A DNA stretch of 64,000 bases from Reticulascus tulasneorum (taxonomy: Eukaryota > Ascomycota > Sordariomycetes > Glomerellales > Reticulascaceae). The position numbers and the translations under genes are program-made. This document shows, in pieces, positions 1 to 64,000 of this stretch. How positions within the stretch are numbered: position 1 is the first letter of the stretch; the number at the start of each line of letters is the position of its first letter. Where the stretch lies: contig LSAX01000007.1 in assembly GCA_001557505.1 (NCBI GenBank), positions 3,286,001-3,350,000 on the forward strand, given 5' to 3'. The notes beneath the pieces were generated by a model. The model searched no databases, had not been told where the DNA came from, and was given only the letters and a program-made list of their open reading frames with translations.

Positions 1-22
1 AACCGATATGCTGTAACCCTCT

Positions 23-3000
23 TCAGTCGAATGAGATGAGATCGTCATCTTCGCCCAGACAAATTAGAGCGTCTACTGGTCTAGTTTGGTCTGAACCTGC
101 GGTCTCCTCTGCCATTCCTCCAAGCGTCTGGATGGTCTCCTTGACAAGGTCTTTCCCCACAACACGCACCGCCCCCGGTCCTGTTGTGACCGGGCGGAAG
201 GTATCGCGAAAAACAATCTGTGTAGGAGGAGTTGCGATTCTTTTGGCCTCTTTGATTTGTTTGAGGATCTCTGCGTCATATTGCACTGGATCCCAAGCCT
301 CCCATGCTCCGGTGTCTGCTGGCGAAGAAATTAGTGGGGTGGTTAGGGGTGCGGCCCGCCTGATCTTAGTATCAGGCGTCTTGAGAGTTGCCGGTGTAAG
401 AGGCGTCTCATCCTGCGGGCCAACCCCGATTAACAAGTCTTCTTCGGAACCAACCTGGAATTGACTGATTTCCGAAGTGGCATCGGATTTCGGGAGCCCT
501 AAACGCTCTCGGACCTCCCGCTCGAGGAAGTCATCCAACGATTCGAACTCGTGGTGCGCTGGCATCTTCTGCTGCACTGGGCTAGTTATCTTAATAGATG
601 CAGATCGCTTCTGCCCGCGCCCCGGGGTCGTAACCTCGGCCTCGGATGCTGGAACAAGTATGGCTACTTTTTGTTGCTGCGATTCAACCCAAGCGGGGCA
701 GCTCTCCTTGCAGAGACATTTGGCGCCACATGAGTTCGCGCATTCATGAACGCACGGCAAGCTTCGGCTGCAAGGCTTCAGGCATCGGAGAATTGCATGG
801 CTGGAGCTGCTAGCATCATTAGTATATGTCCCGGTCAGGATCGAAGCCTAGAGACTCACCCATGGCAGGTTGGCAAGGCACAGTGATGTCCGCAAGGCAG
901 CTTTCCACCACACCTGTTGCCACATCCGCCATCTCTAAGACGGCGGAAGTCATTAGGGTGGCGAACTCGCGTGACCTTTCCGTGTTCATGGCAGACAACA
1001 GGAAGATAGTATCCGTAGTGTTCCCCAAGCTTTGCCTTCAGTTTCTTGGCCACCGGGCCCCAGATCGTTCTAGCCGCCGGTACTCTCATCAAGTTATCGA
1101 GATCTCCAAAGATGACAAGAAGGCATTTCGCGCGGCTAAGAGCAACAATGGCACGATTGAGAGTCGTGAGAAACCCGGCATCTGGCTTCTTTCGATCGAC
1201 AGGACTTCGAGTAACTGATATTAGGATGACCTTGTTCTCTTGGCCTTGGTATCCGTCTACTGTACATATACTGACGCCGGACTCCACTTGCAGCTCTTGC
1301 GTGCTTCCTGGTGCGAGTAGATGGTCGTTTCTGACTTCCTTTTCAAGAAGATACTTCTGTCCGTTGTAGAAAGAGAGGAATGTGATCTCCGACGGCTTGG
1401 TTCCGTTCTTGACAAGATAGCGGGCAAAGTTTGTGATCATATCTGCTTCGAACTTGTTCGTCTTGCTATAAATTCTATCAGTCTGCTCATGATTCTTGTG
1501 ATCGAACCACCATAATGTCTTTCCTCCCATGCCGACAACGCGCTCTTGGTTCTTGGCATTGGGATGGTCTATCAAGTTTGGATACCAGATGTTGAGGATG
1601 GTGCGGATTTCTGAGACCATGCGACGTTGGATTTGTAGAGTGGAGTACTCCGTTCCGTGCTCGACCAGTCTCTGGAACAGCGATATGTCAAGGTTAAAAG
1701 GAGGCTTGCCAAGCCGCATGACATCGGCATGAGGTTTCAGCTGCAAATGGTCGCCGACAAGGATAACTTGCTCGAGGGATGGGAACAGGGCAGATGAAAT
1801 ATTCGCCTCCCGGGTCTCAGCAGCCTCTTCGACGAGCATGACATGTGGCTGCATAGCAGCAATGAGTTTGCGATACTTGGTGAGGCCGGTCGTGGTGCAT
1901 CCAATGACGCGAACCTTGGAACGTTTGAGAGCCTCAACATCCTCCTCCCATCGAGAGACCTTCATTTTCTTTGCCAGGATGGTGATCTTCTTGAACAGGC
2001 GTAGAAGTGCCAGATGAGTGAGTTCAAAGTATTTGTCCTCTAGATGTTGGTAGACAATGCCACGAAACGCCGGTGGGATCTGATACATATCCGCGGTGGT
2101 CTTGAGCAGCGCTTCGGCCTTCACACGCCATGGCTTCGAAGGAATGTCCCACTCATCCGGAATGCGTGCAGTCCAACTCCGCTGGAAGAAGATGGGAATA
2201 CCACTCAGGTGCTCTTTTCTCAGGTTATGGAGGTCTTCGTGGCTGGAAGCGCTTTGGACAACAGTTCGGTTCTGGAAGCCCAGACCGTCCAGGGGAAATT
2301 GGAAGTCTTGTTCAGCGGCCCGTTGAACCAAATCTTGGAGCCAAAGTCCGAACGGGTGTAAACCCACCTCCTCGCACGCCTCTTTGCGGTCCCAGTGTTG
2401 ACAACCCTTAACCAATGAGGCAGACTGCTCTGGGGTCAAATAGCCGCAGTCGCGAAGACATGAGGGGCTCAGTAGAGTCTGAGGGAAGCATGCGTTTAGA
2501 AGGTGCTTGACCTGGGCTCTCAGAGCCTTGAGCTCCTCCTTCTGGGTGTCGTCGTTTCTTGCACCCTTTGCACGCTTGACTCGGAACCTGAATCTTAGCT
2601 TCTGCATTGTATTCTCGGCTACAACTCCATCCTTCGTTTGGCCGCCCAGCCTTGCGAAGTTGATGCCAAGACCATCGCATCGACGCAGAATCTCATCGAC
2701 TGTATCATTCTTTTGTGCGGTGATGATTAGGGGGATATCTTTCGACTGGGAATAAAGCATAACCTTCAGAGATGCCATGGATGTATGGGTCTTGCCGGTG
2801 CCTGGTGGTCCTTGAACAATCGCCAATTCTCTGCTAAGCATTCGTTGCAATGCCAGCATTTGCGAGTGGTCAAGCCCAGCCTGAGCCAGAACTTTCTCGG
2901 GTACATTCTCCAGGGCCAAGATCTCAGTCTGGCGATTACCAGGAACAAGAGGAGCAAGGTCAATCAGCGGGGAGATCTGAGTGATGGATGCACAGGGGGC

Positions 3001-3833
3001 AACCTCCTTCTGGCCCTCGATGAGATACTTATCAAAAGTGGAACTGCGGCTTCAGTCAGCAAGGGTCAAAAGAAATTGAAGAATAAAAAGAGAGGCGAGG
3101 TGTGGCAGATGCGACATACTCTGTGTCTGATGCGAGCTTGAGTCCTTCCAAGACGAAGCGGACTGCCTCGAAATAGTTGCTTCGGGCTTCAATCATGACT
3201 AGCTCGATAGTGGGATCCATGAAAAGGGTCGTGATCTCTGCGGCTGAAAATTCAATATCAACGCTGGGAGGGTAGCCATCAGATGCTTCATTGTCATATC
3301 TGCCTGTTACAGCAGCAGTCCAGCATTTGGACTGGAAGTTGTCGACAGCGGTGGTCAAGGCCACGACGGTACCTGGGACTAGGCGCTGGGAGTTGGGCCA
3401 GTCGATTGGGTCCCTAGTCCTGGAAGCGGAGAAAGAGACTCGAACCATAGCACCGAGACGAATGATGTTCACTCCCTGGACGCAGACCTGTGAATAACCA
3501 GTATGTCAGTCTAAATGTTTCTCGCAATTCTCAAATGCGTAGCTACTTGCGACTCACCTTGGTGTATACATTGGTTTCTCGGTTCTCCGTCATATTGGGA
3601 TCGCGTTTGTACTCTTGGACGGCCTTTCGGAGGGGTTCCACGCCTTCGTAACGCAGCAGCTTGTACTGTGTCTCGAGATAAATGGCCTTGTTGGCCGGGG
3701 GAACCTTGACATTGTTTTCGGGAGGCATAGTGGCTTGGCTAGCCATGATCTCCTCAGAGGTGGGTATCTCAGGGGAGGCACACCATGCTGGTTTGGCCAG
3801 TAGATGGAAATCGGTGATTTCCTCAGGGCCCAT
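23..3833 (-). CDS. ZNFX1/Hrr1-like superfamily 1 RNA helicase with NFX1-type zinc fingers
   Basis: This is a four-exon gene (exons 3558-3833, 3120-3487, 860-3049 and 23-809) encoding about 1206 residues. All three introns have GT-AG ends. The middle exon has a Walker A loop (QGPPGTGKTHTS), a DEAA-like Walker B region (LVEEAAETREA) and C-terminal SF1 motifs (TVDGYQGQE, ALSRAKC). Cys/His clusters such as CGNRCGGKLPCGHHC follow, and they continue across the last intron into the final exon, as in NFX1-type zinc fingers. The tail is low-complexity and acidic. The architecture matches ZNFX1 and S. pombe Hrr1, which work with RNA-dependent RNA polymerase in RNAi; that role is inferred. The ATG at 3833 follows a good acceptor with a TACTAAC branch site (3852-3880), so an upstream exon, perhaps ending at a gtacgc donor near 4262, may add residues or be 5' UTR. 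Confidence 0.85.
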
Positions 3834-4305
3834 GTTGTGGCCCTTGACCCTCTATACAGAGACTGTCGTTAGTATGCATGGAATACCACAGTATAAGAAG
3901 CGCTACAACACCGCTGTGGCAATCGGTGCACTCAACTACACCCTGATGGGCAGCTGAAGCATTGGACTGAGAGAAGAGGGCAATGGAGACGTGGTTTGAT
4001 GGCACGAAAGGACAGAGAGAGAGAGCTAGGAGGGTTTGTTGGACCGAGCGAGCGCGGGCTGCGATCGTGAGATGGTTGTTAGATGCGTTTTCGAGCGATA
4101 GCTTCTCCGATGTTTGACGATCGGATGGAAAGGAAAGAATGGAGCGGGAAACGGATGATGGCGAAGAAAAGGACGATGGCAAGGATGGGCGGAAATGAGG
4201 ACGGGGACGGGGACGGGACGAGGACGAGGACGAGGTGGATACAGAAGTGGTGCGCAGGCGTACCTTTTGAGAGCCAAGTCGGGGAGGGTGACCCCGTGGG
4301 AACAA

Positions 4306-6325
4306 TGCTGGATAGTGAAAATATGTTGTAGGCCTATTGACTTGTTGGAGCTATCGACTGGATGATGGGCCCGGGGTATTGAGAGGTCATACGACCCGGG
4401 TTGGATTTAACTGGCGACAGGATATCCTAGACAATAGCGTCAGTGTCGTCGGTAGAAGGCAGACATAAAGGTCGAGGGGAGGCCGAACTCAATGGGATTG
4501 CTTGGGGTGCTGCACAATGAGAAGAAGAGGTAACAATATTTATTCAAGGAGAATAAAATGACTTAAGGTGAGAAGGTTGAGAAAAGCGGAGCAGGGCAGA
4601 AAAGAAGGCGAGAGCAGTCGATAAAGTCGAGATGTGCGAGAAGGAGAGAAGGATGGGCGAGTATGCTCCTGCTTGCGCACACATCTTCATCTGATCTGCT
4701 GGCAACTGTTGCGCTCCGGGAAAGCACACACGGCCTTCCGTCCCAGCCAGAACCTTTCCGTCTTAAATGTCACAACTGCCACAAATAAACGAGCCTGTCA
4801 AACCCCCGGGTGCAACTCTGTTTGCCTTTCGGGACTTCAAGAAGAACGGACTGCTTACCAGCGTCAATTCGGAACTCCCGTCTTTCGTCCCAACTCAACT
4901 GCACATTCCGGTTCCAGCTTCTTTGCGGCATTGACACACAGTAAGACTGCCTTCCCCCGGTCCGGGAGAAAAGCGGTTGTCAAGCAACATTCCGGAGTCT
5001 TCCGGCCCTTGAGAGCAAACTGGCGTGGATGGCCGAACCGGCTTCATGAAGAGTTAATTGATCATCTAATTAGTAGATATAATAGCCAAAGCGAGCCACC
5101 GATATTAAATGGGACTCTCTATGCCAATGTTGGTCTTTCAACTGAAACTGCCGGGTTCTGTTCAAACCGTGCAATTGATTTTGTATTGTTTACCGAAGGA
5201 GAACTCACAAGCTTGTCTGGTTTGCGGGTTGTTGTCTACAGTCGTTTGTGAGGTCTCGTAACTACCTAGTGAAAGTATTCCGGGTGTGTGTGCATTTGTG
5301 AGCAAGTAAGTATGTGAGAGGGGTGTGAATGTGATGTGACCCTAATGTCGTGCTCCAGTCCATTGTTCATCGGACTTTTGAGGGGGCTCTTGCCCAATAT
5401 TCGGCATAGTCTCCTTTTCCCCGCCATCTGTGAGTTTTTCAGACTTGCCAGTCTTCCAGAAGTAGGTATTGTGATGGCATTAACTGCAGGGGCCAGCCCA
5501 TTCTGGGTAGATCACGGCTCCTTAGCAACGATGGAAGAAGGCCATGTTGTGAGCCCAACTACTTAAGGCCGCCACCGGAATCTTTTCTGAAAGTACCAGT
5601 TCCGGTCTTTGCAATTAATGCTTGTGCCTCAATCGTGGTGGTTTGCGGGTTATGCCAACTTGGGAGGTGGACATTTTCTCACGTGTGCACCGTGGAAGTG
5701 TCGCACTGAGGTCGTCAGTCAGGATCCTCGCCATCGCCGCGCTTCAACGTTTATTCAGCTGACAAGCCGCATGAGCATCTTGCCACTCCATCTTGTCCAG
5801 TATTACCCATAATCCTTATGTGTCATCATTGACTCCATTCTTCTTTTGCAGGCTTTAGCCACCCAATTTTGTGAGGTGAATTGCACTTGTCGTCAATCGG
5901 GATTGAAGTCGGATAAGACGGCGTCAGATTCGCCGACCCGGAGTACCCAAGAACCCGCAGAAGACCCCGATTTGATGTCCTGTTACCCCACTCTCGGCGC
6001 CATGAGACTTGATCGATCAGCTGGGGCTACCATATAGTGCGCCTCTCGCCTTGGCTTTCTCGCAAGTTATACCGATCCTACTGCCCTTCCCGCCTGCTCA
6101 TGTGCCATCGGGAAGTCGGTGTTCCAGAAGCCGAGGCCAATGTTTGGCAGTCAAACACCACAACATGAAGGGATAAAGGTTATAACACCACCGATTTTTG
6201 CACACCAGCTCGACACAAATGTCCTGCTGCAGATTCGTCTGAGGGAAGTCCTTCGGGATACATATTTCACAGAGCTTTGAAACTTTCGATCTTCCCAATT
6301 TACCCGCATTCTTCGAGAGACGAAG
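4306..6325. other. Intergenic region without a supported gene
   Basis: This 2-kb stretch lies between the 5' end of the helicase gene and the monooxygenase. It has one open frame of about 205 codons (4634-5251, plus), but that frame shows no recognisable domain, and its composition does not differ from the surroundings. The left edge (4190-4245) has a short purine-rich GGACGG/GGACGA repeat. Promoters of the two divergent flanking genes must lie here; no specific site is claimed. Confidence 0.5.
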
Positions 6326-7942
6326 ATGCAAGAAACCGACGTCTTGATCGTGGGCGCGGGGCCTACCGGCTTGACATTGGCACTCGAACTTTCCATCCAA
6401 GGAATTCCGTTCAAAATCGTCGATAAAGAACCCGTCCGATCTGACAAGAGCCGCGCTATTGTCATGCAATCCAGGACCCAGGAGCTCCTCAGCCGCCATG
6501 GAAGGGTTTGCGCAGATCTCCTGTCCAGAGGGGTTTTGGGCCGTGGTGGCCGTCTCTTCGTCAGTAAGAAATACGTTGCCGATATTGACTTCGAGGACCT
6601 TGGTTTCGACGACACTCAATTCCCGCTACCATTGTGGATCTCGCAGGCTGAAACGGAGAGTGTTCTCGAGCGGCAACTAGAATTGTATGGCGGCAAGGTT
6701 GAACGGCCGCTGGATGTCGGGGAGATCAGACAGGACGAGGCTGGCGTGAGGGTCGCCATTATCAAACCTGATGGGTCCAAGGAACAGCTCCGCTGCAAGT
6801 ATGTTGTTGGCTGCGACGGTGCCCATAGTGTTGTCCGCCACAGCACGAACCTGACTTTCAATGGAGAGGCCTATGCGCAACGATTCATTCTCTGCGACGC
6901 CAAAATCAAAGGAGATGTTGACTGTAGCCGAGTCTCCTTCTTCTTCGGCCAGAGAGTCATGGTAGTCTTTCCCTTGAAAGACGGACTTGTAAGGGTTATC
7001 GGAGAACGATCCGCGGCTTATGAGAAGAACGAGGGACCACCAGATACGGCGGAAATCAAAGAGTTCCTTACGGAAATGGCAGGCGGGGATTGGGAAGTTG
7101 ACGATCCGGTCTGGCTTGCTCACTTCCGGTTTCATTGTCGCGGCGTGAATGCCTACCGCGAGGGGCGCTTGTTCGTCGCAGGGGATGCTGCGCATATCCA
7201 CAGTCCAGCCGGAGGACAGGGTATGAACACGGGCATCCAGGACGCTATTAACCTGGGCTGGAAGCTTGCGCTTGTCCTTCGCGGCGAGAGAGATGATAAG
7301 TTCCTCGATTCATATCACTTGGAGCGTCATCCCGTTGGCGATCATCTTCTCAATGGTACCGATCGCATATTCCGTTTTGCTGCCTCGCAAAACCCCCTTT
7401 TCATGTTCTTTCGGAATTTCATCTTGCCTTTTGTCATGCCATGGATAGCCAGCAGCCGGAGCCGCCGCTACTCGATGTTCAGGTTTATCTCGGAGCTCGG
7501 AATTCGATATCGACGTAGTCCAATTGTGGAAACTGCTCCTGGATTCGAAGGGCCGATAAAGGCAGGAGACCGGGCGCCAGATGGGGAGGTTGAGACTGGA
7601 GATGGCAGGAAGGATTTTATTCTGAATCTCTGCAGCCCCAGGAATCACAATCTGCTTCTCTTTTCGGGATCTGGCAGCCAGTCTGTCCCCGACGTCGAAT
7701 TAGAAGATGCGGAGAGAGAAGTAGCGGCGGGCAAGAGGGTGCCCGGGATCAGAGTTCTTGCGATCTATGACAGCAGCCGCAGCGAAGCGCCTAGCCTACG
7801 GTCATGGCATAAAGACCTTGATGGTCGGCTCCACAAGCGATATGGGCTTGGAAATGGTGGTGGTTTTGTTGTGACTAGGCCGGATGGCCATGTCGAGTAC
7901 ATTGGACATCTGAAGTCATTGGAAGGATTCTTGAGTTTGTGA
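6326..7942 (+). CDS. FAD-dependent aromatic hydroxylase (PHBH / phenol-2-monooxygenase-like)
   Basis: This intronless gene encodes 538 residues. The N-terminus has a Rossmann dinucleotide-binding loop (VGAGPTGL, residues about 9-16). The middle has the DG motif of NADPH-dependent flavin hydroxylases (GCDGAHSVVR, about 163-172). The GD motif that binds the FAD ribityl chain is at about 286-304 (GDAAHIHSPAGGQGMNTG). The C-terminal third, after about residue 400, resembles the thioredoxin-like tail of the phenol hydroxylase and polyketide hydroxylase subgroup. The family uses NADPH and oxygen to hydroxylate an aromatic or enol substrate; the substrate here is unknown. The first ATG is used because the Rossmann strand begins almost at once. 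The next genes are transporters and tailoring-type enzymes, so a role in specialised metabolism or aromatic breakdown is plausible but inferred. Confidence 0.88.
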   Translation: MQETDVLIVGAGPTGLTLALELSIQGIPFKIVDKEPVRSDKSRAIVMQSRTQELLSRHGRVCADLLSRGVLGRGGRLFVSKKYVADIDFEDLGFDDTQFPLPLWISQAETESVLERQLELYGGKVERPLDVGEIRQDEAGVRVAIIKPDGSKEQLRCKYVVGCDGAHSVVRHSTNLTFNGEAYAQRFILCDAKIKGDVDCSRVSFFFGQRVMVVFPLKDGLVRVIGERSAAYEKNEGPPDTAEIKEFLTEMAGGDWEVDDPVWLAHFRFHCRGVNAYREGRLFVAGDAAHIHSPAGGQGMNTGIQDAINLGWKLALVLRGERDDKFLDSYHLERHPVGDHLLNGTDRIFRFAASQNPLFMFFRNFILPFVMPWIASSRSRRYSMFRFISELGIRYRRSPIVETAPGFEGPIKAGDRAPDGEVETGDGRKDFILNLCSPRNHNLLLFSGSGSQSVPDVELEDAEREVAAGKRVPGIRVLAIYDSSRSEAPSLRSWHKDLDGRLHKRYGLGNGGGFVVTRPDGHVEYIGHLKSLEGFLSL

Positions 7943-8646
7943 GTACCTTAGCTGCACAGTAGTTCGTCTCACTTTTATGCCGCTTTCACAAAATAGTGAC
8001 AGAAGTGCACAGTGCTTGAATTCGTTCTGCAGATGGTGATGGAACGTGCCTCACCGAGTCACCGAAAGCGGAGCTCTTTCCACCAAGTAGATTTACCTAC
8101 TCGCTTTGAAGTTTAAGATTAAATGAAGCCAGCCTTGTAGAAAGAGCCGCGTGGGAGGTGAGCCGATAATAGTGATACTTAGCTGCGGCGATGCGCCTGC
8201 CGCGTATGACCGTTTTGGGCAAGATCAAATCAAGATGATCATAATCCTGGGGGCAAAGCACGATCTCAAATTGAGTTTCCCATATGATCTCTCTCTCCGA
8301 ACCCTTCGTGGGTCTCACGCGATCTACTACGTCACCACGAAAAGCGCGGTTTGTTTGATACATCGCGAGTCATGGATAGAGGATCCGGTCTATGGCTACA
8401 AATTTTGTGGAGTTTTTCTTTTCCCCAGCGACATTCCAAACACGAAGGCATTTTTAAGGGAATAGAAATGCTCTTAACCAAAGACCTGCAGTCACACATA
8501 GCTCGTCACTTCCTACTGTGCTGCCAGAAGGAGACGGCTTCGCACCAAAACTTCGGAGTGACGCTCCCTGGGTCTTACGCCTAAATTGGTGATTCTATTC
8601 TCGTACCACCAGATACCACCGGTCTCAGACGAAGGTCACAGTCAAG
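7943..8646. other. Intergenic region between monooxygenase and MFS transporter
   Basis: About 0.7 kb with only short shadow frames. It should contain the terminator of the monooxygenase and the promoter of the transporter. No other structure was seen. Confidence 0.5.
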
Positions 8647-10551
8647 ATGGGTTACTTTGGCATGACAGGCGGCTGGTTGACTTTCTGGGTTACCGTTGCG
8701 TGTGCTACCGACATGACGCTCTTCGGGTTCGTTCTCCTATGTCCGAGCTCCAGCCCTGGAATAACACTGTTCGCAGATATGACCAAGGTGTCTTTGGAGG
8801 CGTTATCATCACAGATGACTTCCTGAACCTCATGGGTATTATGGGTGACGAGAAACTACAGAGCACAGTCACTGCCATCTACGACATTGGCTGCTTCTTT
8901 GGTGCCATCTCCACTATTTGGATTGGCGAGAGACTTGGGAGGAAGAAGACCATTTTAGTCGGCACAACCATCATGTCGGCTGGCGCCGTTCTTCAAATCA
9001 CTGCCTTCAGTCTTGGCCAGATGTTCGTTGGTAGGATTGTGGCGGGTATCGGTAATGGAATCAACACTTCAACTGCTCCAGTTTGGCAGGGCGAGACTTC
9101 CAAAGCAAGCTGGAGAGGCAAACTCATCGTCATTGAGATGATTATGAACGTCTTCGGCTTCTCATTAAGTTAGAGATCTTGTTCGTTGCGCGTAAATGTA
9201 CTGACCAATTCAGGCAATTGGGTTACGTTCGGCATGTCATATGTTCCAGGCTCCGTTGCATGGAGATTCCCTTTGGCTTTACAGTTCCTCTTTATCTTCA
9301 TCCTTTTTGGCACCGTGCCTTGGTTACCAGAAAGCCCCCGGTAGGCCACTGAGCAGCTTTTCCCGCTGCACTCGCTGATCCTCATCTACAGGTGGTTGAT
9401 TGCCAAAGGAAGGATTAAGGATGCTGAACAAATCTTGGCTGATTTGGAATCTAAGAACACAGATGATCCATTCATCGTAAACCAGTCCAAAGATATCCAA
9501 TGGGCTGTAGAGTATGAACGAAAGAACACAGTACCCTGGGCTGACCTGCTTCGAGGACGGACAGGGGAAGGAGGAGGGACCTGTACCATTCGGCGCCTCG
9601 TCCTCGGTATGGGAACGCAAGCTATGCAGCAGGTAAGCACAGGTCCGACTATGCTTCTCGCAAAGCGGCATCTCCAATCCTCATGGCACTAACCTGTGCT
9701 CCTAGTTCTCTGGAATCAACGTTACGTCTTATTATCTCCCGCTTGTACTGATCAACTCTGTGGGACTCGACAGAAAGCTTGCTCGGTTATTAGCTGCGTG
9801 TAACTCTCTCAGTTATTTTTTTTTCAGTTTGATTGGCATCCCAAACGTTGAAAGATGGGGAAGGCGGAAGATGATGATATGTGAGTACTCGCCTAGTTCT
9901 CAAAGCCAAGTCTAACATTTGTCAGATGCTGCATTTGGCCAGTTCGTGTGCTACATGGTCATTACCATTTGCATTCGCTACAACGAGGACCTGAGTCTCG
10001 GCAGCTCAACACGATCGCAGTTTGCGAAAGCTTCTGTAGCTTTCTTCTTCCTTTACTACGCGTTCTTCGGGATCGGATGGCAAGGTAACTTCCCCAGTCC
10101 ATCCACATTTGATGACAAGAAGCTGATAGGACCCAGGTGTCCCGTGGTTATATCCCACAGAAATCAACAGTTTATCCATGAGAACTAAAGGAGCTGCACT
10201 TGGAACAGCGACCAACTGGATTGTCAATTTCATGGTCTGTATATTGCTTCACAGTCTATTGCTGGATGGCGGTTGCTAATTGACATTCAGGTCGTCGAAA
10301 TAACACCTCCTGGAATCGCATCTCTGGGGTGGAAGTTCTACATCATCTGGACTATCTTCAACTTTTCCTTCGTTCCAATAGTCTACTTCTTCTACCCCGA
10401 AACAGCCGGCCGCTCCCTAGAAGATGTTGATCGCTTCTTTCAAGAAAATCACAACGTTCTTGTCTACCGAAACGAGGACGCGGTGTCGACAAAGCGGCCG
10501 CTGCGGTATATCGAGAATGAGCAAGAGGAGGCCAGGATGAAGTTTCATTGA
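8647..10551 (+). CDS. MFS sugar transporter (SP family)
   Basis: Eight exons (8647-8726, 8777-9168, 9214-9340, 9392-9632, 9706-9880, 9926-10084, 10137-10234, 10291-10551) give about 510 residues and 12 expected membrane helices. Family signatures are in order: LFGYDQGVFGG in helix 1, GERLGRKK between helices 2 and 3, a PESPRWL motif before the central loop, QQFSGIN in helix 7, ERWGRRK between helices 8 and 9, VPWLYPTEI near helix 10, and FYPETAGRSLEDVD at the end. These fit proton-coupled hexose, pentose or disaccharide carriers of fungi; the substrate is not predictable. The start is the ATG immediately before FGMTGGWLTF. The 3' half of this gene exists again as a RIP-mutated relic at about 22.26-22.71 kb. 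Confidence 0.9.
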
Positions 10552-10569
10552 AAATTAACGTGAAGCGTT

Positions 10570-10793
10570 GAGAGTATGCTGAAATGGTATAATCATAGGT
10601 CAATCGTGTATTATATGGAAAATTGGCATCGTTGGACGGGCGGGAACATTTGACGTCTACCATCGAGACATCAATAAAACGCACTCTCTAGGACTCTGAT
10701 ACATATATTGTCACCACAGCCAACCCCGCTGCCTTCCCCGCACGACCTAGATACCTCTTCTTGCCAGAACATTCAACGAAGCGATTGGGTTGA
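10570..10793. repeat. Direct repeat, left copy (MFS downstream flank)
   Basis: The downstream flank of the transporter gene, clearest from about 10604, closely matches 22870-23074 in the same orientation. Shared blocks include AAAATTGGCATCG, GACGGGCGGGAACA, ATCAATAAAACGCACTCT, CTGATACATATATTGTCACC and GATACCTCTTCTTGCCAG. Similarity ends abruptly at about 10793, where the truncated dioxygenase begins. The two copies differ by scattered substitutions and small indels. Confidence 0.85.
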
Positions 10794-10843
10794 TTGGTAG
10801 GATCGTACGAGTGACCAGGTTCTAGCGCAGAGTGGGAATCGGG

Positions 10844-11936
10844 ATGGTTAAGTACACTCGGCGTCTTTTCACGGGCTACGGCGATTTCTGCAACGATGAG
10901 ATCGCACAGGTCTTGACGGTAGCTCAGGTGGACGCCATGGACAACCCGGAATTTGTCGCTAGGAAGAACCGCGTGTCCATGAAGTTGCAGAGAGGCGATA
11001 TTCAGTTGGTGAATAATCTCGGCGTACTTCACGCGCGCGACCAGTATCGGGACGACCATCTCCATCGGTAAGTACACCAGTCGATGTCTCCGGCACGACA
11101 GTCAGTCGCTGACGCGGGTTGGGCGCGATAGACGCGAGCTGCAACGTCTGTGGGTCAGAAATGAAGAGCTTTCGTGGGACATGCCCAAAGGTCTTGTAGG
11201 CCTCTGGACTAGAATCTTCTACACCGTTAACCCGCAGCATCAGACATTTTACCCGTTTGAGGCCCAGATTTCTAAGGGAAGTTGTCAGACACGTATCCAG
11301 TCTGCTAGATCCAACACCAATACAACGCATCTTCAAGGGGCTAAGTGGGCCCGGGACCTGAAGGGGACGGAGTGGAATGTCGGCGCCAAAGATGGGCCTC
11401 CAACGCTCAGTGGTGGGGAATGGTCTGCCAATAAACCTGAGGATTCCGATCGGATCATCAAGCTCATTAGAGACGAGCAGACAGCCGAACCTCTCGAGGG
11501 TAGAGAATGGACCACTGCGAAGCTTAATAGTCGAAAATGGGATGCTGTTCTCCGAGGTCATGAATGGTCTGTCGGTGATCTCAAGGGAGCAGAGTGGTCT
11601 GTCAAAAAGCTTGTAGGGTCTGAGTGGACCGTAAAGCTGTATGGTGCTGAGTGGACAGCCAAGCTCAAGGGCAACGAATGGGCAGCAAAGCTGGACGGTG
11701 CTGAGTGGACAGCCAAGCTGAATGGTAGCGAATGGTCTGCTAGAAAGCTTGTAGGGTCTGAGTGGGCAGCAAAGCTGGATGGTGTTGAGTGGACAGCCAA
11801 GCTCAAGGGCAACGAATGGGCTGCATTTCCCAGAGGTGAAGTTGCCAGATATGCCGAACGCAGTGACGGGGCGGCAACGCTTGATAGCAACGAAGCGACA
11901 GGGCTCAAAGGCGAAGTGTGGGCTACAGAGCTTTAG
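10844..11936 (+). CDS. Chimera: TauD/TfdA dioxygenase C-terminal fragment fused to an L-x-G-x-E-W repeat protein
   Basis: Two exons (10844-11067, 11132-11936; intron GTAAGT to ATAG) give an open frame of 342 residues. The first 110 or so residues resemble the C-terminal third of a TauD/TfdA-type Fe(II)/2-oxoglutarate dioxygenase: YTRRLFTGYG, a LQRGDIQLVNNLGVLHAR strand with the distal metal His, and RLWVRNEEL. The N-terminal two thirds, with the HxD metal ligands, are absent, so this part cannot be a working oxygenase. The frame then continues without a stop into 16-18 imperfect repeats of 9-10 residues, consensus L-x-G-x-E-W-x-A-K, ending at TAG 11934-11936. No signal peptide, Kex2 site or known repeat family was recognised. 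Translation could also begin at ATG 11181, giving 251 residues with little dioxygenase sequence. It is unknown whether the gene is expressed. Confidence 0.55.
11331..11933 (+). repeat. Coding minisatellite, 27/30-bp units (E-W repeat array)
   Basis: The array spans about 600 bp. Its core, 11581-11830, is made of 27-bp units with two 30-bp variants that carry one extra basic codon. Each unit encodes L-x-G-x-E-W-x-A-K. A higher-order order is visible: units with VGSEW, GAEW, KGNEW, DGAEW and NGSEW are followed again by VGSEW, DGVEW and KGNEW, so a block of units was duplicated. The 5' and 3' edges are more degenerate. Confidence 0.9.
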
Positions 11937-12283
11937 AGGAGCAGAATGGTCAACGAATAACAGGCGGACAAGCGAAGTCGCTTATTAGGTTGCCGGGCTG
12001 GTAGGCATTGAACAACAGCGAAGCACAATGGTCCAACTTGTCATGACGTCCTCGCATTCATTTTGATCTTGGATTTTGAGCTTGACTTTTGGGCTTTACC
12101 AACCCCATCTCAGCTACAGTTGACACAACAAGCCTTTCTCTTATTCAACATAAGGGAAATAGGCAGAGGTAAATGGAACCTTATTTTCCTGTTCCTTACG
12201 CATACGAACAAGATTTTCCTTTTCTTTTTTATCCTAAATGGCCTCGTCTAGTCAAATAGTAGTATCAAGTAGCCTAGCGCTCT

Positions 12284-13827
12284 TTACAAACTATTTCCCT
12301 GCTTGGCTAGGAACGCCTCGATGGAAGAAATCTGGGCTAGAACCGATGCCCTACTAGTACCGCCTTGCGCAGACCTTCTTTCTACGCTCTTCTCGATATC
12401 AAAGACTTGGGCAACGCTCTCGAATTGCGGTGAGATCTGTTTCAGATCCCCTAAGCCCGCCTCTGAAATAGATACGCCCAGCTCCTCGGCCTTGCGAACG
12501 ACAGATCCAGCAATATGGTGCGTTTCGCGGAATGGAACACTTTTCAAGACCAAGTAGTCTGCGACATCGGTTGCCAGCATATCGGCTGTAAGCGCGGATT
12601 TCATCCTATTGGTATTGACCTTGAGCGTGCTTAGCACGCCAAGTATGATCCTGAGATAGTGAAAACTGGTTTTCACACAGTCGAGTAGAGGTTCAACTGA
12701 TTCCTGGAGGTCTTTATTGTACGAGCTTGGGAGGCTCTTAATTGTAGATAGAAAGCCCGATGCCTAAATGGGGTTAGAATTCAAGAATATTGAGTATGGA
12801 ACTTGGGGAAAGGAACTTTACCTGTCCCATAACCCTGCCAGCCTTACCCCGTGTCAGCTCTAGGCTATCGGGGTTTTTCTTCTGAGACATTAGGCTACTA
12901 CCAGTACTATACTGATCAGCAACGCAGACAAACCCAAACTCGGCGGTAGAGTAATATCAAGTCTTCGCTCAAGCGGCTAAGATGCGCCATCATCAAACTC
13001 GACCATTGTAGGATCTCGACGACAAAATCTCGGTCGGCGACTGCAGCGAGGCTGTTGGGATGGTAGTAGAGAAGCCAAGGTCGCTGGCAAGAAAAGCACG
13101 GTCGATGCCAAAGGGATTCCCAGCGAGCGCACCAACGCCAAGCGGGCACGATTCGATGCGCTCCTGAACGCCCTCCAGCCGTTTCAGATCGCCCATAATG
13201 AAGGTTGCATGGGAGAGCAACCAGGGGGAGAAGCGAATAGGCTGCGCGCGCTGCATATGCGTATATCCCGGCATCACAATATCAATTTCGGACTTGGCCC
13301 TTGCGGCACAGACCCCGAGGAGCTCCTTTATGACAGCAACAAGTTCAGCCAATTTACCTCGAGCCCAAAGCCGCATGTCCGTGGCAATCTGCTCATTGCG
13401 GGAGCGCCCGGTGTGCAGTTTGCCTGCAATCGAAGGGCCGATGAGCTCTGCAAGACGACGCTCGTTCGCTGTGTGGACGTCTTCATCGATATTTGCCTTG
13501 ATAACGAAATTTCCTTCGTCCCACTCCTTTTCGACGTTTTCAAGCCCCTGTATGATGTGGACGAGCTCGTTCTCGGAAAGGAGATTGAGTTGACGAAGGG
13601 CCTTGGCGAAGGTGATGGATCCCTGGAATTCGGCCTTGTATAGAGCCCTATCAAACGGAAGAGACTCGTTGAACTCAACCATGAGGCCATCCATCGACTC
13701 TGTCTCCGACGCCAGCTATTAGCACATGCTGCTGCTGCCCAGCCAATTTCACACGTTCGTCCAAACAAACACCCTTCTTACCGGTAAAGCGGCCACCCCA
13801 GAGGAGGGTGGAAGTGTTCGGAGCCAT
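12284..13827 (-). pseudogene. Argininosuccinate lyase-like gene with two frameshifts
   Basis: Exons 13782-13827, 12822-13699 and 12284-12763 total 1404 bases, which matches the usual length of about 465 residues for argininosuccinate lyase (fumarase/aspartase superfamily; cleaves argininosuccinate to arginine and fumarate). Visible hallmarks are LWGGRFT at the start, DEDVHTANERRL, the HTGRSRNEQ motif, the [10 protein letters not shown] motif and the catalytic-loop signature [13 protein letters not shown], where MPQ is usual. The frame is lost at about 13056-13060, where one base is missing in a C run before [11 protein letters not shown]. It is regained at about 12955, after SEDLIL, where two bases are missing. 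Read as given, translation stops about 30 codons after the first lesion, before the catalytic loop. The net loss is one codon. It may be a paralogue of the arginine-pathway enzyme used in a biosynthetic cluster; sequencing errors are an alternative explanation for the breaks. Confidence 0.8.
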
Positions 13828-14243
13828 GCCGATCGAATTCGCGGCTCTTAAACGTGAAAGGGTGAGCGGATCCTTGCTACGCGATGAATCCCGACGTTTC
13901 GAGCAATGGTCTTTCCGCTAAAGGGTGGATTGATGAATAATGTGGGCAGGTTCGCTCTAGTGTGGATTTATTTTCCTCTTTCAGTAGCTGGCGTTTTCTG
14001 CCAGCTTCAGGCCTAGATTCTGTTGAACGCTGTGTATTGACCTACTAAGCCTTTCTGTACGAACCGTTGCTGTTTGCCCGATAAGACAACCACCTTTTTT
14101 TGTCTGAAATTTTCTCGAAGGGTCCTACTTTCGGATCTATCAAACGCTTTCCAAGCTCACCATCATTGCCCTAACAACATAGAAGGAAAGAGCGAGCCCG
14201 TGGTTTCTACCTGTTATATATTGCAAAATGAAGATATACCGTG
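13828..14243. other. Intergenic region between lyase-like and ATP-grasp genes
   Basis: About 0.4 kb upstream of the lyase-like gene and downstream of the ATP-grasp gene, both on the minus strand. Nothing beyond expected promoter and terminator sequence was seen. Confidence 0.4.
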
Positions 14244-16380
14244 CTACAAAATCACAAAACGTGTCTCTTGTTTGACCTCCTCTGCCACCTCGAGAAGATG
14301 CTGACGGCTAGTGCGAGAGAAGACCAAATAATACGAAATCCAGCTGAATATTCCACGGCTCGGCTCCGGGACGTGGTCCCCTTTTCTGAGGAGGCAGAGA
14401 CTCTGCGAGATATTGCCAGCTAGGTCGGGACGACGCTGTATCAGCTCCTGGCAGACATCTTCGGACTGGAACACGCCACCACTGAGGGCAGGAATAAAGA
14501 CGATCTGGCACCAGTACTGGCTGTTCGACAGGAATGGCACGGCGAGAGCACGGGCGGTTGCGCTGTCTCCCAGTGCGAATGCGAGTGAGAGGCCCCAGAA
14601 GTCGACGCCATAGGTGCGCCGCGATGCCCATGCCGCCTGCTGGCCGGGAGGACGGGCATTGATCTCGATCAACCAGGCAGATGGGTCGAGGGCAGGGCGC
14701 TCCTCTCTCTCCCGCAGGTCCACCAGGCCGTCTTCTCCCACAGCGTACACCATGCGCGAGTTCTGGACCCGTGCCTCGAGGTGGAAAAACCCAGACGTGA
14801 AACCGAGTCGAAGCAGGCTCTTATGCAGCGACCTCTTGAGTGTCTCCAGTTCAGATGCCGGCAGCGCTGAAGGCAGGACGTTAGCAACCTCGAGAAAGTT
14901 CTGGAGTTGTCCATTCCGCCTTGCAACCCCGTCGCCGTCCTTGGGGAAGTCGTCGGAAGCTTCGAAGAATACAAGCTCGCCGTTGCACAGGACCAGGTTG
15001 GCGTCCACTTCTGGCCCGTCGCAGTACTTCTCAACCACGAAGCTCTTTCCATGACGGTCTGAATCAATTGACGGAACCGCCTGGACGATATCGGACTCGT
15101 TCTCGGCACGAAACACGCCTTCGGATCCCCACCCACTGCAGGGCTTGATAATGAGAGGGTATCCAATCCCGTCGCGCCCCGAACGCGCCACGGTCAACGC
15201 TTCGTGTAGACTAGAGAGGCGATAGGCTCGGCGTCCTTCGGCCTCACTAGTCTTGAACTTGTCCGCAGCAACCTCGTAAGCCCTTACGGGTGCTGTCGGT
15301 AGTCCGAGCCTATCGGCCACAGCGGCTGTCACGGGAAGTAAGGGGTCAAAGTAGCTGACTATGCCGTGAACAGGCTTGCCATATTTTCCAATCGCCGCAA
15401 GGATCCGATCTGGCAACCCCGCGTCTAGGGTACGGTCGATGGGGATGAACTCATCGCGCCAGGCTGCATATTCCGGTTTCGAAAGCCAATGACCCGGCCG
15501 GTCCAGAGCTAGGATGTTGGTTTTTAGTGCCCTTGCCGCCATGAAGACACCAGCTCCCGCTGAGGGATTCCTGCCGTACCCAAGAATTACGACGGTCCGA
15601 CTCGTCCGAGGTCGATCCTGCAGTACGGGCAGTGAAAGCCGATTGGACAGTTCGCGCGAGACCGTGTCGCGCTCTGCATCTTTCGAAAGAAGACAGGCCC
15701 CGACAGATGCTGCCAGTACTTTTTTGAGAGGCGGCAGTGTGCCACGTCCTCCTGTGAGGTTTGCCTCAGGGCTATCAAAGGTCGTAAAGTTTTCAATGAC
15801 AAGACAGTCGGCCAGTCGGATTTCAAGTATGTCCGATCTCATGAGATGGCCAGGCTTGTTGGGAACAAACAGGAGAGTTGTTATGTCTCTCCGGTGGCAC
15901 TTGAGCGATTGCTTTAGGGAGCCTATCAGAAGGCTCGTCACAGCTTCTATCCTGGCATTGTGAGGATCCGCAGCGAAGACTGTATGGTATGCAGATGAGT
16001 TGAGCTTCATTCTGTTAAAATCTTCCAAACACGAGAGGTCGTGATGTTGTGTCCCGAAATCGCAATGGTCATAGTTCAATACCATTTGATAGATATCAAG
16101 GTCTGAGTCTCCGGGTAAGCCCCACAGGATTTTCTCCACCATGTCCAACCGGAAAGAGAAGCAGTCTGTGATCTTGAGTCAGTCCCTTCGCCCAGCTCAC
16201 GATGCCAGTGAATGAACACAACTTCGACTGTGCAGCAAGCTACGTACAATAATCCGGCCCAATATTGGCCCAAATCTGACATTTAGCATCATCTATCCTC
16301 AGGTCGATCTGTAAATCATTGTTACGCGTGCCAGGTGCGGGAACATGACCCTCTTGGGCACTCCAGCCCTCTGTATGCAT
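14244..16380 (-). CDS. ATP-grasp ligase (carboxylate-amine ligase type)
   Basis: Two exons (16248-16380, 14244-16165) encode about 684 residues. The first exon was built by hand: ATG at 16380, donor gtacgt, acceptor cacag before CFSFRLDMVE. Residues about 1-230 form a divergent N-terminal domain. A Rossmann-like preATP-grasp segment follows (TVVILGYGRNPSAGAGVFMAARAL, in short VVILGYG). The ATP-grasp core has YPLIIKPCSGWGSEGV (lysine and glycine-rich loop), VVEKYCDGPEVDANLV, and the metal-binding region GFFHLEARV followed by AWLIEINARPPGQQ. This is the layout of amino-acid ligases such as the carnosine-synthase and BL00235 type, which activate a carboxylate as acyl phosphate and join it to an amine. 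Substrates are unknown. The gene is divergent from the ABC exporter and follows the lyase-like gene on the same strand, which suggests one pathway. Confidence 0.85.
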
Positions 16381-17836
16381 GATGGACGTTTCTTATTGTG
16401 GTTCCACGTGGATTTAATTTTACCCTTCACCTGGCTTGCACAGCATAAAAGATGATTAGGGTTGACAGTAGGGAATAGAAGAAGTGCAGCTGGCTTTATA
16501 CCGCGCGGTTTAGAACCTTGTATTTAGTTGAGTTAAGGTGCTCCGTGGCGGGGCTGCTTGTTCGATTAAGTAGGTTTCTGGACAGGAAGGGAGATATTTA
16601 TCGACGCATTGACAGGGATTGGCCATACAATAACAGAATGGAGCAGCAAAGGCAGCATGTGCTCCTCATTATAAGGCCGAACCACGTAGACCTCCCTACT
16701 CAATAAGCGAATAAATTGCCGCTGTAATCGAAATATTCGCGGCTTTGGTGACAAGTGCAAGATTTGACCCACTCGCAGCTGAACGATACTTCCGCAGGAT
16801 CTGGATTCGGAGAAGGTAAGCCGGGGCAAAAGATGCTAAAGTGTACAAAAGACTACGCAGCCGTACTTGAAAGAGATTTGAATAACTACCGTGAAGGTGG
16901 CAAAAGACGGGAAAAGGGCTCACTGCAGCGCGCACCAACATACGTGTAATAGATAGCGATTCCCGTAGGTTGATACTGCTGTTGGTTGACGATATGACCG
17001 TGTGCGCCAATCATCCATGAGAATGGGTACGACCGCGCTATCTTTTGCAGGTATCTAGGTCCATCGATATCTGTAAGTGCATATGCAGTTGGTGGGTAAT
17101 GGTTTTGTTGCACCGGACTCAACGAATCAACGATACCTACATCCGAAATCCTAATCTTTATAAATGAATTGGTTAGGCATCTATCTTGTTTTTTTTTGCA
17201 GCCAACTGACTAGACCACCCCAAGACTCACCTTCTCAACTTGGAAGGTCTGGAGCTGGGCCTCTACAGACCGATTCTTCCGCCATTATTACCCCGGCATG
17301 CGCCAACTACCTACCTGAACTAGGCACATTTCTCACCAATATTGACAAGCTCGTAAGGTGCGTTCGTCTTCTGCTTCATGTGTGAGACCGAGGACCGACG
17401 TACATGAATCTGTAATAGGCTATGTGAGTAACTATTGGGGAGACTACGTGCCGGATTGCAATTTGATATTCGCGTGAAAGTAGGTGGTGAGGCAGGGTGA
17501 CGAGCTCGGAGAATTTCTAGCGCGACAAATTCATATGCCGAATATATGACTGATGTTCTTCGAAAAACTCAACAGTCCACTGTTTTAAGTTATTTTGATT
17601 TTAACCTTTCTTTTGAATTTGATTTTTCAGCTTTTCTTCCGCCTACAAGCCGCTATATGTGGCCTTACTAACCAGTCGTCCCCTTCCCTTCTTCCATCTT
17701 GTTGTCATCCGGTTTGAGTCCCCCTATAAAGCGACAGGCCAGACGCGCAACTACTGCTTGTTTGCCTCGATTTATGAGGAACTAATTTCCAGGACTTGGA
17801 TTGGCATATTGATGACGACACAATACAAGAGAGAAC
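16381..17836. other. Divergent promoter region between ATP-grasp ligase and ABC exporter
   Basis: About 1.45 kb that separates two divergently transcribed genes, so both promoters must lie here. Only short, unconvincing open frames occur. A pyrimidine-rich stretch lies near 17585-17700. No specific operator is claimed. Confidence 0.5.
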
Positions 17837-20800
17837 ATGCAAGAGCCTCGGGAGCCGCCAGCAGTCTTGGCCGAAGCCGAGAAGCTTATCTTAGAGACAC
17901 AGCGGCATGGCCTATGCACGACTGCTAACAAAAGGGCCTGTACTGTATTGGCCTACGCCACGGGAACCGACAGAATCGTTTTGTTCTTGGGATGTCTAAG
18001 CAGCATAATCGGAGGTGCTCTGAACCCGCTCCTCACGGTATGTCACGTCCCCACTCCCTGCTTTCCGCCCTCTCTTCTCGATTAGTATAAGGTTAAGCAA
18101 AACTCATGAAGAAAAGAAGAAGAACGCTGAAAGTGAATAACTACAGGTCATCTTTGGCCAACTCGTACAAAGTTTCCAGGACTTCAGTAATGGTGTAATT
18201 GATGGATCCCAGCTCAAAACCGAGGTGGCACGCTTCTCTCTATACTATGTCTACCTTGCTATTGGTCTTTTCGTCTTCATTTACATGGCCACCGTCATCT
18301 TTTCCATCTATGGCGAACGTATAACACAGCGGCTCCGGCTAGACTATCTGAAGGCCGTACTCAGCCAGAATTTGGCTTTTTTTGATGTTTTAGGGCCGGG
18401 TCAGGTTATGTCGAGCCTGACTTCGGACTCGCTTGTCCTGCAATCCGCCATCTCGGAAAAAATGGCATTAACGCTGACAGCAGCTGCAACCTGTGTCGCC
18501 GCATTCGTCATTGCCTTTGCCGAATATTGGAAGCTGGCACTGATCCTCCTAAGCACAGCAGCCGCTATGACCGCCGTCAACACAATAGGCACACGGAGGG
18601 CAGTTCACCACAACAAGCGGGCCTTGGAGGTGCGGGCACAGGGCAACGCCCTTGCCCATGAGGCGCTGCGCTCGTACAGGCACGTCGCGGCCTCTGGCAT
18701 CCATGAGGATCTAGCCGACAAGTACTCCAACTTTCTGGCACTCGAGAGATCACAGAGCCTCAAGGCCCGCTTCGCCATCGCCTTCATGATTGCCACGTTT
18801 ATGGGTATCATGTACTTGAGCTCCGGCCTCGCGTTCTGGCAAGGCTCACGCTTCGTCTTGAATGGCGAGATGCAGGCCGCGGGCATCATCACTTGTTCCA
18901 TGGCCATCATCATTGCTGCGCGTGCCATCCGAAACGTAGCGCCAAATTCGAATGCATTTGTCACTGGAATGGCAGGTGCAGACAGGCTTCTTGAAACTAT
19001 CAAGCGTCAGTCTCCGCAGAACCCCTTCGATTCATCCGGAGGCCGCCCTCGAGAGGTGCAAGGCGAGATCGCACTGAAGTTGGTCAGGCTGGCTTACCCT
19101 TCTCGACCTGAAACCTTGACACTTGACGGCATCGACATTCTGTTTCCTGCTGGGAAGATGACGGCTGTGATTGGCGCCTCTGGTTGCGGAAAGAGCAGTA
19201 TACTTGGCCTCATCGAACGATTTTATGAACCAATCTCTGGTTCCGTCAGTGAGTCAGATTCTAGTCATCGCTCTTTTCCCTTTTTCCTTCTTCTTCGTTT
19301 TTTCTTTTTATAATTTGAATATGGCTTGCTATGTAGGTTTCTAGTGTGGAATGCAGCTAATGGGTCGGTTGACGCAAGTGCTTGACGGCGTAGACATACG
19401 AGGATTGAACTTGCGCTGGCTTAGGCAACAGATTTCTCTCGTTAGCCAGGAGCCGGTGCTTTTCAAGGCCTCGATATTCGAAAATATCCGCCACGGTCTT
19501 ATCGGAAGGGGCCAGTCTCGACACGACGAAGTCGAGTCACGCAGACTCGTCCTCCAAGCTGCCAAGATCGCCAACGCTCATGACTTTATTGAAGCATTGC
19601 CCCGCGGGTACGACACGGAGATTGGGGAGCTGGGCGCTCAGCTCTCGGGGGGTCAACGCCAGCGCATCGCCATAGCCCGCGCGATTGTCAATAATCCCAA
19701 AGTCCTGCTTCTCGACGAGGCTACTGCTGCGCTTGACACAAGATCTGAGCGTCTAGTGCTTGAAGCCCTCGAGCGGGCGTCTGCAGGCAGGACAACAATC
19801 TTTATCACGCACCGTTTGTCTTCTGTTCGCCATGCACATCAGATTGTCGTCATGTCTCAAGGACGCACAGTAGAGATTGGAACTCACGAAACACTTGCTG
19901 CCTCGGGCGGCATCTACTCAACTGCTCTGGAGCAGCAAGGCATCCTACCCAAAGAATGGATTGCAGAAGACTACAACATCAGCCAGGTCGACGACTCGAG
20001 CGCTGGGATTACGACCGTTTTCGCGAGCAACGAAGCTCCGTTGGGCCTTGAGAAACAATCGGATGACGGAAAGAACAGGAAGCCAGACATCGTACCGGAA
20101 GTAGCGATGACGTCGAAGCAGTATCCCCTCTGGTCCCTGGTTAAGACGGCTTCCGCCCTGAGCAGACCCGAGCTACCACATTCCGTCATTGGCTTGGTTT
20201 GTTGCCTTTTATCAGGCGCGGTAAATCCCGTGTGAGTTTTAGGGAGCCCCCCCCCCCTTCAAAACCCCTACTGTGGTCCAGAAGCATTGTGCTAACTAGG
20301 CACGCTCCTCTTGTCCTTTCCTAGACAATCACTGTTTCTCGCCAATAGTCTTGAGTGTCTCACCATGCCAGCCGCGCAGTTCCCGCTGCTTCGCTCGCAG
20401 GCCGACTTTTGGTCTCTCATGTATCTCATGCTCGGCATAGTCGCCTTTATCACCTGGGCAGGCCAGGGGGCGCTACTTGCGTACTGCTCTGAGGCCCTGA
20501 CATTCCGCGCGCGGGACAGAGCCTTCAGGTCGCTTCTTCGCCAAGACGCGGGCTTCTTTGACCGGCCAAGACACACGACCGGCGACTTGATGAGCATCCT
20601 GTCCACTTCCGCGACACAGCTGGCAGGTCTGGGAGGAGCTGTCTTGTCTGCAATCTTGACAGCCTTTGCATCGATCGCAGGCGGGATCATCCTTAGTCTG
20701 ATAATCGGGGTTAAACTGGCCTTGGTATGCACAGCTACAATTCCCGTCGTGCTTGGTTGCGGCTGGTTGCGACTGCGAGCGCTATCGTCCAGGGAGGCGA

Positions 20801-22032
20801 CGATGCGCGCCTCGGAGGCAGACTCGGCTGCGTACGCAATCGAGGCAATCACGGCGGTCCGAACGGTGTCTGCGCTTTGTCTGGAGGAGCACGTGCTGAG
20901 GACCTACGAGAGCATATCTGCCCGGGCTGCTGCGCAGTCACAGCGCTCGATATTCTACGCCGGTGCACTGTATGCAGCTTCGCAGTCAGCGGTGCAGTTG
21001 GTGGCTGCACTCGCCTTCTGGTACGGTGGAACATTGATCGCTGACGAAGGCTACACCATGCTACAATATTTTGTGTGCTTTGCCGCGTTAGTGTCAGGCA
21101 GCCAGTCCGTCGGGGCGATCTTCAGCTTCGCCCCCGACATGAGCAAAGCAAGGCACGGCGGCCAAGACTTCAAACGCCTCTTTGACGAGAGGCCAGTCAT
21201 AGATATCTGGAGCCGTAATGGAGCCGTACTGACGGACTGCCGCGGCTCTATCAAGCTGGATAGGGTCTCATTCAGATACCCAAGCAGACCCGAAGAGTAC
21301 GTGTTGAAAGACTTTAGTCTCGAGATACAGCCAGGACAGACGGTGGCGCTCGTCGGGCCTAGTGGATGTGGCAAGAGCACCGTGCTCTCGCTACTAGAGC
21401 GACTCTACGACCCAAGCTCAGGGGCTGTATCCATCGACGGCATCGACCTGAGGAAGCTGAACCTGGCCAAGTACAGGGCCCTCGTCTCGCTCGTAGGACA
21501 AGACCCTGTGCTCTATCAGGGCTCCATTCGTGAAAACCTGCTCCTTGGCACCGGCCGCGAAGCCGTTTCAGAGCAAGAGATTGAGACGGCCTGCAGAGAG
21601 GCCAACATCCTCGACTTCGTCCAAAGCCTCCCCGGCGGTTTCAGCACGGAGGTGGGCAGCGGAGGCGTCATGCTGTCGGGCGGTCAGAAGCAGAGGATCG
21701 CCATCGCACGGGCGCTGCTGCGTAACACGCCCATCCTGCTCCTGGACGAGGCCACGTCGGCGTTGGACGGGCACTCGGAGGCCGCGGTGCAGCTGGCGCT
21801 GGACGTCGCGTCTCGTAACCACACCACCATCATTGTCGCGCACAAGCTACGGACGGTCCGCAATGCTGATGTCATCTACGTCGTGGAGAAAGGCACCTTG
21901 GTCGAACAAGGCTCGCATGACTATCTTATGCGGGTGCGCGGAAAGTATGCTGAGCTTGTGGAACTACAGAGTCTCGAAGAGGCAGGCAAGGCACCGGGTT
22001 TAAAAATACCTTTTATAGCTGAGGAGCTCTGA
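17837..22032 (+). CDS. Full-length ABC-B (MDR/Pmd1-type) exporter
   Basis: Four exons (17837-18037, 18147-19248, 19379-20231, 20325-22032) give about 1287 residues with two membrane domains and two nucleotide-binding domains. Domain 1 has Walker A GASGCGKSS (about 409), signature LSGGQRQR (about 522) and Walker B VLLLDEATAALD. Domain 2 has Walker A GPSGCGKST (about 1063), signature LSGGQKQR and Walker B ILLLDEATSALD. The second intron needs care: only the acceptor ending gacgcaag (19378) restores the family sequence across SGSV and LDGVDIRG, while nearer AG sites lead to stops. Such proteins export hydrophobic drugs, mycotoxins or peptides across the plasma membrane. Its position beside the ATP-grasp gene suggests product export or self-protection. 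Confidence 0.93.
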
Positions 22033-22129
22033 AGTCCGCCTGAAAGCAACTTGTCATGTATACTTGGTAGCAGCCGAGGCAAAACAAAACTAGATGTAAT
22101 ACATATTCTTCCTCCATACTCAACTCTCC

Positions 22130-22712
22130 TATACTAAGTTAATTATTTAAATATTAGCTCTTAATAAAATTATTATTTTTATTTAAAGATCTAACTTATT
22201 ATAAACTAAGATAATATATATTTTCATTATAAGATCTATTATATTTTATAAGGTTAATATATAATATATAGTTTAGGTAATAAAACTTAAATATTTTATA
22301 ATTATATTTTATAAAAATTAATAATTTATTTATAAAACTAAAAAGTTATATTTAAAATAATAACTAAATAAATTATTAATTTTATAATTTATAAATTACT
22401 TTATAATTTATGATTAAATGATAATTATTAATTAATATTTAAATCATCAAAATAATACTTTTTAAAATTATATTTCTAAGATAAAAGTTTTATATTATCT
22501 AAACTATTTTTAATTTCTTTTTCGTTTTAATAACTTATTTATTTTATTTTAAAATAATTAGTTATTTATTAAGAAATGTTAATTACTTTTTTCAAGAAAA
22601 TTATAACGTTCTTATCTATTAAAATAAAGATGTAATATTAATAAAACGGCCGTTACGATATATTAAAAATAAGCAAAAATAAGCCAAGATAAAGTTTCAT
22701 TGAAAATTAACG
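22130..22712 (+). pseudogene. RIP-mutated relic of the MFS transporter 3' half
   Basis: This tract is extremely AT-rich. It aligns base for base, with very few gaps, to the transporter gene: 22260-22712 corresponds to about 10125-10566, including the last intron, the final exon and the stop. Nearly all differences are C-to-T or G-to-A relative to the intact gene, on both strands. For example, the intact TTCAAGAAAATCACAACG reads TTCAAGAAAATTATAACG here, while the shared end TTTCATTGAAAATTAACGTG is unchanged. This is the signature of repeat-induced point mutation. The left part (22130-22260) is too degraded to align with certainty. The reading frame is destroyed. Confidence 0.9.
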
Positions 22713-22869
22713 TGATAATAAGGCCAACCTCTCATGGAATCAGTGAAATGCTTTACTACTCGCTGTTGGCCCCTTCCGATCTTGTGTATAGAACAGTTCA
22801 GTTCGTCTTCGTCTTAGCTAGTGGCCCTTTCAATCTCAGCTCACCATGAGAACACGCTAAAATAATATA
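22713..22869. other. Segment present only in the right repeat copy
   Basis: About 150 bp between the RIP-mutated transporter end and the better conserved flank. The left copy has only about 38 bp at the matching position (10567-10604). Either this is an insertion in the right copy or a deletion in the left. No gene or terminal repeat was recognised. Confidence 0.5.
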
Positions 22870-23074
22870 ATCGCAGGTCAATCGTGGATTATATAGAAAA
22901 TTGGCATCGATAGACGGGCGGGAACACATGACGCTTACCATCGAGATATCAATAAAACGCACTCTAGTACTCTGATACATATATTGTCACCATAGCCAAC
23001 CCCGCTGCCTCCCCCGCACGACCTAACTAGATACCTCTTCTTGCCAGAACACATTCAGCGAAAGCGATTGGGTC
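22870..23074. repeat. Direct repeat, right copy (MFS downstream flank)
   Basis: This matches 10604-10793 in the same orientation with scattered substitutions. The similarity ends at GCGATTGGGT (about 23074), just before the stop codon side of the small minus-strand gene at 23096. RIP-type changes are much rarer here than in the adjoining relic. Confidence 0.85.
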
Positions 23075-23095
23075 TCAAAACCCATTCGATGAGCT

Positions 23096-23698
23096 TTACG
23101 CACGCACCCGCATTCCATTGTACTGTGCCCCGAACTTCTTTAAATTGGCATCGACGAGTCCTTGACCGCCCACGCGAATATTGTTCAGGAAGACCCCCTT
23201 AGGGAAGGGAATGCGTGAAAAATCAATCTGCTTTGGCACATCCAACCCATTGACCTGTGCTCCAGGACCCTCCTTCTTGTTGTTCACCCAGGCGCATCCC
23301 TCTTGAACGTCGGACAAGCTGTCCAAGCTGGGTCTCCGGTCTCCCTGCTGAATGTCGGGGTAAGATATGCCGTTGATCTGATCGCAGTTCTCAGTCGCAA
23401 CATTTCCTGAGAAAACCGTGTGTACCTTTGGCAGGCCTTCCATCTTTTCGATACAGTCGAGCTGCTGTTCCAGGGCGAGGAAATGGTTCAGGCCGGTGCC
23501 GGTGGACGAGCCTGGCGTCCGTTCCCTGGGGTTTGGAGGTGGTTGATTGGACCAAACCACATACGGTCGGTCTGTGACCGTATACAGATGATTTTCCGCC
23601 GAGATTATTGCTGAGCGCAGACGGTCATCGACCGAATCACCTTGGTCGGACATGTATGCTGAGTCGCTAATATTTGATACGCGTTGATGAGAAACCAT
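23096..23698 (-). CDS. Hypothetical protein with three Q-x-N-G motifs
   Basis: A single open frame of 200 residues that I do not recognise as a family member. The first half is polar with Pro-rich segments (SNQPPPNPRERTPGSS). The second half has three spaced similar motifs: CDQINGISYPD, GAQVNGLDVPK and GAQYNGMRVRA. The first is preceded by FSGNVAT, a pattern that loosely recalls HET-s-related amyloid motifs; this is only a resemblance. No signal peptide or membrane segment is seen. The gene converges on the end of the right-hand direct repeat. Additional 5' exons may exist upstream of 23698, but none is clear. Confidence 0.45.
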   Translation of the reverse strand: MVSHQRVSNISDSAYMSDQGDSVDDRLRSAIISAENHLYTVTDRPYVVWSNQPPPNPRERTPGSSTGTGLNHFLALEQQLDCIEKMEGLPKVHTVFSGNVATENCDQINGISYPDIQQGDRRPSLDSLSDVQEGCAWVNNKKEGPGAQVNGLDVPKQIDFSRIPFPKGVFLNNIRVGGQGLVDANLKKFGAQYNGMRVRA

Positions 23699-23939
23699 CT
23701 CCTGGATATGACCGTTTATGCGGTTTTAGGCCAGACTTGCAGAGCTCTTTTGTGTTGACGGCACGTTGAGATGGTTGCTGTGAATGAGACGTGCAATGGA
23801 CGATACGAATGACTGGATTGAGCCGTGGGGGGGAAAGGTTGTTATAGTGGGAGTTAGGGGGAACTTGAGGCTTCTCTAGCTGTTGCTGACATGTCCGGAG
23901 CTTCGATGAGCGACTCTTATCTTCTCGGGGGAGCTGCAA

Positions 23940-26900
23940 TGGAGGGTGGCAGCATTGAGCCCCTCAAGATGAGCCTCAACTAATTGTCTTATCATGCATG
24001 CACGCTCTACCACAGTCACACCCCCATCTCTTAGCCACGTCACACAGCAGTAGCTAGCGATCAGCAGAACTGCACAAGATGCCTAATTCAGCTTAATTCT
24101 CCATGAGGTTCACACTATAGCCTCTCTCTTCCCCCCGGTCTGGCATTGGTCAATTCCGGCGAATGATCTGTCGACACACGCTGCACCTCAGCATGTTCCG
24201 TAGTAGACTAGTGGCGGTCGGCGTACGATCGCATGCTCCATGTGACCTCCTCATAAGCAATATCACCGTGCATCCAGCTATCGAAAAGTTCTCGAGCAGC
24301 GGTATCCTGGTCATCACAACGACCATGGCTAAAGCTATCGGCGCCGTGGCTGCGGCCGTACAACCGGGAGAGATACGCGAGTAGAGTGAACTAAGATATG
24401 CACTTTTGTCTTGGATGATCCCAACTGAATTGCACTCTTGGCTGCAGGAAGCGGAGGCGCAGCAGATGGCCGGCAAGTCTTCCCATGAGGCGACGCAAAG
24501 GTAAGGCTCGGACGAGTAAGTCAGGTTCGTGCCCAAGGCGTACTCAAAAACGTAATTGCCGGACCATTCCAATCCAACTGTACTGGCGCTTATGGGCCTC
24601 GTCAATATTCCTAGTATATCACCTTGCATATTATGAATTAGAGCACTTTTGGAAAGACTACACAAGGTGTCGGGCCAAGGCTGTCGGACCAACTTTCATG
24701 CCCTAAGCCATGCCCAGCCACCTGCAAGTCTCGATCCTCAATGGCCGGGATCCCATGTGACATGGCGTTATCACAGGTATTGTTGAATCAAACTGGAATT
24801 CTGCGCCAATACAAATGCCCTGCCGCAGCCCTAGCGGATGCGGGACCACATCCGACCGCCTTTCCCCGGCTCCTGACCGACATACTGGATGCATCTGCCG
24901 CCGGGCTATTGGCCAGGCGCACTAGCTCCGAAGCGTTCATGTACATACAAAATGTCTCACCTCGAGGTTATTGGAAAAGAGCCAATCCTTATCGTGAGGC
25001 ATCGAGATGCCAATCGCCTTCCAGAGCACGTCGTTGGGGGGGAGCCCTTCGTTTTGCCCTCACCGGAGCATCACCATGCACTAAGCCATCGATAATTACA
25101 ACAACCACAGCCCAGATAATCGGCTGAAGCCACGATCACGCCCTATAGGGGCTTGCTAGGAGCAGGCTTAGCAATAGCCAGGTGGGTCTAAATGACAATC
25201 CGCTGCGCAAGTAGAAATGTGACTGGCGAACTCTGCAATAGTGTGCCAGTGGGTGCTACCCAGACCCAATTATGGGAACCGCATTATCTACATGACATCG
25301 AGCGGTGTCCATCAACTTGAAGGCTCAAAGACTACGAAGCTTCCAAACAGAGAAGAGGACGAACACGGGATAGGCTCTTATTATAGTACGTGATGACAGA
25401 GAGAAACAGGTCAATTCCCAGTGGGCCGGGAGTTTGTCCACGCATGGTATTTAAAGGGTTACTGATCAAACCTCCGAGCTGCTTATGCCAGAATCCCGTC
25501 AGTCCTGGTTTAAGGCAGAGCTTAGCGCATCTCTAGACAAGCTAGCTAAATCATGTGGAACTGCCTTGTATTCTGCCATTGCGCCAACAGTCGCCGTGGC
25601 TGAGTGCTCGTAAGTGCTTTGGATGCCCCGAGAAGCAATGTTTCCTGCTATACATCTGGCTCAAATCAAATGTCCGCTCCGCCATGCTGTCAGCCCAAAA
25701 CGACATATCCGAGGAGCAAAATATCATCAGGCGTCTTCGATTCGACTATCGGCTTACGGGGTAGTCTGCAATACCCGAAGTCCGTATCACTCGTTGGTAT
25801 TGGATCTTCGGCTTTGAAATTACTGAATGGCCAAGAGCGCAGGTTTTGAATATCCGGAGGAGCTGGCTCGGGTAAGCCAACTCTTACGCAACATATAGTC
25901 CAATAGCCAGAAACACAGAGACTCATTGGTACCTGGGCAGCCTGCGAAACTCTGACCATCCGCAGTCCCTTCTTTTGAGGCCCCGGTACAGCCATGCAAA
26001 AGAGTCTCTGGGACTTGTTCCGGACTCTGCGTGACGTCTGCAGCCAATAACGTGCGATCGCTCGTACAGCCAGCACGGCGGGAATTCTTGCTGGCGCAGA
26101 TGCTGTTGAAGAAGCTTGGTTCTCTTTGGGACATCGGCGGCCGCTGCCCAATATGGCAAACCTGAAAGCAGCATTAGGCCTTGGTATGCCGAGCATTTCC
26201 GATTTACGAAGGAGGTTGCTTTCGTTTGTCGCACAGCGCTTGATCCCTCAATACGGGCGAGAAAGCATTGTTACATGGCAGCGAAGAGCAAGAAGAACTT
26301 CAATGCGCTGCTGGGATCTACAAGAACCTAGCTCACTTGTGTCAGAAGGAAATCTACGCGGGCAAGTTCTTAGGTAACGCCAATTCTCTGTGATTTGCTA
26401 CTACTAGACTACACCTTCTACAGAGTAGACAATGTTGCCTCTAATAGTAGAAATAATGAATGCATTGGAAGCTTTGGGATATCACAAGCCGGAAAGTCGC
26501 CATAATCCGGCCAGCTATTCTTTGTTCAGGCGCATACCATCGGATTACTACCTGAGTTCGCCTTCGTAAGTAATGACATACAAGTAGGGAAGGCAGCTGT
26601 TCCGTATCTCGCCACCCGCTGATCGTCCTCGGTCCAGCGAAACGTAGGTAAGATTCCGTTGTTGGAAGTAGCATGTGAGGTCACCAAAAGCCATTTCCTC
26701 TGTTCTGGCTCATGTGACCATCCGGCGTAACATAAATACCACATCGGGCAGGTCCGTATTTAACCAGTGGATATCCGGGGCTCATGGCGTGATGCAACGG
26801 GCCTGCCAACGTAGAAAGCCGCAGTGTTGGGCCAGCCAATCGGGGATCTAGCACCATCTTCGGCGCGCAGGTCCACCGAGAACGGCCCGTGAGTGGGTTC

Positions 26901-27680
26901 TTTCAGGCCGACCGCCAGGATTTTAGTTTTCTTCTTCTTCCTTTCTTACACTATAAGGATGACCCAGCTCTGAAGGCCCGCTGTTGCGTCATAGCTTGGC
27001 TTTGAGGCAAAATGACCAGGTCGAGCACGTCCGTGGGTCCGTGGTATAAGGTTATTTTGGGGGCTGGCACAGGTAACCTGCTGCGTGGCGGCCGACTTCA
27101 CTACCGAAGGATGCCATCCTAGTACTCGATCTCGAAGGTCAGTCCTGTGATGAAACGTTGAAAGACAAGGATGATGAGGGAGATTAGTGGGATGTTAGCG
27201 GGATTTGTGTCTATCTCTAGAAAGAGAGCCTAACGGTCAAGCTCGCTTTTATAGGGCGGCTTTCGCGGAGGAACTTCCTCATCTGCTGCGCAGCTAGCGG
27301 ATGACAGTCAGACTCAGGGGTGTCAATTCTCTGTCCCCTACCCTGGGGATCTGCTGAAGGGCCGATATGCTTTGCTGGTAGGTTTGTCCCCCCCCCCCTG
27401 TCAGCGGGCTTACTACGTACCGTCACTCTGCGGAGTACGGGGCACTCAGCCTCGGCTATAAATAATAAGCCCAGTTTTAACTGAGCGGCAGCGAATGTTA
27501 GCGCAGCGCGGCAAGACATGAGACGAACTTGGGGAAATGACGGAGGCGAAATCCAAGCAAAGCGGGTTGCGATGTTGAAGAGTATTATATACCGGCCATG
27601 GATCCTTCCATCCACATTGAACTGGAAGTTTCGTTACGATTTGCAGGTCTACAGCACTTGCATTGTCAGTCGACGAAGCA
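23940..27680. other. Gene-poor region
   Basis: This is 3.7 kb with no gene that I can support. Several frames of 60-170 codons occur on both strands, for example at 24150-24692, 24741-25127 and 25690-26196, but they overlap one another and have no domain. Base composition is ordinary, unlike the AT-rich relic, so this is not obviously a RIP-degraded transposon. The right end holds the GH55 promoter, including a C run at 27392-27400. Confidence 0.45.
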
Positions 27681-30406
27681 ATGGTCAAGCTCGCTGCAGT
27701 TGTTAGCCTTCTGCTAGGTGCGGCATCCGCGTCGCCGACTCCAGATGTTTCAACCAACAGCACCGTCGACAGACGTGCTACAAGCTACTGGTATGCCAAC
27801 ATGGACCACACAGGCCCGTCTCGCGGCTATGCTCCGGATCTCGATCAGGACTTCACCTACCCAGTGTTCGTGGCCGTGAATCCCGGAGACGGTGCTTCTA
27901 TCCAGAACGCTATCAATTCTGGCAACGGCGCCAACCGCCGTGGTCAATGGCTAGCATCTCAACCACGAGTGTGTTCACTTCTACTTCACAGACGTAATCA
28001 CAAACGAAAATAAACTGACAGACCCATCAGGTTGTGTACATACCTCCTGGCACTTATCTGATTAGCCAAACGATCCGCATGAACACAGACACTATTCTCA
28101 TGGGTGACGCTACAAATGTAGGTGCCAACTGATTAGTTTAGTGCACCAATATCTGCTAATGCAACTTTTAACTCTGCAGCCTCCCATTATCAAAGCCGCC
28201 GCTGGATTTTCCGGGGACCAAACTCTGATCTCTGGTGTGTACTCACAAACTGACGAGTTGGGTGGCCATACTGACCCTCCTTACAGGACAAGATCCCACA
28301 ACAGGGGTGTCTGGCGAGCTCTCTTTCGCAGTCGGCTTGAAGAATCTAATTCTCGACACAACGAGCATTCCCCGAGGTTAGTCCAGTCTGTTCTTACTTC
28401 TAGTATACGTTCATCTCACCGCATTCATTTGTACTGATATCTAATAGGAAACGCCTTCCTTGCGCTCTGGTGGGGTGTTGCCCAAGTCGCTCAATTGCAA
28501 AATATCAAAATCACAATGGCACCCTCAAGTAATGGCAGTGGACACATCGGTATTCGTCTTGGAAGAGGCTCTACTCTGGGTCTCTCCGACGTGCGCGTCG
28601 AGCGTGGACAGGTAAGAGAGATCACAACCCATTCACAATATATGTCGGCAATGCTCTTGTTTCCTAACTTTTGTTCTTATTTAGACCGGCATCTGGCACG
28701 ACGGGCACCAGCAGGCACTCTACAAGAGCATCTATTTCTACCAAAACACCGTTGGTATGCTCATCAGTGGCGGCAATACAATCAGCATCATTGCTCCTGT
28801 CTTTGACACATGCGGAACGGGCATCCGAAATACGGGAGGCTCCCCTTGGATTGCCTTGATTGATGCTACATCCAAGAGCTCGGGCGTGACTTTCGTCACG
28901 ACTGTCTACCCATCCTTCTTGATTGAAAATCTCAACAAAGACACGAACTCGGACGTTGCGCAAGTCTTGGGGACCACCGTCATCGGCGCTCAAAGCCATG
29001 TAGACACTTACACCTATGGAAACACAGTTGGCCGTAATCCAATCTACGGGGGAATGACCACCCAAAATACGCGTCCTGCTGCCCTGGCACCAAATGGCAG
29101 ATACCCCGTGCTCCCTGCTCCAAACTATGCATCAAACCCAGTCACCGACTTCATCAACATCAAAGATCCTGCTCAGAATGGCGGCTTCGCTGTTTATGGC
29201 GACCATTCCCGGGACGAGTCAGGTGTACTGAACCAGATCTTGCAACTTGCTGCTGACAAAAACAAGATCGCCTACTTCCCTTTCGGCAAGTATCGAGTCG
29301 ACTCGACCCTCCTTATTCCAAAGGGATCCCGCATCGTCGGCGAAGCCTGGGCAACCATCACAGGCAACGGCGCCTTCTTTAAGGATTCTGCCCATCCCAA
29401 ACCAGTAGTTGCCGTTGGAAGAGCAGGCGAAGTCGGCACGGCTCAGATCCAGGATATGCGGTTCACCGTCTCCGATGTCCTCCCTGGAGCTATTATTGTG
29501 CAGTTTAACATGGCAGGCTCATCTCCTGGCCAAGTCGCGCTCTGGAATTCGATGATTACCGTTGGCGGCACTCGTGGAGCAAGCGCACTGACAAATGCAT
29601 GCCGTGACGCCAGCAACGAATGCAAGGCAGCCTTCCTCGGCATGCATTTTACGACCACCTCGTCTGCCTACGTCGAGAACGTCTGGAACTGGGTCGCTGA
29701 CCATATCACTGAAGAGTTCGATGGCGGATCTAGTATAGCAGGCAAAGCCGGTGCCCTTGTCGAGTCTACTAAGGGGACTTGGCTCCATGCCTTGGGCAGC
29801 GAGCATTGGTGGTTGTATCAGCTCAACCTGCGACAAGCGAGCAACGTCTTGGTTTCCCTGTTGCAGACGGAAACCAATTATGATCAAGGCGATAACGTGC
29901 AGCAAATTCCCCCGGCACCTTGGGTCCCTGATGTCACTAATTGGGGAGACCCGGACTTCTCATGGTGTGGCAGCGGCGACGCTCGCTGTCGAATGGGATT
30001 CGCAAATTACATACAAGGAGGCTCAAATATCTACACCTACGCATCCGCTTCCTGGACTTTCTTCAGCGGCCCAGGTTACCAGGCCTGCGCTGGAACTTAT
30101 CAGTGTCAGAGTAAGTACATGAATGCGCACGATCCTCCCACTCCAGAGCTGGGCTTTTGCTTGACGCTAGGCAACTCCAACTCCAACTCCTCAACCCTTG
30201 CGCCATCTTTGCTTTTTGCTAACCTATGAACAGACTTTACGCATTGGATTGCGCAGACCCCAACCAATCTACAGGCATTTGGCCTATGCTCTAAGGATTC
30301 GTGGTCAACACTCCGTCTAGCAGATGGTACAAACATCGTGACGCAGGACGGCTTCACCGGGTCATGGCCAGGTGGCGGTGGCGATGTAGGCCGATACACG
30401 CCATAA
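27681..30406 (+). CDS. Secreted GH55 beta-1,3-glucanase (exo-type)
   Basis: Seven exons (27681-27968, 28031-28117, 28180-28234, 28287-28376, 28448-28611, 28685-30110, 30234-30406) encode about 760 residues. A signal peptide is clear (hydrophobic LAAVVSLLLGAASA, cut near residue 18), and a dibasic RR site at about residue 33 may be a propeptide cut. Two tandem right-handed beta-helix, pectate-lyase-like halves follow, as in GH55. The first has YPVFVAVNPGDGASIQNAIN and VVYIPPGTYLIS; the second has GVLNQILQLAADKNKIAYFPFGKY in outline, VLNQILQL to YFPFGKYR. The C-terminal part has paired cysteines (CGSGDARCRMG, CAGTYQCQ). GH55 enzymes release glucose or gentiobiose from beta-1,3-glucans for wall remodelling or mycoparasitic nutrition. 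ATG 27681 is chosen because the signal peptide starts there. Confidence 0.92.
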
Positions 30407-31008
30407 ACCCCGTTCAGTGCCATCAAGTATCTGTACAAAGGATATGCAGAGCAACCCACCGGTTGCATGTCTTTGGGCTTTCTGTAGTTCTGACAGTCTT
30501 CTATTTCTTCTCACATGTAGATATAATTGAGTGCATCCCAAGTATATAGCCAACAATGAGACGATCACATATTTGAAGCTAGCATGTACTTGTTGCTAAC
30601 CTCAGTGCGAGGTTGATCAGCAGATAAGGGCCCCGGAGATCTTGTTGCGGACGCGGTAGGAGCGATTACATACTTCTTGGTCATCCCGGCCACCGTACCA
30701 TTCGGCCTTTTCCGTTATGCGTAAATGTGACCGTATCAATGAACCTTCCAAGTTGGGCAAAATTGTTAGTTAACTCCGAGGGAGACTGTGCTTGAGGCTC
30801 GAGGAGACGTCATCCTGGCATAATTACGCCGACGCCACCCTTCCTTTCGTTGAAATCATAAGCTAGGCACAACTGTTGGTGTATCAAGATGTCTATTTGG
30901 TAAAGACAGCTCTATGGCATCGACCCCTCTTCTTTGTCGCTGTGCTACTACTCAGACATCGTAGGTAGCACCCCAACCGGAACTCGCATTGCATTTCATT
31001 GGCTTGCA
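30407..31008. other. Convergent intergenic region
   Basis: About 0.6 kb between two convergent genes, the GH55 gene and the hydrolase. It should contain both 3' UTRs. No other feature was seen. Confidence 0.4.
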
Positions 31009-31835
31009 TCATTTCTTCTCCGCAACTCCAACAATGATATCGACAACTTTGTCAGGCATGCCCAGGAACGGCGAATGGCCGGAGGGCAGCTTGACAATAT
31101 TTTCGTACCTCCCGACTTGAGCAAAGCCGGCCTGGAACTCAGGAGGGAGGGCTTGGTCCGCCTCGCACAGAATGAACGTCTTGGGGATATTAAGATCAGA
31201 GCAGATGAAGGTAGGCCAAGTATTGAAGCTCTTGCGTGTGTGGAACTTGCAAAGACCTGCATATGCTGCATCTGCGTCCGCAGCATCCAAACCAGAGTAG
31301 AAGACCTGCTTGGCATCCTCGGTGTTGGAGATGAATCCGTTCTAGGGAGCCCACCATGTTTAGCATGCGTTTCCACTGGCGACGAATTATGCGGCCCAAG
31401 AAAAGCGAAGCATACCTTAACGATGTGATATGGCATTACAGGCGACTCGTCAAGGGTGCCCATGATATTCTTGCCTCGAGCTGGGAAAGAAAAGCCAGCC
31501 ATGTTGATATAGGCTTTGACTCCTCCACTCTGACCTTTGGCCGCCCGGTCCACAACCGATAGTCCGTCTATGCTGCTGACGGCCGGCACGCTTCCGTAGC
31601 TATGCGATACAATGACGGCCTGCTTTCCAGCCTCCAAATGGGGCAGGAGCACTTTGTGGATGGCCTTGACATCGTCAAAGTGCGTTGCCTCTGGGTCGAC
31701 ATTGTCATCACCGCAGACAACAAGAGCGGGAGTAAGGACGGTGTATCCTAGCTCGCGAAGAGGCTGGACGATGCGCTCATAGTGGCTTGGCTTGTGGAAA
31801 GCGCCGGGAACGATGACGATGACAGGGTGGTCCAT
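31009..31835 (-). CDS. Alpha/beta hydrolase-fold protein
   Basis: Two exons (31416-31835, 31009-31341) give 250 residues. The first strand and oxyanion region are VIVIVPGAFHKPSHY. The nucleophile elbow is VSHSYGSVP, with the second Ser in an S-x-S-x-G arrangement. A catalytic Asp or Glu probably lies in CEADQALP, and the catalytic His is in SGHSPFLGMPDKV. This layout is that of the small esterase group that includes plant methyl esterases, hydroxynitrile lyases and many fungal AB-hydrolase_1/6 proteins. There is no signal peptide, so it probably acts in the cytosol. The intron removes a segment between HIVK and NGFISNTEDA. Its substrate is unknown. Confidence 0.87.
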
Positions 31836-32650
31836 TGTCTATGGCGATGCGTCTAATGTGATCTATTATGCTGTCGATTGCTCCTAGAAGCTGCAGGACT
31901 CGTCTTGTCTAGTAAACCAAATTGTACGGGGCAAATGGTTGTATTTAAAGGCCGTCGATTTCTATTCTGTCACGATATCTTGGGAGCCACTCACTGTTCG
32001 GTGAGTTGTTTTATAAATGAATGTATGCAGAATCCGGACATAATGCAGGGCTGATTGCACTTTCGAGCGGGACGCCAAACTCTCCGCACACGAGTAACCC
32101 ATCTGGGAAAAGGGAACGGGGAAGGGTGGGTGCACGATCATGCAGCCCAGATCCTTCGCCGGTAGGCGACCGGCCGGACGGGAGACAAGGCTTAATCGCA
32201 CAAACTTGCACATCGGATTTCATTGGACCTAGGTAGCTGATATATATGGTGCCGCTCGTCTTTTTATTCTGTAGTTGGGTTTCAAGCCCAGCCCGGCTTG
32301 GTTTATATTTGCCTCGATATTTGAAGATTACTAAAGATTAAGCTGAGGGACTGTCGTCCGCCGTCTTGCCCGTGTACCGAAGAGAGGACGGGCTAATTCG
32401 ATCTAAATGGTGCATCATATTCAGATGGGGACTTATTTCGGTTACACGTATGTAGGTTTTACCATTGCAGGAAGGTAGGCGACGTACTCTGTTCTGCTGA
32501 GGAGTTCGGACATGAAGCATGCCTTTTGCGGCTGCGAAACCCCTCTGACTTGAAGCCACGCACAATCAATCAAGCTCCGCTGCCTAGCAACAGAACATAC
32601 ACAGGACTCTCAAAATATCACATGTCAGAGCGCATAACAGGCCATCCAGC
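31836..32650. other. Divergent intergenic region
   Basis: About 0.8 kb between the divergent hydrolase and APH-fold genes. It should contain both promoters. No further structure is evident. Confidence 0.4.
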
Positions 32651-33946
32651 ATGACATTTGATTTCGGATCCTTCCTCTCCACCCTCTACCCGGGTTCGGA
32701 ATTTGAAATCCAGGTGCTGACCGGCGGCTTGGTCAACAACACCGTCCGAGCCCGACGGACACTCGGCATCGCTGGCTACGAGAGCCTCATCTTGAAGCAT
32801 GCACCACCGTATGTCGCAATTGCTGGGCCGGCTATGCCATTCTCCCAGGAGCGTCAGGTATTCTCTCTCAGAATTTATTTACTTGCTTTCAAATCGTCCA
32901 TGTTGATCGCGATGCATTCTTGTGAATCACTAAGTTGAGAACTGCAGGATGTCGAAGCCGCTGCGCTAGCACTGTTTAGCGCTGAAGGTCCACTGTCACT
33001 TCTCGTGGATCCCTCTAGCGATAGTGGTGTGGTGATTCCCAGACTCATTCATCACGACCCCGAGGCCTTCATCATTGTACTCGAGGACTTTGGCCCGCTC
33101 GGGACGCTCTGGGATCTTATAAATGGAAACTTCGACTGCAACGATGACGCGGACTTGCTCAATGCCACTTTTGGCGATATTGGGCACCGAGTCGGCCAAT
33201 TCTTTGCGCGTCTGCACGCCCCCAAGAACCCAGTAATCGTCTCCAAGGACTCACAAACGGCTTCCGAGACACTGTCGCATTCTCTAACCGACCAGCTTGT
33301 TTTTGACGCAGCCGTGGAAGTGATTCTCGATCGACTGAACCAGCATTCTATTCCAGACGCACAGCGGCTGTACGAAAGGGTGGTAAACGACTACCGCAGT
33401 CCCCAGCATGAGTACGCGCCGAGTATTTCCCTGGGAGACTTTCACCCTGGATCCATCCTGACAGAAACTCGCCTCCGCGATACGGCCATGGATGGTGATT
33501 GTACGCGAACAGTAGCACTCATTGATTGGGAGTTTGCTTCTGTCAAAGGTCGCGGGGTCAACGGCGACATGGCGCAGTTCCTGGCGTGGATTCGATGCCA
33601 ACTTATCGTCCTTAGCCCACAAACTCCTGTATACGAGGGCATTCAAACCTTCGTCCGCAGCTTATGCGGAGCCTATGCCCGTGGTATGGGATATGACCTT
33701 CGGAAGGACGAGACAGCACAATTGCTGCGATCGTCTCTGATTCTCCATGGGCGCGAAATCATCAACCAGGCATTCGATAAGGAGTGGGGAGTCGATCCGA
33801 GTAGACTGAATGAGATGGTCAGAGTTGGGGCTTGGTATCTTAAGAGGGCAGGCGATGACGTGGGGCAGATGCTGGCGGGTGAGAACTGGAAGAAACTTGA
33901 AAGTCAACCTGGCGACATGATCCTTGGCTTGTTCCAAAGTTCATAG
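32651..33946 (+). CDS. APH-family (aminoglycoside phosphotransferase-fold) kinase-like protein
   Basis: Two exons (32651-32857, 32948-33946) give 401 residues. The N-lobe has a glycine-rich turn (LTGGLVNNTVRA) and a lysine strand (ESLILKHAPP). The hinge region is IIVLEDFGPLGTL. The catalytic (Brenner) motif reads LGDFHPGSIL where the family usually has HGDxHPGNIL, so the Asp is kept but the His is Leu and the Mg-binding Asn is Ser. The DFG-like metal Asp is present in ALIDWEFAS. Overall spacing recalls methylthioribose kinase and choline-kinase relatives, which phosphorylate small hydroxylated molecules. The altered Asn leaves activity uncertain. No neighbour suggests a substrate. Confidence 0.82.
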
Positions 33947-34266
33947 GGATATTCGGAGTGCTACGCGTCATCGCCATCACGTTCCTTAGGCGTAGAATGC
34001 GCAGGCATGTCTCAACCCTTGAGTTTCTGGGTGCTTCTCTAGATACTTCTGCGTATTCCAAGCTGTGATCCAGAAAGAACTTCGCGTTCGGATCGACTCG
34101 CAATCGCGAACCACGTCCATCAGGCCAACTCCGTCATCCTCCCGAAATTGCGATCCAATAAGTAGTCTAACTGCATGTACCATGACTTGCGTTGTTAGCC
34201 ATTCCACCAGCCAAGATAGTAACCCCATTTGTATCCGATATCAGAGCCACCGCTATAGCCTGCGAA

Positions 34267-35184
34267 CTAGCTTGCAACACTGCCCGTCTGTGCCTCCCCT
34301 TGCCCATTTGTCTCTGAGACAGCAATGTGTAGCCCCCGAAGAATCCTCTCGAGCTCGGCGATGCGGTTCTCGGCCGCGATTTGGCGAGCCATGCTGTTAG
34401 TTATCTCGGTCTGAAGTCTTCCCACTTCGGCCCAAATCTGCCCAAGGTGCTGTTCGGTGACCAAGGGGACTGGCGGGCCATGATCTTGGACCTCAAGTTG
34501 AGCGATTCGAGAAGACAGTTGGGTGACTAGAGCATGCAGAGAACGCACAGTAACGAGTGCACCGGGGGCGAGATTGTGGGGTGCAACTGATAAACCGGGA
34601 CGGACTGATCCTAGCATTGGATCAATTGGGGCCGATGGCGCGCCAGCAGGGGCTCGTAGATCTTCAGGGGCTGGAGAATGATGATCTGGTTCGTTCTGGA
34701 CGTCCTGCTCCTGGTCGCGGAGTCGACCCTTAGTCGCAGGATCAGAGTTTTTCGGTTTACCGTTGGTTCTCCTCAGGAAATTTTCAATGAACATCTCCAC
34801 GTCGTATCCCATGTTTGGGATGCCGCTTTGTTGCCTGCGCAAGAAGGTTAGAATTGGAGACCACTGGTAAGCAAGTCGTACGTACCGTCTCTGAAGAATT
34901 TCGCGAGCCGCAATGCGCAACTTGGCTTTGCGAGCCACGACAGAAGCCGTTTCTCCATAGTCTGATTGCGACGCACGTCTTATGCAAGCAGATCGAATGG
35001 CTCGATACTCTGCAGACACGGCTAGGAGTTTCTTTTTTCTGTCGAGAGGTAACTTCGCCAAGTAGCGTCGGCAGCTTTGGGTGCCAACATTGGTCGAGTA
35101 TGACTCTCCCTTACGGCGTCCGTCTGGCATGGCTTCGATGTTTGGACTGGTTCTGTTAGGGAAGTGACCAAGTGTGAGATCCAA
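34267..35184 (-). CDS. Hypothetical protein with C-terminal coiled coil
   Basis: One open frame of 305 codons, or 288 residues if the intron 34835-34885 is removed. That segment has a gtacgt donor, a TTCTAAC branch site and a gcgcag acceptor, and is exactly 51 bases with no stop, so splicing and retention both keep the frame. The first 110 residues are basic (SRRYLAKLPLDRKKK-like stretches). A Pro-rich acidic linker follows (HHSPAPEDLRAPAGAPSAPI). The C-terminus is a heptad-like helix (LHALVTQLSSRIAQLE, then QIAAENRIAELERILRGL). No family was recognised. The basic N-terminus with a coiled coil would suit a nuclear protein, which is a guess. Confidence 0.55.
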   Translation of the reverse strand: MDLTLGHFPNRTSPNIEAMPDGRRKGESYSTNVGTQSCRRYLAKLPLDRKKKLLAVSAEYRAIRSACIRRASQSDYGETASVVARKAKLRIAAREILQRRYVRLAYQWSPILTFLRRQQSGIPNMGYDVEMFIENFLRRTNGKPKNSDPATKGRLRDQEQDVQNEPDHHSPAPEDLRAPAGAPSAPIDPMLGSVRPGLSVAPHNLAPGALVTVRSLHALVTQLSSRIAQLEVQDHGPPVPLVTEQHLGQIWAEVGRLQTEITNSMARQIAAENRIAELERILRGLHIAVSETNGQGEAQTGSVAS

Positions 35185-36289
35185 AGACGAATGGAAATCA
35201 CGGTGCTCGATAGCACTTGCCTTTTCTCCTTCACACTCCTGAGGGACTGATAGATATTAGAAAAAGATAGTTGGAGTAGGAGATTGGTTATATGGACTAA
35301 GAAGAAGGAAGATGGGAGATTGTGTAACTGCAACTATAGGCTTGCTTGTGATTGAGGCGGAAAGTGTGAACTTCAACCAATGCTCAGATAGTGGATGGAT
35401 GTGAATATATGTGAGAATGACTGCACGTGTATGTTCCAGTCATTCAAATATAAATCGATGCAGAGGCGGCAGGAACACGGCAAACGCAGTACTGAAGTTG
35501 GCGGAGCCTGTTAGCGTGTAGCCAACACGATCATGTCGACTTGATGGGGACTGGCGATATGCTTTGCATTTATATTGTAACTAAGATTGAGAATAAGCTG
35601 CCCCGGGCGTTTCGATGAACTTAGTGTTGCTTGCCACTCAGAAAGAACAGAAGATCTAAGCAGTCACACTGGAAATGCGACGGGGGGTGCGGGAAATGAT
35701 CTTGAGTCGATACGGACATCGCACTACGCCAGAGCCACACATGAGAAACCAAGACCGAGCACAAAATGGCAAATATGATTCAAGTCTAATTGGGCCTAGT
35801 TCAAGATCCAACTCACACACCGTGACTCCTTACAACTCCCAGCAAGTTCAATGGGCCTTCCGATCATAATGAGTTGACAAGACACACGCCAGGACGTCCC
35901 TAAGAGTCGGCCATCCTCTAGCACAGTCGCACCGAATGCCCGCGAAGCCTCCGCTATGCCCATCCGAGGCGCTAATCCTAAGCCTGAGCCTCCGCCCCCG
36001 GCACTTTTCGTCCTATTTCATACCGTGGATATGACATTTTGGAACAGCTAGCGGGGGATGCTCGTGGGAGTCCGAGACCGAGGTTGAGATGTCGGGGCAG
36101 AAGGACCAGCGACATGTAAATGTACGCAATCAGCAGGTCAACAGGGCGCACAAGCATGTGCAGTTGTCCGTTGGCAAGCAGACAATAGTCAATGCCTGTC
36201 TCAGTTCAGTGGCGATGTTACGCTCCGAAATATGATGTCGTTTGGGGGTATATGGGTATCAAGATATCCATCCTTTTCCGAGCCAAACC
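35185..36289. other. Intergenic region without a supported gene
   Basis: About 1.1 kb between the coiled-coil hypothetical gene and the end of the SRR1-like gene. Only short shadow frames occur. No repeat or RNA gene was recognised. Confidence 0.4.
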
Positions 36290-37286
36290 TCAACCGGGCT
36301 GGGTATCTCTCGCAGAGATCTCAGGACATTTGGATGGTGCTTGCGCGGTCTCGGGATCCGGAAGTCTCTTCCAGTAGATGGACGTGCTCGAGAAGGTGGT
36401 ATAAGTTCCATCCTGAGGGAATTCAAGCTTCTGGTGGGAATCGTCCATCTCTCGCATGCGGTGGAAGTCGCCCGTCTTCAGATTGCCGAACCTGTTGCTT
36501 CTCATCAGCCAAGAATGCATCGGGTAATGCAGAATACTCACTCATCCCATACATCCAAACTCGTTCCGACGAACATTGCAGGTAGCGCTTCCTCCAAGGC
36601 AGCCTCGTAGATGGGACGGTACATATGAATGGCGAAGAGAAGCGTGGCATCATCGACAAGACCAAACGCAGACGGGGAATCAACCACTTTGTGACCGAGA
36701 GCCTGAAGAAACTCTTTATCGCTGGACGAGAATCTAGGCTCCTGGAAAATGCATGAAATAGGTTCTTTCGAGTGCCGCGCTGTGTTGGTATATGTAAGCG
36801 GGGAATGCTTTTAACGTTCACTCGCTGGCAAACTTTGCGACGCAAATCTCTGAGTATCAAGGAATGTGAAGCATAAAGACACCTACATAGACACTCGACT
36901 ATGGTCAAGAAGGCATCTAGCTGGATGTACGTCCGTCTTTTCGCATCCCACCCCCCATCTTCCGGGTCAAAGGTGCCTAAGCCGAGGCAGATGGCCGTCT
37001 GGACTGGCTTATTCTGGCTGGAATTGGACGACACAATTTCACGGAGGCGGTCGTGGCATGGTGTATCCCGCCACCGAAGCCGAAACTTGTCGTACTCGGC
37101 CGCGATGTCTGAAGCCGACTTGTGACTGCGGGGTTCTTGGGGTTGGGATGATAGCGGTGGAATTGGAGTCTTGACGGGCACTTTACGGGTGTTCTTTCGG
37201 TATCGGGGTTTAGATTTGACATGAATCCATGGCCCCTGATCTGGCTCCTCGGTTGGTTCCGTGCTGGCTGCCATTATGACTGCCAC
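36290..37286 (-). CDS. SRR1-like domain protein
   Basis: Three exons (36887-37286, 36542-36779, 36290-36491) give 279 residues. The basic N-terminus (KSKPRYRKNTRKVPVKTP) precedes the SRR1-like core. That core has TAICLGLGTF, AFLTIVECL, the CIFQEPRFSSSDKEFLQALG segment (in short FQEPRF and DKEFLQALG) and HKVVDSPSAFGLVDDATLLFAIHM. SRR1 was first found in Arabidopsis light and clock signalling; fungal members are poorly characterised and have been linked to clock and heme processes. The first intron (36780-36886) was chosen because it alone joins VECL to RHSKEPISC in frame. ATG 37274 is an alternative start. Confidence 0.82.
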
Positions 37287-39593
37287 CGTCGCCGGTTATC
37301 TCCTGCAATTGGAGATGCAGCAAGTGACACGGATGGTGGGAAGGCTTTTTGACCGGCAATAAACCTCCACCGCCTTCCTATCGTGGTTCCCACACGGATT
37401 GGGAGGGCGGTCACTGGAGACGGCCGAGGCTTACCTTATTAATGGGAGGCGTGGATTGGTAAGAAGAGCACCGCACCTTTCGTCCGCTCTCGCGAAATCA
37501 TCGAACAATCAAAAAGGCAGGTTGCAAGGAAGCAGGGACTTGGCAGGCTGAAGATGAGCAAGGTCTCGGCATTTCCCAGCCAAGCGGTCGCACAGGACGG
37601 GATGTTGATTGGAAGCGACTCCAGTGAGATGGAGACGTTAAATGCTTACTGCTTTGCTGACCACTAAGTTAACCCATTACCTAGTCTAGTAACGATTGTT
37701 CACACCAACGTAGTCAGGGCAAGCTCCATTAATCGCGGATTTGATTGCTCGTACCACCGATCCGTTGGTTCTTTACCCGGATACAGTGGCGGGTCTCTCT
37801 TCCTTCTTTGTGTGCTCTGCCGTCTTTGTTTTCTAGCGGATGCTGCTACGCCGCGATGGGGCCAGTTTGGAATCCACATTGCAGGTACTGTAAAGCCGTT
37901 GGGAGGATTGACCCGTCTCGGCTCAGTCCAGCTTGGAATCGAGGCACGTCGGCCGTGATTAACCTTAACAGCGAAAAGATGCTGACCGTGGTCTTGAATA
38001 CCAAGGATTGATACCCACAAAGTATGGCCCTGCCGATAGCGCCAAGCAGTGATCTCGAGGCCTGTCTGTGGAGTGCCAAATTTCCCCATGCTTGGGAGCG
38101 TCGTAAAAGCTTCGGACGTCATTTGCAGGCATCGGCGACATCAGATACATGTGGCACGTCGAGGAGCCCAGAGTTCGTACATACAGAGTGCGCTACACTG
38201 TCACACCTGTCCAACGGCGTCGCAGTAGTAGTACTGGAGTAAAAGATTTGCATTTGGCCACATTGTCAGCTTACGGCGTCCGGGATCTCAGGTAAATTGG
38301 ACGAGAAGCCACTAAAGACACGACGTCTGTCGCTCACTGCAACCGACACCAGCAAGCCCAGCGCTCTGACCGATATTGTGCCAGTAATGCCGCAATTGTC
38401 CAAATGCGTCCAACAACGAAGTTGTCCAACAATGCAAATCGTTCAATTCAGTGATCCTTCGCGGACGGATGCAGAGTCAACAAGGGGGGAAGCGATCAGA
38501 GCTGCGCCGCCAAAAATAGGCCCCCATTCCGTGGGACGACCAGACATTGGCTGGATCGATCAAGGCCCTGCCATGGGGGCGGCCACGGACACCTCTGGGG
38601 CCTGAAGGGGATGGCTTGCTTTCCCCAAGTGGAGAAGGGGGACGTGAGGGACAATGATGCCGGCGCTTAACACTATTTCGACCTCAATGCCTCCAGCCAC
38701 TCATAAGCCGTCAGCTCGCTGCAGGTTCAAGCATCCACGCTGACGCCGGCGTGCTATTGGCCAAGTGGCCACGCATCGATATCGCCTCTCCGGCGCCACT
38801 CAAGGGTTCAATCACCAACCCAGAGCGAGTCGCCCATCCTCGAATTCCTCCATGCCTCCCCATTGGCCTGCTTGGTCTCGGCGACAGGGGACGGGAGCAT
38901 CGGCCTTGTATTCTTGCAGCCGGGACAGTCCTCTCACTGGCACATTGCGAAGAGGAACCGCCCAAATTAATCACGCCCACACTTTCTCTGTCTCTCGTCC
39001 CACAGGTCGCTCGAATGGCCACCAACTCAAGGTAACCTTGCATGCGACCTGGAAAGGGAGCATACATTGGTGGGCGACGTGTCGACTCTCTCCATTGGAC
39101 AGCTGCAAGTTGCATCTCGAAGTCCGCGGCTGGACCGGTCACTGTCCTCCCCCCCCAGGGTCGAGTAATAATAGCCCGACGCCCTCTCTTTTCCCAACGC
39201 CAGTCCCGTTGGCGTCGATTATTTTTCTTCTTCCAATTTTCTCGTCTTCAATCCACATACAACCTCTACGAGATCTTCTCATTTTCAGGCAGTGCCTCAT
39301 ACATCTCAGCTCACGAGATTCACATTGCGAACTGCTCTCTACTGCTCTCTTGTGGGGATCGTCGCATCAACACCTAAATACCCCAACCACCGGGATAGCG
39401 ACAGCGAAAGGCGGGGTCTTCTCCCAAAATTGGGCTGAGCATTCACACAAAGACAGCCTGATTCGGAGGTTGAATCATAGAGAGGAAGAAGAACGAAGAA
39501 AGAGAGACTCAGGGATAAAAAGAAGGTGTCTGGTGGAATATTCTACCGAAGCTTGACTTTTGTTTTTATTACGACCACAACACACACTTCAAA
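37287..39593. other. Intergenic region with one doubtful small frame
   Basis: About 2.3 kb. A 140-codon minus-strand frame at 37700-38122 is listed separately as doubtful. Long plus-strand frames at 38765-39556 lie in the pyrimidine-rich leader of the BIM1-like gene (39170-39260) and look fortuitous. Confidence 0.4.
37700..38122 (-). CDS. Doubtful small hypothetical protein
   Basis: A 140-codon frame that I do not recognise. It has a strand-like middle (GLEITAWRYRQGHTLWVSILG) followed by a basic tail (KQRRQSTQRRKRDPP). No signal peptide, motif or intron supports it. It may be chance. Confidence 0.2.
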   Translation of the reverse strand: MTSEAFTTLPSMGKFGTPQTGLEITAWRYRQGHTLWVSILGIQDHGQHLFAVKVNHGRRASIPSWTEPRRVNPPNGFTVPAMWIPNWPHRGVAASARKQRRQSTQRRKRDPPLYPGKEPTDRWYEQSNPRLMELALTTLV

Positions 39594-40460
39594 ATGCTCG
39601 CATCCTCAGTATTATCCGCGCTGGTCCTCGCGACAGTCGCCTCAGCACATATCATCATCTCCTACCCAGGATGGAGAGGCAATAACCTGATCACAAACGA
39701 AACCTTCCCCTACGGCATGCAATGGATTTTCCCATGTAAGTCACTGCCCATGAGTGCCATATCGGCACACATAGCTGCCGGCTTTTCCTCACCGACAGAG
39801 ACTGACAAACTGCTGCAGGTGGCGGTATTGGCACCACAACAAACCGCACGTACTGGCCGACAACGGGCGGTGCTGTCGCTTTCCAGCCAGGTTGGTTCCA
39901 GGGCCACTCTCAAGCCCTTCTTTACGTAAATATGGGTTTCGGCGTTGATGGTCCCGACAATGGCCCACCGAACATGACATTCCCTATGGTTCCCGTATTT
40001 CAACTGCTCGGCCCAAGCAAGGGCCCATACCCAGGGACAGTCTGCCTTCCTCAGGTCCCATTGCCGCCAAATATCACCGTCAAGGCGGGCGACTTGGCCA
40101 CCATTCAGATCATCGAACTTGCCCAACACGGCGCATCTCTGTTCTCGGTATGGCTGCCAATCTCCCCGTCTAAACTCGCTGATCCAAAGCTAACCATGAA
40201 TCTCTCAGTGCGTCGACATCATCTTCGCCGATCCAGGCGACCCGAAAATCAACGAGGTCAACGAGACCAACTGCTTCAATTCCAATGATCTTGGATTCGC
40301 CGACGTTTACACCATCACCACCAAAGAGCCGGGTGGCAGCGAACTTCGCTCCGAGGGCAGCTCCTTCACCTTCTGGTACTTTGGTCGACCTGCACAATCG
40401 TCCTGGGCATCGTTTAGCTGGATCCCATTCGTAATGGGCGGGTTGTACCTCATGCTATGA
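39594..40460 (+). CDS. BIM1/X325-like GPI-anchored copper protein
   Basis: Three exons (39594-39735, 39819-40147, 40209-40460) give 240 residues. A signal peptide (MLASSVLSALVLATVASA) ends immediately before His-Ile-Ile-Ile-Ser-Tyr-Pro-Gly. After cleavage His would be the first residue, as needed for a histidine-brace copper site. The core has the X325 features YPGWRGNNL, NETFPYGMQWIFPCGG, TTNRTYWPTTGG and FFP-type strands, with conserved cysteines and several N-glycosylation sites. The C-terminus is hydrophobic (SFSWIPFVMGGLYLML) after a small-residue region, which suits GPI attachment. The family resembles LPMOs in fold but is known for copper binding and acquisition (Bim1 in Cryptococcus) rather than glycan cleavage. 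It would act at the cell surface. Confidence 0.88.
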
Positions 40461-41211
40461 CCGGTCAAAGCCGAGAAGGGAAAACTTGGAAGACGAACTG
40501 GAGATGATGGAGCCGCAGCGGATGATAAACAACTTGTATATTTGGCATGGGGCACGGCGTTCAGGAGCTCACTGGACGAAACTTCTCTATAATTGCGCGG
40601 TCGGGATTAAACGCCGTTTTTCTCTATATGTGAGATGAGATGGGGGAGAGTGGAGGGGATATTCCTGATGGGGGGGGTTTCTTTGGGGAATCCAACATGT
40701 TCTTGAGATGAGCAAGAAGAAGCGCGTTTTTGTATCTATAGGCCACGACGGAAAGAGTTGGAGAAATGCTCAAACGCATTCGTTGTCCGCTAATCGCGAG
40801 ACCAAATTCAAAGAATTCATCAAAAATAAAGAAGCGTCGTCTCGAATCGTGAAATGAGGCTCTGGATCCGGCGGCCGCCCACGCATTGCAGCAGGCGGGT
40901 ATCCTACCGTTAGCTTCAAGATTAACTTTCGGACCCCAATGACTAGTCTGGTCCAGTGTGTGCACACATTTTGTCTATATTAGCGGCTGCGCTGTCGCTC
41001 TGCTCTATTGCTACTCTGACTTTCCCGGCCACATCCTCACATGCCGACCTTCGTCACACGTGAAGTGTTTCGCACGCGAGTGAGTACGCGCGAAGCCATG
41101 TCGTCACACTCCTAACGAGGCCAGTCACCCCCTTTTCGGCTACTCGTTTTGGCAAATGAACGTCCAATCAGCTCCGCAGCCTATGGATTTATTGTCTCAT
41201 CAACCAGGACC
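40461..41211. other. Convergent intergenic region
   Basis: About 0.75 kb between the BIM1-like gene and the 3' end of the Doa1-like gene. A short G run is at 40671-40677. No gene was seen. Confidence 0.4.
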
Positions 41212-43727
41212 TCATCGGATCTGTTGGAGACATTCTTTGCCGACATCTTGCACCCTCGCCTCCGAGACTCTACCCGTGGCGCTCTTGACCCAGCTTTCCA
41301 CGCCCAATGATACGGCTTCGGCTTTGTGGCTTGTCGAAAATGTTCCCACCGCTACAAGTCCACGGTAAACAACCTCGGAATCACTCTGCTCGGTCAAGAT
41401 CTTCCCCAGCACCAAGAGCAATCGTTTTGGCACGCCTGGAGCCACGGGGTTGCCCTTTTCTCGGCCTCCCATGATGGCGTAGTTGATCAAGGTAGTAGTC
41501 GCCGCAATCAAGACGTTGCGGTTGAACTTCCCAATTCCCTCGCCACCTGTGACACCCACCACACGTTCTAGGAAAGACACGACCGTCTCAGCCTCTTTTG
41601 CTGCTATTCCTCGACCATTGGCCGAAGCGAAGAGATTGGCAATTGTGCGAAGTGCCATCATTACGCAGTTTTCGTTGGGCAATTGGCCATCTAATGACTC
41701 AGTGGCGCCATAAATGGTTGTCTGGATGATAGAACCGAGCTGGGGGGATGAGAATTCGGCCACCAGGGATGATGGTGCCATGCAGCGCAGCAGATCGAGC
41801 CCAGGGAGGCGTTCAGAGTATGCCCATTTCGTGATGATTTTGATTACGAGGTCTAATCCTTGTTGGTCAAAGGGTTTTGACTTCTCAAGAGACTCGCGAA
41901 GGGATTGGAGAATCTTTTGTTCAGTTGGGTTTAGCGCCGCATCCTTCCTGCCAGATGAGATCATGTTCGCATTGAGACTCAGAATTTTGTTGGCGATTGC
42001 TAAGGCATCATCAGTTAGTGAACCGGTCCGAAACCTTTTAATCTGATGCTTGGAACAGCTACTCACCTTCGTACTTGGCCGCAGTGATGCTAAGGTAGTC
42101 ACGTTGCGGGAGTATCTTGGGTTTGGGTGGAGGCGCCGAGGCATCGCCTGGTCGGTATCGCGCCTCTGAGCCCCAGGGCTCCCGATAAGATGGCTCAGAT
42201 GGCGCAGATTGACCGAGGGTGGCACCCTGCGTATTTTGCACGATGAAGTTGGCAACGTTTTCTAGGTAACTAATTGGCAGTTCGTTGTCACCCAGAAACT
42301 TTGTTGCGGCGTCATAGGGATTTGAGGAGAGGTCGTATGGTAGTTTCAACGGTGGCTTGCCATCTTCGATATCAACATCGAACACGTAATCATACGACTT
42401 GCCCTTGTAATCGACCTTTCGTCCGCTGCTTCCAGCGGAGTCGACGACTGTGCCAATGCTATTCCACTGCTGTTGGCCTGAAGAAACGTGTCAGCCAAGA
42501 TCCAAAGAGGAATGTGCCAAAACTTACTCGCTGACCACTGGTGCGCAGTGATCTGTCCGTTGCCCTCGTTGATCATCTGAATCTGCCCATCCTTGGTGCC
42601 AGATTTTGACTTGAGGAAGCCAGGGCCGGGAAGCTTCTCTTTGTTGATGTCGGGCAGCTGCTGTTGTGGGATCGCAGAGGCCTTGACCGAATCCAAGAAC
42701 TGGGTGATGGTTTCGGGGTCCGCAAGCCGCTCACTGCTCCGAGTGAAGACTCTTGCGACGCCATCGCTAGCACCGGAAACAATGTCTCCCGTCTCCTCAC
42801 AAACTGCAACCGTCCATACGGATATTGCCGGATGTGTGATGGTCTGGACGCACTCCTCCCCTTTCCAAATTCGCACAGATCTGTCTTCGCCAGAGCTAAC
42901 TAGCTCTCCGGTTGGCAAGCTTGCCAAGGCGTATATGAAGTTCTCGTGCCCGTGCAACTCTCCAACCAGTTGGCCGTTAAGTTTCCATAAGCGAATAATG
43001 CCATCGTTACTTGCGCTGGCAATATCAGCTCCACTGGGATGCCCTTTTGGCACACGACATAAGGCGCGTATAACTTCGGAAGTGGAGATGGTAGATTTGG
43101 GCTGGGCTTCTCCAGCGATGCTGGATCTCAGATCGTAGATTCGGATGTTTGTGTCTGCAGAACCCGTTACGACGGTAGTCTCGTCCAGAGCCAGGACAGC
43201 CCATACCGGCAGAGCGTCATGTCCCCCAAGCCTGACTTCGGTCTCCCACTTTCCAGTGCTCCAGACGAGAGCCTGGCCGTCCCAACCGCCCGAGACAATA
43301 TATGTGGCTTTAGGAGACACATCAAGAGTGCACACGTTCAGAGAATGCCCGATTAATAGTCTTTCGGCATTGTCGCTTGTCGCTGCGCCTGGCCGTTTCA
43401 CTTCGACGATCGTGTCTTTGCCACCAGATATGATCAGACCTTCGGGATACGAGGGTAGCGGTCGAATGTATGAGACGGAGTTCACGAACTCAGAGGTTTG
43501 GCTCGAAATGGAAGCTTCGAAGGCTGGGGGAGAGGTAGCGGTTCGGCGCCATATCCGTACACTCCCGTCGCGAGAGGCAGAGAGGACGGTGTCTTGAGCG
43601 GGAAAGCTGACAGCTTTCACCTGTGCATAGATTAGTATCTGAAAAAAGGCTGCAAAGTGCAGAGAGATCCGGCACTCACGTCGGAATCGTGGCCAGCAAG
43701 TTGGGCGGAGAGCTTGAAGTCGGCCAT
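41212..43727 (-). CDS. DOA1: Doa1/Ufd3/PLAA ubiquitin-binding WD40-PFU-PUL protein
   Basis: Four exons (43680-43727, 42528-43620, 42067-42477, 41212-41999) give 779 residues. Residues about 1-300 are a seven-bladed WD40 propeller (KAVSFPAQDTVLSASRDGSVRIW, in short SASRDGSVRIW, and SSGEDRSVRIWKG). The PFU ubiquitin-binding domain follows at about 350-450 (GQIQMINEGNGQITAHQWS, YDYVFDVDIEDGKPPLKLPY). The C-terminal PUL domain is an Armadillo-like fold that binds Cdc48/p97 (LDLLRCMAPSS, NENCVMMALRTIANLF). The protein works with Cdc48 in ubiquitin homeostasis, ribophagy and endosomal sorting. ATG 43727 begins MADFKLSAQLAGHDSDV, the expected first blade. Confidence 0.95.
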
Positions 43728-45130
43728 GGCGGCGGCTGCGACGGCGGGGCAACACGCCTTCAATAGGCAATAGAGCGTTGTATGTTGATTGATTGCGGTC
43801 CAGATGGGCTTAGGATGCACGAAAGAAAACTGCCGCTGAGAACTCAAAGACACAATAACTGCGCCCGAGGAAAACTAGGAGGCTGCAGATATGTCGGGGC
43901 GAATAGCAGCGTTGTCCAATTTGTCAGGAAACATCTGGACTGGACAGAGCGGCCGATGATGATGGAAGCCCGAAGAGACCTCCCTCCTGGTCCTGTACCT
44001 TAGCCCTGCCCGTGCACCAAAGCAGCCACTGGCAAGTCCCGCTTCATTTGATGGCCCTATATCCTAAGCCTAATCGGGAAGCCCGCTAGTCCTATTTCAA
44101 AAGATACGTCTACCAAGGTATTTTATAGTGATTGCTATTTATATTCACCTTGTAAATTGTGAGGCGTATTATTTTCTTGTTTTCTACGTCCGCAGAACAT
44201 ACCATATACCTAACATGATAGTTTCAATGTAATAGATAGCAAAGACAGTATATCCTGTTTACAATAGTGGGTATCTCGGGTCAGGGATAAACCTGTGAAA
44301 TGACATACAAAGAACGGCCAGGATGGGATGAGCCAGCGTCGACTGGTACCACAATCCTGAAAATACAGAGGGTCAAGCACCGGAATCGGCAGTTCGCCGC
44401 AAGATCCGAACGTCTCGGTACGGAAGTGCATTTGCCATCGTTGGGCTGGCCAGGAGTTAGCTACAGTAACACACTCTCTCCCTGAAGTACTTTAACCATG
44501 GCATCCTGCAGTGACTATGGCGACAGACTGCGGTCGTTGCGGGTACAGGATGGGGTTTTACCCTCTGGCAATGAGCTTGCCAACTTCAATTTAAGGACGA
44601 CGACAGAAGGCTCCATCGGGCATCTGGGATGAGCAAAGATTAGAGATTGAGTTTCTCGTCTTCTCGCGCCGCCAGACGCCGGCTCTTGGGTCCGCTCTCC
44701 TTGACCCGGTGGCACCTCCGGCACCTATCGTCGAGAGGGCTGAGACGTGTGATCTCTTGTGGATCCTCGCTGCTGTATGGATAGGCGGGATTGCGGAGTG
44801 TCGATGTGTTGGGCAGATGACAACATCGGCTCTAGGGTACTCGCTGGGGCCTGGTCCCGAGCTCGAACGTTCTCCTTGGGTAGAAGTTCGCTTGATCACC
44901 GACCGCCCGGCTGTTGCCAAGAACGACATTTCAGTGCCTGACATTGACTGGATCGCAGGTCATCAAAATCCTCGAGAACATCGTCGATAGCTTTGGGTGT
45001 TGGCGAGGAAATTCGCAAGTAGAAAGCATCGTTGATAGTTGGCAGAGCGATCTCGACGCGTACTTTCTGAAGCCGGCAGACGATGAACGGCTAGCTGTCC
45101 TTCTTTAAATAAAATATAACATATAAGATC
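43728..45130. other. Intergenic region without a supported gene
   Basis: About 1.4 kb upstream of the Doa1-like gene and downstream of the HET gene. Only short frames with no domain occur. Confidence 0.4.
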
Positions 45131-46805
45131 TCAGGTTACATATATATCTATCTGGTATATCTCATTCCGGCGAAGATTGGGCTGGACGACTCTTCTCACA
45201 GCACGTGTTAAACGCACCTCATCCCCAGTCGTCGAGTCTTTGGACAATGCCAAAGAAGATTGGATCGGAATGCCAAAATATCCCGAATTTCTAAGCACCC
45301 AGGGTACAGAATCTGGCTCCTCGTGGTTTATAGACGATCGAAACTGAGCCAACAATACCGGATCGCAAGCAGAAAGATCGGCAACAGTGCACACCATCTC
45401 GCCACGCTCGGTGTTCCAGCCAAAACATGCAAGAAGACAAGACACATCAACGGATGTCCCACGGATTTGAATTTTCCCTTTGATCATAACTGCGCCCCAT
45501 CCATCGTTTTTACCGTCTCTTCCGTATTCTGTATTGAAGAATAGACCGTCCTCGCTGTCGAAGTGGCTCAGAGGTCGGGCCTGGTAGGTTCGCAGGCCGG
45601 GCGGTAGGCAGATTCGTACCGCAGATGTGCGGTTTTTCATAACAAGGTTTTTTTCCCACTCTAATTGTTGCCAGCGCGAAAATTCGGAGACATCTGTAAC
45701 TCTGCAAAGGAAATACAGATACTTGGAACGATAACCAAGATGCTCTTTTGTGAGAGTCGCAAGGGAAGATGGCTGATCGCGCACGAACAAGTCTGACCCG
45801 CATTTCCTCAGATATATCGCAAGGCCGGTGCGAGCCTCATCGTCGATCGCACAATCAACGTCAAGAAGATAATGCCAACCCTGTGAATTCTGTCGTGGGG
45901 ACGCCTTCAGCCCTGTCTTCATGCGGATGCCTCGATTCGTTACCGAAAAATCAGACTGCAAATGAGACGCATCGGTCTTGACAAAACGAGTGCAGCCAAC
46001 AAAGACCGCAGGAGAGTCGGCTAAAAGCCCTGAATATCGAGGTGTGTTTTCAATGTCTTGTTGCAACGCTGCTTTCCAAGCAAAAATGCTGAGGTCACAA
46101 GTGCTCTTGATTATCTCTTCCTGGAGACGCGTAAAGGCTTTCCAGCCTTCGCCGTAGAGTAGAGGCATGTTCACATCGAATATTCCGAGCAAACAGTACC
46201 CCATATCCTCCACCCTCGTGGTCCCTCTGCCAGATGCCCAGGACATCTTCGTTGCGACTGGAAGCGAAGATAGCGGTGTTGTGTTACGCAGAACCCCTGG
46301 GCCAATACCGGTGATTAGAGTAATGTCGCTGATGAGGTCGGCCTTAGTACCCCGATAATCCCATGTCTGGTCAAAGAAGAGAACCTCCCGTGGTGCAACC
46401 AGCTCCTGCAGCGTCCACCCTCGGGTGAACCACCGGCACTGCTTTAGTTCTGTTGAGAGGCTGGGGCCGGGGGGCAGGTCCGATAAATAGACGTAACAGA
46501 TGATTGCGGATTTGTACCACTGGAACATGGAGTTGATAGCCTCAGATAGCTCTGCACTACTGGATTTATCAATGCAGCAGGTGTCTACCCAAACGTAAGA
46601 CATGCCATCTGAGGCCGCCAGGTCACAAGCGGCCTTAACTTTGTGATAGCCTTTCTTCCCGCCTGCTGTTCCGTCTTTCATGTCCTGGAACAGCCTGGAA
46701 CAGGACTTCTCCATCTTCCCAAGTATGAGACAAAATATTATAAGGAGGTATGTTTGACCCAACAAACTCTTCGATGGCGAAGGTCGCTGTGTTCAGAAGC
46801 CGCAT
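45131..46805 (-). pseudogene. HET-domain protein gene with a frame-breaking 10-bp tandem duplication
   Basis: The body of the gene is a long open frame, 45131 to about 46690, encoding a HET-domain protein of the HET-E/NWD2 group. It has YVWVDTCCIDKSSSAELSEAINSMF, in short VWVDTCCIDK, then YLSDLPPG, CRWFTRGWTLQELVAP, and WASGRGTTRVEDMGYCLLGIF. The true N-terminus is in another frame: ATG 46805, MRLLNTATFAIEEF, then YNILSHTWEDGEVLFQ. The two parts are separated by a perfect 10-bp tandem duplication (46684-46693 and 46694-46703). Without one copy the frame would run straight from VLFQ into DMKDG, as in intact relatives. As given, translation from ATG 46805 terminates early; an internal ATG (46765) could still give 544 residues lacking the first HET strands. 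HET proteins trigger cell death after fusion of unlike hyphae. Confidence 0.85.
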
Positions 46806-47948
46806 GGTCACAGACCCGGGCAAGAGAAGGTGGACTAACAGCCGGCTAGGTACAGAGTGGAGGTTGAAAATCAAGAGTTAGGAGCCTGCAATCCTCTAAA
46901 ACTTATGTGATGCTAAGAGCAGCATCCCTCAATACTATTTTAATTTTGTTACTTCTCTCTTGACATCCGAGCCTCAAAACATCAAGCAGGCTGTGGCTCA
47001 TTCATGGGTCACGTGGGGAGGCTCCAACATTCTCACCACCTCGCCATTGTACATACATCTGGCATTGGTGCTAAATCGGCCTAAATGCCAATGGAAGAAT
47101 GCCTTGCTTATTTTGTGGGGAACTAGCATGTTGGGTTCATATGGACCTCCGAGATCCTGGATCTCAAAAGATTACCGGCTGTTCCGCCAGCTGACTTGCG
47201 GAGATGTTAGACTTGGCTGGTTATCGGGATATATATAATTTATATGTACTCTGGGGAATCACCGATCTAGTAGCCTGGAAGGATGCTTGGCATAATGCCT
47301 GCTGGATCGTGGAGGGAAACTAGTTAGTCATACCTGCAACCCGATAACTACCTAGGAGGATTCATGGATTATCCGCCGGTGCGTAAAACTCACGACTTTC
47401 AGGCCCGGGTCCAATTCTAATTACTGCTTAAGGTACTGAGTTTCGCGTAGTGGAGTCCCGTAAAAAAAAAAGAGTCATCATGATCGGTTTACCCCGCCAG
47501 CTTGCTGCGGGCGTTATACGCTGAAATGCCCTGTGGCTGCCTAAAGTTGGTACAACCAACAGCTCAACTTGCATACCTAGGGAGCCCCACTCCGTGTCAG
47601 GGTCTGTTAACTTCATCCCCAGAGTCAATATTCAACACTAAACACTTCGCCTTCCCTATAAGCGCCTCTCAACCCAACCGCATCCAAAAGCGAATCTCGT
47701 CGATAGGAAGATAACATGGCTGTGAACTCGCGACACCGAGATACTTATTCGGCATGCAACGCGAAACTCTTGGCCTTGAAGGCGGCAACATACTCATCCA
47801 AGGGCTGGTTGCGGGAGGGCTTCCAGGAACTATATCTGCCCCTTGGCCTTAGTTATGGCCTGAGGTCACAAAATGAACCTTCCCTATAAAAGGGGCAAGC
47901 CTCCCCTTCCCCTCCCAGTCCTTCCTTCTCTTCCTCTTCCCTTTTCAA
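46806..47948. other. Divergent intergenic region
   Basis: About 1.1 kb between the HET gene and the promoter of the rvt-type gene. An A run is at 47463-47472. No gene is supported. Confidence 0.4.
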
Positions 47949-47950
47949 GC

Positions 47951-47993
47951 TTATATAACACCAATCAGTACTTGAACGTCTCAGCTTATATAA
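47951..47993 (+). promoter_or_regulatory. Paired TATA elements of the rvt-type gene
   Basis: The octamer TTATATAA occurs at 47951-47958 and again at 47986-47993, both within AGCTTATATAA, at about 71 and 36 bases before the ATG at 48022. A CCAAT sequence lies between them (47961-47965). This would suit two alternative transcription starts. It is an inference from sequence only. Confidence 0.5.
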
Positions 47994-48021
47994 GCAACTC
48001 CCCTGAACCATCAGTTTAACC

Positions 48022-50970
48022 ATGGCTACATCAGGCAGTGTCTTCTCCGAGACTCTCCAGGAGATCACCACTACCAAGCTAGAAGAGTTATCGAAGCGCC
48101 GCTCGACTTTTGAAAGTGCCAAGGCGGCCACGTTGCTGTCTACGCAGCAAGAGAATGATGCCGTGAAACGCCTCACCACTCTCTCTGATGGTGTCAAGAG
48201 ATGCTTCGCCATCAAGGCCGACAAGTTGGGCAGGGTGACCAGGAATCAAACCAAACACCCAGCCCTCGAGGTTGAGCTCAAGAACCTCGATCGCTTCCTG
48301 GCCCAGGCTCGTAACGATCCATCCGTTTCGTTGGATATGCTTAAAGCTTGGGAGCAGCCCTTGCGCCGCCATCTCGATATGCAGAGTCTCAAATTTGAGT
48401 ACGCGTCGCTCTATGCTCAACTGGTGACCGAGTGGCTGCCACGACAGAACAGCGATGACTTGGCCGAAGGAGACGACGTCGAGATGGCTGAAGATTTCGA
48501 GGACGTGGGTAATGCGATGAAACTGGAATCGAGGATGGAATGGGAAAAGATGGTGTTCGAGCCCGCCCAAGTGGACGAGGAGGCTCTCAAGAAGTACCTC
48601 GGCGGTCTTTTTGGTATTGCTACCAAGAGTCCAGGCAAGGAAAAGGTGTTCGCCGCTTTGAAGGATCTTCGAGAAGATGTGGAGACATTCGAAGCGGAAT
48701 TGTCGCGGCCTGGCCAATTCTCTATCCGGACCCTGACTTCGACAATCAGCGGACTCTTATCGTCAGATCTGCTCTCTGACGAAAAACGAGAGGTTTTGAG
48801 AGACTTCATTGGCAACTCCATGATTCTCACGGAGGTTGCGGATGTCCTCAACATGCGCATTGCTGCGTTAGACTCGTGGTCTTGGGGCTCTGGGGTCCCT
48901 GTGGAGCAGCGCCGCAAGATCAGCGGCATATACAACATTCACATGCAGGAGGACCTTCTCCAGTCGATTTTCCTGCAGTACATTGGCGTTAAATGGTCTG
49001 TATTCTTCAAGAATGCTTTCAAGAATTTCCGCAAGTTCAACGGGGCTTGGAAATCCATTCGCGCCGATATACCGAAGGTCGACATGAAGAGGCTGGACTA
49101 CTACTTAGGCCCTATCGAACGAAGTCCTTCTATTCAAGCTGCAAGACGGAGCTTATATAGGAAGGAATACTTTATGTGCCAGCTTCTGGACCACGAAGAT
49201 CAAGAGATTGCCAGGGTGGACGGTGAGGATGAAGCCGAGTACGAGAATTTTGCGGTGGAAGAGTCCAAAAAGCGCAAAACGGGCCGAACCAAACAGACTG
49301 CAAGAAATTCCACTGGTGGTAAGGCCCCAAGGAAGCAGCTTGCGAGCAAAGCGGCTCGAAAATCGGCCCCTGCTGGCGCTATGAGACACAGGAAAATTCT
49401 TCGTCACGATGATGGCTCAGAGTCTGAGGATGACGACGATGATGATGACGATGATGAAGATAAATCTAGCTCTCCTATGCAACTTAAGCAGAAACTGCTC
49501 CATCTGCTCTCGACCGAGATTTCGATAAACACAAAGCTTCATGGAGAGTTTACAGCCTTTCATTCAGTCTTCGAGGAATGGAACCCCTTGCTGCCGCACG
49601 ACACTGTCCACACTGTGATGAAGCTCTTTGGGGTCTCTGAGACTTGGCTTACATTTTTCACGCGGTTCCTCAAAGCTCCCCTCAAACTCATGGATGACGG
49701 AGGTTCTCCTGCGAGAACCCGCGAACGCGGTACGCCGGCGTCGCATGCCCTCAGCGACGTCTTTGGCGAGACGGTGCTTTTCTGCCTCGACTTTGCAGTC
49801 AACCAAGCCACCGGCGGTAAGCCACTCTGGCGCATTCATGATGACATCTGGTTTTGGTCGTCGGACCACGGCGTCGCCGTCCAGGCGTGGAAGGCTGTGA
49901 ACCAGTTTGTCGATGCTACCGGCACGTCTATCAATGAGGCCAAGAGCGGCACGGTCCGCATCTCCAGCAATCCGAATGTTGCCCTTGACATCGATGAGCT
50001 TCTGCCCGAAGGACAAATCCGATGGGGTTTCCTGTATCTCTCGCCTACCACCGGCCGGTTCGAGATCGATCAGGACATGGTGGATTTTCATATTACCGAA
50101 CTGCGCAAGCAGTTGAAAGACAAGCGAAAGAGCGTATTTGCGTTCATACAGGCCTGGAACACATATGCGGCCACATTCTTTACGTCCAACTTCGGCAAGC
50201 CGGCGAACTGTTTTGGCCGAGACCACGTGGACAAGATGCTCTTCACTCATGAACGCATCCAGCGACAGATCTTCTCCGCGTCTTCCACCGCCACCGACGA
50301 GACAGGCGCATCCAGCGTCGTTGACCACCTCAAAAAGCTCCTCCAACAGCGCTTTGGCATCACCAATGTCCCTGATGGCTATCTCTTCTTCCCCGTCGAG
50401 CTCGGCGGCCTCGATCTGCAATCACCGTTTATCACCCTCCTCCAGATTCGGGATTCCGTCCTCGAATCCACCTCAGAGCCTCTTGCAGATCTCGAGAAGT
50501 CTGAGCGCGACGGATACAATGACGCCAAGACCGCGTTCCTCAACGGCAGTACCGCCACGCACCGGTACTCCCTTGACGACCCGGAGTGGAAGCCGGATTC
50601 AAAACACGATCGCGAGAACTTCATGAGCTTTGAAGAATATGTGCGCTATCGGGAGGAGTTTAACTTCGGCCACACAACACAAGTGTTTAATGTGTTTGAG
50701 AATTTCATGCAACGTCCAGCGGAGGAGAGCATCGAGCCGGATACCAATAAGATCTGGCCGGCGCTGGCCGGACTCGGCAGTCAGAGTGCTAACCTGCGAG
50801 GCATTACAAACAGTTGGTACGGAATGCAGCCATATTGGCAGTGGGTCGCGATGATGTATGGTCCGGAGATCGTTGACCGGTTCGGAGGCCTTAACATTGT
50901 TGACCCAGGACAGTTGCCGATGGGTATGGTCAGCTTGTTCAGGGAAAAGAGAGTAACTTGGCAAGGCTGA
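48022..50970 (+). CDS. rvt: rvt-type domesticated reverse transcriptase with histone H3 tail-like insert
   Basis: A single uninterrupted frame of 982 residues. The N-terminal half is helical ([33 protein letters not shown]) and ends near [19 protein letters not shown]. The C-terminal half has reverse-transcriptase-like segments: [16 protein letters not shown], then [10 protein letters not shown] with the catalytic-type Asp pair at 607-608, then [11 protein letters not shown] and [13 protein letters not shown]. This matches the single-copy, intact rvt genes of fungi and other eukaryotes, which are cellular genes and not transposons. Between the halves lies a disordered linker. Residues 421-450 of it reproduce histone H3 residues 1-30 except at positions 1 (Gly) and 9 (Asn), followed by a run of Asp and Glu (about 461-480). 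The cellular function of rvt is not established. No repeats or endonuclease domain flank it. Confidence 0.85.
49282..49371 (+). other. Histone H3 N-terminal tail-like segment within the rvt-type CDS
   Basis: Thirty codons aligned to H3 residues 1-30. The visible stretches are RTKQTAR, then Asn in place of Lys9, then [21 protein letters not shown]. Lysines equivalent to K4, K14, K18, K23 and K27 are kept. After Pro30 the sequence leaves H3. A basic KKRK segment (416-419 region) lies just before it and a poly-acidic tract just after. Confidence 0.93.
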
Positions 50971-51829
50971 GAAACACACGGTCCGCGGAGGATATGGAAG
51001 GTAGACAAGGGCCTAAACCGCCCCTTACTGGCGTAGAACTATAGCCTGGATAAATTGACAAAAAGGCTCCCCGGTTACTAAATGAATGACATTGGTGCTA
51101 CGCATGGTCACTCTGCTTTGAAAAGGGCGTGACTAGAGGTCGTGTCTGCAACTCCCACTAACAGGCTCTTCAGCCACATATGAACTGCTTCAGCCACATA
51201 ACTTTCTTTCGTTCTTTGTCCCCGCTTAAACTCCGGCAGTGTCCGAATTGGAAAGTCCACCGCGGGGTACAAGGACTTACCTAAGCCAAGGCAGGTCGAA
51301 ATCGTAAAAGGAGGAGGGGTCCAAGTGTTTGATAAATTGTTCTTCTTCGAGCGATAGAGCGAGAAGCCTGAGAAGAAAGATCCCCGTCCCGCTCCCCAAA
51401 ACCCTCCATCATCACCACCCAGCAGACTCTGTCATGTCCCAGACTGGTGGTGGACTTCTTCCCTCCCCGTCACTCGGAAACTAGACGAATCCAGCGCTCT
51501 CTACGAACCCTCTGTCTGCTACGACTTACGAACTTTCATGACGACACGACTGTTTTTGGGTTTCTTTTGATAAACTAGGACCGCAACTCTTCTTTCCCTC
51601 CTGCTCTCTCATCGCACTTCGCACTCCAACGCTGAACAATATCGACTGCTCCGAACATCCCACTTCCTCCTCGTGGTTCTAGTTCTACTGTGCCACTCTG
51701 ATCCTGCACGCGGCCATCGCCTGCATCACCGGCCACCCCTGCTTTCAGACCACCCCCTCCCACTACTTCAGTGTTGATATTCTCGAATAATCGCAAAGCT
51801 TCCTCGCCAAAATCGTCACCGTCGACACC
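50971..51829. other. Intergenic region / STRAP-like gene leader
   Basis: About 0.86 kb. The right half (51370-51829) is pyrimidine-rich and probably includes the promoter and 5' UTR of the WD40 gene. No other gene was seen. Confidence 0.4.
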
Positions 51830-53161
51830 ATGGCCACAGAGACTTCTCGACAGTACGTTCCGTTGACTTGCCATGGGCATTCTCGGCCTGTACCACACAT
51901 CTGCTTCTCGCCCCTCGAGAAGGACGACCAATATTACATGATTTCTGCGTGCAAAGGTGGGACTACACTTCCAAATAGAAACTGCGTCTCTGGTAATACT
52001 GCCTTACTAAACTTTCTGTAGACGGGAACCCGATGCTCCGAGATGGCCAGACAGGCGACTGGTATGCAACTACTTAACCCTCACCCCCTCTACGACGAGC
52101 TGCGCAAGTTGACATGCGACTGTGCTAGGATCGGAACATTCATCGGCCATAAAGGTGCGGTTTGGCAGGCTAGACTGAGTCCGGATTCGAGCAATGCTGC
52201 GACAGCCTCCGCTGACTTCACTGCGTGAGTATTCGCCCTCTCCCATCTCGGGTGTTTTGAGCAATACACGATCCTAGTTGAACTGTAGCTAAGCATGACT
52301 GCAGCCATATCTGGGATACCCATACCGGGGAGGTGCTTTACAAGATTCAGCATAATCACATTGTGCGCGCCATTGCATATCCACCCGACAACTCGGACCT
52401 CATAGCCACCGGAGGGATGGAGAAGAAGCTACGCGTCTTCGACCTGACCGACTTCTCCCCGGATCCCAACGCGCCGAGTGCAACACCGATAACTATCCCA
52501 GCGTCTGCTGGGTTTGAGATAGGCGAGGGCTCACACACGGGGCCGATCAAGTTCATTGCCTGGACCAAGGATCCCAACACCATTGTCACGGCATCTGACA
52601 ATACCCTTCGCTGGGTCGATCTTCCATCGCGAAATGTGATACGCCACGAGGTGCTGGACGGCGAGATTAAGTCTTGCGAGCTTGTATCGCTGGCTCCCGA
52701 GTATACTTCGCCCGGCGACATTGGAGGAGGCTTGCCTGTTCTCGCCGTTTCGGCCGGCAAATGGGTGTACTTCTGGGGCGGTCCGCAGGCAATGGACGAG
52801 CTCAAACGCATGGAGATGAAGTTTGGCGTTGCTAGCGTCGCCCTGGATCTGAAAGGCCGAAAGCTTGTGCTGGGAGAAGAGCCCGGCACCTGGGCCAGAG
52901 TATGCCGGTGGGATGATGGGAGCGAGATTGGTATGTTTGAACCCGGGAAGGATGTCATCGCCTCTTTTAGGACTTATTTCTGACATACCCGCAGAGACTC
53001 ATAAAGGCCACCACGGCCCAATATGGTCCATCGCATTCTCCCCCGATGGGAAGTTGTATGCCACAGCTTCGGAAGACGGGACCATCAAGATGTGGAAGAA
53101 TTGCGACGGATTCTACGGGCTCTGGCGCGGCGGCACGAACCCTGAGCGGACTACCGACTAG
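51830..53161 (+). CDS. STRAP-like WD40 repeat protein
   Basis: Five exons (51830-51956, 52022-52061, 52129-52224, 52305-52930, 52995-53161) give 351 residues. The N-terminus, [18 protein letters not shown], and the blade [20 protein letters not shown], in short [15 protein letters not shown], closely follow serine/threonine kinase receptor-associated protein (STRAP/UNRIP). Later blades include [12 protein letters not shown] and [26 protein letters not shown], in short [14 protein letters not shown] binds the SMN complex in animals and belongs to translation-linked WD40 proteins near eIF3i; its role in fungi is less defined. After the TAG at 53159-53161 the same frame stays open for 70 more codons to TAA 53374, with a Ser/Thr-rich sequence. 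Confidence 0.88.
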
Positions 53162-53374
53162 AAGGAGACAGCCCCAAGCATCGTGTCCGAGTCGAGCGAT
53201 AGCGGTGCTATTGTGTACACTCCAGCCAGCAGCCGCACATCGTCCGAGAAGGACTTTGACGGAACTTCGCAGAACGCCGAGGAAGCAACACGACAGAAGC
53301 CTTCCCTGACTAGCCGCTACCTCGCCGCTCTTTGGTCAGCCAGAAATCGCCTAGCGCGCAGCGACCCTTCGTAA
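53162..53374 (+). other. In-frame open extension after the STRAP-like stop codon
   Basis: Seventy sense codons in the frame of the preceding gene, directly after TAG, closed by TAA. The sequence is polar (SESSDSGAIVYTP, SSRTSSEKDF) and ends SLTSRYLAALWSARNRLARS. It may be a lost C-terminal tail, a read-through extension or chance. There is no PTS1 at its end. Confidence 0.4.
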
Positions 53375-53792
53375 AATCATTATAGAGAGGACAAGAAAAA
53401 ATTGCCGCCAGGCACAGGTCTTGAAGTAGATTTTGAGAGTTTGCGGGGGTGGTAGGCCATCTGGTTTCTTCGCTCCCGACGCACTGTTAAAAGGGGGGCG
53501 GAGACAATCCCCTGGGTTTTTGTATTGATTGGTTGGCTGAGAGGTCCAAACCGTAGGGTTTTGGACTGGTTTCTTAGACGAATCATGCCGTCCGTTCATC
53601 ACGGCCGTATCATGTCTTAGAGTCCTGCTGAACCGTGTAGAATTTCTCTTGATCAATGCCAAATTAATTACATGGTTACAGCTACACCAGGATGGGTTTG
53701 TGTCACCAGAGCTTCCCGTGACACTTCTTTGATTAAGCTTGGAAGGCCCCGTTACGACCCCCCCCCCCCCCCCCCCCTTTCCATCCCAGCCT
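53375..53792. other. Convergent intergenic region with C homopolymer
   Basis: About 0.4 kb between two convergent genes. A run of about 20 C residues lies at 53758-53777, directly before the stop side of the next gene. Such a run is prone to length errors. Confidence 0.6.
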
Positions 53793-54869
53793 TCACTCGG
53801 CCTCGTAAACGTAGAGAGTCGAGTGCTCCTCCTCGGGCAAGAAGTAAAGCCTCATCTTCCCGTCCACGATGGCCACGTCCATCGGGTTCTTGGTCACCAG
53901 CACCCCGGCATCCGTCGTCAGCGTAATGGGCACCTCGGCCAGCGGCACCATGGACAGCAGGTCCACGATGGCCAGCCCGCCGATGGTGGTGTTGTACAAG
54001 CCGGTGATACCGGAGCAGAGTATGACGGCACGGAAGTCGAAGTGCTTTGAGTGGCCCAGGAACTTGCAGTCCTGGTAGTCGACCCAGTGGCTGGGGTTCA
54101 CCGTCTCCGCGCGGGGCGGCGTGAAGGCCGGCAGCGGCACGGGCGTGTAGCGCAGGTCCCAGAGCGAGGCGCGGCGCGAGCCCCAGTTGAGAGTGGCGAG
54201 GGAGCCGGTGGTGAGGTCGTGCACCACGCCGCCTTGGTGGTCTGCCACGCGCAGGATCGGCTCGGGCTCCAGCGTCGCGGGGTCCATTCTCACGAGCGTG
54301 GCCGTCGAGTTGGGGCGGTACTCGCTCAGGGTGGCCCAGATGTAGGTCCCGTCGTAGTCGAGCCCGCCGTTATGGTACTAGGACTCATTCGTCAGCCCAC
54401 CACTTCTCACCTCATCACCTCGCCTGCAACGGGCACTCACCTCCGTCGACCCAGCGGCCGAGATCGACGCATCCGCGATCCGGCCGCCCCGCCCGTCAAA
54501 CACAATCATGTGCGCGAAGCCCTCCCCCGCCGTGCGATCCGTCCCGTTCACCGTCCCGTTGTACCGCTGCGTCCGCACGGTGTACTCCCCCGCCGAGACG
54601 AAGTAGCGGTCGCTCCCCAGGCGCACGAGGCCCTCGGGCTCCCACGTCGGGCCCTCAAAGGGGATCTTCTCGACGAGGTCCCACTTGGTCGACCTGGTCA
54701 GGGAGGTGAATTGGCGGATGAGCTCCTCCGTGTTGGAGGAGGGGCCGGGAGGCGGGAGGGGGTGGGGCGCGAGGGTTGTGTTTGTGCGCGAGTAGGTTAT
54801 GTTCAGCGCAAGGGAGCTGGATGCTCCGACGAGGAGCGCCGCTGATGGGAGGAGGCTCTTCATCTTCAT
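53793..54869 (-). CDS. Secreted protein, probable DUF6454-type beta-propeller
   Basis: Two exons (54441-54869, 53793-54377) give 337 residues. Starting at ATG 54869 leaves a clean signal peptide (MKMKSLLPSAALLVGASSSLA). An upstream in-frame ATG at 54938 would add 23 residues and blur it. The mature part has N-glycosylation sites and strand repeats (GLVRLGSDRYFVSAGEYT, HMIVFDGRGGRIADASI, YHNGGLDYDGTYIWATLSEY, ILRVADHQGGVVHDL, ASLWDLRYTP). These suit a six-bladed propeller of the NHL/strictosidine-synthase or DUF6454 type; the DUF assignment is from memory of similar fungal proteins and is tentative. It probably acts outside the cell; the reaction is unknown. GC content is markedly high compared with neighbouring genes. 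Confidence 0.75.
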
Positions 54870-54938
54870 CTTGGAGAACAGGTACTGCGTGGCTGGCTGG
54901 AGAGCTTCCCACACTACACCCCAGAGAAGCCCGGCCAT

Positions 54939-55684
54939 GTCCCGAGCTACGTTTTATGGATTTCCAAACGTCAGTTTCCGGGAGGGGTTGCGGTGCGGGC
55001 CTTGCGGCTCACGTTGTCAGACTTCACATCTTCATTGGTTTGTGAAGGTTGTTTGCTTTTCGGGCCTCTCGGCAGAGGATCTTACCTCGAAGTTCGGCGT
55101 TCCTGCAGGGGGGGGCTCCCCCACACAATGACGCATTCCATGGGCTTGTTGAATTGGCCAGTCAGCGTGTTCTGTGTGTTCGCTTTTGCTCAAAACGTGG
55201 GCAGGTTGAAGACGCAGCTTGACAAATTCGACCATGCTTGAATATTAATAAGAACCGCTGAGACATAAAATGATGAAGTCCCCGTCTTTGATTTGGTTGA
55301 GAACCAAGCGAGCCAGTCGCACGCGAATAGGATTTCGTTCACAGACGAATACAAATTGACAAAGTTGTCTTTGAAGGATCATGTACGAAAGATCATGCAC
55401 GCAGAATGTAATCCATTATTCCATTTGCCGAGCATCACACTATGTAAGGTACCTATCAAACAACAATGCCAAATGTTGCTGTTCAACCAATGTAATCCGG
55501 AACTCCATCATCTACCCTCGGCTTTTTTTTTTTGCCGTAAATACATACACTCATCTCATCTGCCCCGAGACATCCTCCGAATTGGAATCCCCGTTTTCAG
55601 ATGCCACGTCCATGCAGAGAGAGCCGGAATGCAGAGGCACCCAGAACAGAAAAATATAATACAAGTCCTCCCACGTTCTACACA
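54939..55684. other. Intergenic region
   Basis: About 0.75 kb between the secreted-protein gene's promoter and the 3' end of the btgC-type gene. There is a T run at 55525-55534. Overlapping small frames have no domain. Confidence 0.4.
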
Positions 55685-58006
55685 TTATACCGTCTTCCCT
55701 CCGCAATCCGGAATCTTGATCCCAGGCTTGAGGTTCCTGTCAATGTCCATGAGACCCCAGTGGTCCTCCCATTCCTTCCCCGCCGTTTTGAACCGAACCT
55801 TCCACGGCTCATCGAATGCTTCGAACCAGAAATAGTTGGTCTGATTATCCAGCGCGCTGCAGACCCAGTCTTCCATTAGCTGGTTCAACTGGCTGATGCC
55901 CGCCACTGATGCGTCGGGGCAGTCGGTCACGGTCGCAGAACCGCAGTTTGTACCGCCCTGGCTCGGCCAGCCTATCTCCGATATTACGTTCTTCTCCTTG
56001 TCGGCCTTGAAGAATGCGCTGTTGTGGTTATCCCAGAAGCTCCACGTCCATTCGGCTGCGTTCGCGGCGCCGATACCGCCGAAGAAGGGGTGGATATTAG
56101 CCATGATGTAGTCGCTCTTTGCAGCTAACGTTGCGGTCCATTTATCGCCAAGGTCAGAGGTAGCTACTGGTAGAGCATCCATGCCCTTCGCGCTGAGGTT
56201 GGTTCGCACCCCCTCGAGGAGAGTCCCGAGGTCCCACTCCGTCATCTCCTCGCGGAACAGAATCTCGTTGGCCACAATGAGGCCCTTGAACGGGTCGGTT
56301 CCGTACTCGTCAAGAATGTCCCACATCTGCTGCAGCTGTCGTTCATTCGTCGTCGCGTTACCGTCCTGCCAGACGCCGAGCCAAACTTTGATGGTGTCCT
56401 GCATCTCCAACTGCTTGATGGAGTGGAGGAGCATCTGGGTCTGGTTGCAGTCCGTTCCGTACATTCGAATCGTGTTGGTCATCTGGCTGAGGACGGCAAC
56501 ATCTCGCGTGACATTGTTTTGCGACGGAGGATTATGCAAACACTCCGGGTATTGCGTATTGAGTGCGGTGTAGTCAACGCCTGGGAAGACCTTGTGGATG
56601 TTCTTGTTGTTGAGAAGCTTCTTGATCTCGGAGCTGTTGATGTTGAGGTCGCCGTTGGCATCAGTGTCGTCGCCGGCAGACTGGCCACCGCCGCCGCCAC
56701 CACCACCACTCTGGTTCTTCTTGGAGAGCAAGCCGCCAACCACACCGCCAGCAATACCGCCCGCAATGAGAAACGCAACACCAATGATAATGCACCATGT
56801 CCACTTCTTCTTCCGCCTGGCCTCTTTCTCTAGCCAGTCGGACGATTTCTCGTGGGATCCGCCGAGATCGATCTCGCCGGCATTGTTCTGATACTCTGTA
56901 CTCGCGTTGTTCACCGGACCGTAGTTTCCGCTATTTCCGGCTCCATTCCCAGACCTCCCACCGAAAGCGCCGATAGCCCCGAGGACTCCACCGGCCGCAG
57001 CACCTCCAGCTACTGCCTTGCCATTATTGTTGCCGCCTCGGTCGCTGTTGGACAAGCTGAGAAGCGAGTTCCGTGCTGGTCGTCGATATTCTAGCCCTTC
57101 ATCGCCGTCGTCCACGATGTCGTTGGGATCCACTACGCCCAGTCGGGGGTGAGCGTTCCTGGAGTAGCCTTGGTACGGGTCATCTGCGAACGGGTCGCTC
57201 TGTTGACTTCGCGAAGGGGAGCCTTGGCCCGGCGTTGCCGCGGGCATTCCGTGCGAACTGTGGCCCGAGTGCGAGTCGCCTCCATAGCCGTTCCGCTGCT
57301 GCGATGGGTCGTAGGAGCCTCCGTGCAAAGGCTGTTGGCTGTATACTTGGGTGGGTGGCTGTGGAATGCTTGGCTGCTGGTATTGCTGCCGTGATTGTGG
57401 TGGTAGTCGGCCAATATTGTTCATCGCGTCCACGCCGCTTTCTCTTGCGTTGCGTTCCGCAACGGTGTATGCTATGCCTGCCATCCCGCCTGCTGCAGAC
57501 TCGCTGAAGTTATCTGCGCCGGGTGTGATGTTGGAATTTGGATTGAAGTTGTTCTGGGCGTTGTATCGCCGGTCGAGGGCTCGGTGAGGGGGTGGTGGAG
57601 GAGCGGCGGCGATGGGGGATGCCGAGTTGTAGTTTTGGTTCGACCGGTATGATGTTGTTGCAGGGCCAGGGCCAGGTATCGCAGGCCCAGCGTAAGGTGC
57701 CGAGTTCTGTCCGCCACTTGTCGACCTATCTCGGCCGTACTGTCGATTCGCTCTTAGTTGATTGAAAGAAGAATCTGGATGGGCGCCGGGGACAGTTGGC
57801 TGAGCCCTCCTGGACGGGGTGACGGGCTCTTCGTAGTAGTAGCCCTGCGGAGGGGTCTGCTGGTGGTCGAGGGGGTACTGTTGCTGGTCCTGGTATTGGT
57901 AGTTCGAGCCCATGGGGGAGCGACTCTGGGATTGGTATGCGTAGTTTGGATTATCTAGAGGGTCCCTTTCGCCAGGTTCCGAGTCGTCGTAGCGGTAGCG
58001 CTGCAT
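55685..58006 (-). CDS. btgC: GH17 glucan endo-1,3-beta-glucosidase, membrane-anchored
   Basis: An intronless gene encoding 773 residues. Residues 1-390 are a long disordered cytoplasmic region rich in Gln, Pro, Ser, Tyr and Asn. A type II membrane anchor follows at about 402-430 (WCIIIGVAFLIAGGIAGGVV) and then a Gly-rich linker. The GH17 domain occupies the C-terminal 310 residues: FPGVDYTALN, TIRMYGTDCNQTQ, the acid/base Glu in VANEILFREE (about 578), and the nucleophile Glu in ISEIGWPSQGG (about 673). The order, with its cytoplasmic tail, is that of Aspergillus BtgC. It cleaves or rearranges wall beta-1,3-glucan from the outer side of the plasma membrane, while the tail may direct polarised placement. 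The ATG at 58006 begins MQRYRYDDSEPGERDPL. Confidence 0.93.
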   Translation of the reverse strand: MQRYRYDDSEPGERDPLDNPNYAYQSQSRSPMGSNYQYQDQQQYPLDHQQTPPQGYYYEEPVTPSRRAQPTVPGAHPDSSFNQLRANRQYGRDRSTSGGQNSAPYAGPAIPGPGPATTSYRSNQNYNSASPIAAAPPPPPHRALDRRYNAQNNFNPNSNITPGADNFSESAAGGMAGIAYTVAERNARESGVDAMNNIGRLPPQSRQQYQQPSIPQPPTQVYSQQPLHGGSYDPSQQRNGYGGDSHSGHSSHGMPAATPGQGSPSRSQQSDPFADDPYQGYSRNAHPRLGVVDPNDIVDDGDEGLEYRRPARNSLLSLSNSDRGGNNNGKAVAGGAAAGGVLGAIGAFGGRSGNGAGNSGNYGPVNNASTEYQNNAGEIDLGGSHEKSSDWLEKEARRKKKWTWCIIIGVAFLIAGGIAGGVVGGLLSKKNQSGGGGGGGGQSAGDDTDANGDLNINSSEIKKLLNNKNIHKVFPGVDYTALNTQYPECLHNPPSQNNVTRDVAVLSQMTNTIRMYGTDCNQTQMLLHSIKQLEMQDTIKVWLGVWQDGNATTNERQLQQMWDILDEYGTDPFKGLIVANEILFREEMTEWDLGTLLEGVRTNLSAKGMDALPVATSDLGDKWTATLAAKSDYIMANIHPFFGGIGAANAAEWTWSFWDNHNSAFFKADKEKNVISEIGWPSQGGTNCGSATVTDCPDASVAGISQLNQLMEDWVCSALDNQTNYFWFEAFDEPWKVRFKTAGKEWEDHWGLMDIDRNLKPGIKIPDCGGKTV

Positions 58007-59133
58007 TGTTTCAGGGACGGGACGATGGCGATCGTCGGTCGAGGGGACGGGTGGTATATCTGAGTTTCCTCAATGCCCAGCACCTGGGATGGCTCGTCTT
58101 TCGCAAAAGCGGAGGATGGGCCCCGGTTTGCCGTTCGTGTGCCAGAGACGATGTCTTGTTGGTGGGCCTGCTCCAGCCAATGTCTCCAAGGTTGCGATGT
58201 CGTTTAAGGGAGATGGTCGGGTTACTGCTGCTCGGGTTGTCTCTGCCGGAGAGTAGAGTTTGGGAAGGCAAACGAGTGGACTATCGGCGGCAGTCGCAGC
58301 AGCAGAGGTAGCTTGACTTTCCCCGTATAGCTTGAACGAGAGGCTTTCTCGTATGTGTTACTTATTTGCTCAGCCCTCGCCCCGCTGTCGTGTTTCGGGG
58401 GGACGGACAAAGGATAAAGGTCAAGGGGAAGAAAGAGTGGAGGAGGGGCGGTAGAATTGGGGCAGCCTCAGCGAGTGAAAGTCAGACACAGCTCGTATGT
58501 ATGCGGGCAGGAGGAGAAGTGATTCACTGCTGTGCGAGTGAAAAGGAAAGATGCGTGGGAGAAGAGCCAAGAGAGCATTCGAGAGACCTGCTTCTCCAGT
58601 AGGGTGGTGGTGGATGTGTGAGTGAGCGAGTGAGTGAGTTCGAGTGTCAACAATCGGCGGTCGACCGCAAGATGGATGTTGTGTGGTGGATGCGCAAAAT
58701 GCAAATGCAGTGCGGCGCCAGTGGATGGCGTCGAGCTCCACCACACCAGAGAGAACACTAGGGCTTAAACGCAATAAGAAAGATGCCGTAACTCTCTTTA
58801 TTTTTGGCGACTTTCGTTTCGGTTGTTGCAGGTCGACTTCGTATACAGTTTTGCGACCACAGCAGTAGTGGCTTTTCTTTCGTATTCCCTGAGACCCCCC
58901 TTTTGTTTGGAGTCGGATGTTGTCCGTTGGTGGGTGGGCGGCGGGCGGGAAGGATGAGGTCAGGTCAGGTACGAGGTAGGTAAGGTATAACAACCCCGCT
59001 GTAACCTTTTCGTTACAGGTAGGTTAGTAATGGTAGGGGGGGTGCAGTGCAGTGAGGTATGTGCGTCCAGGGAGCAGCAGCCCACTGCAGGTCAGTGGTA
59101 CTTTACTTGGTTAAGAGCCCGGTGTTCCCCCTC

Positions 59134-59164
<31 letters not shown>

Positions 59165-61170
59165 TAAACAGCAGTGGCAAGAAACGGGAAACATACGCAA
59201 TCAAAGGTGGGCAGATGATGATGACGACTGGCAGAGAGGAAAAAGAGTTTCCTTGGCCGGTGATGGACTTTCCAAGGAAACATTGGACACCGTCAACTTC
59301 GCGAGAGAGACACAGGGCACCACTGCACTGCAAGCAACTGGGCGGCTCAGCTGCAGACGGTGGTCACTACGGTAGAAACTGGGCAGCCGATGGGGGCGAA
59401 AGCCTCCCCTGTAAGTTTTAGTGTTTCCTAATGATGGTAGCCCCCCCGGAAAAGCCCCCATAGCAAGTGATGCGCCGAATCAGAGCCGCTTCCCGTACTC
59501 GCTCGCCTGGGAGGCCGTTGCCCCTCGCAGGGATCTGGCCGGCCGATTGACCCCACAGTGGTTGACGGAACAACGCCATTAGCTACCCTTTAGGGCGATC
59601 AGGTACGTACCCTTTAGGGGTAGCGTGCTGCGCCATCCATTTTCGAAACCTCGGGTCTCCCCTCCACGGTTGCCCCTCATCTTTACGAAGTACCCCCAAT
59701 GGGCAGCCATAACCACCAACCATGTACTCCGTGTCACAAATTAGTACTGCGGAGTACCCCTCGACGGTCTGCGAGGTACTTGCATCCCAGGGATGACCAG
59801 CAGTTTTGCACCCTGGATTTTTTCTCACCATCCAACCCCTGAAGATCCTGTCGCAGCAGCAACAACAACCTGGAAACCATCACGAGCTTCTCTGCCCCAT
59901 CCATCTAACTTATCCCTGGATCAGTAGACCAAACGGATATGCGGCAGTGGTATGGGGAAAGCGTCATTAAACACGGAATGAATGGATGAAGAATAAGAAG
60001 AACAATACTGTGTACTCCGGACTACGCAGTGCGGTATGCATATGGCATAATTCTGGGCTAATACTGCCATGAGATCGTAGAGATGTGCGGCATGCAACGT
60101 TGATCCCGAGCCGAAAGAATACCCATTCATAGAAGCTTGTTTTACTAAGGTGCCTAGGCATGTAAGTACACGAGGTGCCTATGCGAAGATGTGAATCAAA
60201 GACATGGCGAAGTCGTACATGCCGCAGAGAGGCCGTACAGTACAGTACCACGTACTCACACATACTTCTCTCGAGTCTCGGATCAAGGCACAGGCTAGAA
60301 GTGATATCCCCATCTGGACCATTTCAAGTTCTCTCCCGATCATCATCATTATCATCCTCCCTGCATACTTCTATTCCTTACCCATGTGTCCAAGTCCTGG
60401 TTCGTCCGAGCCCCAGAGAGAATCCATCTGAACTGTAACCGCCCGAGAACCTGCATTACATCATCTGTCCCAGCGCAAACCCAAAGCGTCAATCGTTATC
60501 CTTGCTGGCTTAGGTAAGCGCTGAGATAGGGGCAAGGTTTTTTTTGTTGCGCCACGCCTGCGCCTCTACTGTCACACGTGTCTCGGTCTCTTTGTCTCCT
60601 TTATCATGAGTTCGATTCACCTGCTTGGGTTGACTCTAGAAAAGTGGAGAGCAAAGGACAATGAAAGCAAAAGAAGTCAGGGATAACTCTATGTAATAAC
60701 ATTACGCCGGTCTTGGTCTGGTCAGCCCATGGGTTTGGTAGATGCATGTTCAGAGACAAATTTGACTTGTTGAATTTCTACCAATTACCCGAAGCCATCT
60801 GTGAGTGGGTTTGATGCCAACGTCGCTGAGTATCATTTTAATCTGTGTAATGGTCGGTCTGATCCGCTTGCTTTATACGAAACCCCATCACGGCGACCCG
60901 GCCAAGAGCTTATACATGTTACATGTTGGATAGCTCAAACTGGCAGTAAGGTGCTTCCTCAAAGTTGATAAAGTAAAACAGATGTGCTGCTGTCCAAGCA
61001 CGCCACTGTCTATCTTTTCCAAACTTGATGGCCTGTGCTCGCGACTCCAAGCCGATGCCGTTCCTATGCTCTCACATGCACCAAACATGCAACCAAGAAG
61101 GGGCAAAGACAGAAAGTCTGTTGATGAATAATACATACAGGACCGTTTTATCATTCAGCCTCCAAACACG
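58007..61170. other. Large intergenic region
   Basis: About 3.2 kb. The left 0.9 kb is presumably promoter and 5' UTR of the btgC-type gene, with CT-rich sequence on its sense strand. A GA dinucleotide repeat is at 59138-59164 and is listed separately. Many short frames occur, but none has a domain. No tRNA or other RNA gene could be recognised. Confidence 0.45.
59138..59164. repeat. GA dinucleotide microsatellite
   Basis: A run of about 13 GA units in the intergenic region upstream of the btgC-type gene. Confidence 0.9.
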
Positions 61171-62383
61171 CTATAGGTCGAGTAGCTTCTCAAACTCGCC
61201 ACCATACCTCTCACCGTGAATCGGCAACGTGTCCAGGATCTTCTGGATCTCTTCTAGATCCTCTTTGCTCAGCGAAACCTGTTTGCTGTTCTCTAGCACT
61301 CTCTCAACCGTGGTGGCGCCCGGAATGGGGATCGCTCCCTGGCAACAGACCCAAGCGATAGCCACCTGCGCCAAGGTGACTTCCTTGCGCTTTGCAATCT
61401 TCTCGACGGCGTTGACGAGCTTGACGTTCTCGTCAAAGACCTCGGGCTTGAACCGGGCCAACATGCGGCGCCAGTCGTTTTCGGGAATATTCTCGTACCG
61501 CTTAAACTGGCCGGTAAGCCACCCGCGGCCGAGGGGGCTGTATGCCGCAATGGGGATCCCGACTGTGGAATAAGACGTTAGCGGGTGCCTTTTCTTTATG
61601 TGTACACGTAAAAAGACATACGCTCACGGCACGTGTCCACAATGCCATTGGTGAGGGGATCGGTCGTAAAGAGGCTCAACTCGATCTCGACGGAAGCGAT
61701 TTGGTGTACAGCATGTGCACGGCGTATGGTAGCCGCGCTGACCTCGCTAAGGCCGATGCCGCCGATCTTACCAGCCTCGACCAGCTCTGCCAGGGCCTTC
61801 ACCGAGGTCTCAATGGGGACTTTGGGGTCGACTCGTGCGCATTCAAAGATGTCTATCTTCTTGGCACCACCGAGCACGCGGAGCGCCTCTTCGACAGACG
61901 CGCGGATACCCTCTGGACTGCAGTCCGGGGTGTGAGTGGCGCCGTCGTAGGCGCCTTTGATGCTGAGCACGACCTTCTCGGCGTCCTCCGGGTATTCTTG
62001 GAAGTAGTGTTTGAGTAGATGCAGCGAGTTCGCGTCGGATTTGCCGTAATGTATTCCCTGGCTCCGTGTTAGTACCAGGCTGAGTATAGTTGACTTGTGC
62101 GCTGCTGAACATTTCAGCAGTTAATAAGTACGAACCCCATTCCAAAAGTTGGCTCCTTGCTCGAGCGCAGTTTTCATGGTCTTTACGGCGGCCGGATATT
62201 CGGTCGGCGACCATGGTCGCGTCAGGCCTAATGAGATGTTAGCCTCGCTCGACCTTGGCCGCAGTCATGAAAAGGACATCGCCCTTCTCATCTTCCTCAG
62301 TGCGCGTCCTTACCCATCAAGCCATATCCAACCGGGCCTACAGCCTTCCCAGATACGTTGGTCGGAGTTAGAGATTGATCCAT
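61171..62383 (-). CDS. Aldo/keto reductase, pyridoxal reductase (Plr1/AKR8)-like
   Basis: Four exons (62314-62383, 62136-62227, 61622-62057, 61171-61562) give 329 residues. The start MDQSLTPTNVSGKAVGPVGYGLMGL and the joined segment NFWNGGIHYGKSDANSLHLL, in short FWNGGIHYG, fit the AKR barrel with the catalytic Tyr replaced in context as HYG. Further segments are KVVLSIKGAY, KKIDIFECARVDP, KIGGIGLSEVSA, PIAAYSPLGRGWLTG and AIPIPGATTVERVLEN with the NADPH-binding C-terminal region. S. pombe Plr1 and fungal relatives reduce pyridoxal to pyridoxine with NADPH in the cytosol. The usual partner residues were not checked one by one, so a broader AKR role is possible. Confidence 0.88.
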
Positions 62384-64000
62384 GTTGGAAGTTGAATGGG
62401 ATACAAGATGAGAAAATATATGAGCGTGGAAGTATCAGACGAATGGATGATGTAGAGGTGTATAACACGCAAATAATTCGTCGTGTACGCCATTTCTTCT
62501 AAATCGGACCAGCTTCCGGATGTTACTTATACGTTGTCCCGGAGTTACGGGCTCTTTACGGGCTCTCTGAAGAATATCACCATACACAACTATGTAGAGA
62601 TATTCCATTCTGCAACAAACTGCGTCCCGATTCGCGTTGAACTAACTCCGCTAAAGGCGTATGCATCGCTTGAACGGGGGAGTTGGGACACTCTCGGCCC
62701 TTCGTACGTTATCTCCGGGCCGGCCTTGAACCGTTCCTCCACGTTCGTGCAATTCTGAGCTCGACTCATCCCGGCTGAGATATCCGTGGTAACTTCGACA
62801 TAATAAAGAAATAATCAGTTTCAGTCATAAGCCTAAACTTATCCAAGTTCAATAAATGTCGCGGCAAATGTCGAATCCGATGCGTCGTATCAAATCTTCT
62901 GGAGCCGCAAAAGTGCTCTCCAACCGAGAGCTCCGGGGCGCTACATTGCCTATTGCTTATGTATGCATAATGATGTCCCATGTAGCAAGACTGTAACTTT
63001 AGGCCGCTGGTTTAATTCTATCTATCCGCCAACAGATATCAGCGTGGAGTCTTGAACGCAAGATGACACTCCCGCTCTTCTTCTGTCGGGTTCGCACAGA
63101 CGACAACATTCACCGAGATCGTCATGATTTTGGGCACCTCAAAAAGCCGTCCTGAGGGTGCTGGTTGTGAGGATATCCGAAAGGTCGACAAGACATCTCA
63201 TGATTCTGATAGGGACTCTGATTTTGACGATGAGTTGTCCTTCGCGATTCGAACACGTGCCGAGTTTAGGAAGTTAGACGTTCTGTCCTTTGAGGTCCGG
63301 CTTGTAATGAACCATATGACTCTCCTTCAAGTCTATAATATTCTTTGGTCAAACACAACTCGACCAGGTGTGTGCATATGCCGTGTTCTATCTACGAGGT
63401 GCTCAGCCAGTCCGCCTGTCATGATCCCGGGATACGCTAGACATGGCAATGACAGACATCATCGTGGCCCACAAACCAAAATAGTATCATGAGGGGCACG
63501 GTTCAATCAACTCGGCTTTAACGGGAATTGCTCTTTCCCATTCGGGTTTTCGTACTCATCGTCGCCGATCTTGGAAATGTTCTGAATATCGAATCTGTAA
63601 GCATCATAGCTTTCCTCAAACTCTTCTCTGCATATACTGCTATTGTGGAGAGTGGCATTGTTGGTAACCTTGGCCACCAAGTCATGCTGCGTAAATTTTA
63701 CCACAGGTGCTGCCTTACTTTATCGGTCCCCTATGGCGAAGCAGTCTGGGGCTGGTAGGAACCAACAAGATGGATTGCCTTACCAAACATTGGTATAAGC
63801 CTGCCTCGCTTAGCGCCAGCCCTTGCCGCGATTGACCGTCTTACGCTCACAACTTTTGATGAGGTAGAGGAGATCACTATTTCGGATGGACCATTTCCTA
63901 CTGCCTAGTTGGCGGGCGCTGAAGATCGACTTCGGCAGCTCGATACCGATCGGCCGTAGCCGTCGAAGGATCGCACGTCAGCAGGATATTGCGCCGCGCT
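62384..64000. other. Right-end region without a supported gene
   Basis: About 1.6 kb to the window edge. Frames at 63124-63492 (plus, 122 codons) and 63507-63704 (minus, 65 codons) look mildly protein-like but show no domain and may be fragments. A gene that starts beyond 64000 could have its promoter here. Confidence 0.4.

Follow-up and report, generated by a model that had tools for sequence, protein, structure and literature searches.

Histone H3- and H4-like tails in the insertion loop of a fungal reverse-transcriptase-like protein

What is a histone tail doing inside a reverse-transcriptase-like protein? The question is raised by an rvt-type gene at 48022..50970 on the + strand of the window, a 64,000-nucleotide stretch of Reticulascus tulasneorum DNA, in which a single uninterrupted ORF codes for 982 residues. 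The rvt protein is a domesticated reverse-transcriptase-like protein present in many filamentous fungi. In the available text of PMC5718144, a large insertion loop, loop 2a, is a feature of rvt genes, which have relatives in bacteria, and the accessible part of PMC10680173 states non-templated polymerisation for rvt. The modelled protein of the window has the predicted RT fold of rvt cellular genes, and its catalytic Asp pair, D607-D608 (HDD, RT motif C; 49840..49845, + strand), is at least 90% invariant across 55 aligned rvt proteins. Residues 419–480 are predicted to be disordered (pLDDT <50) and precede the stretch that holds motifs A to C, with motifs assigned by eye. On this disorder prediction and motif assignment, the insertion (approximately residues 402–484; 49225..49473, + strand) is taken as loop 2a, as defined in the available text of PMC5718144.

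Pfam recognizes no family in the rvt protein (the best of 4 sub-threshold rows is Trans_reg_C, E 0.17), and no histone fold is found in it, with no PF00125 row in a Pfam search at E up to 10. RVT_1 is matched by 4 relatives among those tried, at E 0.004 to 0.11, under the cut-off. All four rvt proteins compared with the PADLOC model RT_UG37 (DRT) match it, at E 2.6e-56, 1.2e-52, 3.3e-57 and 6.6e-54. No bacterial relatives of rvt are among the 76 pattern matches from one scan of genome contigs. Upstream of rvt, at a distance of ~1.3 kb, is a HET-domain gene (45131-46765, - strand; Pfam E 9e-10). Elsewhere in this genome, RVT_1 (PF00078) has 18 matches, 15 of them with at least 5 stop codons, mostly TAG and TAA, a pattern of the kind that repeat-induced point mutation would produce.

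The loop imitates two histone tails in succession, far above chance. First, residues 421–450 (49282..49371, + strand) match residues 1–30 of H3 at 28 of 30 positions; relative to the H3 encoded by the same genome (contig C12), the only differences are A1G and K9N, and S22 of that H3 is also present in the rvt segment. A PDB search with the 77 residues around the segment returns histone H3 chains (best E 2.2e-11), and the H3 score of the loop is 137, against 51 for the best of 20,000 loop shuffles. Second, residues 452–461 (49375..49404, + strand) are identical to H4 14–23 at 9 of 10 positions, with K16M; when the H3 part is masked, only 1 of 20,000 loop shuffles equals the H4 score. Among H3 lysines 4 to 27, six in number, K9 alone is lost in this copy; H4K16 is lost as well. 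An NLS-like basic patch, KKRK (49267..49278, + strand), stands just ahead of the H3-like segment, and an acidic run (DDGSESE, nine D, ED; 49408..49461, + strand) closes the loop. The initial annotation had described the H3 match with its two exceptions, Gly at position 1 and Asn at position 9, the retention of K4, K14, K18, K23 and K27, a likeness too exact for chance, and the acidic run that follows; each of these holds, none of the 20,000 shuffles reaching the H3 score. The H4-like stretch, which it had missed, is an addition.

It had also read the segment as possibly captured H3 sequence, copied from an mRNA. The imitation itself stands, beyond chance and also in relatives; a recent capture does not. 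In this genome's H3 gene, codon T6 is split by an intron, and the mimic runs across that site uninterrupted, which fits an mRNA origin. A codon comparison with the H3 gene, suggested as a way of dating the capture, reveals no resemblance above codon-usage expectation: 9 of 28 codons are shared, versus 10.2 expected from codon usage in the rest of rvt (simulated P = 0.77), and nucleotide identity is 64/90. The H4-like part shares 4/9 and 2/9 codons with the two H4 genes. At synonymous sites, therefore, no trace of the H3 gene is visible, and the match has been kept at the protein level. With 64/90 nucleotides and 9/28 codons shared, we reject a mis-assembly that drew in the H3 gene, and likewise a recent capture, against which carriers in several ascomycete classes also speak. 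These data do not separate an ancient capture from a stepwise origin. Four in-frame GT-AG pairs are present across the loop at 49223-49469, and a CTRAY branch motif is found in none of them. The loop is absent from the gene models of relatives P0024, P0031, P0059, P0079 and P0080, which could reflect gene-model introns or real alternative splicing.

Spread of histone-like loops

Relatives were gathered in three ways. A homologue search with the rvt protein found 583 sequences, the best 120 of which, with the window's own, make up the 121 nearest; a profile search, whose query profile included H3-like loops, contributed the best 120 of 965; and a search with the segment alone contributed the best 120 of 270. 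Of these last 120 listed matches, 83 are multi-histone gene models with a complete H3; among the others are rvt, VIT-vWA, SET-domain and FG/CTD proteins. The resulting rvt sample contains 226 proteins, including the window's own, and a loop is called H3- or H4-like when it scores above the 99.9% shuffle level (cuts of 44 and 42, respectively).

The segment is found in rvt relatives of several ascomycete classes. Among the 121 nearest proteins, which were not selected by the segment, 70 loops are H3-like, 42 are H4-like, 85 are either and 36 are neither. A further 88 proteins, from the profile search with H3-like loops in the profile, include 55 H3-like and 6 H4-like loops (56 either). A last 17 were segment-selected; the 12 of sufficient length to enter the tree are all H3-like. 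Judged by genus name, the carriers presumably belong to Sordariomycetes, Leotiomycetes, Dothideomycetes, one Eurotiomycete and lichen fungi; H3 scores reach 91 in the Eurotiomycete Aspergillus hancockii P0299 and, among the lichen fungi, 73 in Hypocenomyce P0287 and 122 in Pyrenula P0314 (cut 44). An unrelated basic linker in relatives, offered earlier as a refutation of capture, is thus true for part of the family and not for the rest.

Controls of several kinds bear on chance. When the first 138 loops are compared with the best of 2,760 shuffles, 80 score higher for H3 and 45 for H4, versus 0 for H2A, 0 for H2B, 6 for reversed H3 and 5 for reversed H4; at the laxer 99.9% level, the control counts for these loops are 4, 0, 9 and 6. 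The H4 score exceeds the best of 3,840 shuffles in 41 of 192 non-redundant rvt loops. In counts of 5- and 6-letter words from the loops, words made almost entirely of D or E being excluded, H3 words rank top and H4 words second. Chance, or a simple basic linker, is ruled out by the shuffles, the reversed tails and the H2A and H2B controls.

The rvt loops evolve faster than the core, with a mean loop identity of 0.51 at a core identity of ~0.80 and 0.32 at a core identity of 0.5. On a tree of 221 cores, H3-likeness requires 40 parsimony changes (shuffled labels: mean 67, minimum 55) and H4-likeness 27 (mean 44, minimum 37); the root is ambiguous for H3 and lacks H4. Since both counts fall below those of shuffled labels, the loop state is partly inherited, with frequent gains and losses. 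This genome contains three rvt genes. The second (G000:C15:643129-646098) is 56% identical to the window's; its loop contains GNAKRHRRF and also QMQLMLLEQQNKKR, which occurs as a motif in a Q-rich protein encoded on contig C4. The third (G000:C25:1785535-1788141) is 37–45% identical and has a short loop with no histone-tail or other look-alike match. This gene and the 36 of the 121 nearest proteins with neither likeness indicate that the mimic is dispensable for rvt as such. The Q-rich protein has no Pfam family, and its motif region has no relative in the PDB better than E 5.5. Motifs like QMQLMLLEQQNKKR recur at G000:C17:1618295 and G000:C35:252742, the former locus also having an ORF with GEPGVGKT, a P-loop-like motif. 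In public databases, the name histone or histone H3 is attached to four rvt proteins, P0206, P0222, P0257 and P0281, probably on account of the mimic.

Internal H3 tails also occur in unrelated proteins. One family (P0183–P0186, P0188, P0196 and P0198), here termed FG/CTD, combines 20–27 FG dipeptides with an H3 tail and Pol II CTD-like repeats, and an H4-tail-like stretch is present in 6 of the 7; P0185 matches Rpb1 at E 2e-26 and H3 at 3e-12. The T22/A31-type H3 tail of these seven proteins, considered as a possible rvt clade, belongs to this unrelated family. Four fungal VIT-vWA proteins (P0201, P0221, P0223 and P0229) have internal H3 tails as well, and P0229 begins MARTKQTAR; the ends of P0201 and P0221 resemble the ribosomal P-stalk (Pfam Ribosomal_60s at E 2e-5 and 0.004, neither reaching the curated cut-off). 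Near-exact H3 tails are found in P0217, P0220 and P0199, which are two SET-domain proteins and one vWA-U-box protein. K9 is lost in 7/7 FG/CTD and 2/4 VIT-vWA proteins, K4 in 1/7 and 4/4, respectively, and all six lysines are retained in the two SET-domain proteins.

Lysine replacement in the loops

Leaving out near-duplicates and the 5 loops that fell short of 60 aa reduced the 226 loops to 192, and residues were tallied in those above shuffle level (116–117 H3-like and 37 H4-like). These loops keep arginines and most other tail residues, whereas lysines have repeatedly become Arg, Met or Gln. The histone residue is present at 446/486 arginine positions (92%), 1808/2217 other positions (82%) and 392/752 lysine positions (52%); identity-only scoring gives 97%, 89% and 62%. 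Retention is 57/101 at K9, 44/114 at K18 and 13/37 at H4K16, and lysine is still the commonest residue at H3 sites 4, 9, 14, 18, 23 and 27. Some non-lysine sites are poorly retained too (H3 T3 60%, L20 68%; H4 L10 53%). R17 and R19 of H4 are unchanged in 48/48 loops, with no parsimony changes. The K9-specific idea of the initial annotation proves too narrow, as every H3 and H4 lysine site is often lost in the rvt family. True H3 sequences keep 498/498 lysines, a weak control in that they were selected for at least 28/30 matches.

The 360 lysine replacements comprise R 128, M 87, Q 46, A 15, I 12, V 12 and T 11, with N 9, P 9, S 8, L 7, E 5 and others fewer; in the core, 35 lysine columns of similar variability give replacement shares of R 26%, T 12%, Q 11%, N 9%, E 7% and M 1.8%. 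Met thus accounts for 24.2% of lysine replacements in the loop versus 1.8% in the core (Fisher P ~1e-51, uncorrected for relatedness, as are all Fisher tests on the loops), and for 55 of 449 replacements at non-lysine loop sites. By parsimony, Met was gained or lost ~28 times at H3K18 and ~10 times at H4K16. K9 and K27 become mainly R (51 vs 18 Q or M) and K14, K23 and H4K16 mainly Q or M (65 vs 10 R; parsimony changes P = 3e-7), a grouping chosen post hoc from which H4K8, H4K12 and K4 deviate and in which K18 is mixed. It is as if K14, K23 and H4K16 were frozen acetyl-like and K9 and K27 frozen unmethylated, the grouping again being post hoc; a context rule, by which a lysine after an arginine is more apt to become Arg, would account for part of this split. 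Judged indirectly, from the lack of codon memory and the site-specific conservation, the histone-like stretch is of long standing and evidently maintained by selection.

Proposed role and alternatives

These patterns suggest that the loop may be a selected, modification-resistant imitation of the H3 and H4 tails that docks rvt on tail readers or nucleosomes, or serves as a pseudosubstrate, a proposal we consider evenly poised between right and wrong. The loop would bind proteins or surfaces that recognize H3 and H4 tails. Candidate partners are bromodomain- or PHD-type readers, SET enzymes or acetyltransferases for which the loop would be a pseudosubstrate, and the H2A/H2B acidic patch, via R17-H18-R19 of the H4 part. 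R17 and R19 of H4 are in contact with the acidic patch of the nucleosome, and histones with K-to-M changes act as traps for SET enzymes. The loop would tend toward being unwritable by the acetyl- and methyltransferases of the cell, so that rvt would stay on chromatin or chromatin enzymes regardless of marks, and the adjacent acidic run may mask it. KacXXR, in which the arginine is required, is a motif of the BAZ2B bromodomain, according to the text available of PMC6972770. KAPR of H3 and KRHR of H4 correspond to it and are well retained in the family except for the K: A15 89%, P16 85% and R17 94% in H3, and R17 100%, H18 95% and R19 100% in H4, with Q or M at K14 in 25/107 and at H4K16 in 19/37. 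The motif is not singled out, because R2, Q5, A7 and A21 are likewise kept (90 to 93%). The lysine losses in the unrelated FG/CTD and VIT-vWA proteins favour the proposal. Against it speak the window's own copy, which has lost just K9 of the six H3 lysines plus H4K16, the rvt proteins that lack the mimic, the poorly retained non-lysine sites, the Met replacements at non-lysine loop sites and the two SET-domain proteins with all six lysines.

Alternatively, the loops may form a decoy array, in which look-alikes of tails conserved in the core gene-expression machinery bait the foreign effectors, toxins or selfish-element proteins that attack such tails, and binding activates a defence-related RT. 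We regard this as unlikely, though with several observations in its favour. The loop outpaces the core (mean 51% loop identity at ~80% core identity), and other look-alikes appear: above the 99.9% shuffle level, 13 of 192 loops match the N-terminus of Sub2 (MSAEEDLIDYSDEEL in this genome's own gene), 9 the P-stalk end and 10 the motif of the Q-rich protein, compared with 0, 1 and 3 when the motifs are reversed. That last motif stands together with GNAKRHRRF in the C15 rvt gene, 2 of the 4 VIT-vWA proteins have an H3 tail with a P-stalk-like end, and the FG/CTD family joins H3, Pol II CTD repeats, FG dipeptides and an H4-like stretch (6/7). The RT_UG37 (DRT) match at E = 2.6e-56 points the same way, but RT_UG37 is a sequence model, and a defence function of rvt is putative. 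The Sub2 and P-stalk motifs, moreover, were picked after the loops were inspected, and the best of 250 random 19-mers and 250 random 15-mers from the same genome, which are acidic, reach 12 and 21 loops, so that these likenesses are suggestive only. For Pol II CTD and GLFG, look-alikes in rvt loops exceed the reversed controls hardly or not at all (CTD 5 vs 4 reversed; GLFG 2), and the H4-like stretch encoded by the C15 gene, with a score of 36, falls short of the cut (42). Bait meant for enzymes that modify lysines ought to retain them, and we know of no attacker of such tails. The fuller version of this idea, that rvt is an immune-type RT that displays swappable bait tails copied from the most conserved machines of the cell (H3 and H4; in further species or paralogues Sub2, P-stalk, perhaps Pol II CTD), tending to be lysine-unwritable, and that it responds when they are bound, the VIT-vWA and FG/CTD proteins being independently alike, appears to us distinctly unlikely on the sequences at hand.

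The loop could also be a writable mimic, one that histone acetyl- and methyltransferases treat as an ordinary substrate and that is regulated by its marks. The window's copy still has five of the six H3 lysines and K is commonest at each of the six H3 sites, but lysines, as a class, are the residues lost most often, and we hold this to be improbable. Nor is it probable, by a somewhat wider measure of doubt, that the loop only carries rvt into the nucleus, as H3 and H4 tails do in acting as import signals. The KKRK patch ahead of the segment and a K/R run of three somewhere in 116/192 loops are what such a signal might contain; it should, however, conserve both K and R while tolerating uncharged change, whereas R is 92% kept versus 52% for K and 82% for positions that are neither, and Met for Lys loses charge. 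A functionless, decaying retro-captured H3/H4 cDNA of ancient date is very improbable: the mimic does run over the H3 intron site and many loops are lost or fragmented, but 28/30 residues are retained despite no synonymous-site memory, replacement is recurrent and lysine-biased, and H4 R17 and R19 are invariant in 48/48 H4-like loops.

If the docking proposal is correct and the loop does bind, it would provide a natural modification-resistant probe for histone-tail readers and writers, a handle on the cellular role of rvt, and a direct test of a domesticated RT at chromatin versus in defence. The rvt family amounts to many parallel evolutionary experiments, giving a site-by-site view of what stays without lysine marks, and the lysine losses suggest a natural counterfeit histone tail that would be hard for chromatin enzymes to rewrite.

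Comparison with known systems

The protein shares with rvt cellular genes the RT fold, the HDD motif and the large insertion loop (loop 2a, per the available text of PMC5718144). In the literature searched, which left most subscription journals outside its scope, no report of histone-like sequence in rvt was found, and an rvt histone-tail mimic is to that extent undescribed. With the defence-associated RTs (DRT/UG), rvt shares a sequence relation (RT_UG37, 4/4); a defence role of fungal rvt is putative.

As a beyond-chance histone-like stretch in a non-histone protein, the loop is, at the sequence level, a case of histone mimicry. Viral examples, as given in the accessible text of PMC6972770, include ARSK of influenza NS1 and KacXXR of the hepatitis delta antigen; common to these and rvt are a short histone-like motif in a non-histone protein and the KAPR and KRHR cores. 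The viral mimics in that text are ~4 residues long and lysine-dependent, whereas rvt, a cellular protein of fungi, imitates 30 residues of H3 and 10 of H4, and among its relatives the lysines tend to be lost. Cellular H3K9-like mimics, among them the EHMT2 substrates WIZ and CDYL (PMC10611923, in the portion available), are likewise the cell's own proteins with ARKS-like sites; theirs are short and lie around a methylated lysine, in contrast to rvt, which is without K9. Histone mimicry is mostly described as short motifs, often viral, whereas rvt presents a near full-length H3 tail and an H4 stretch. Lysine-to-methionine oncohistones are histone tails with K-to-M changes and known traps of SET methyltransferases. 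Those are mutated histones, whereas rvt is a separate protein, with Met mostly at H3K18 and H4K16.
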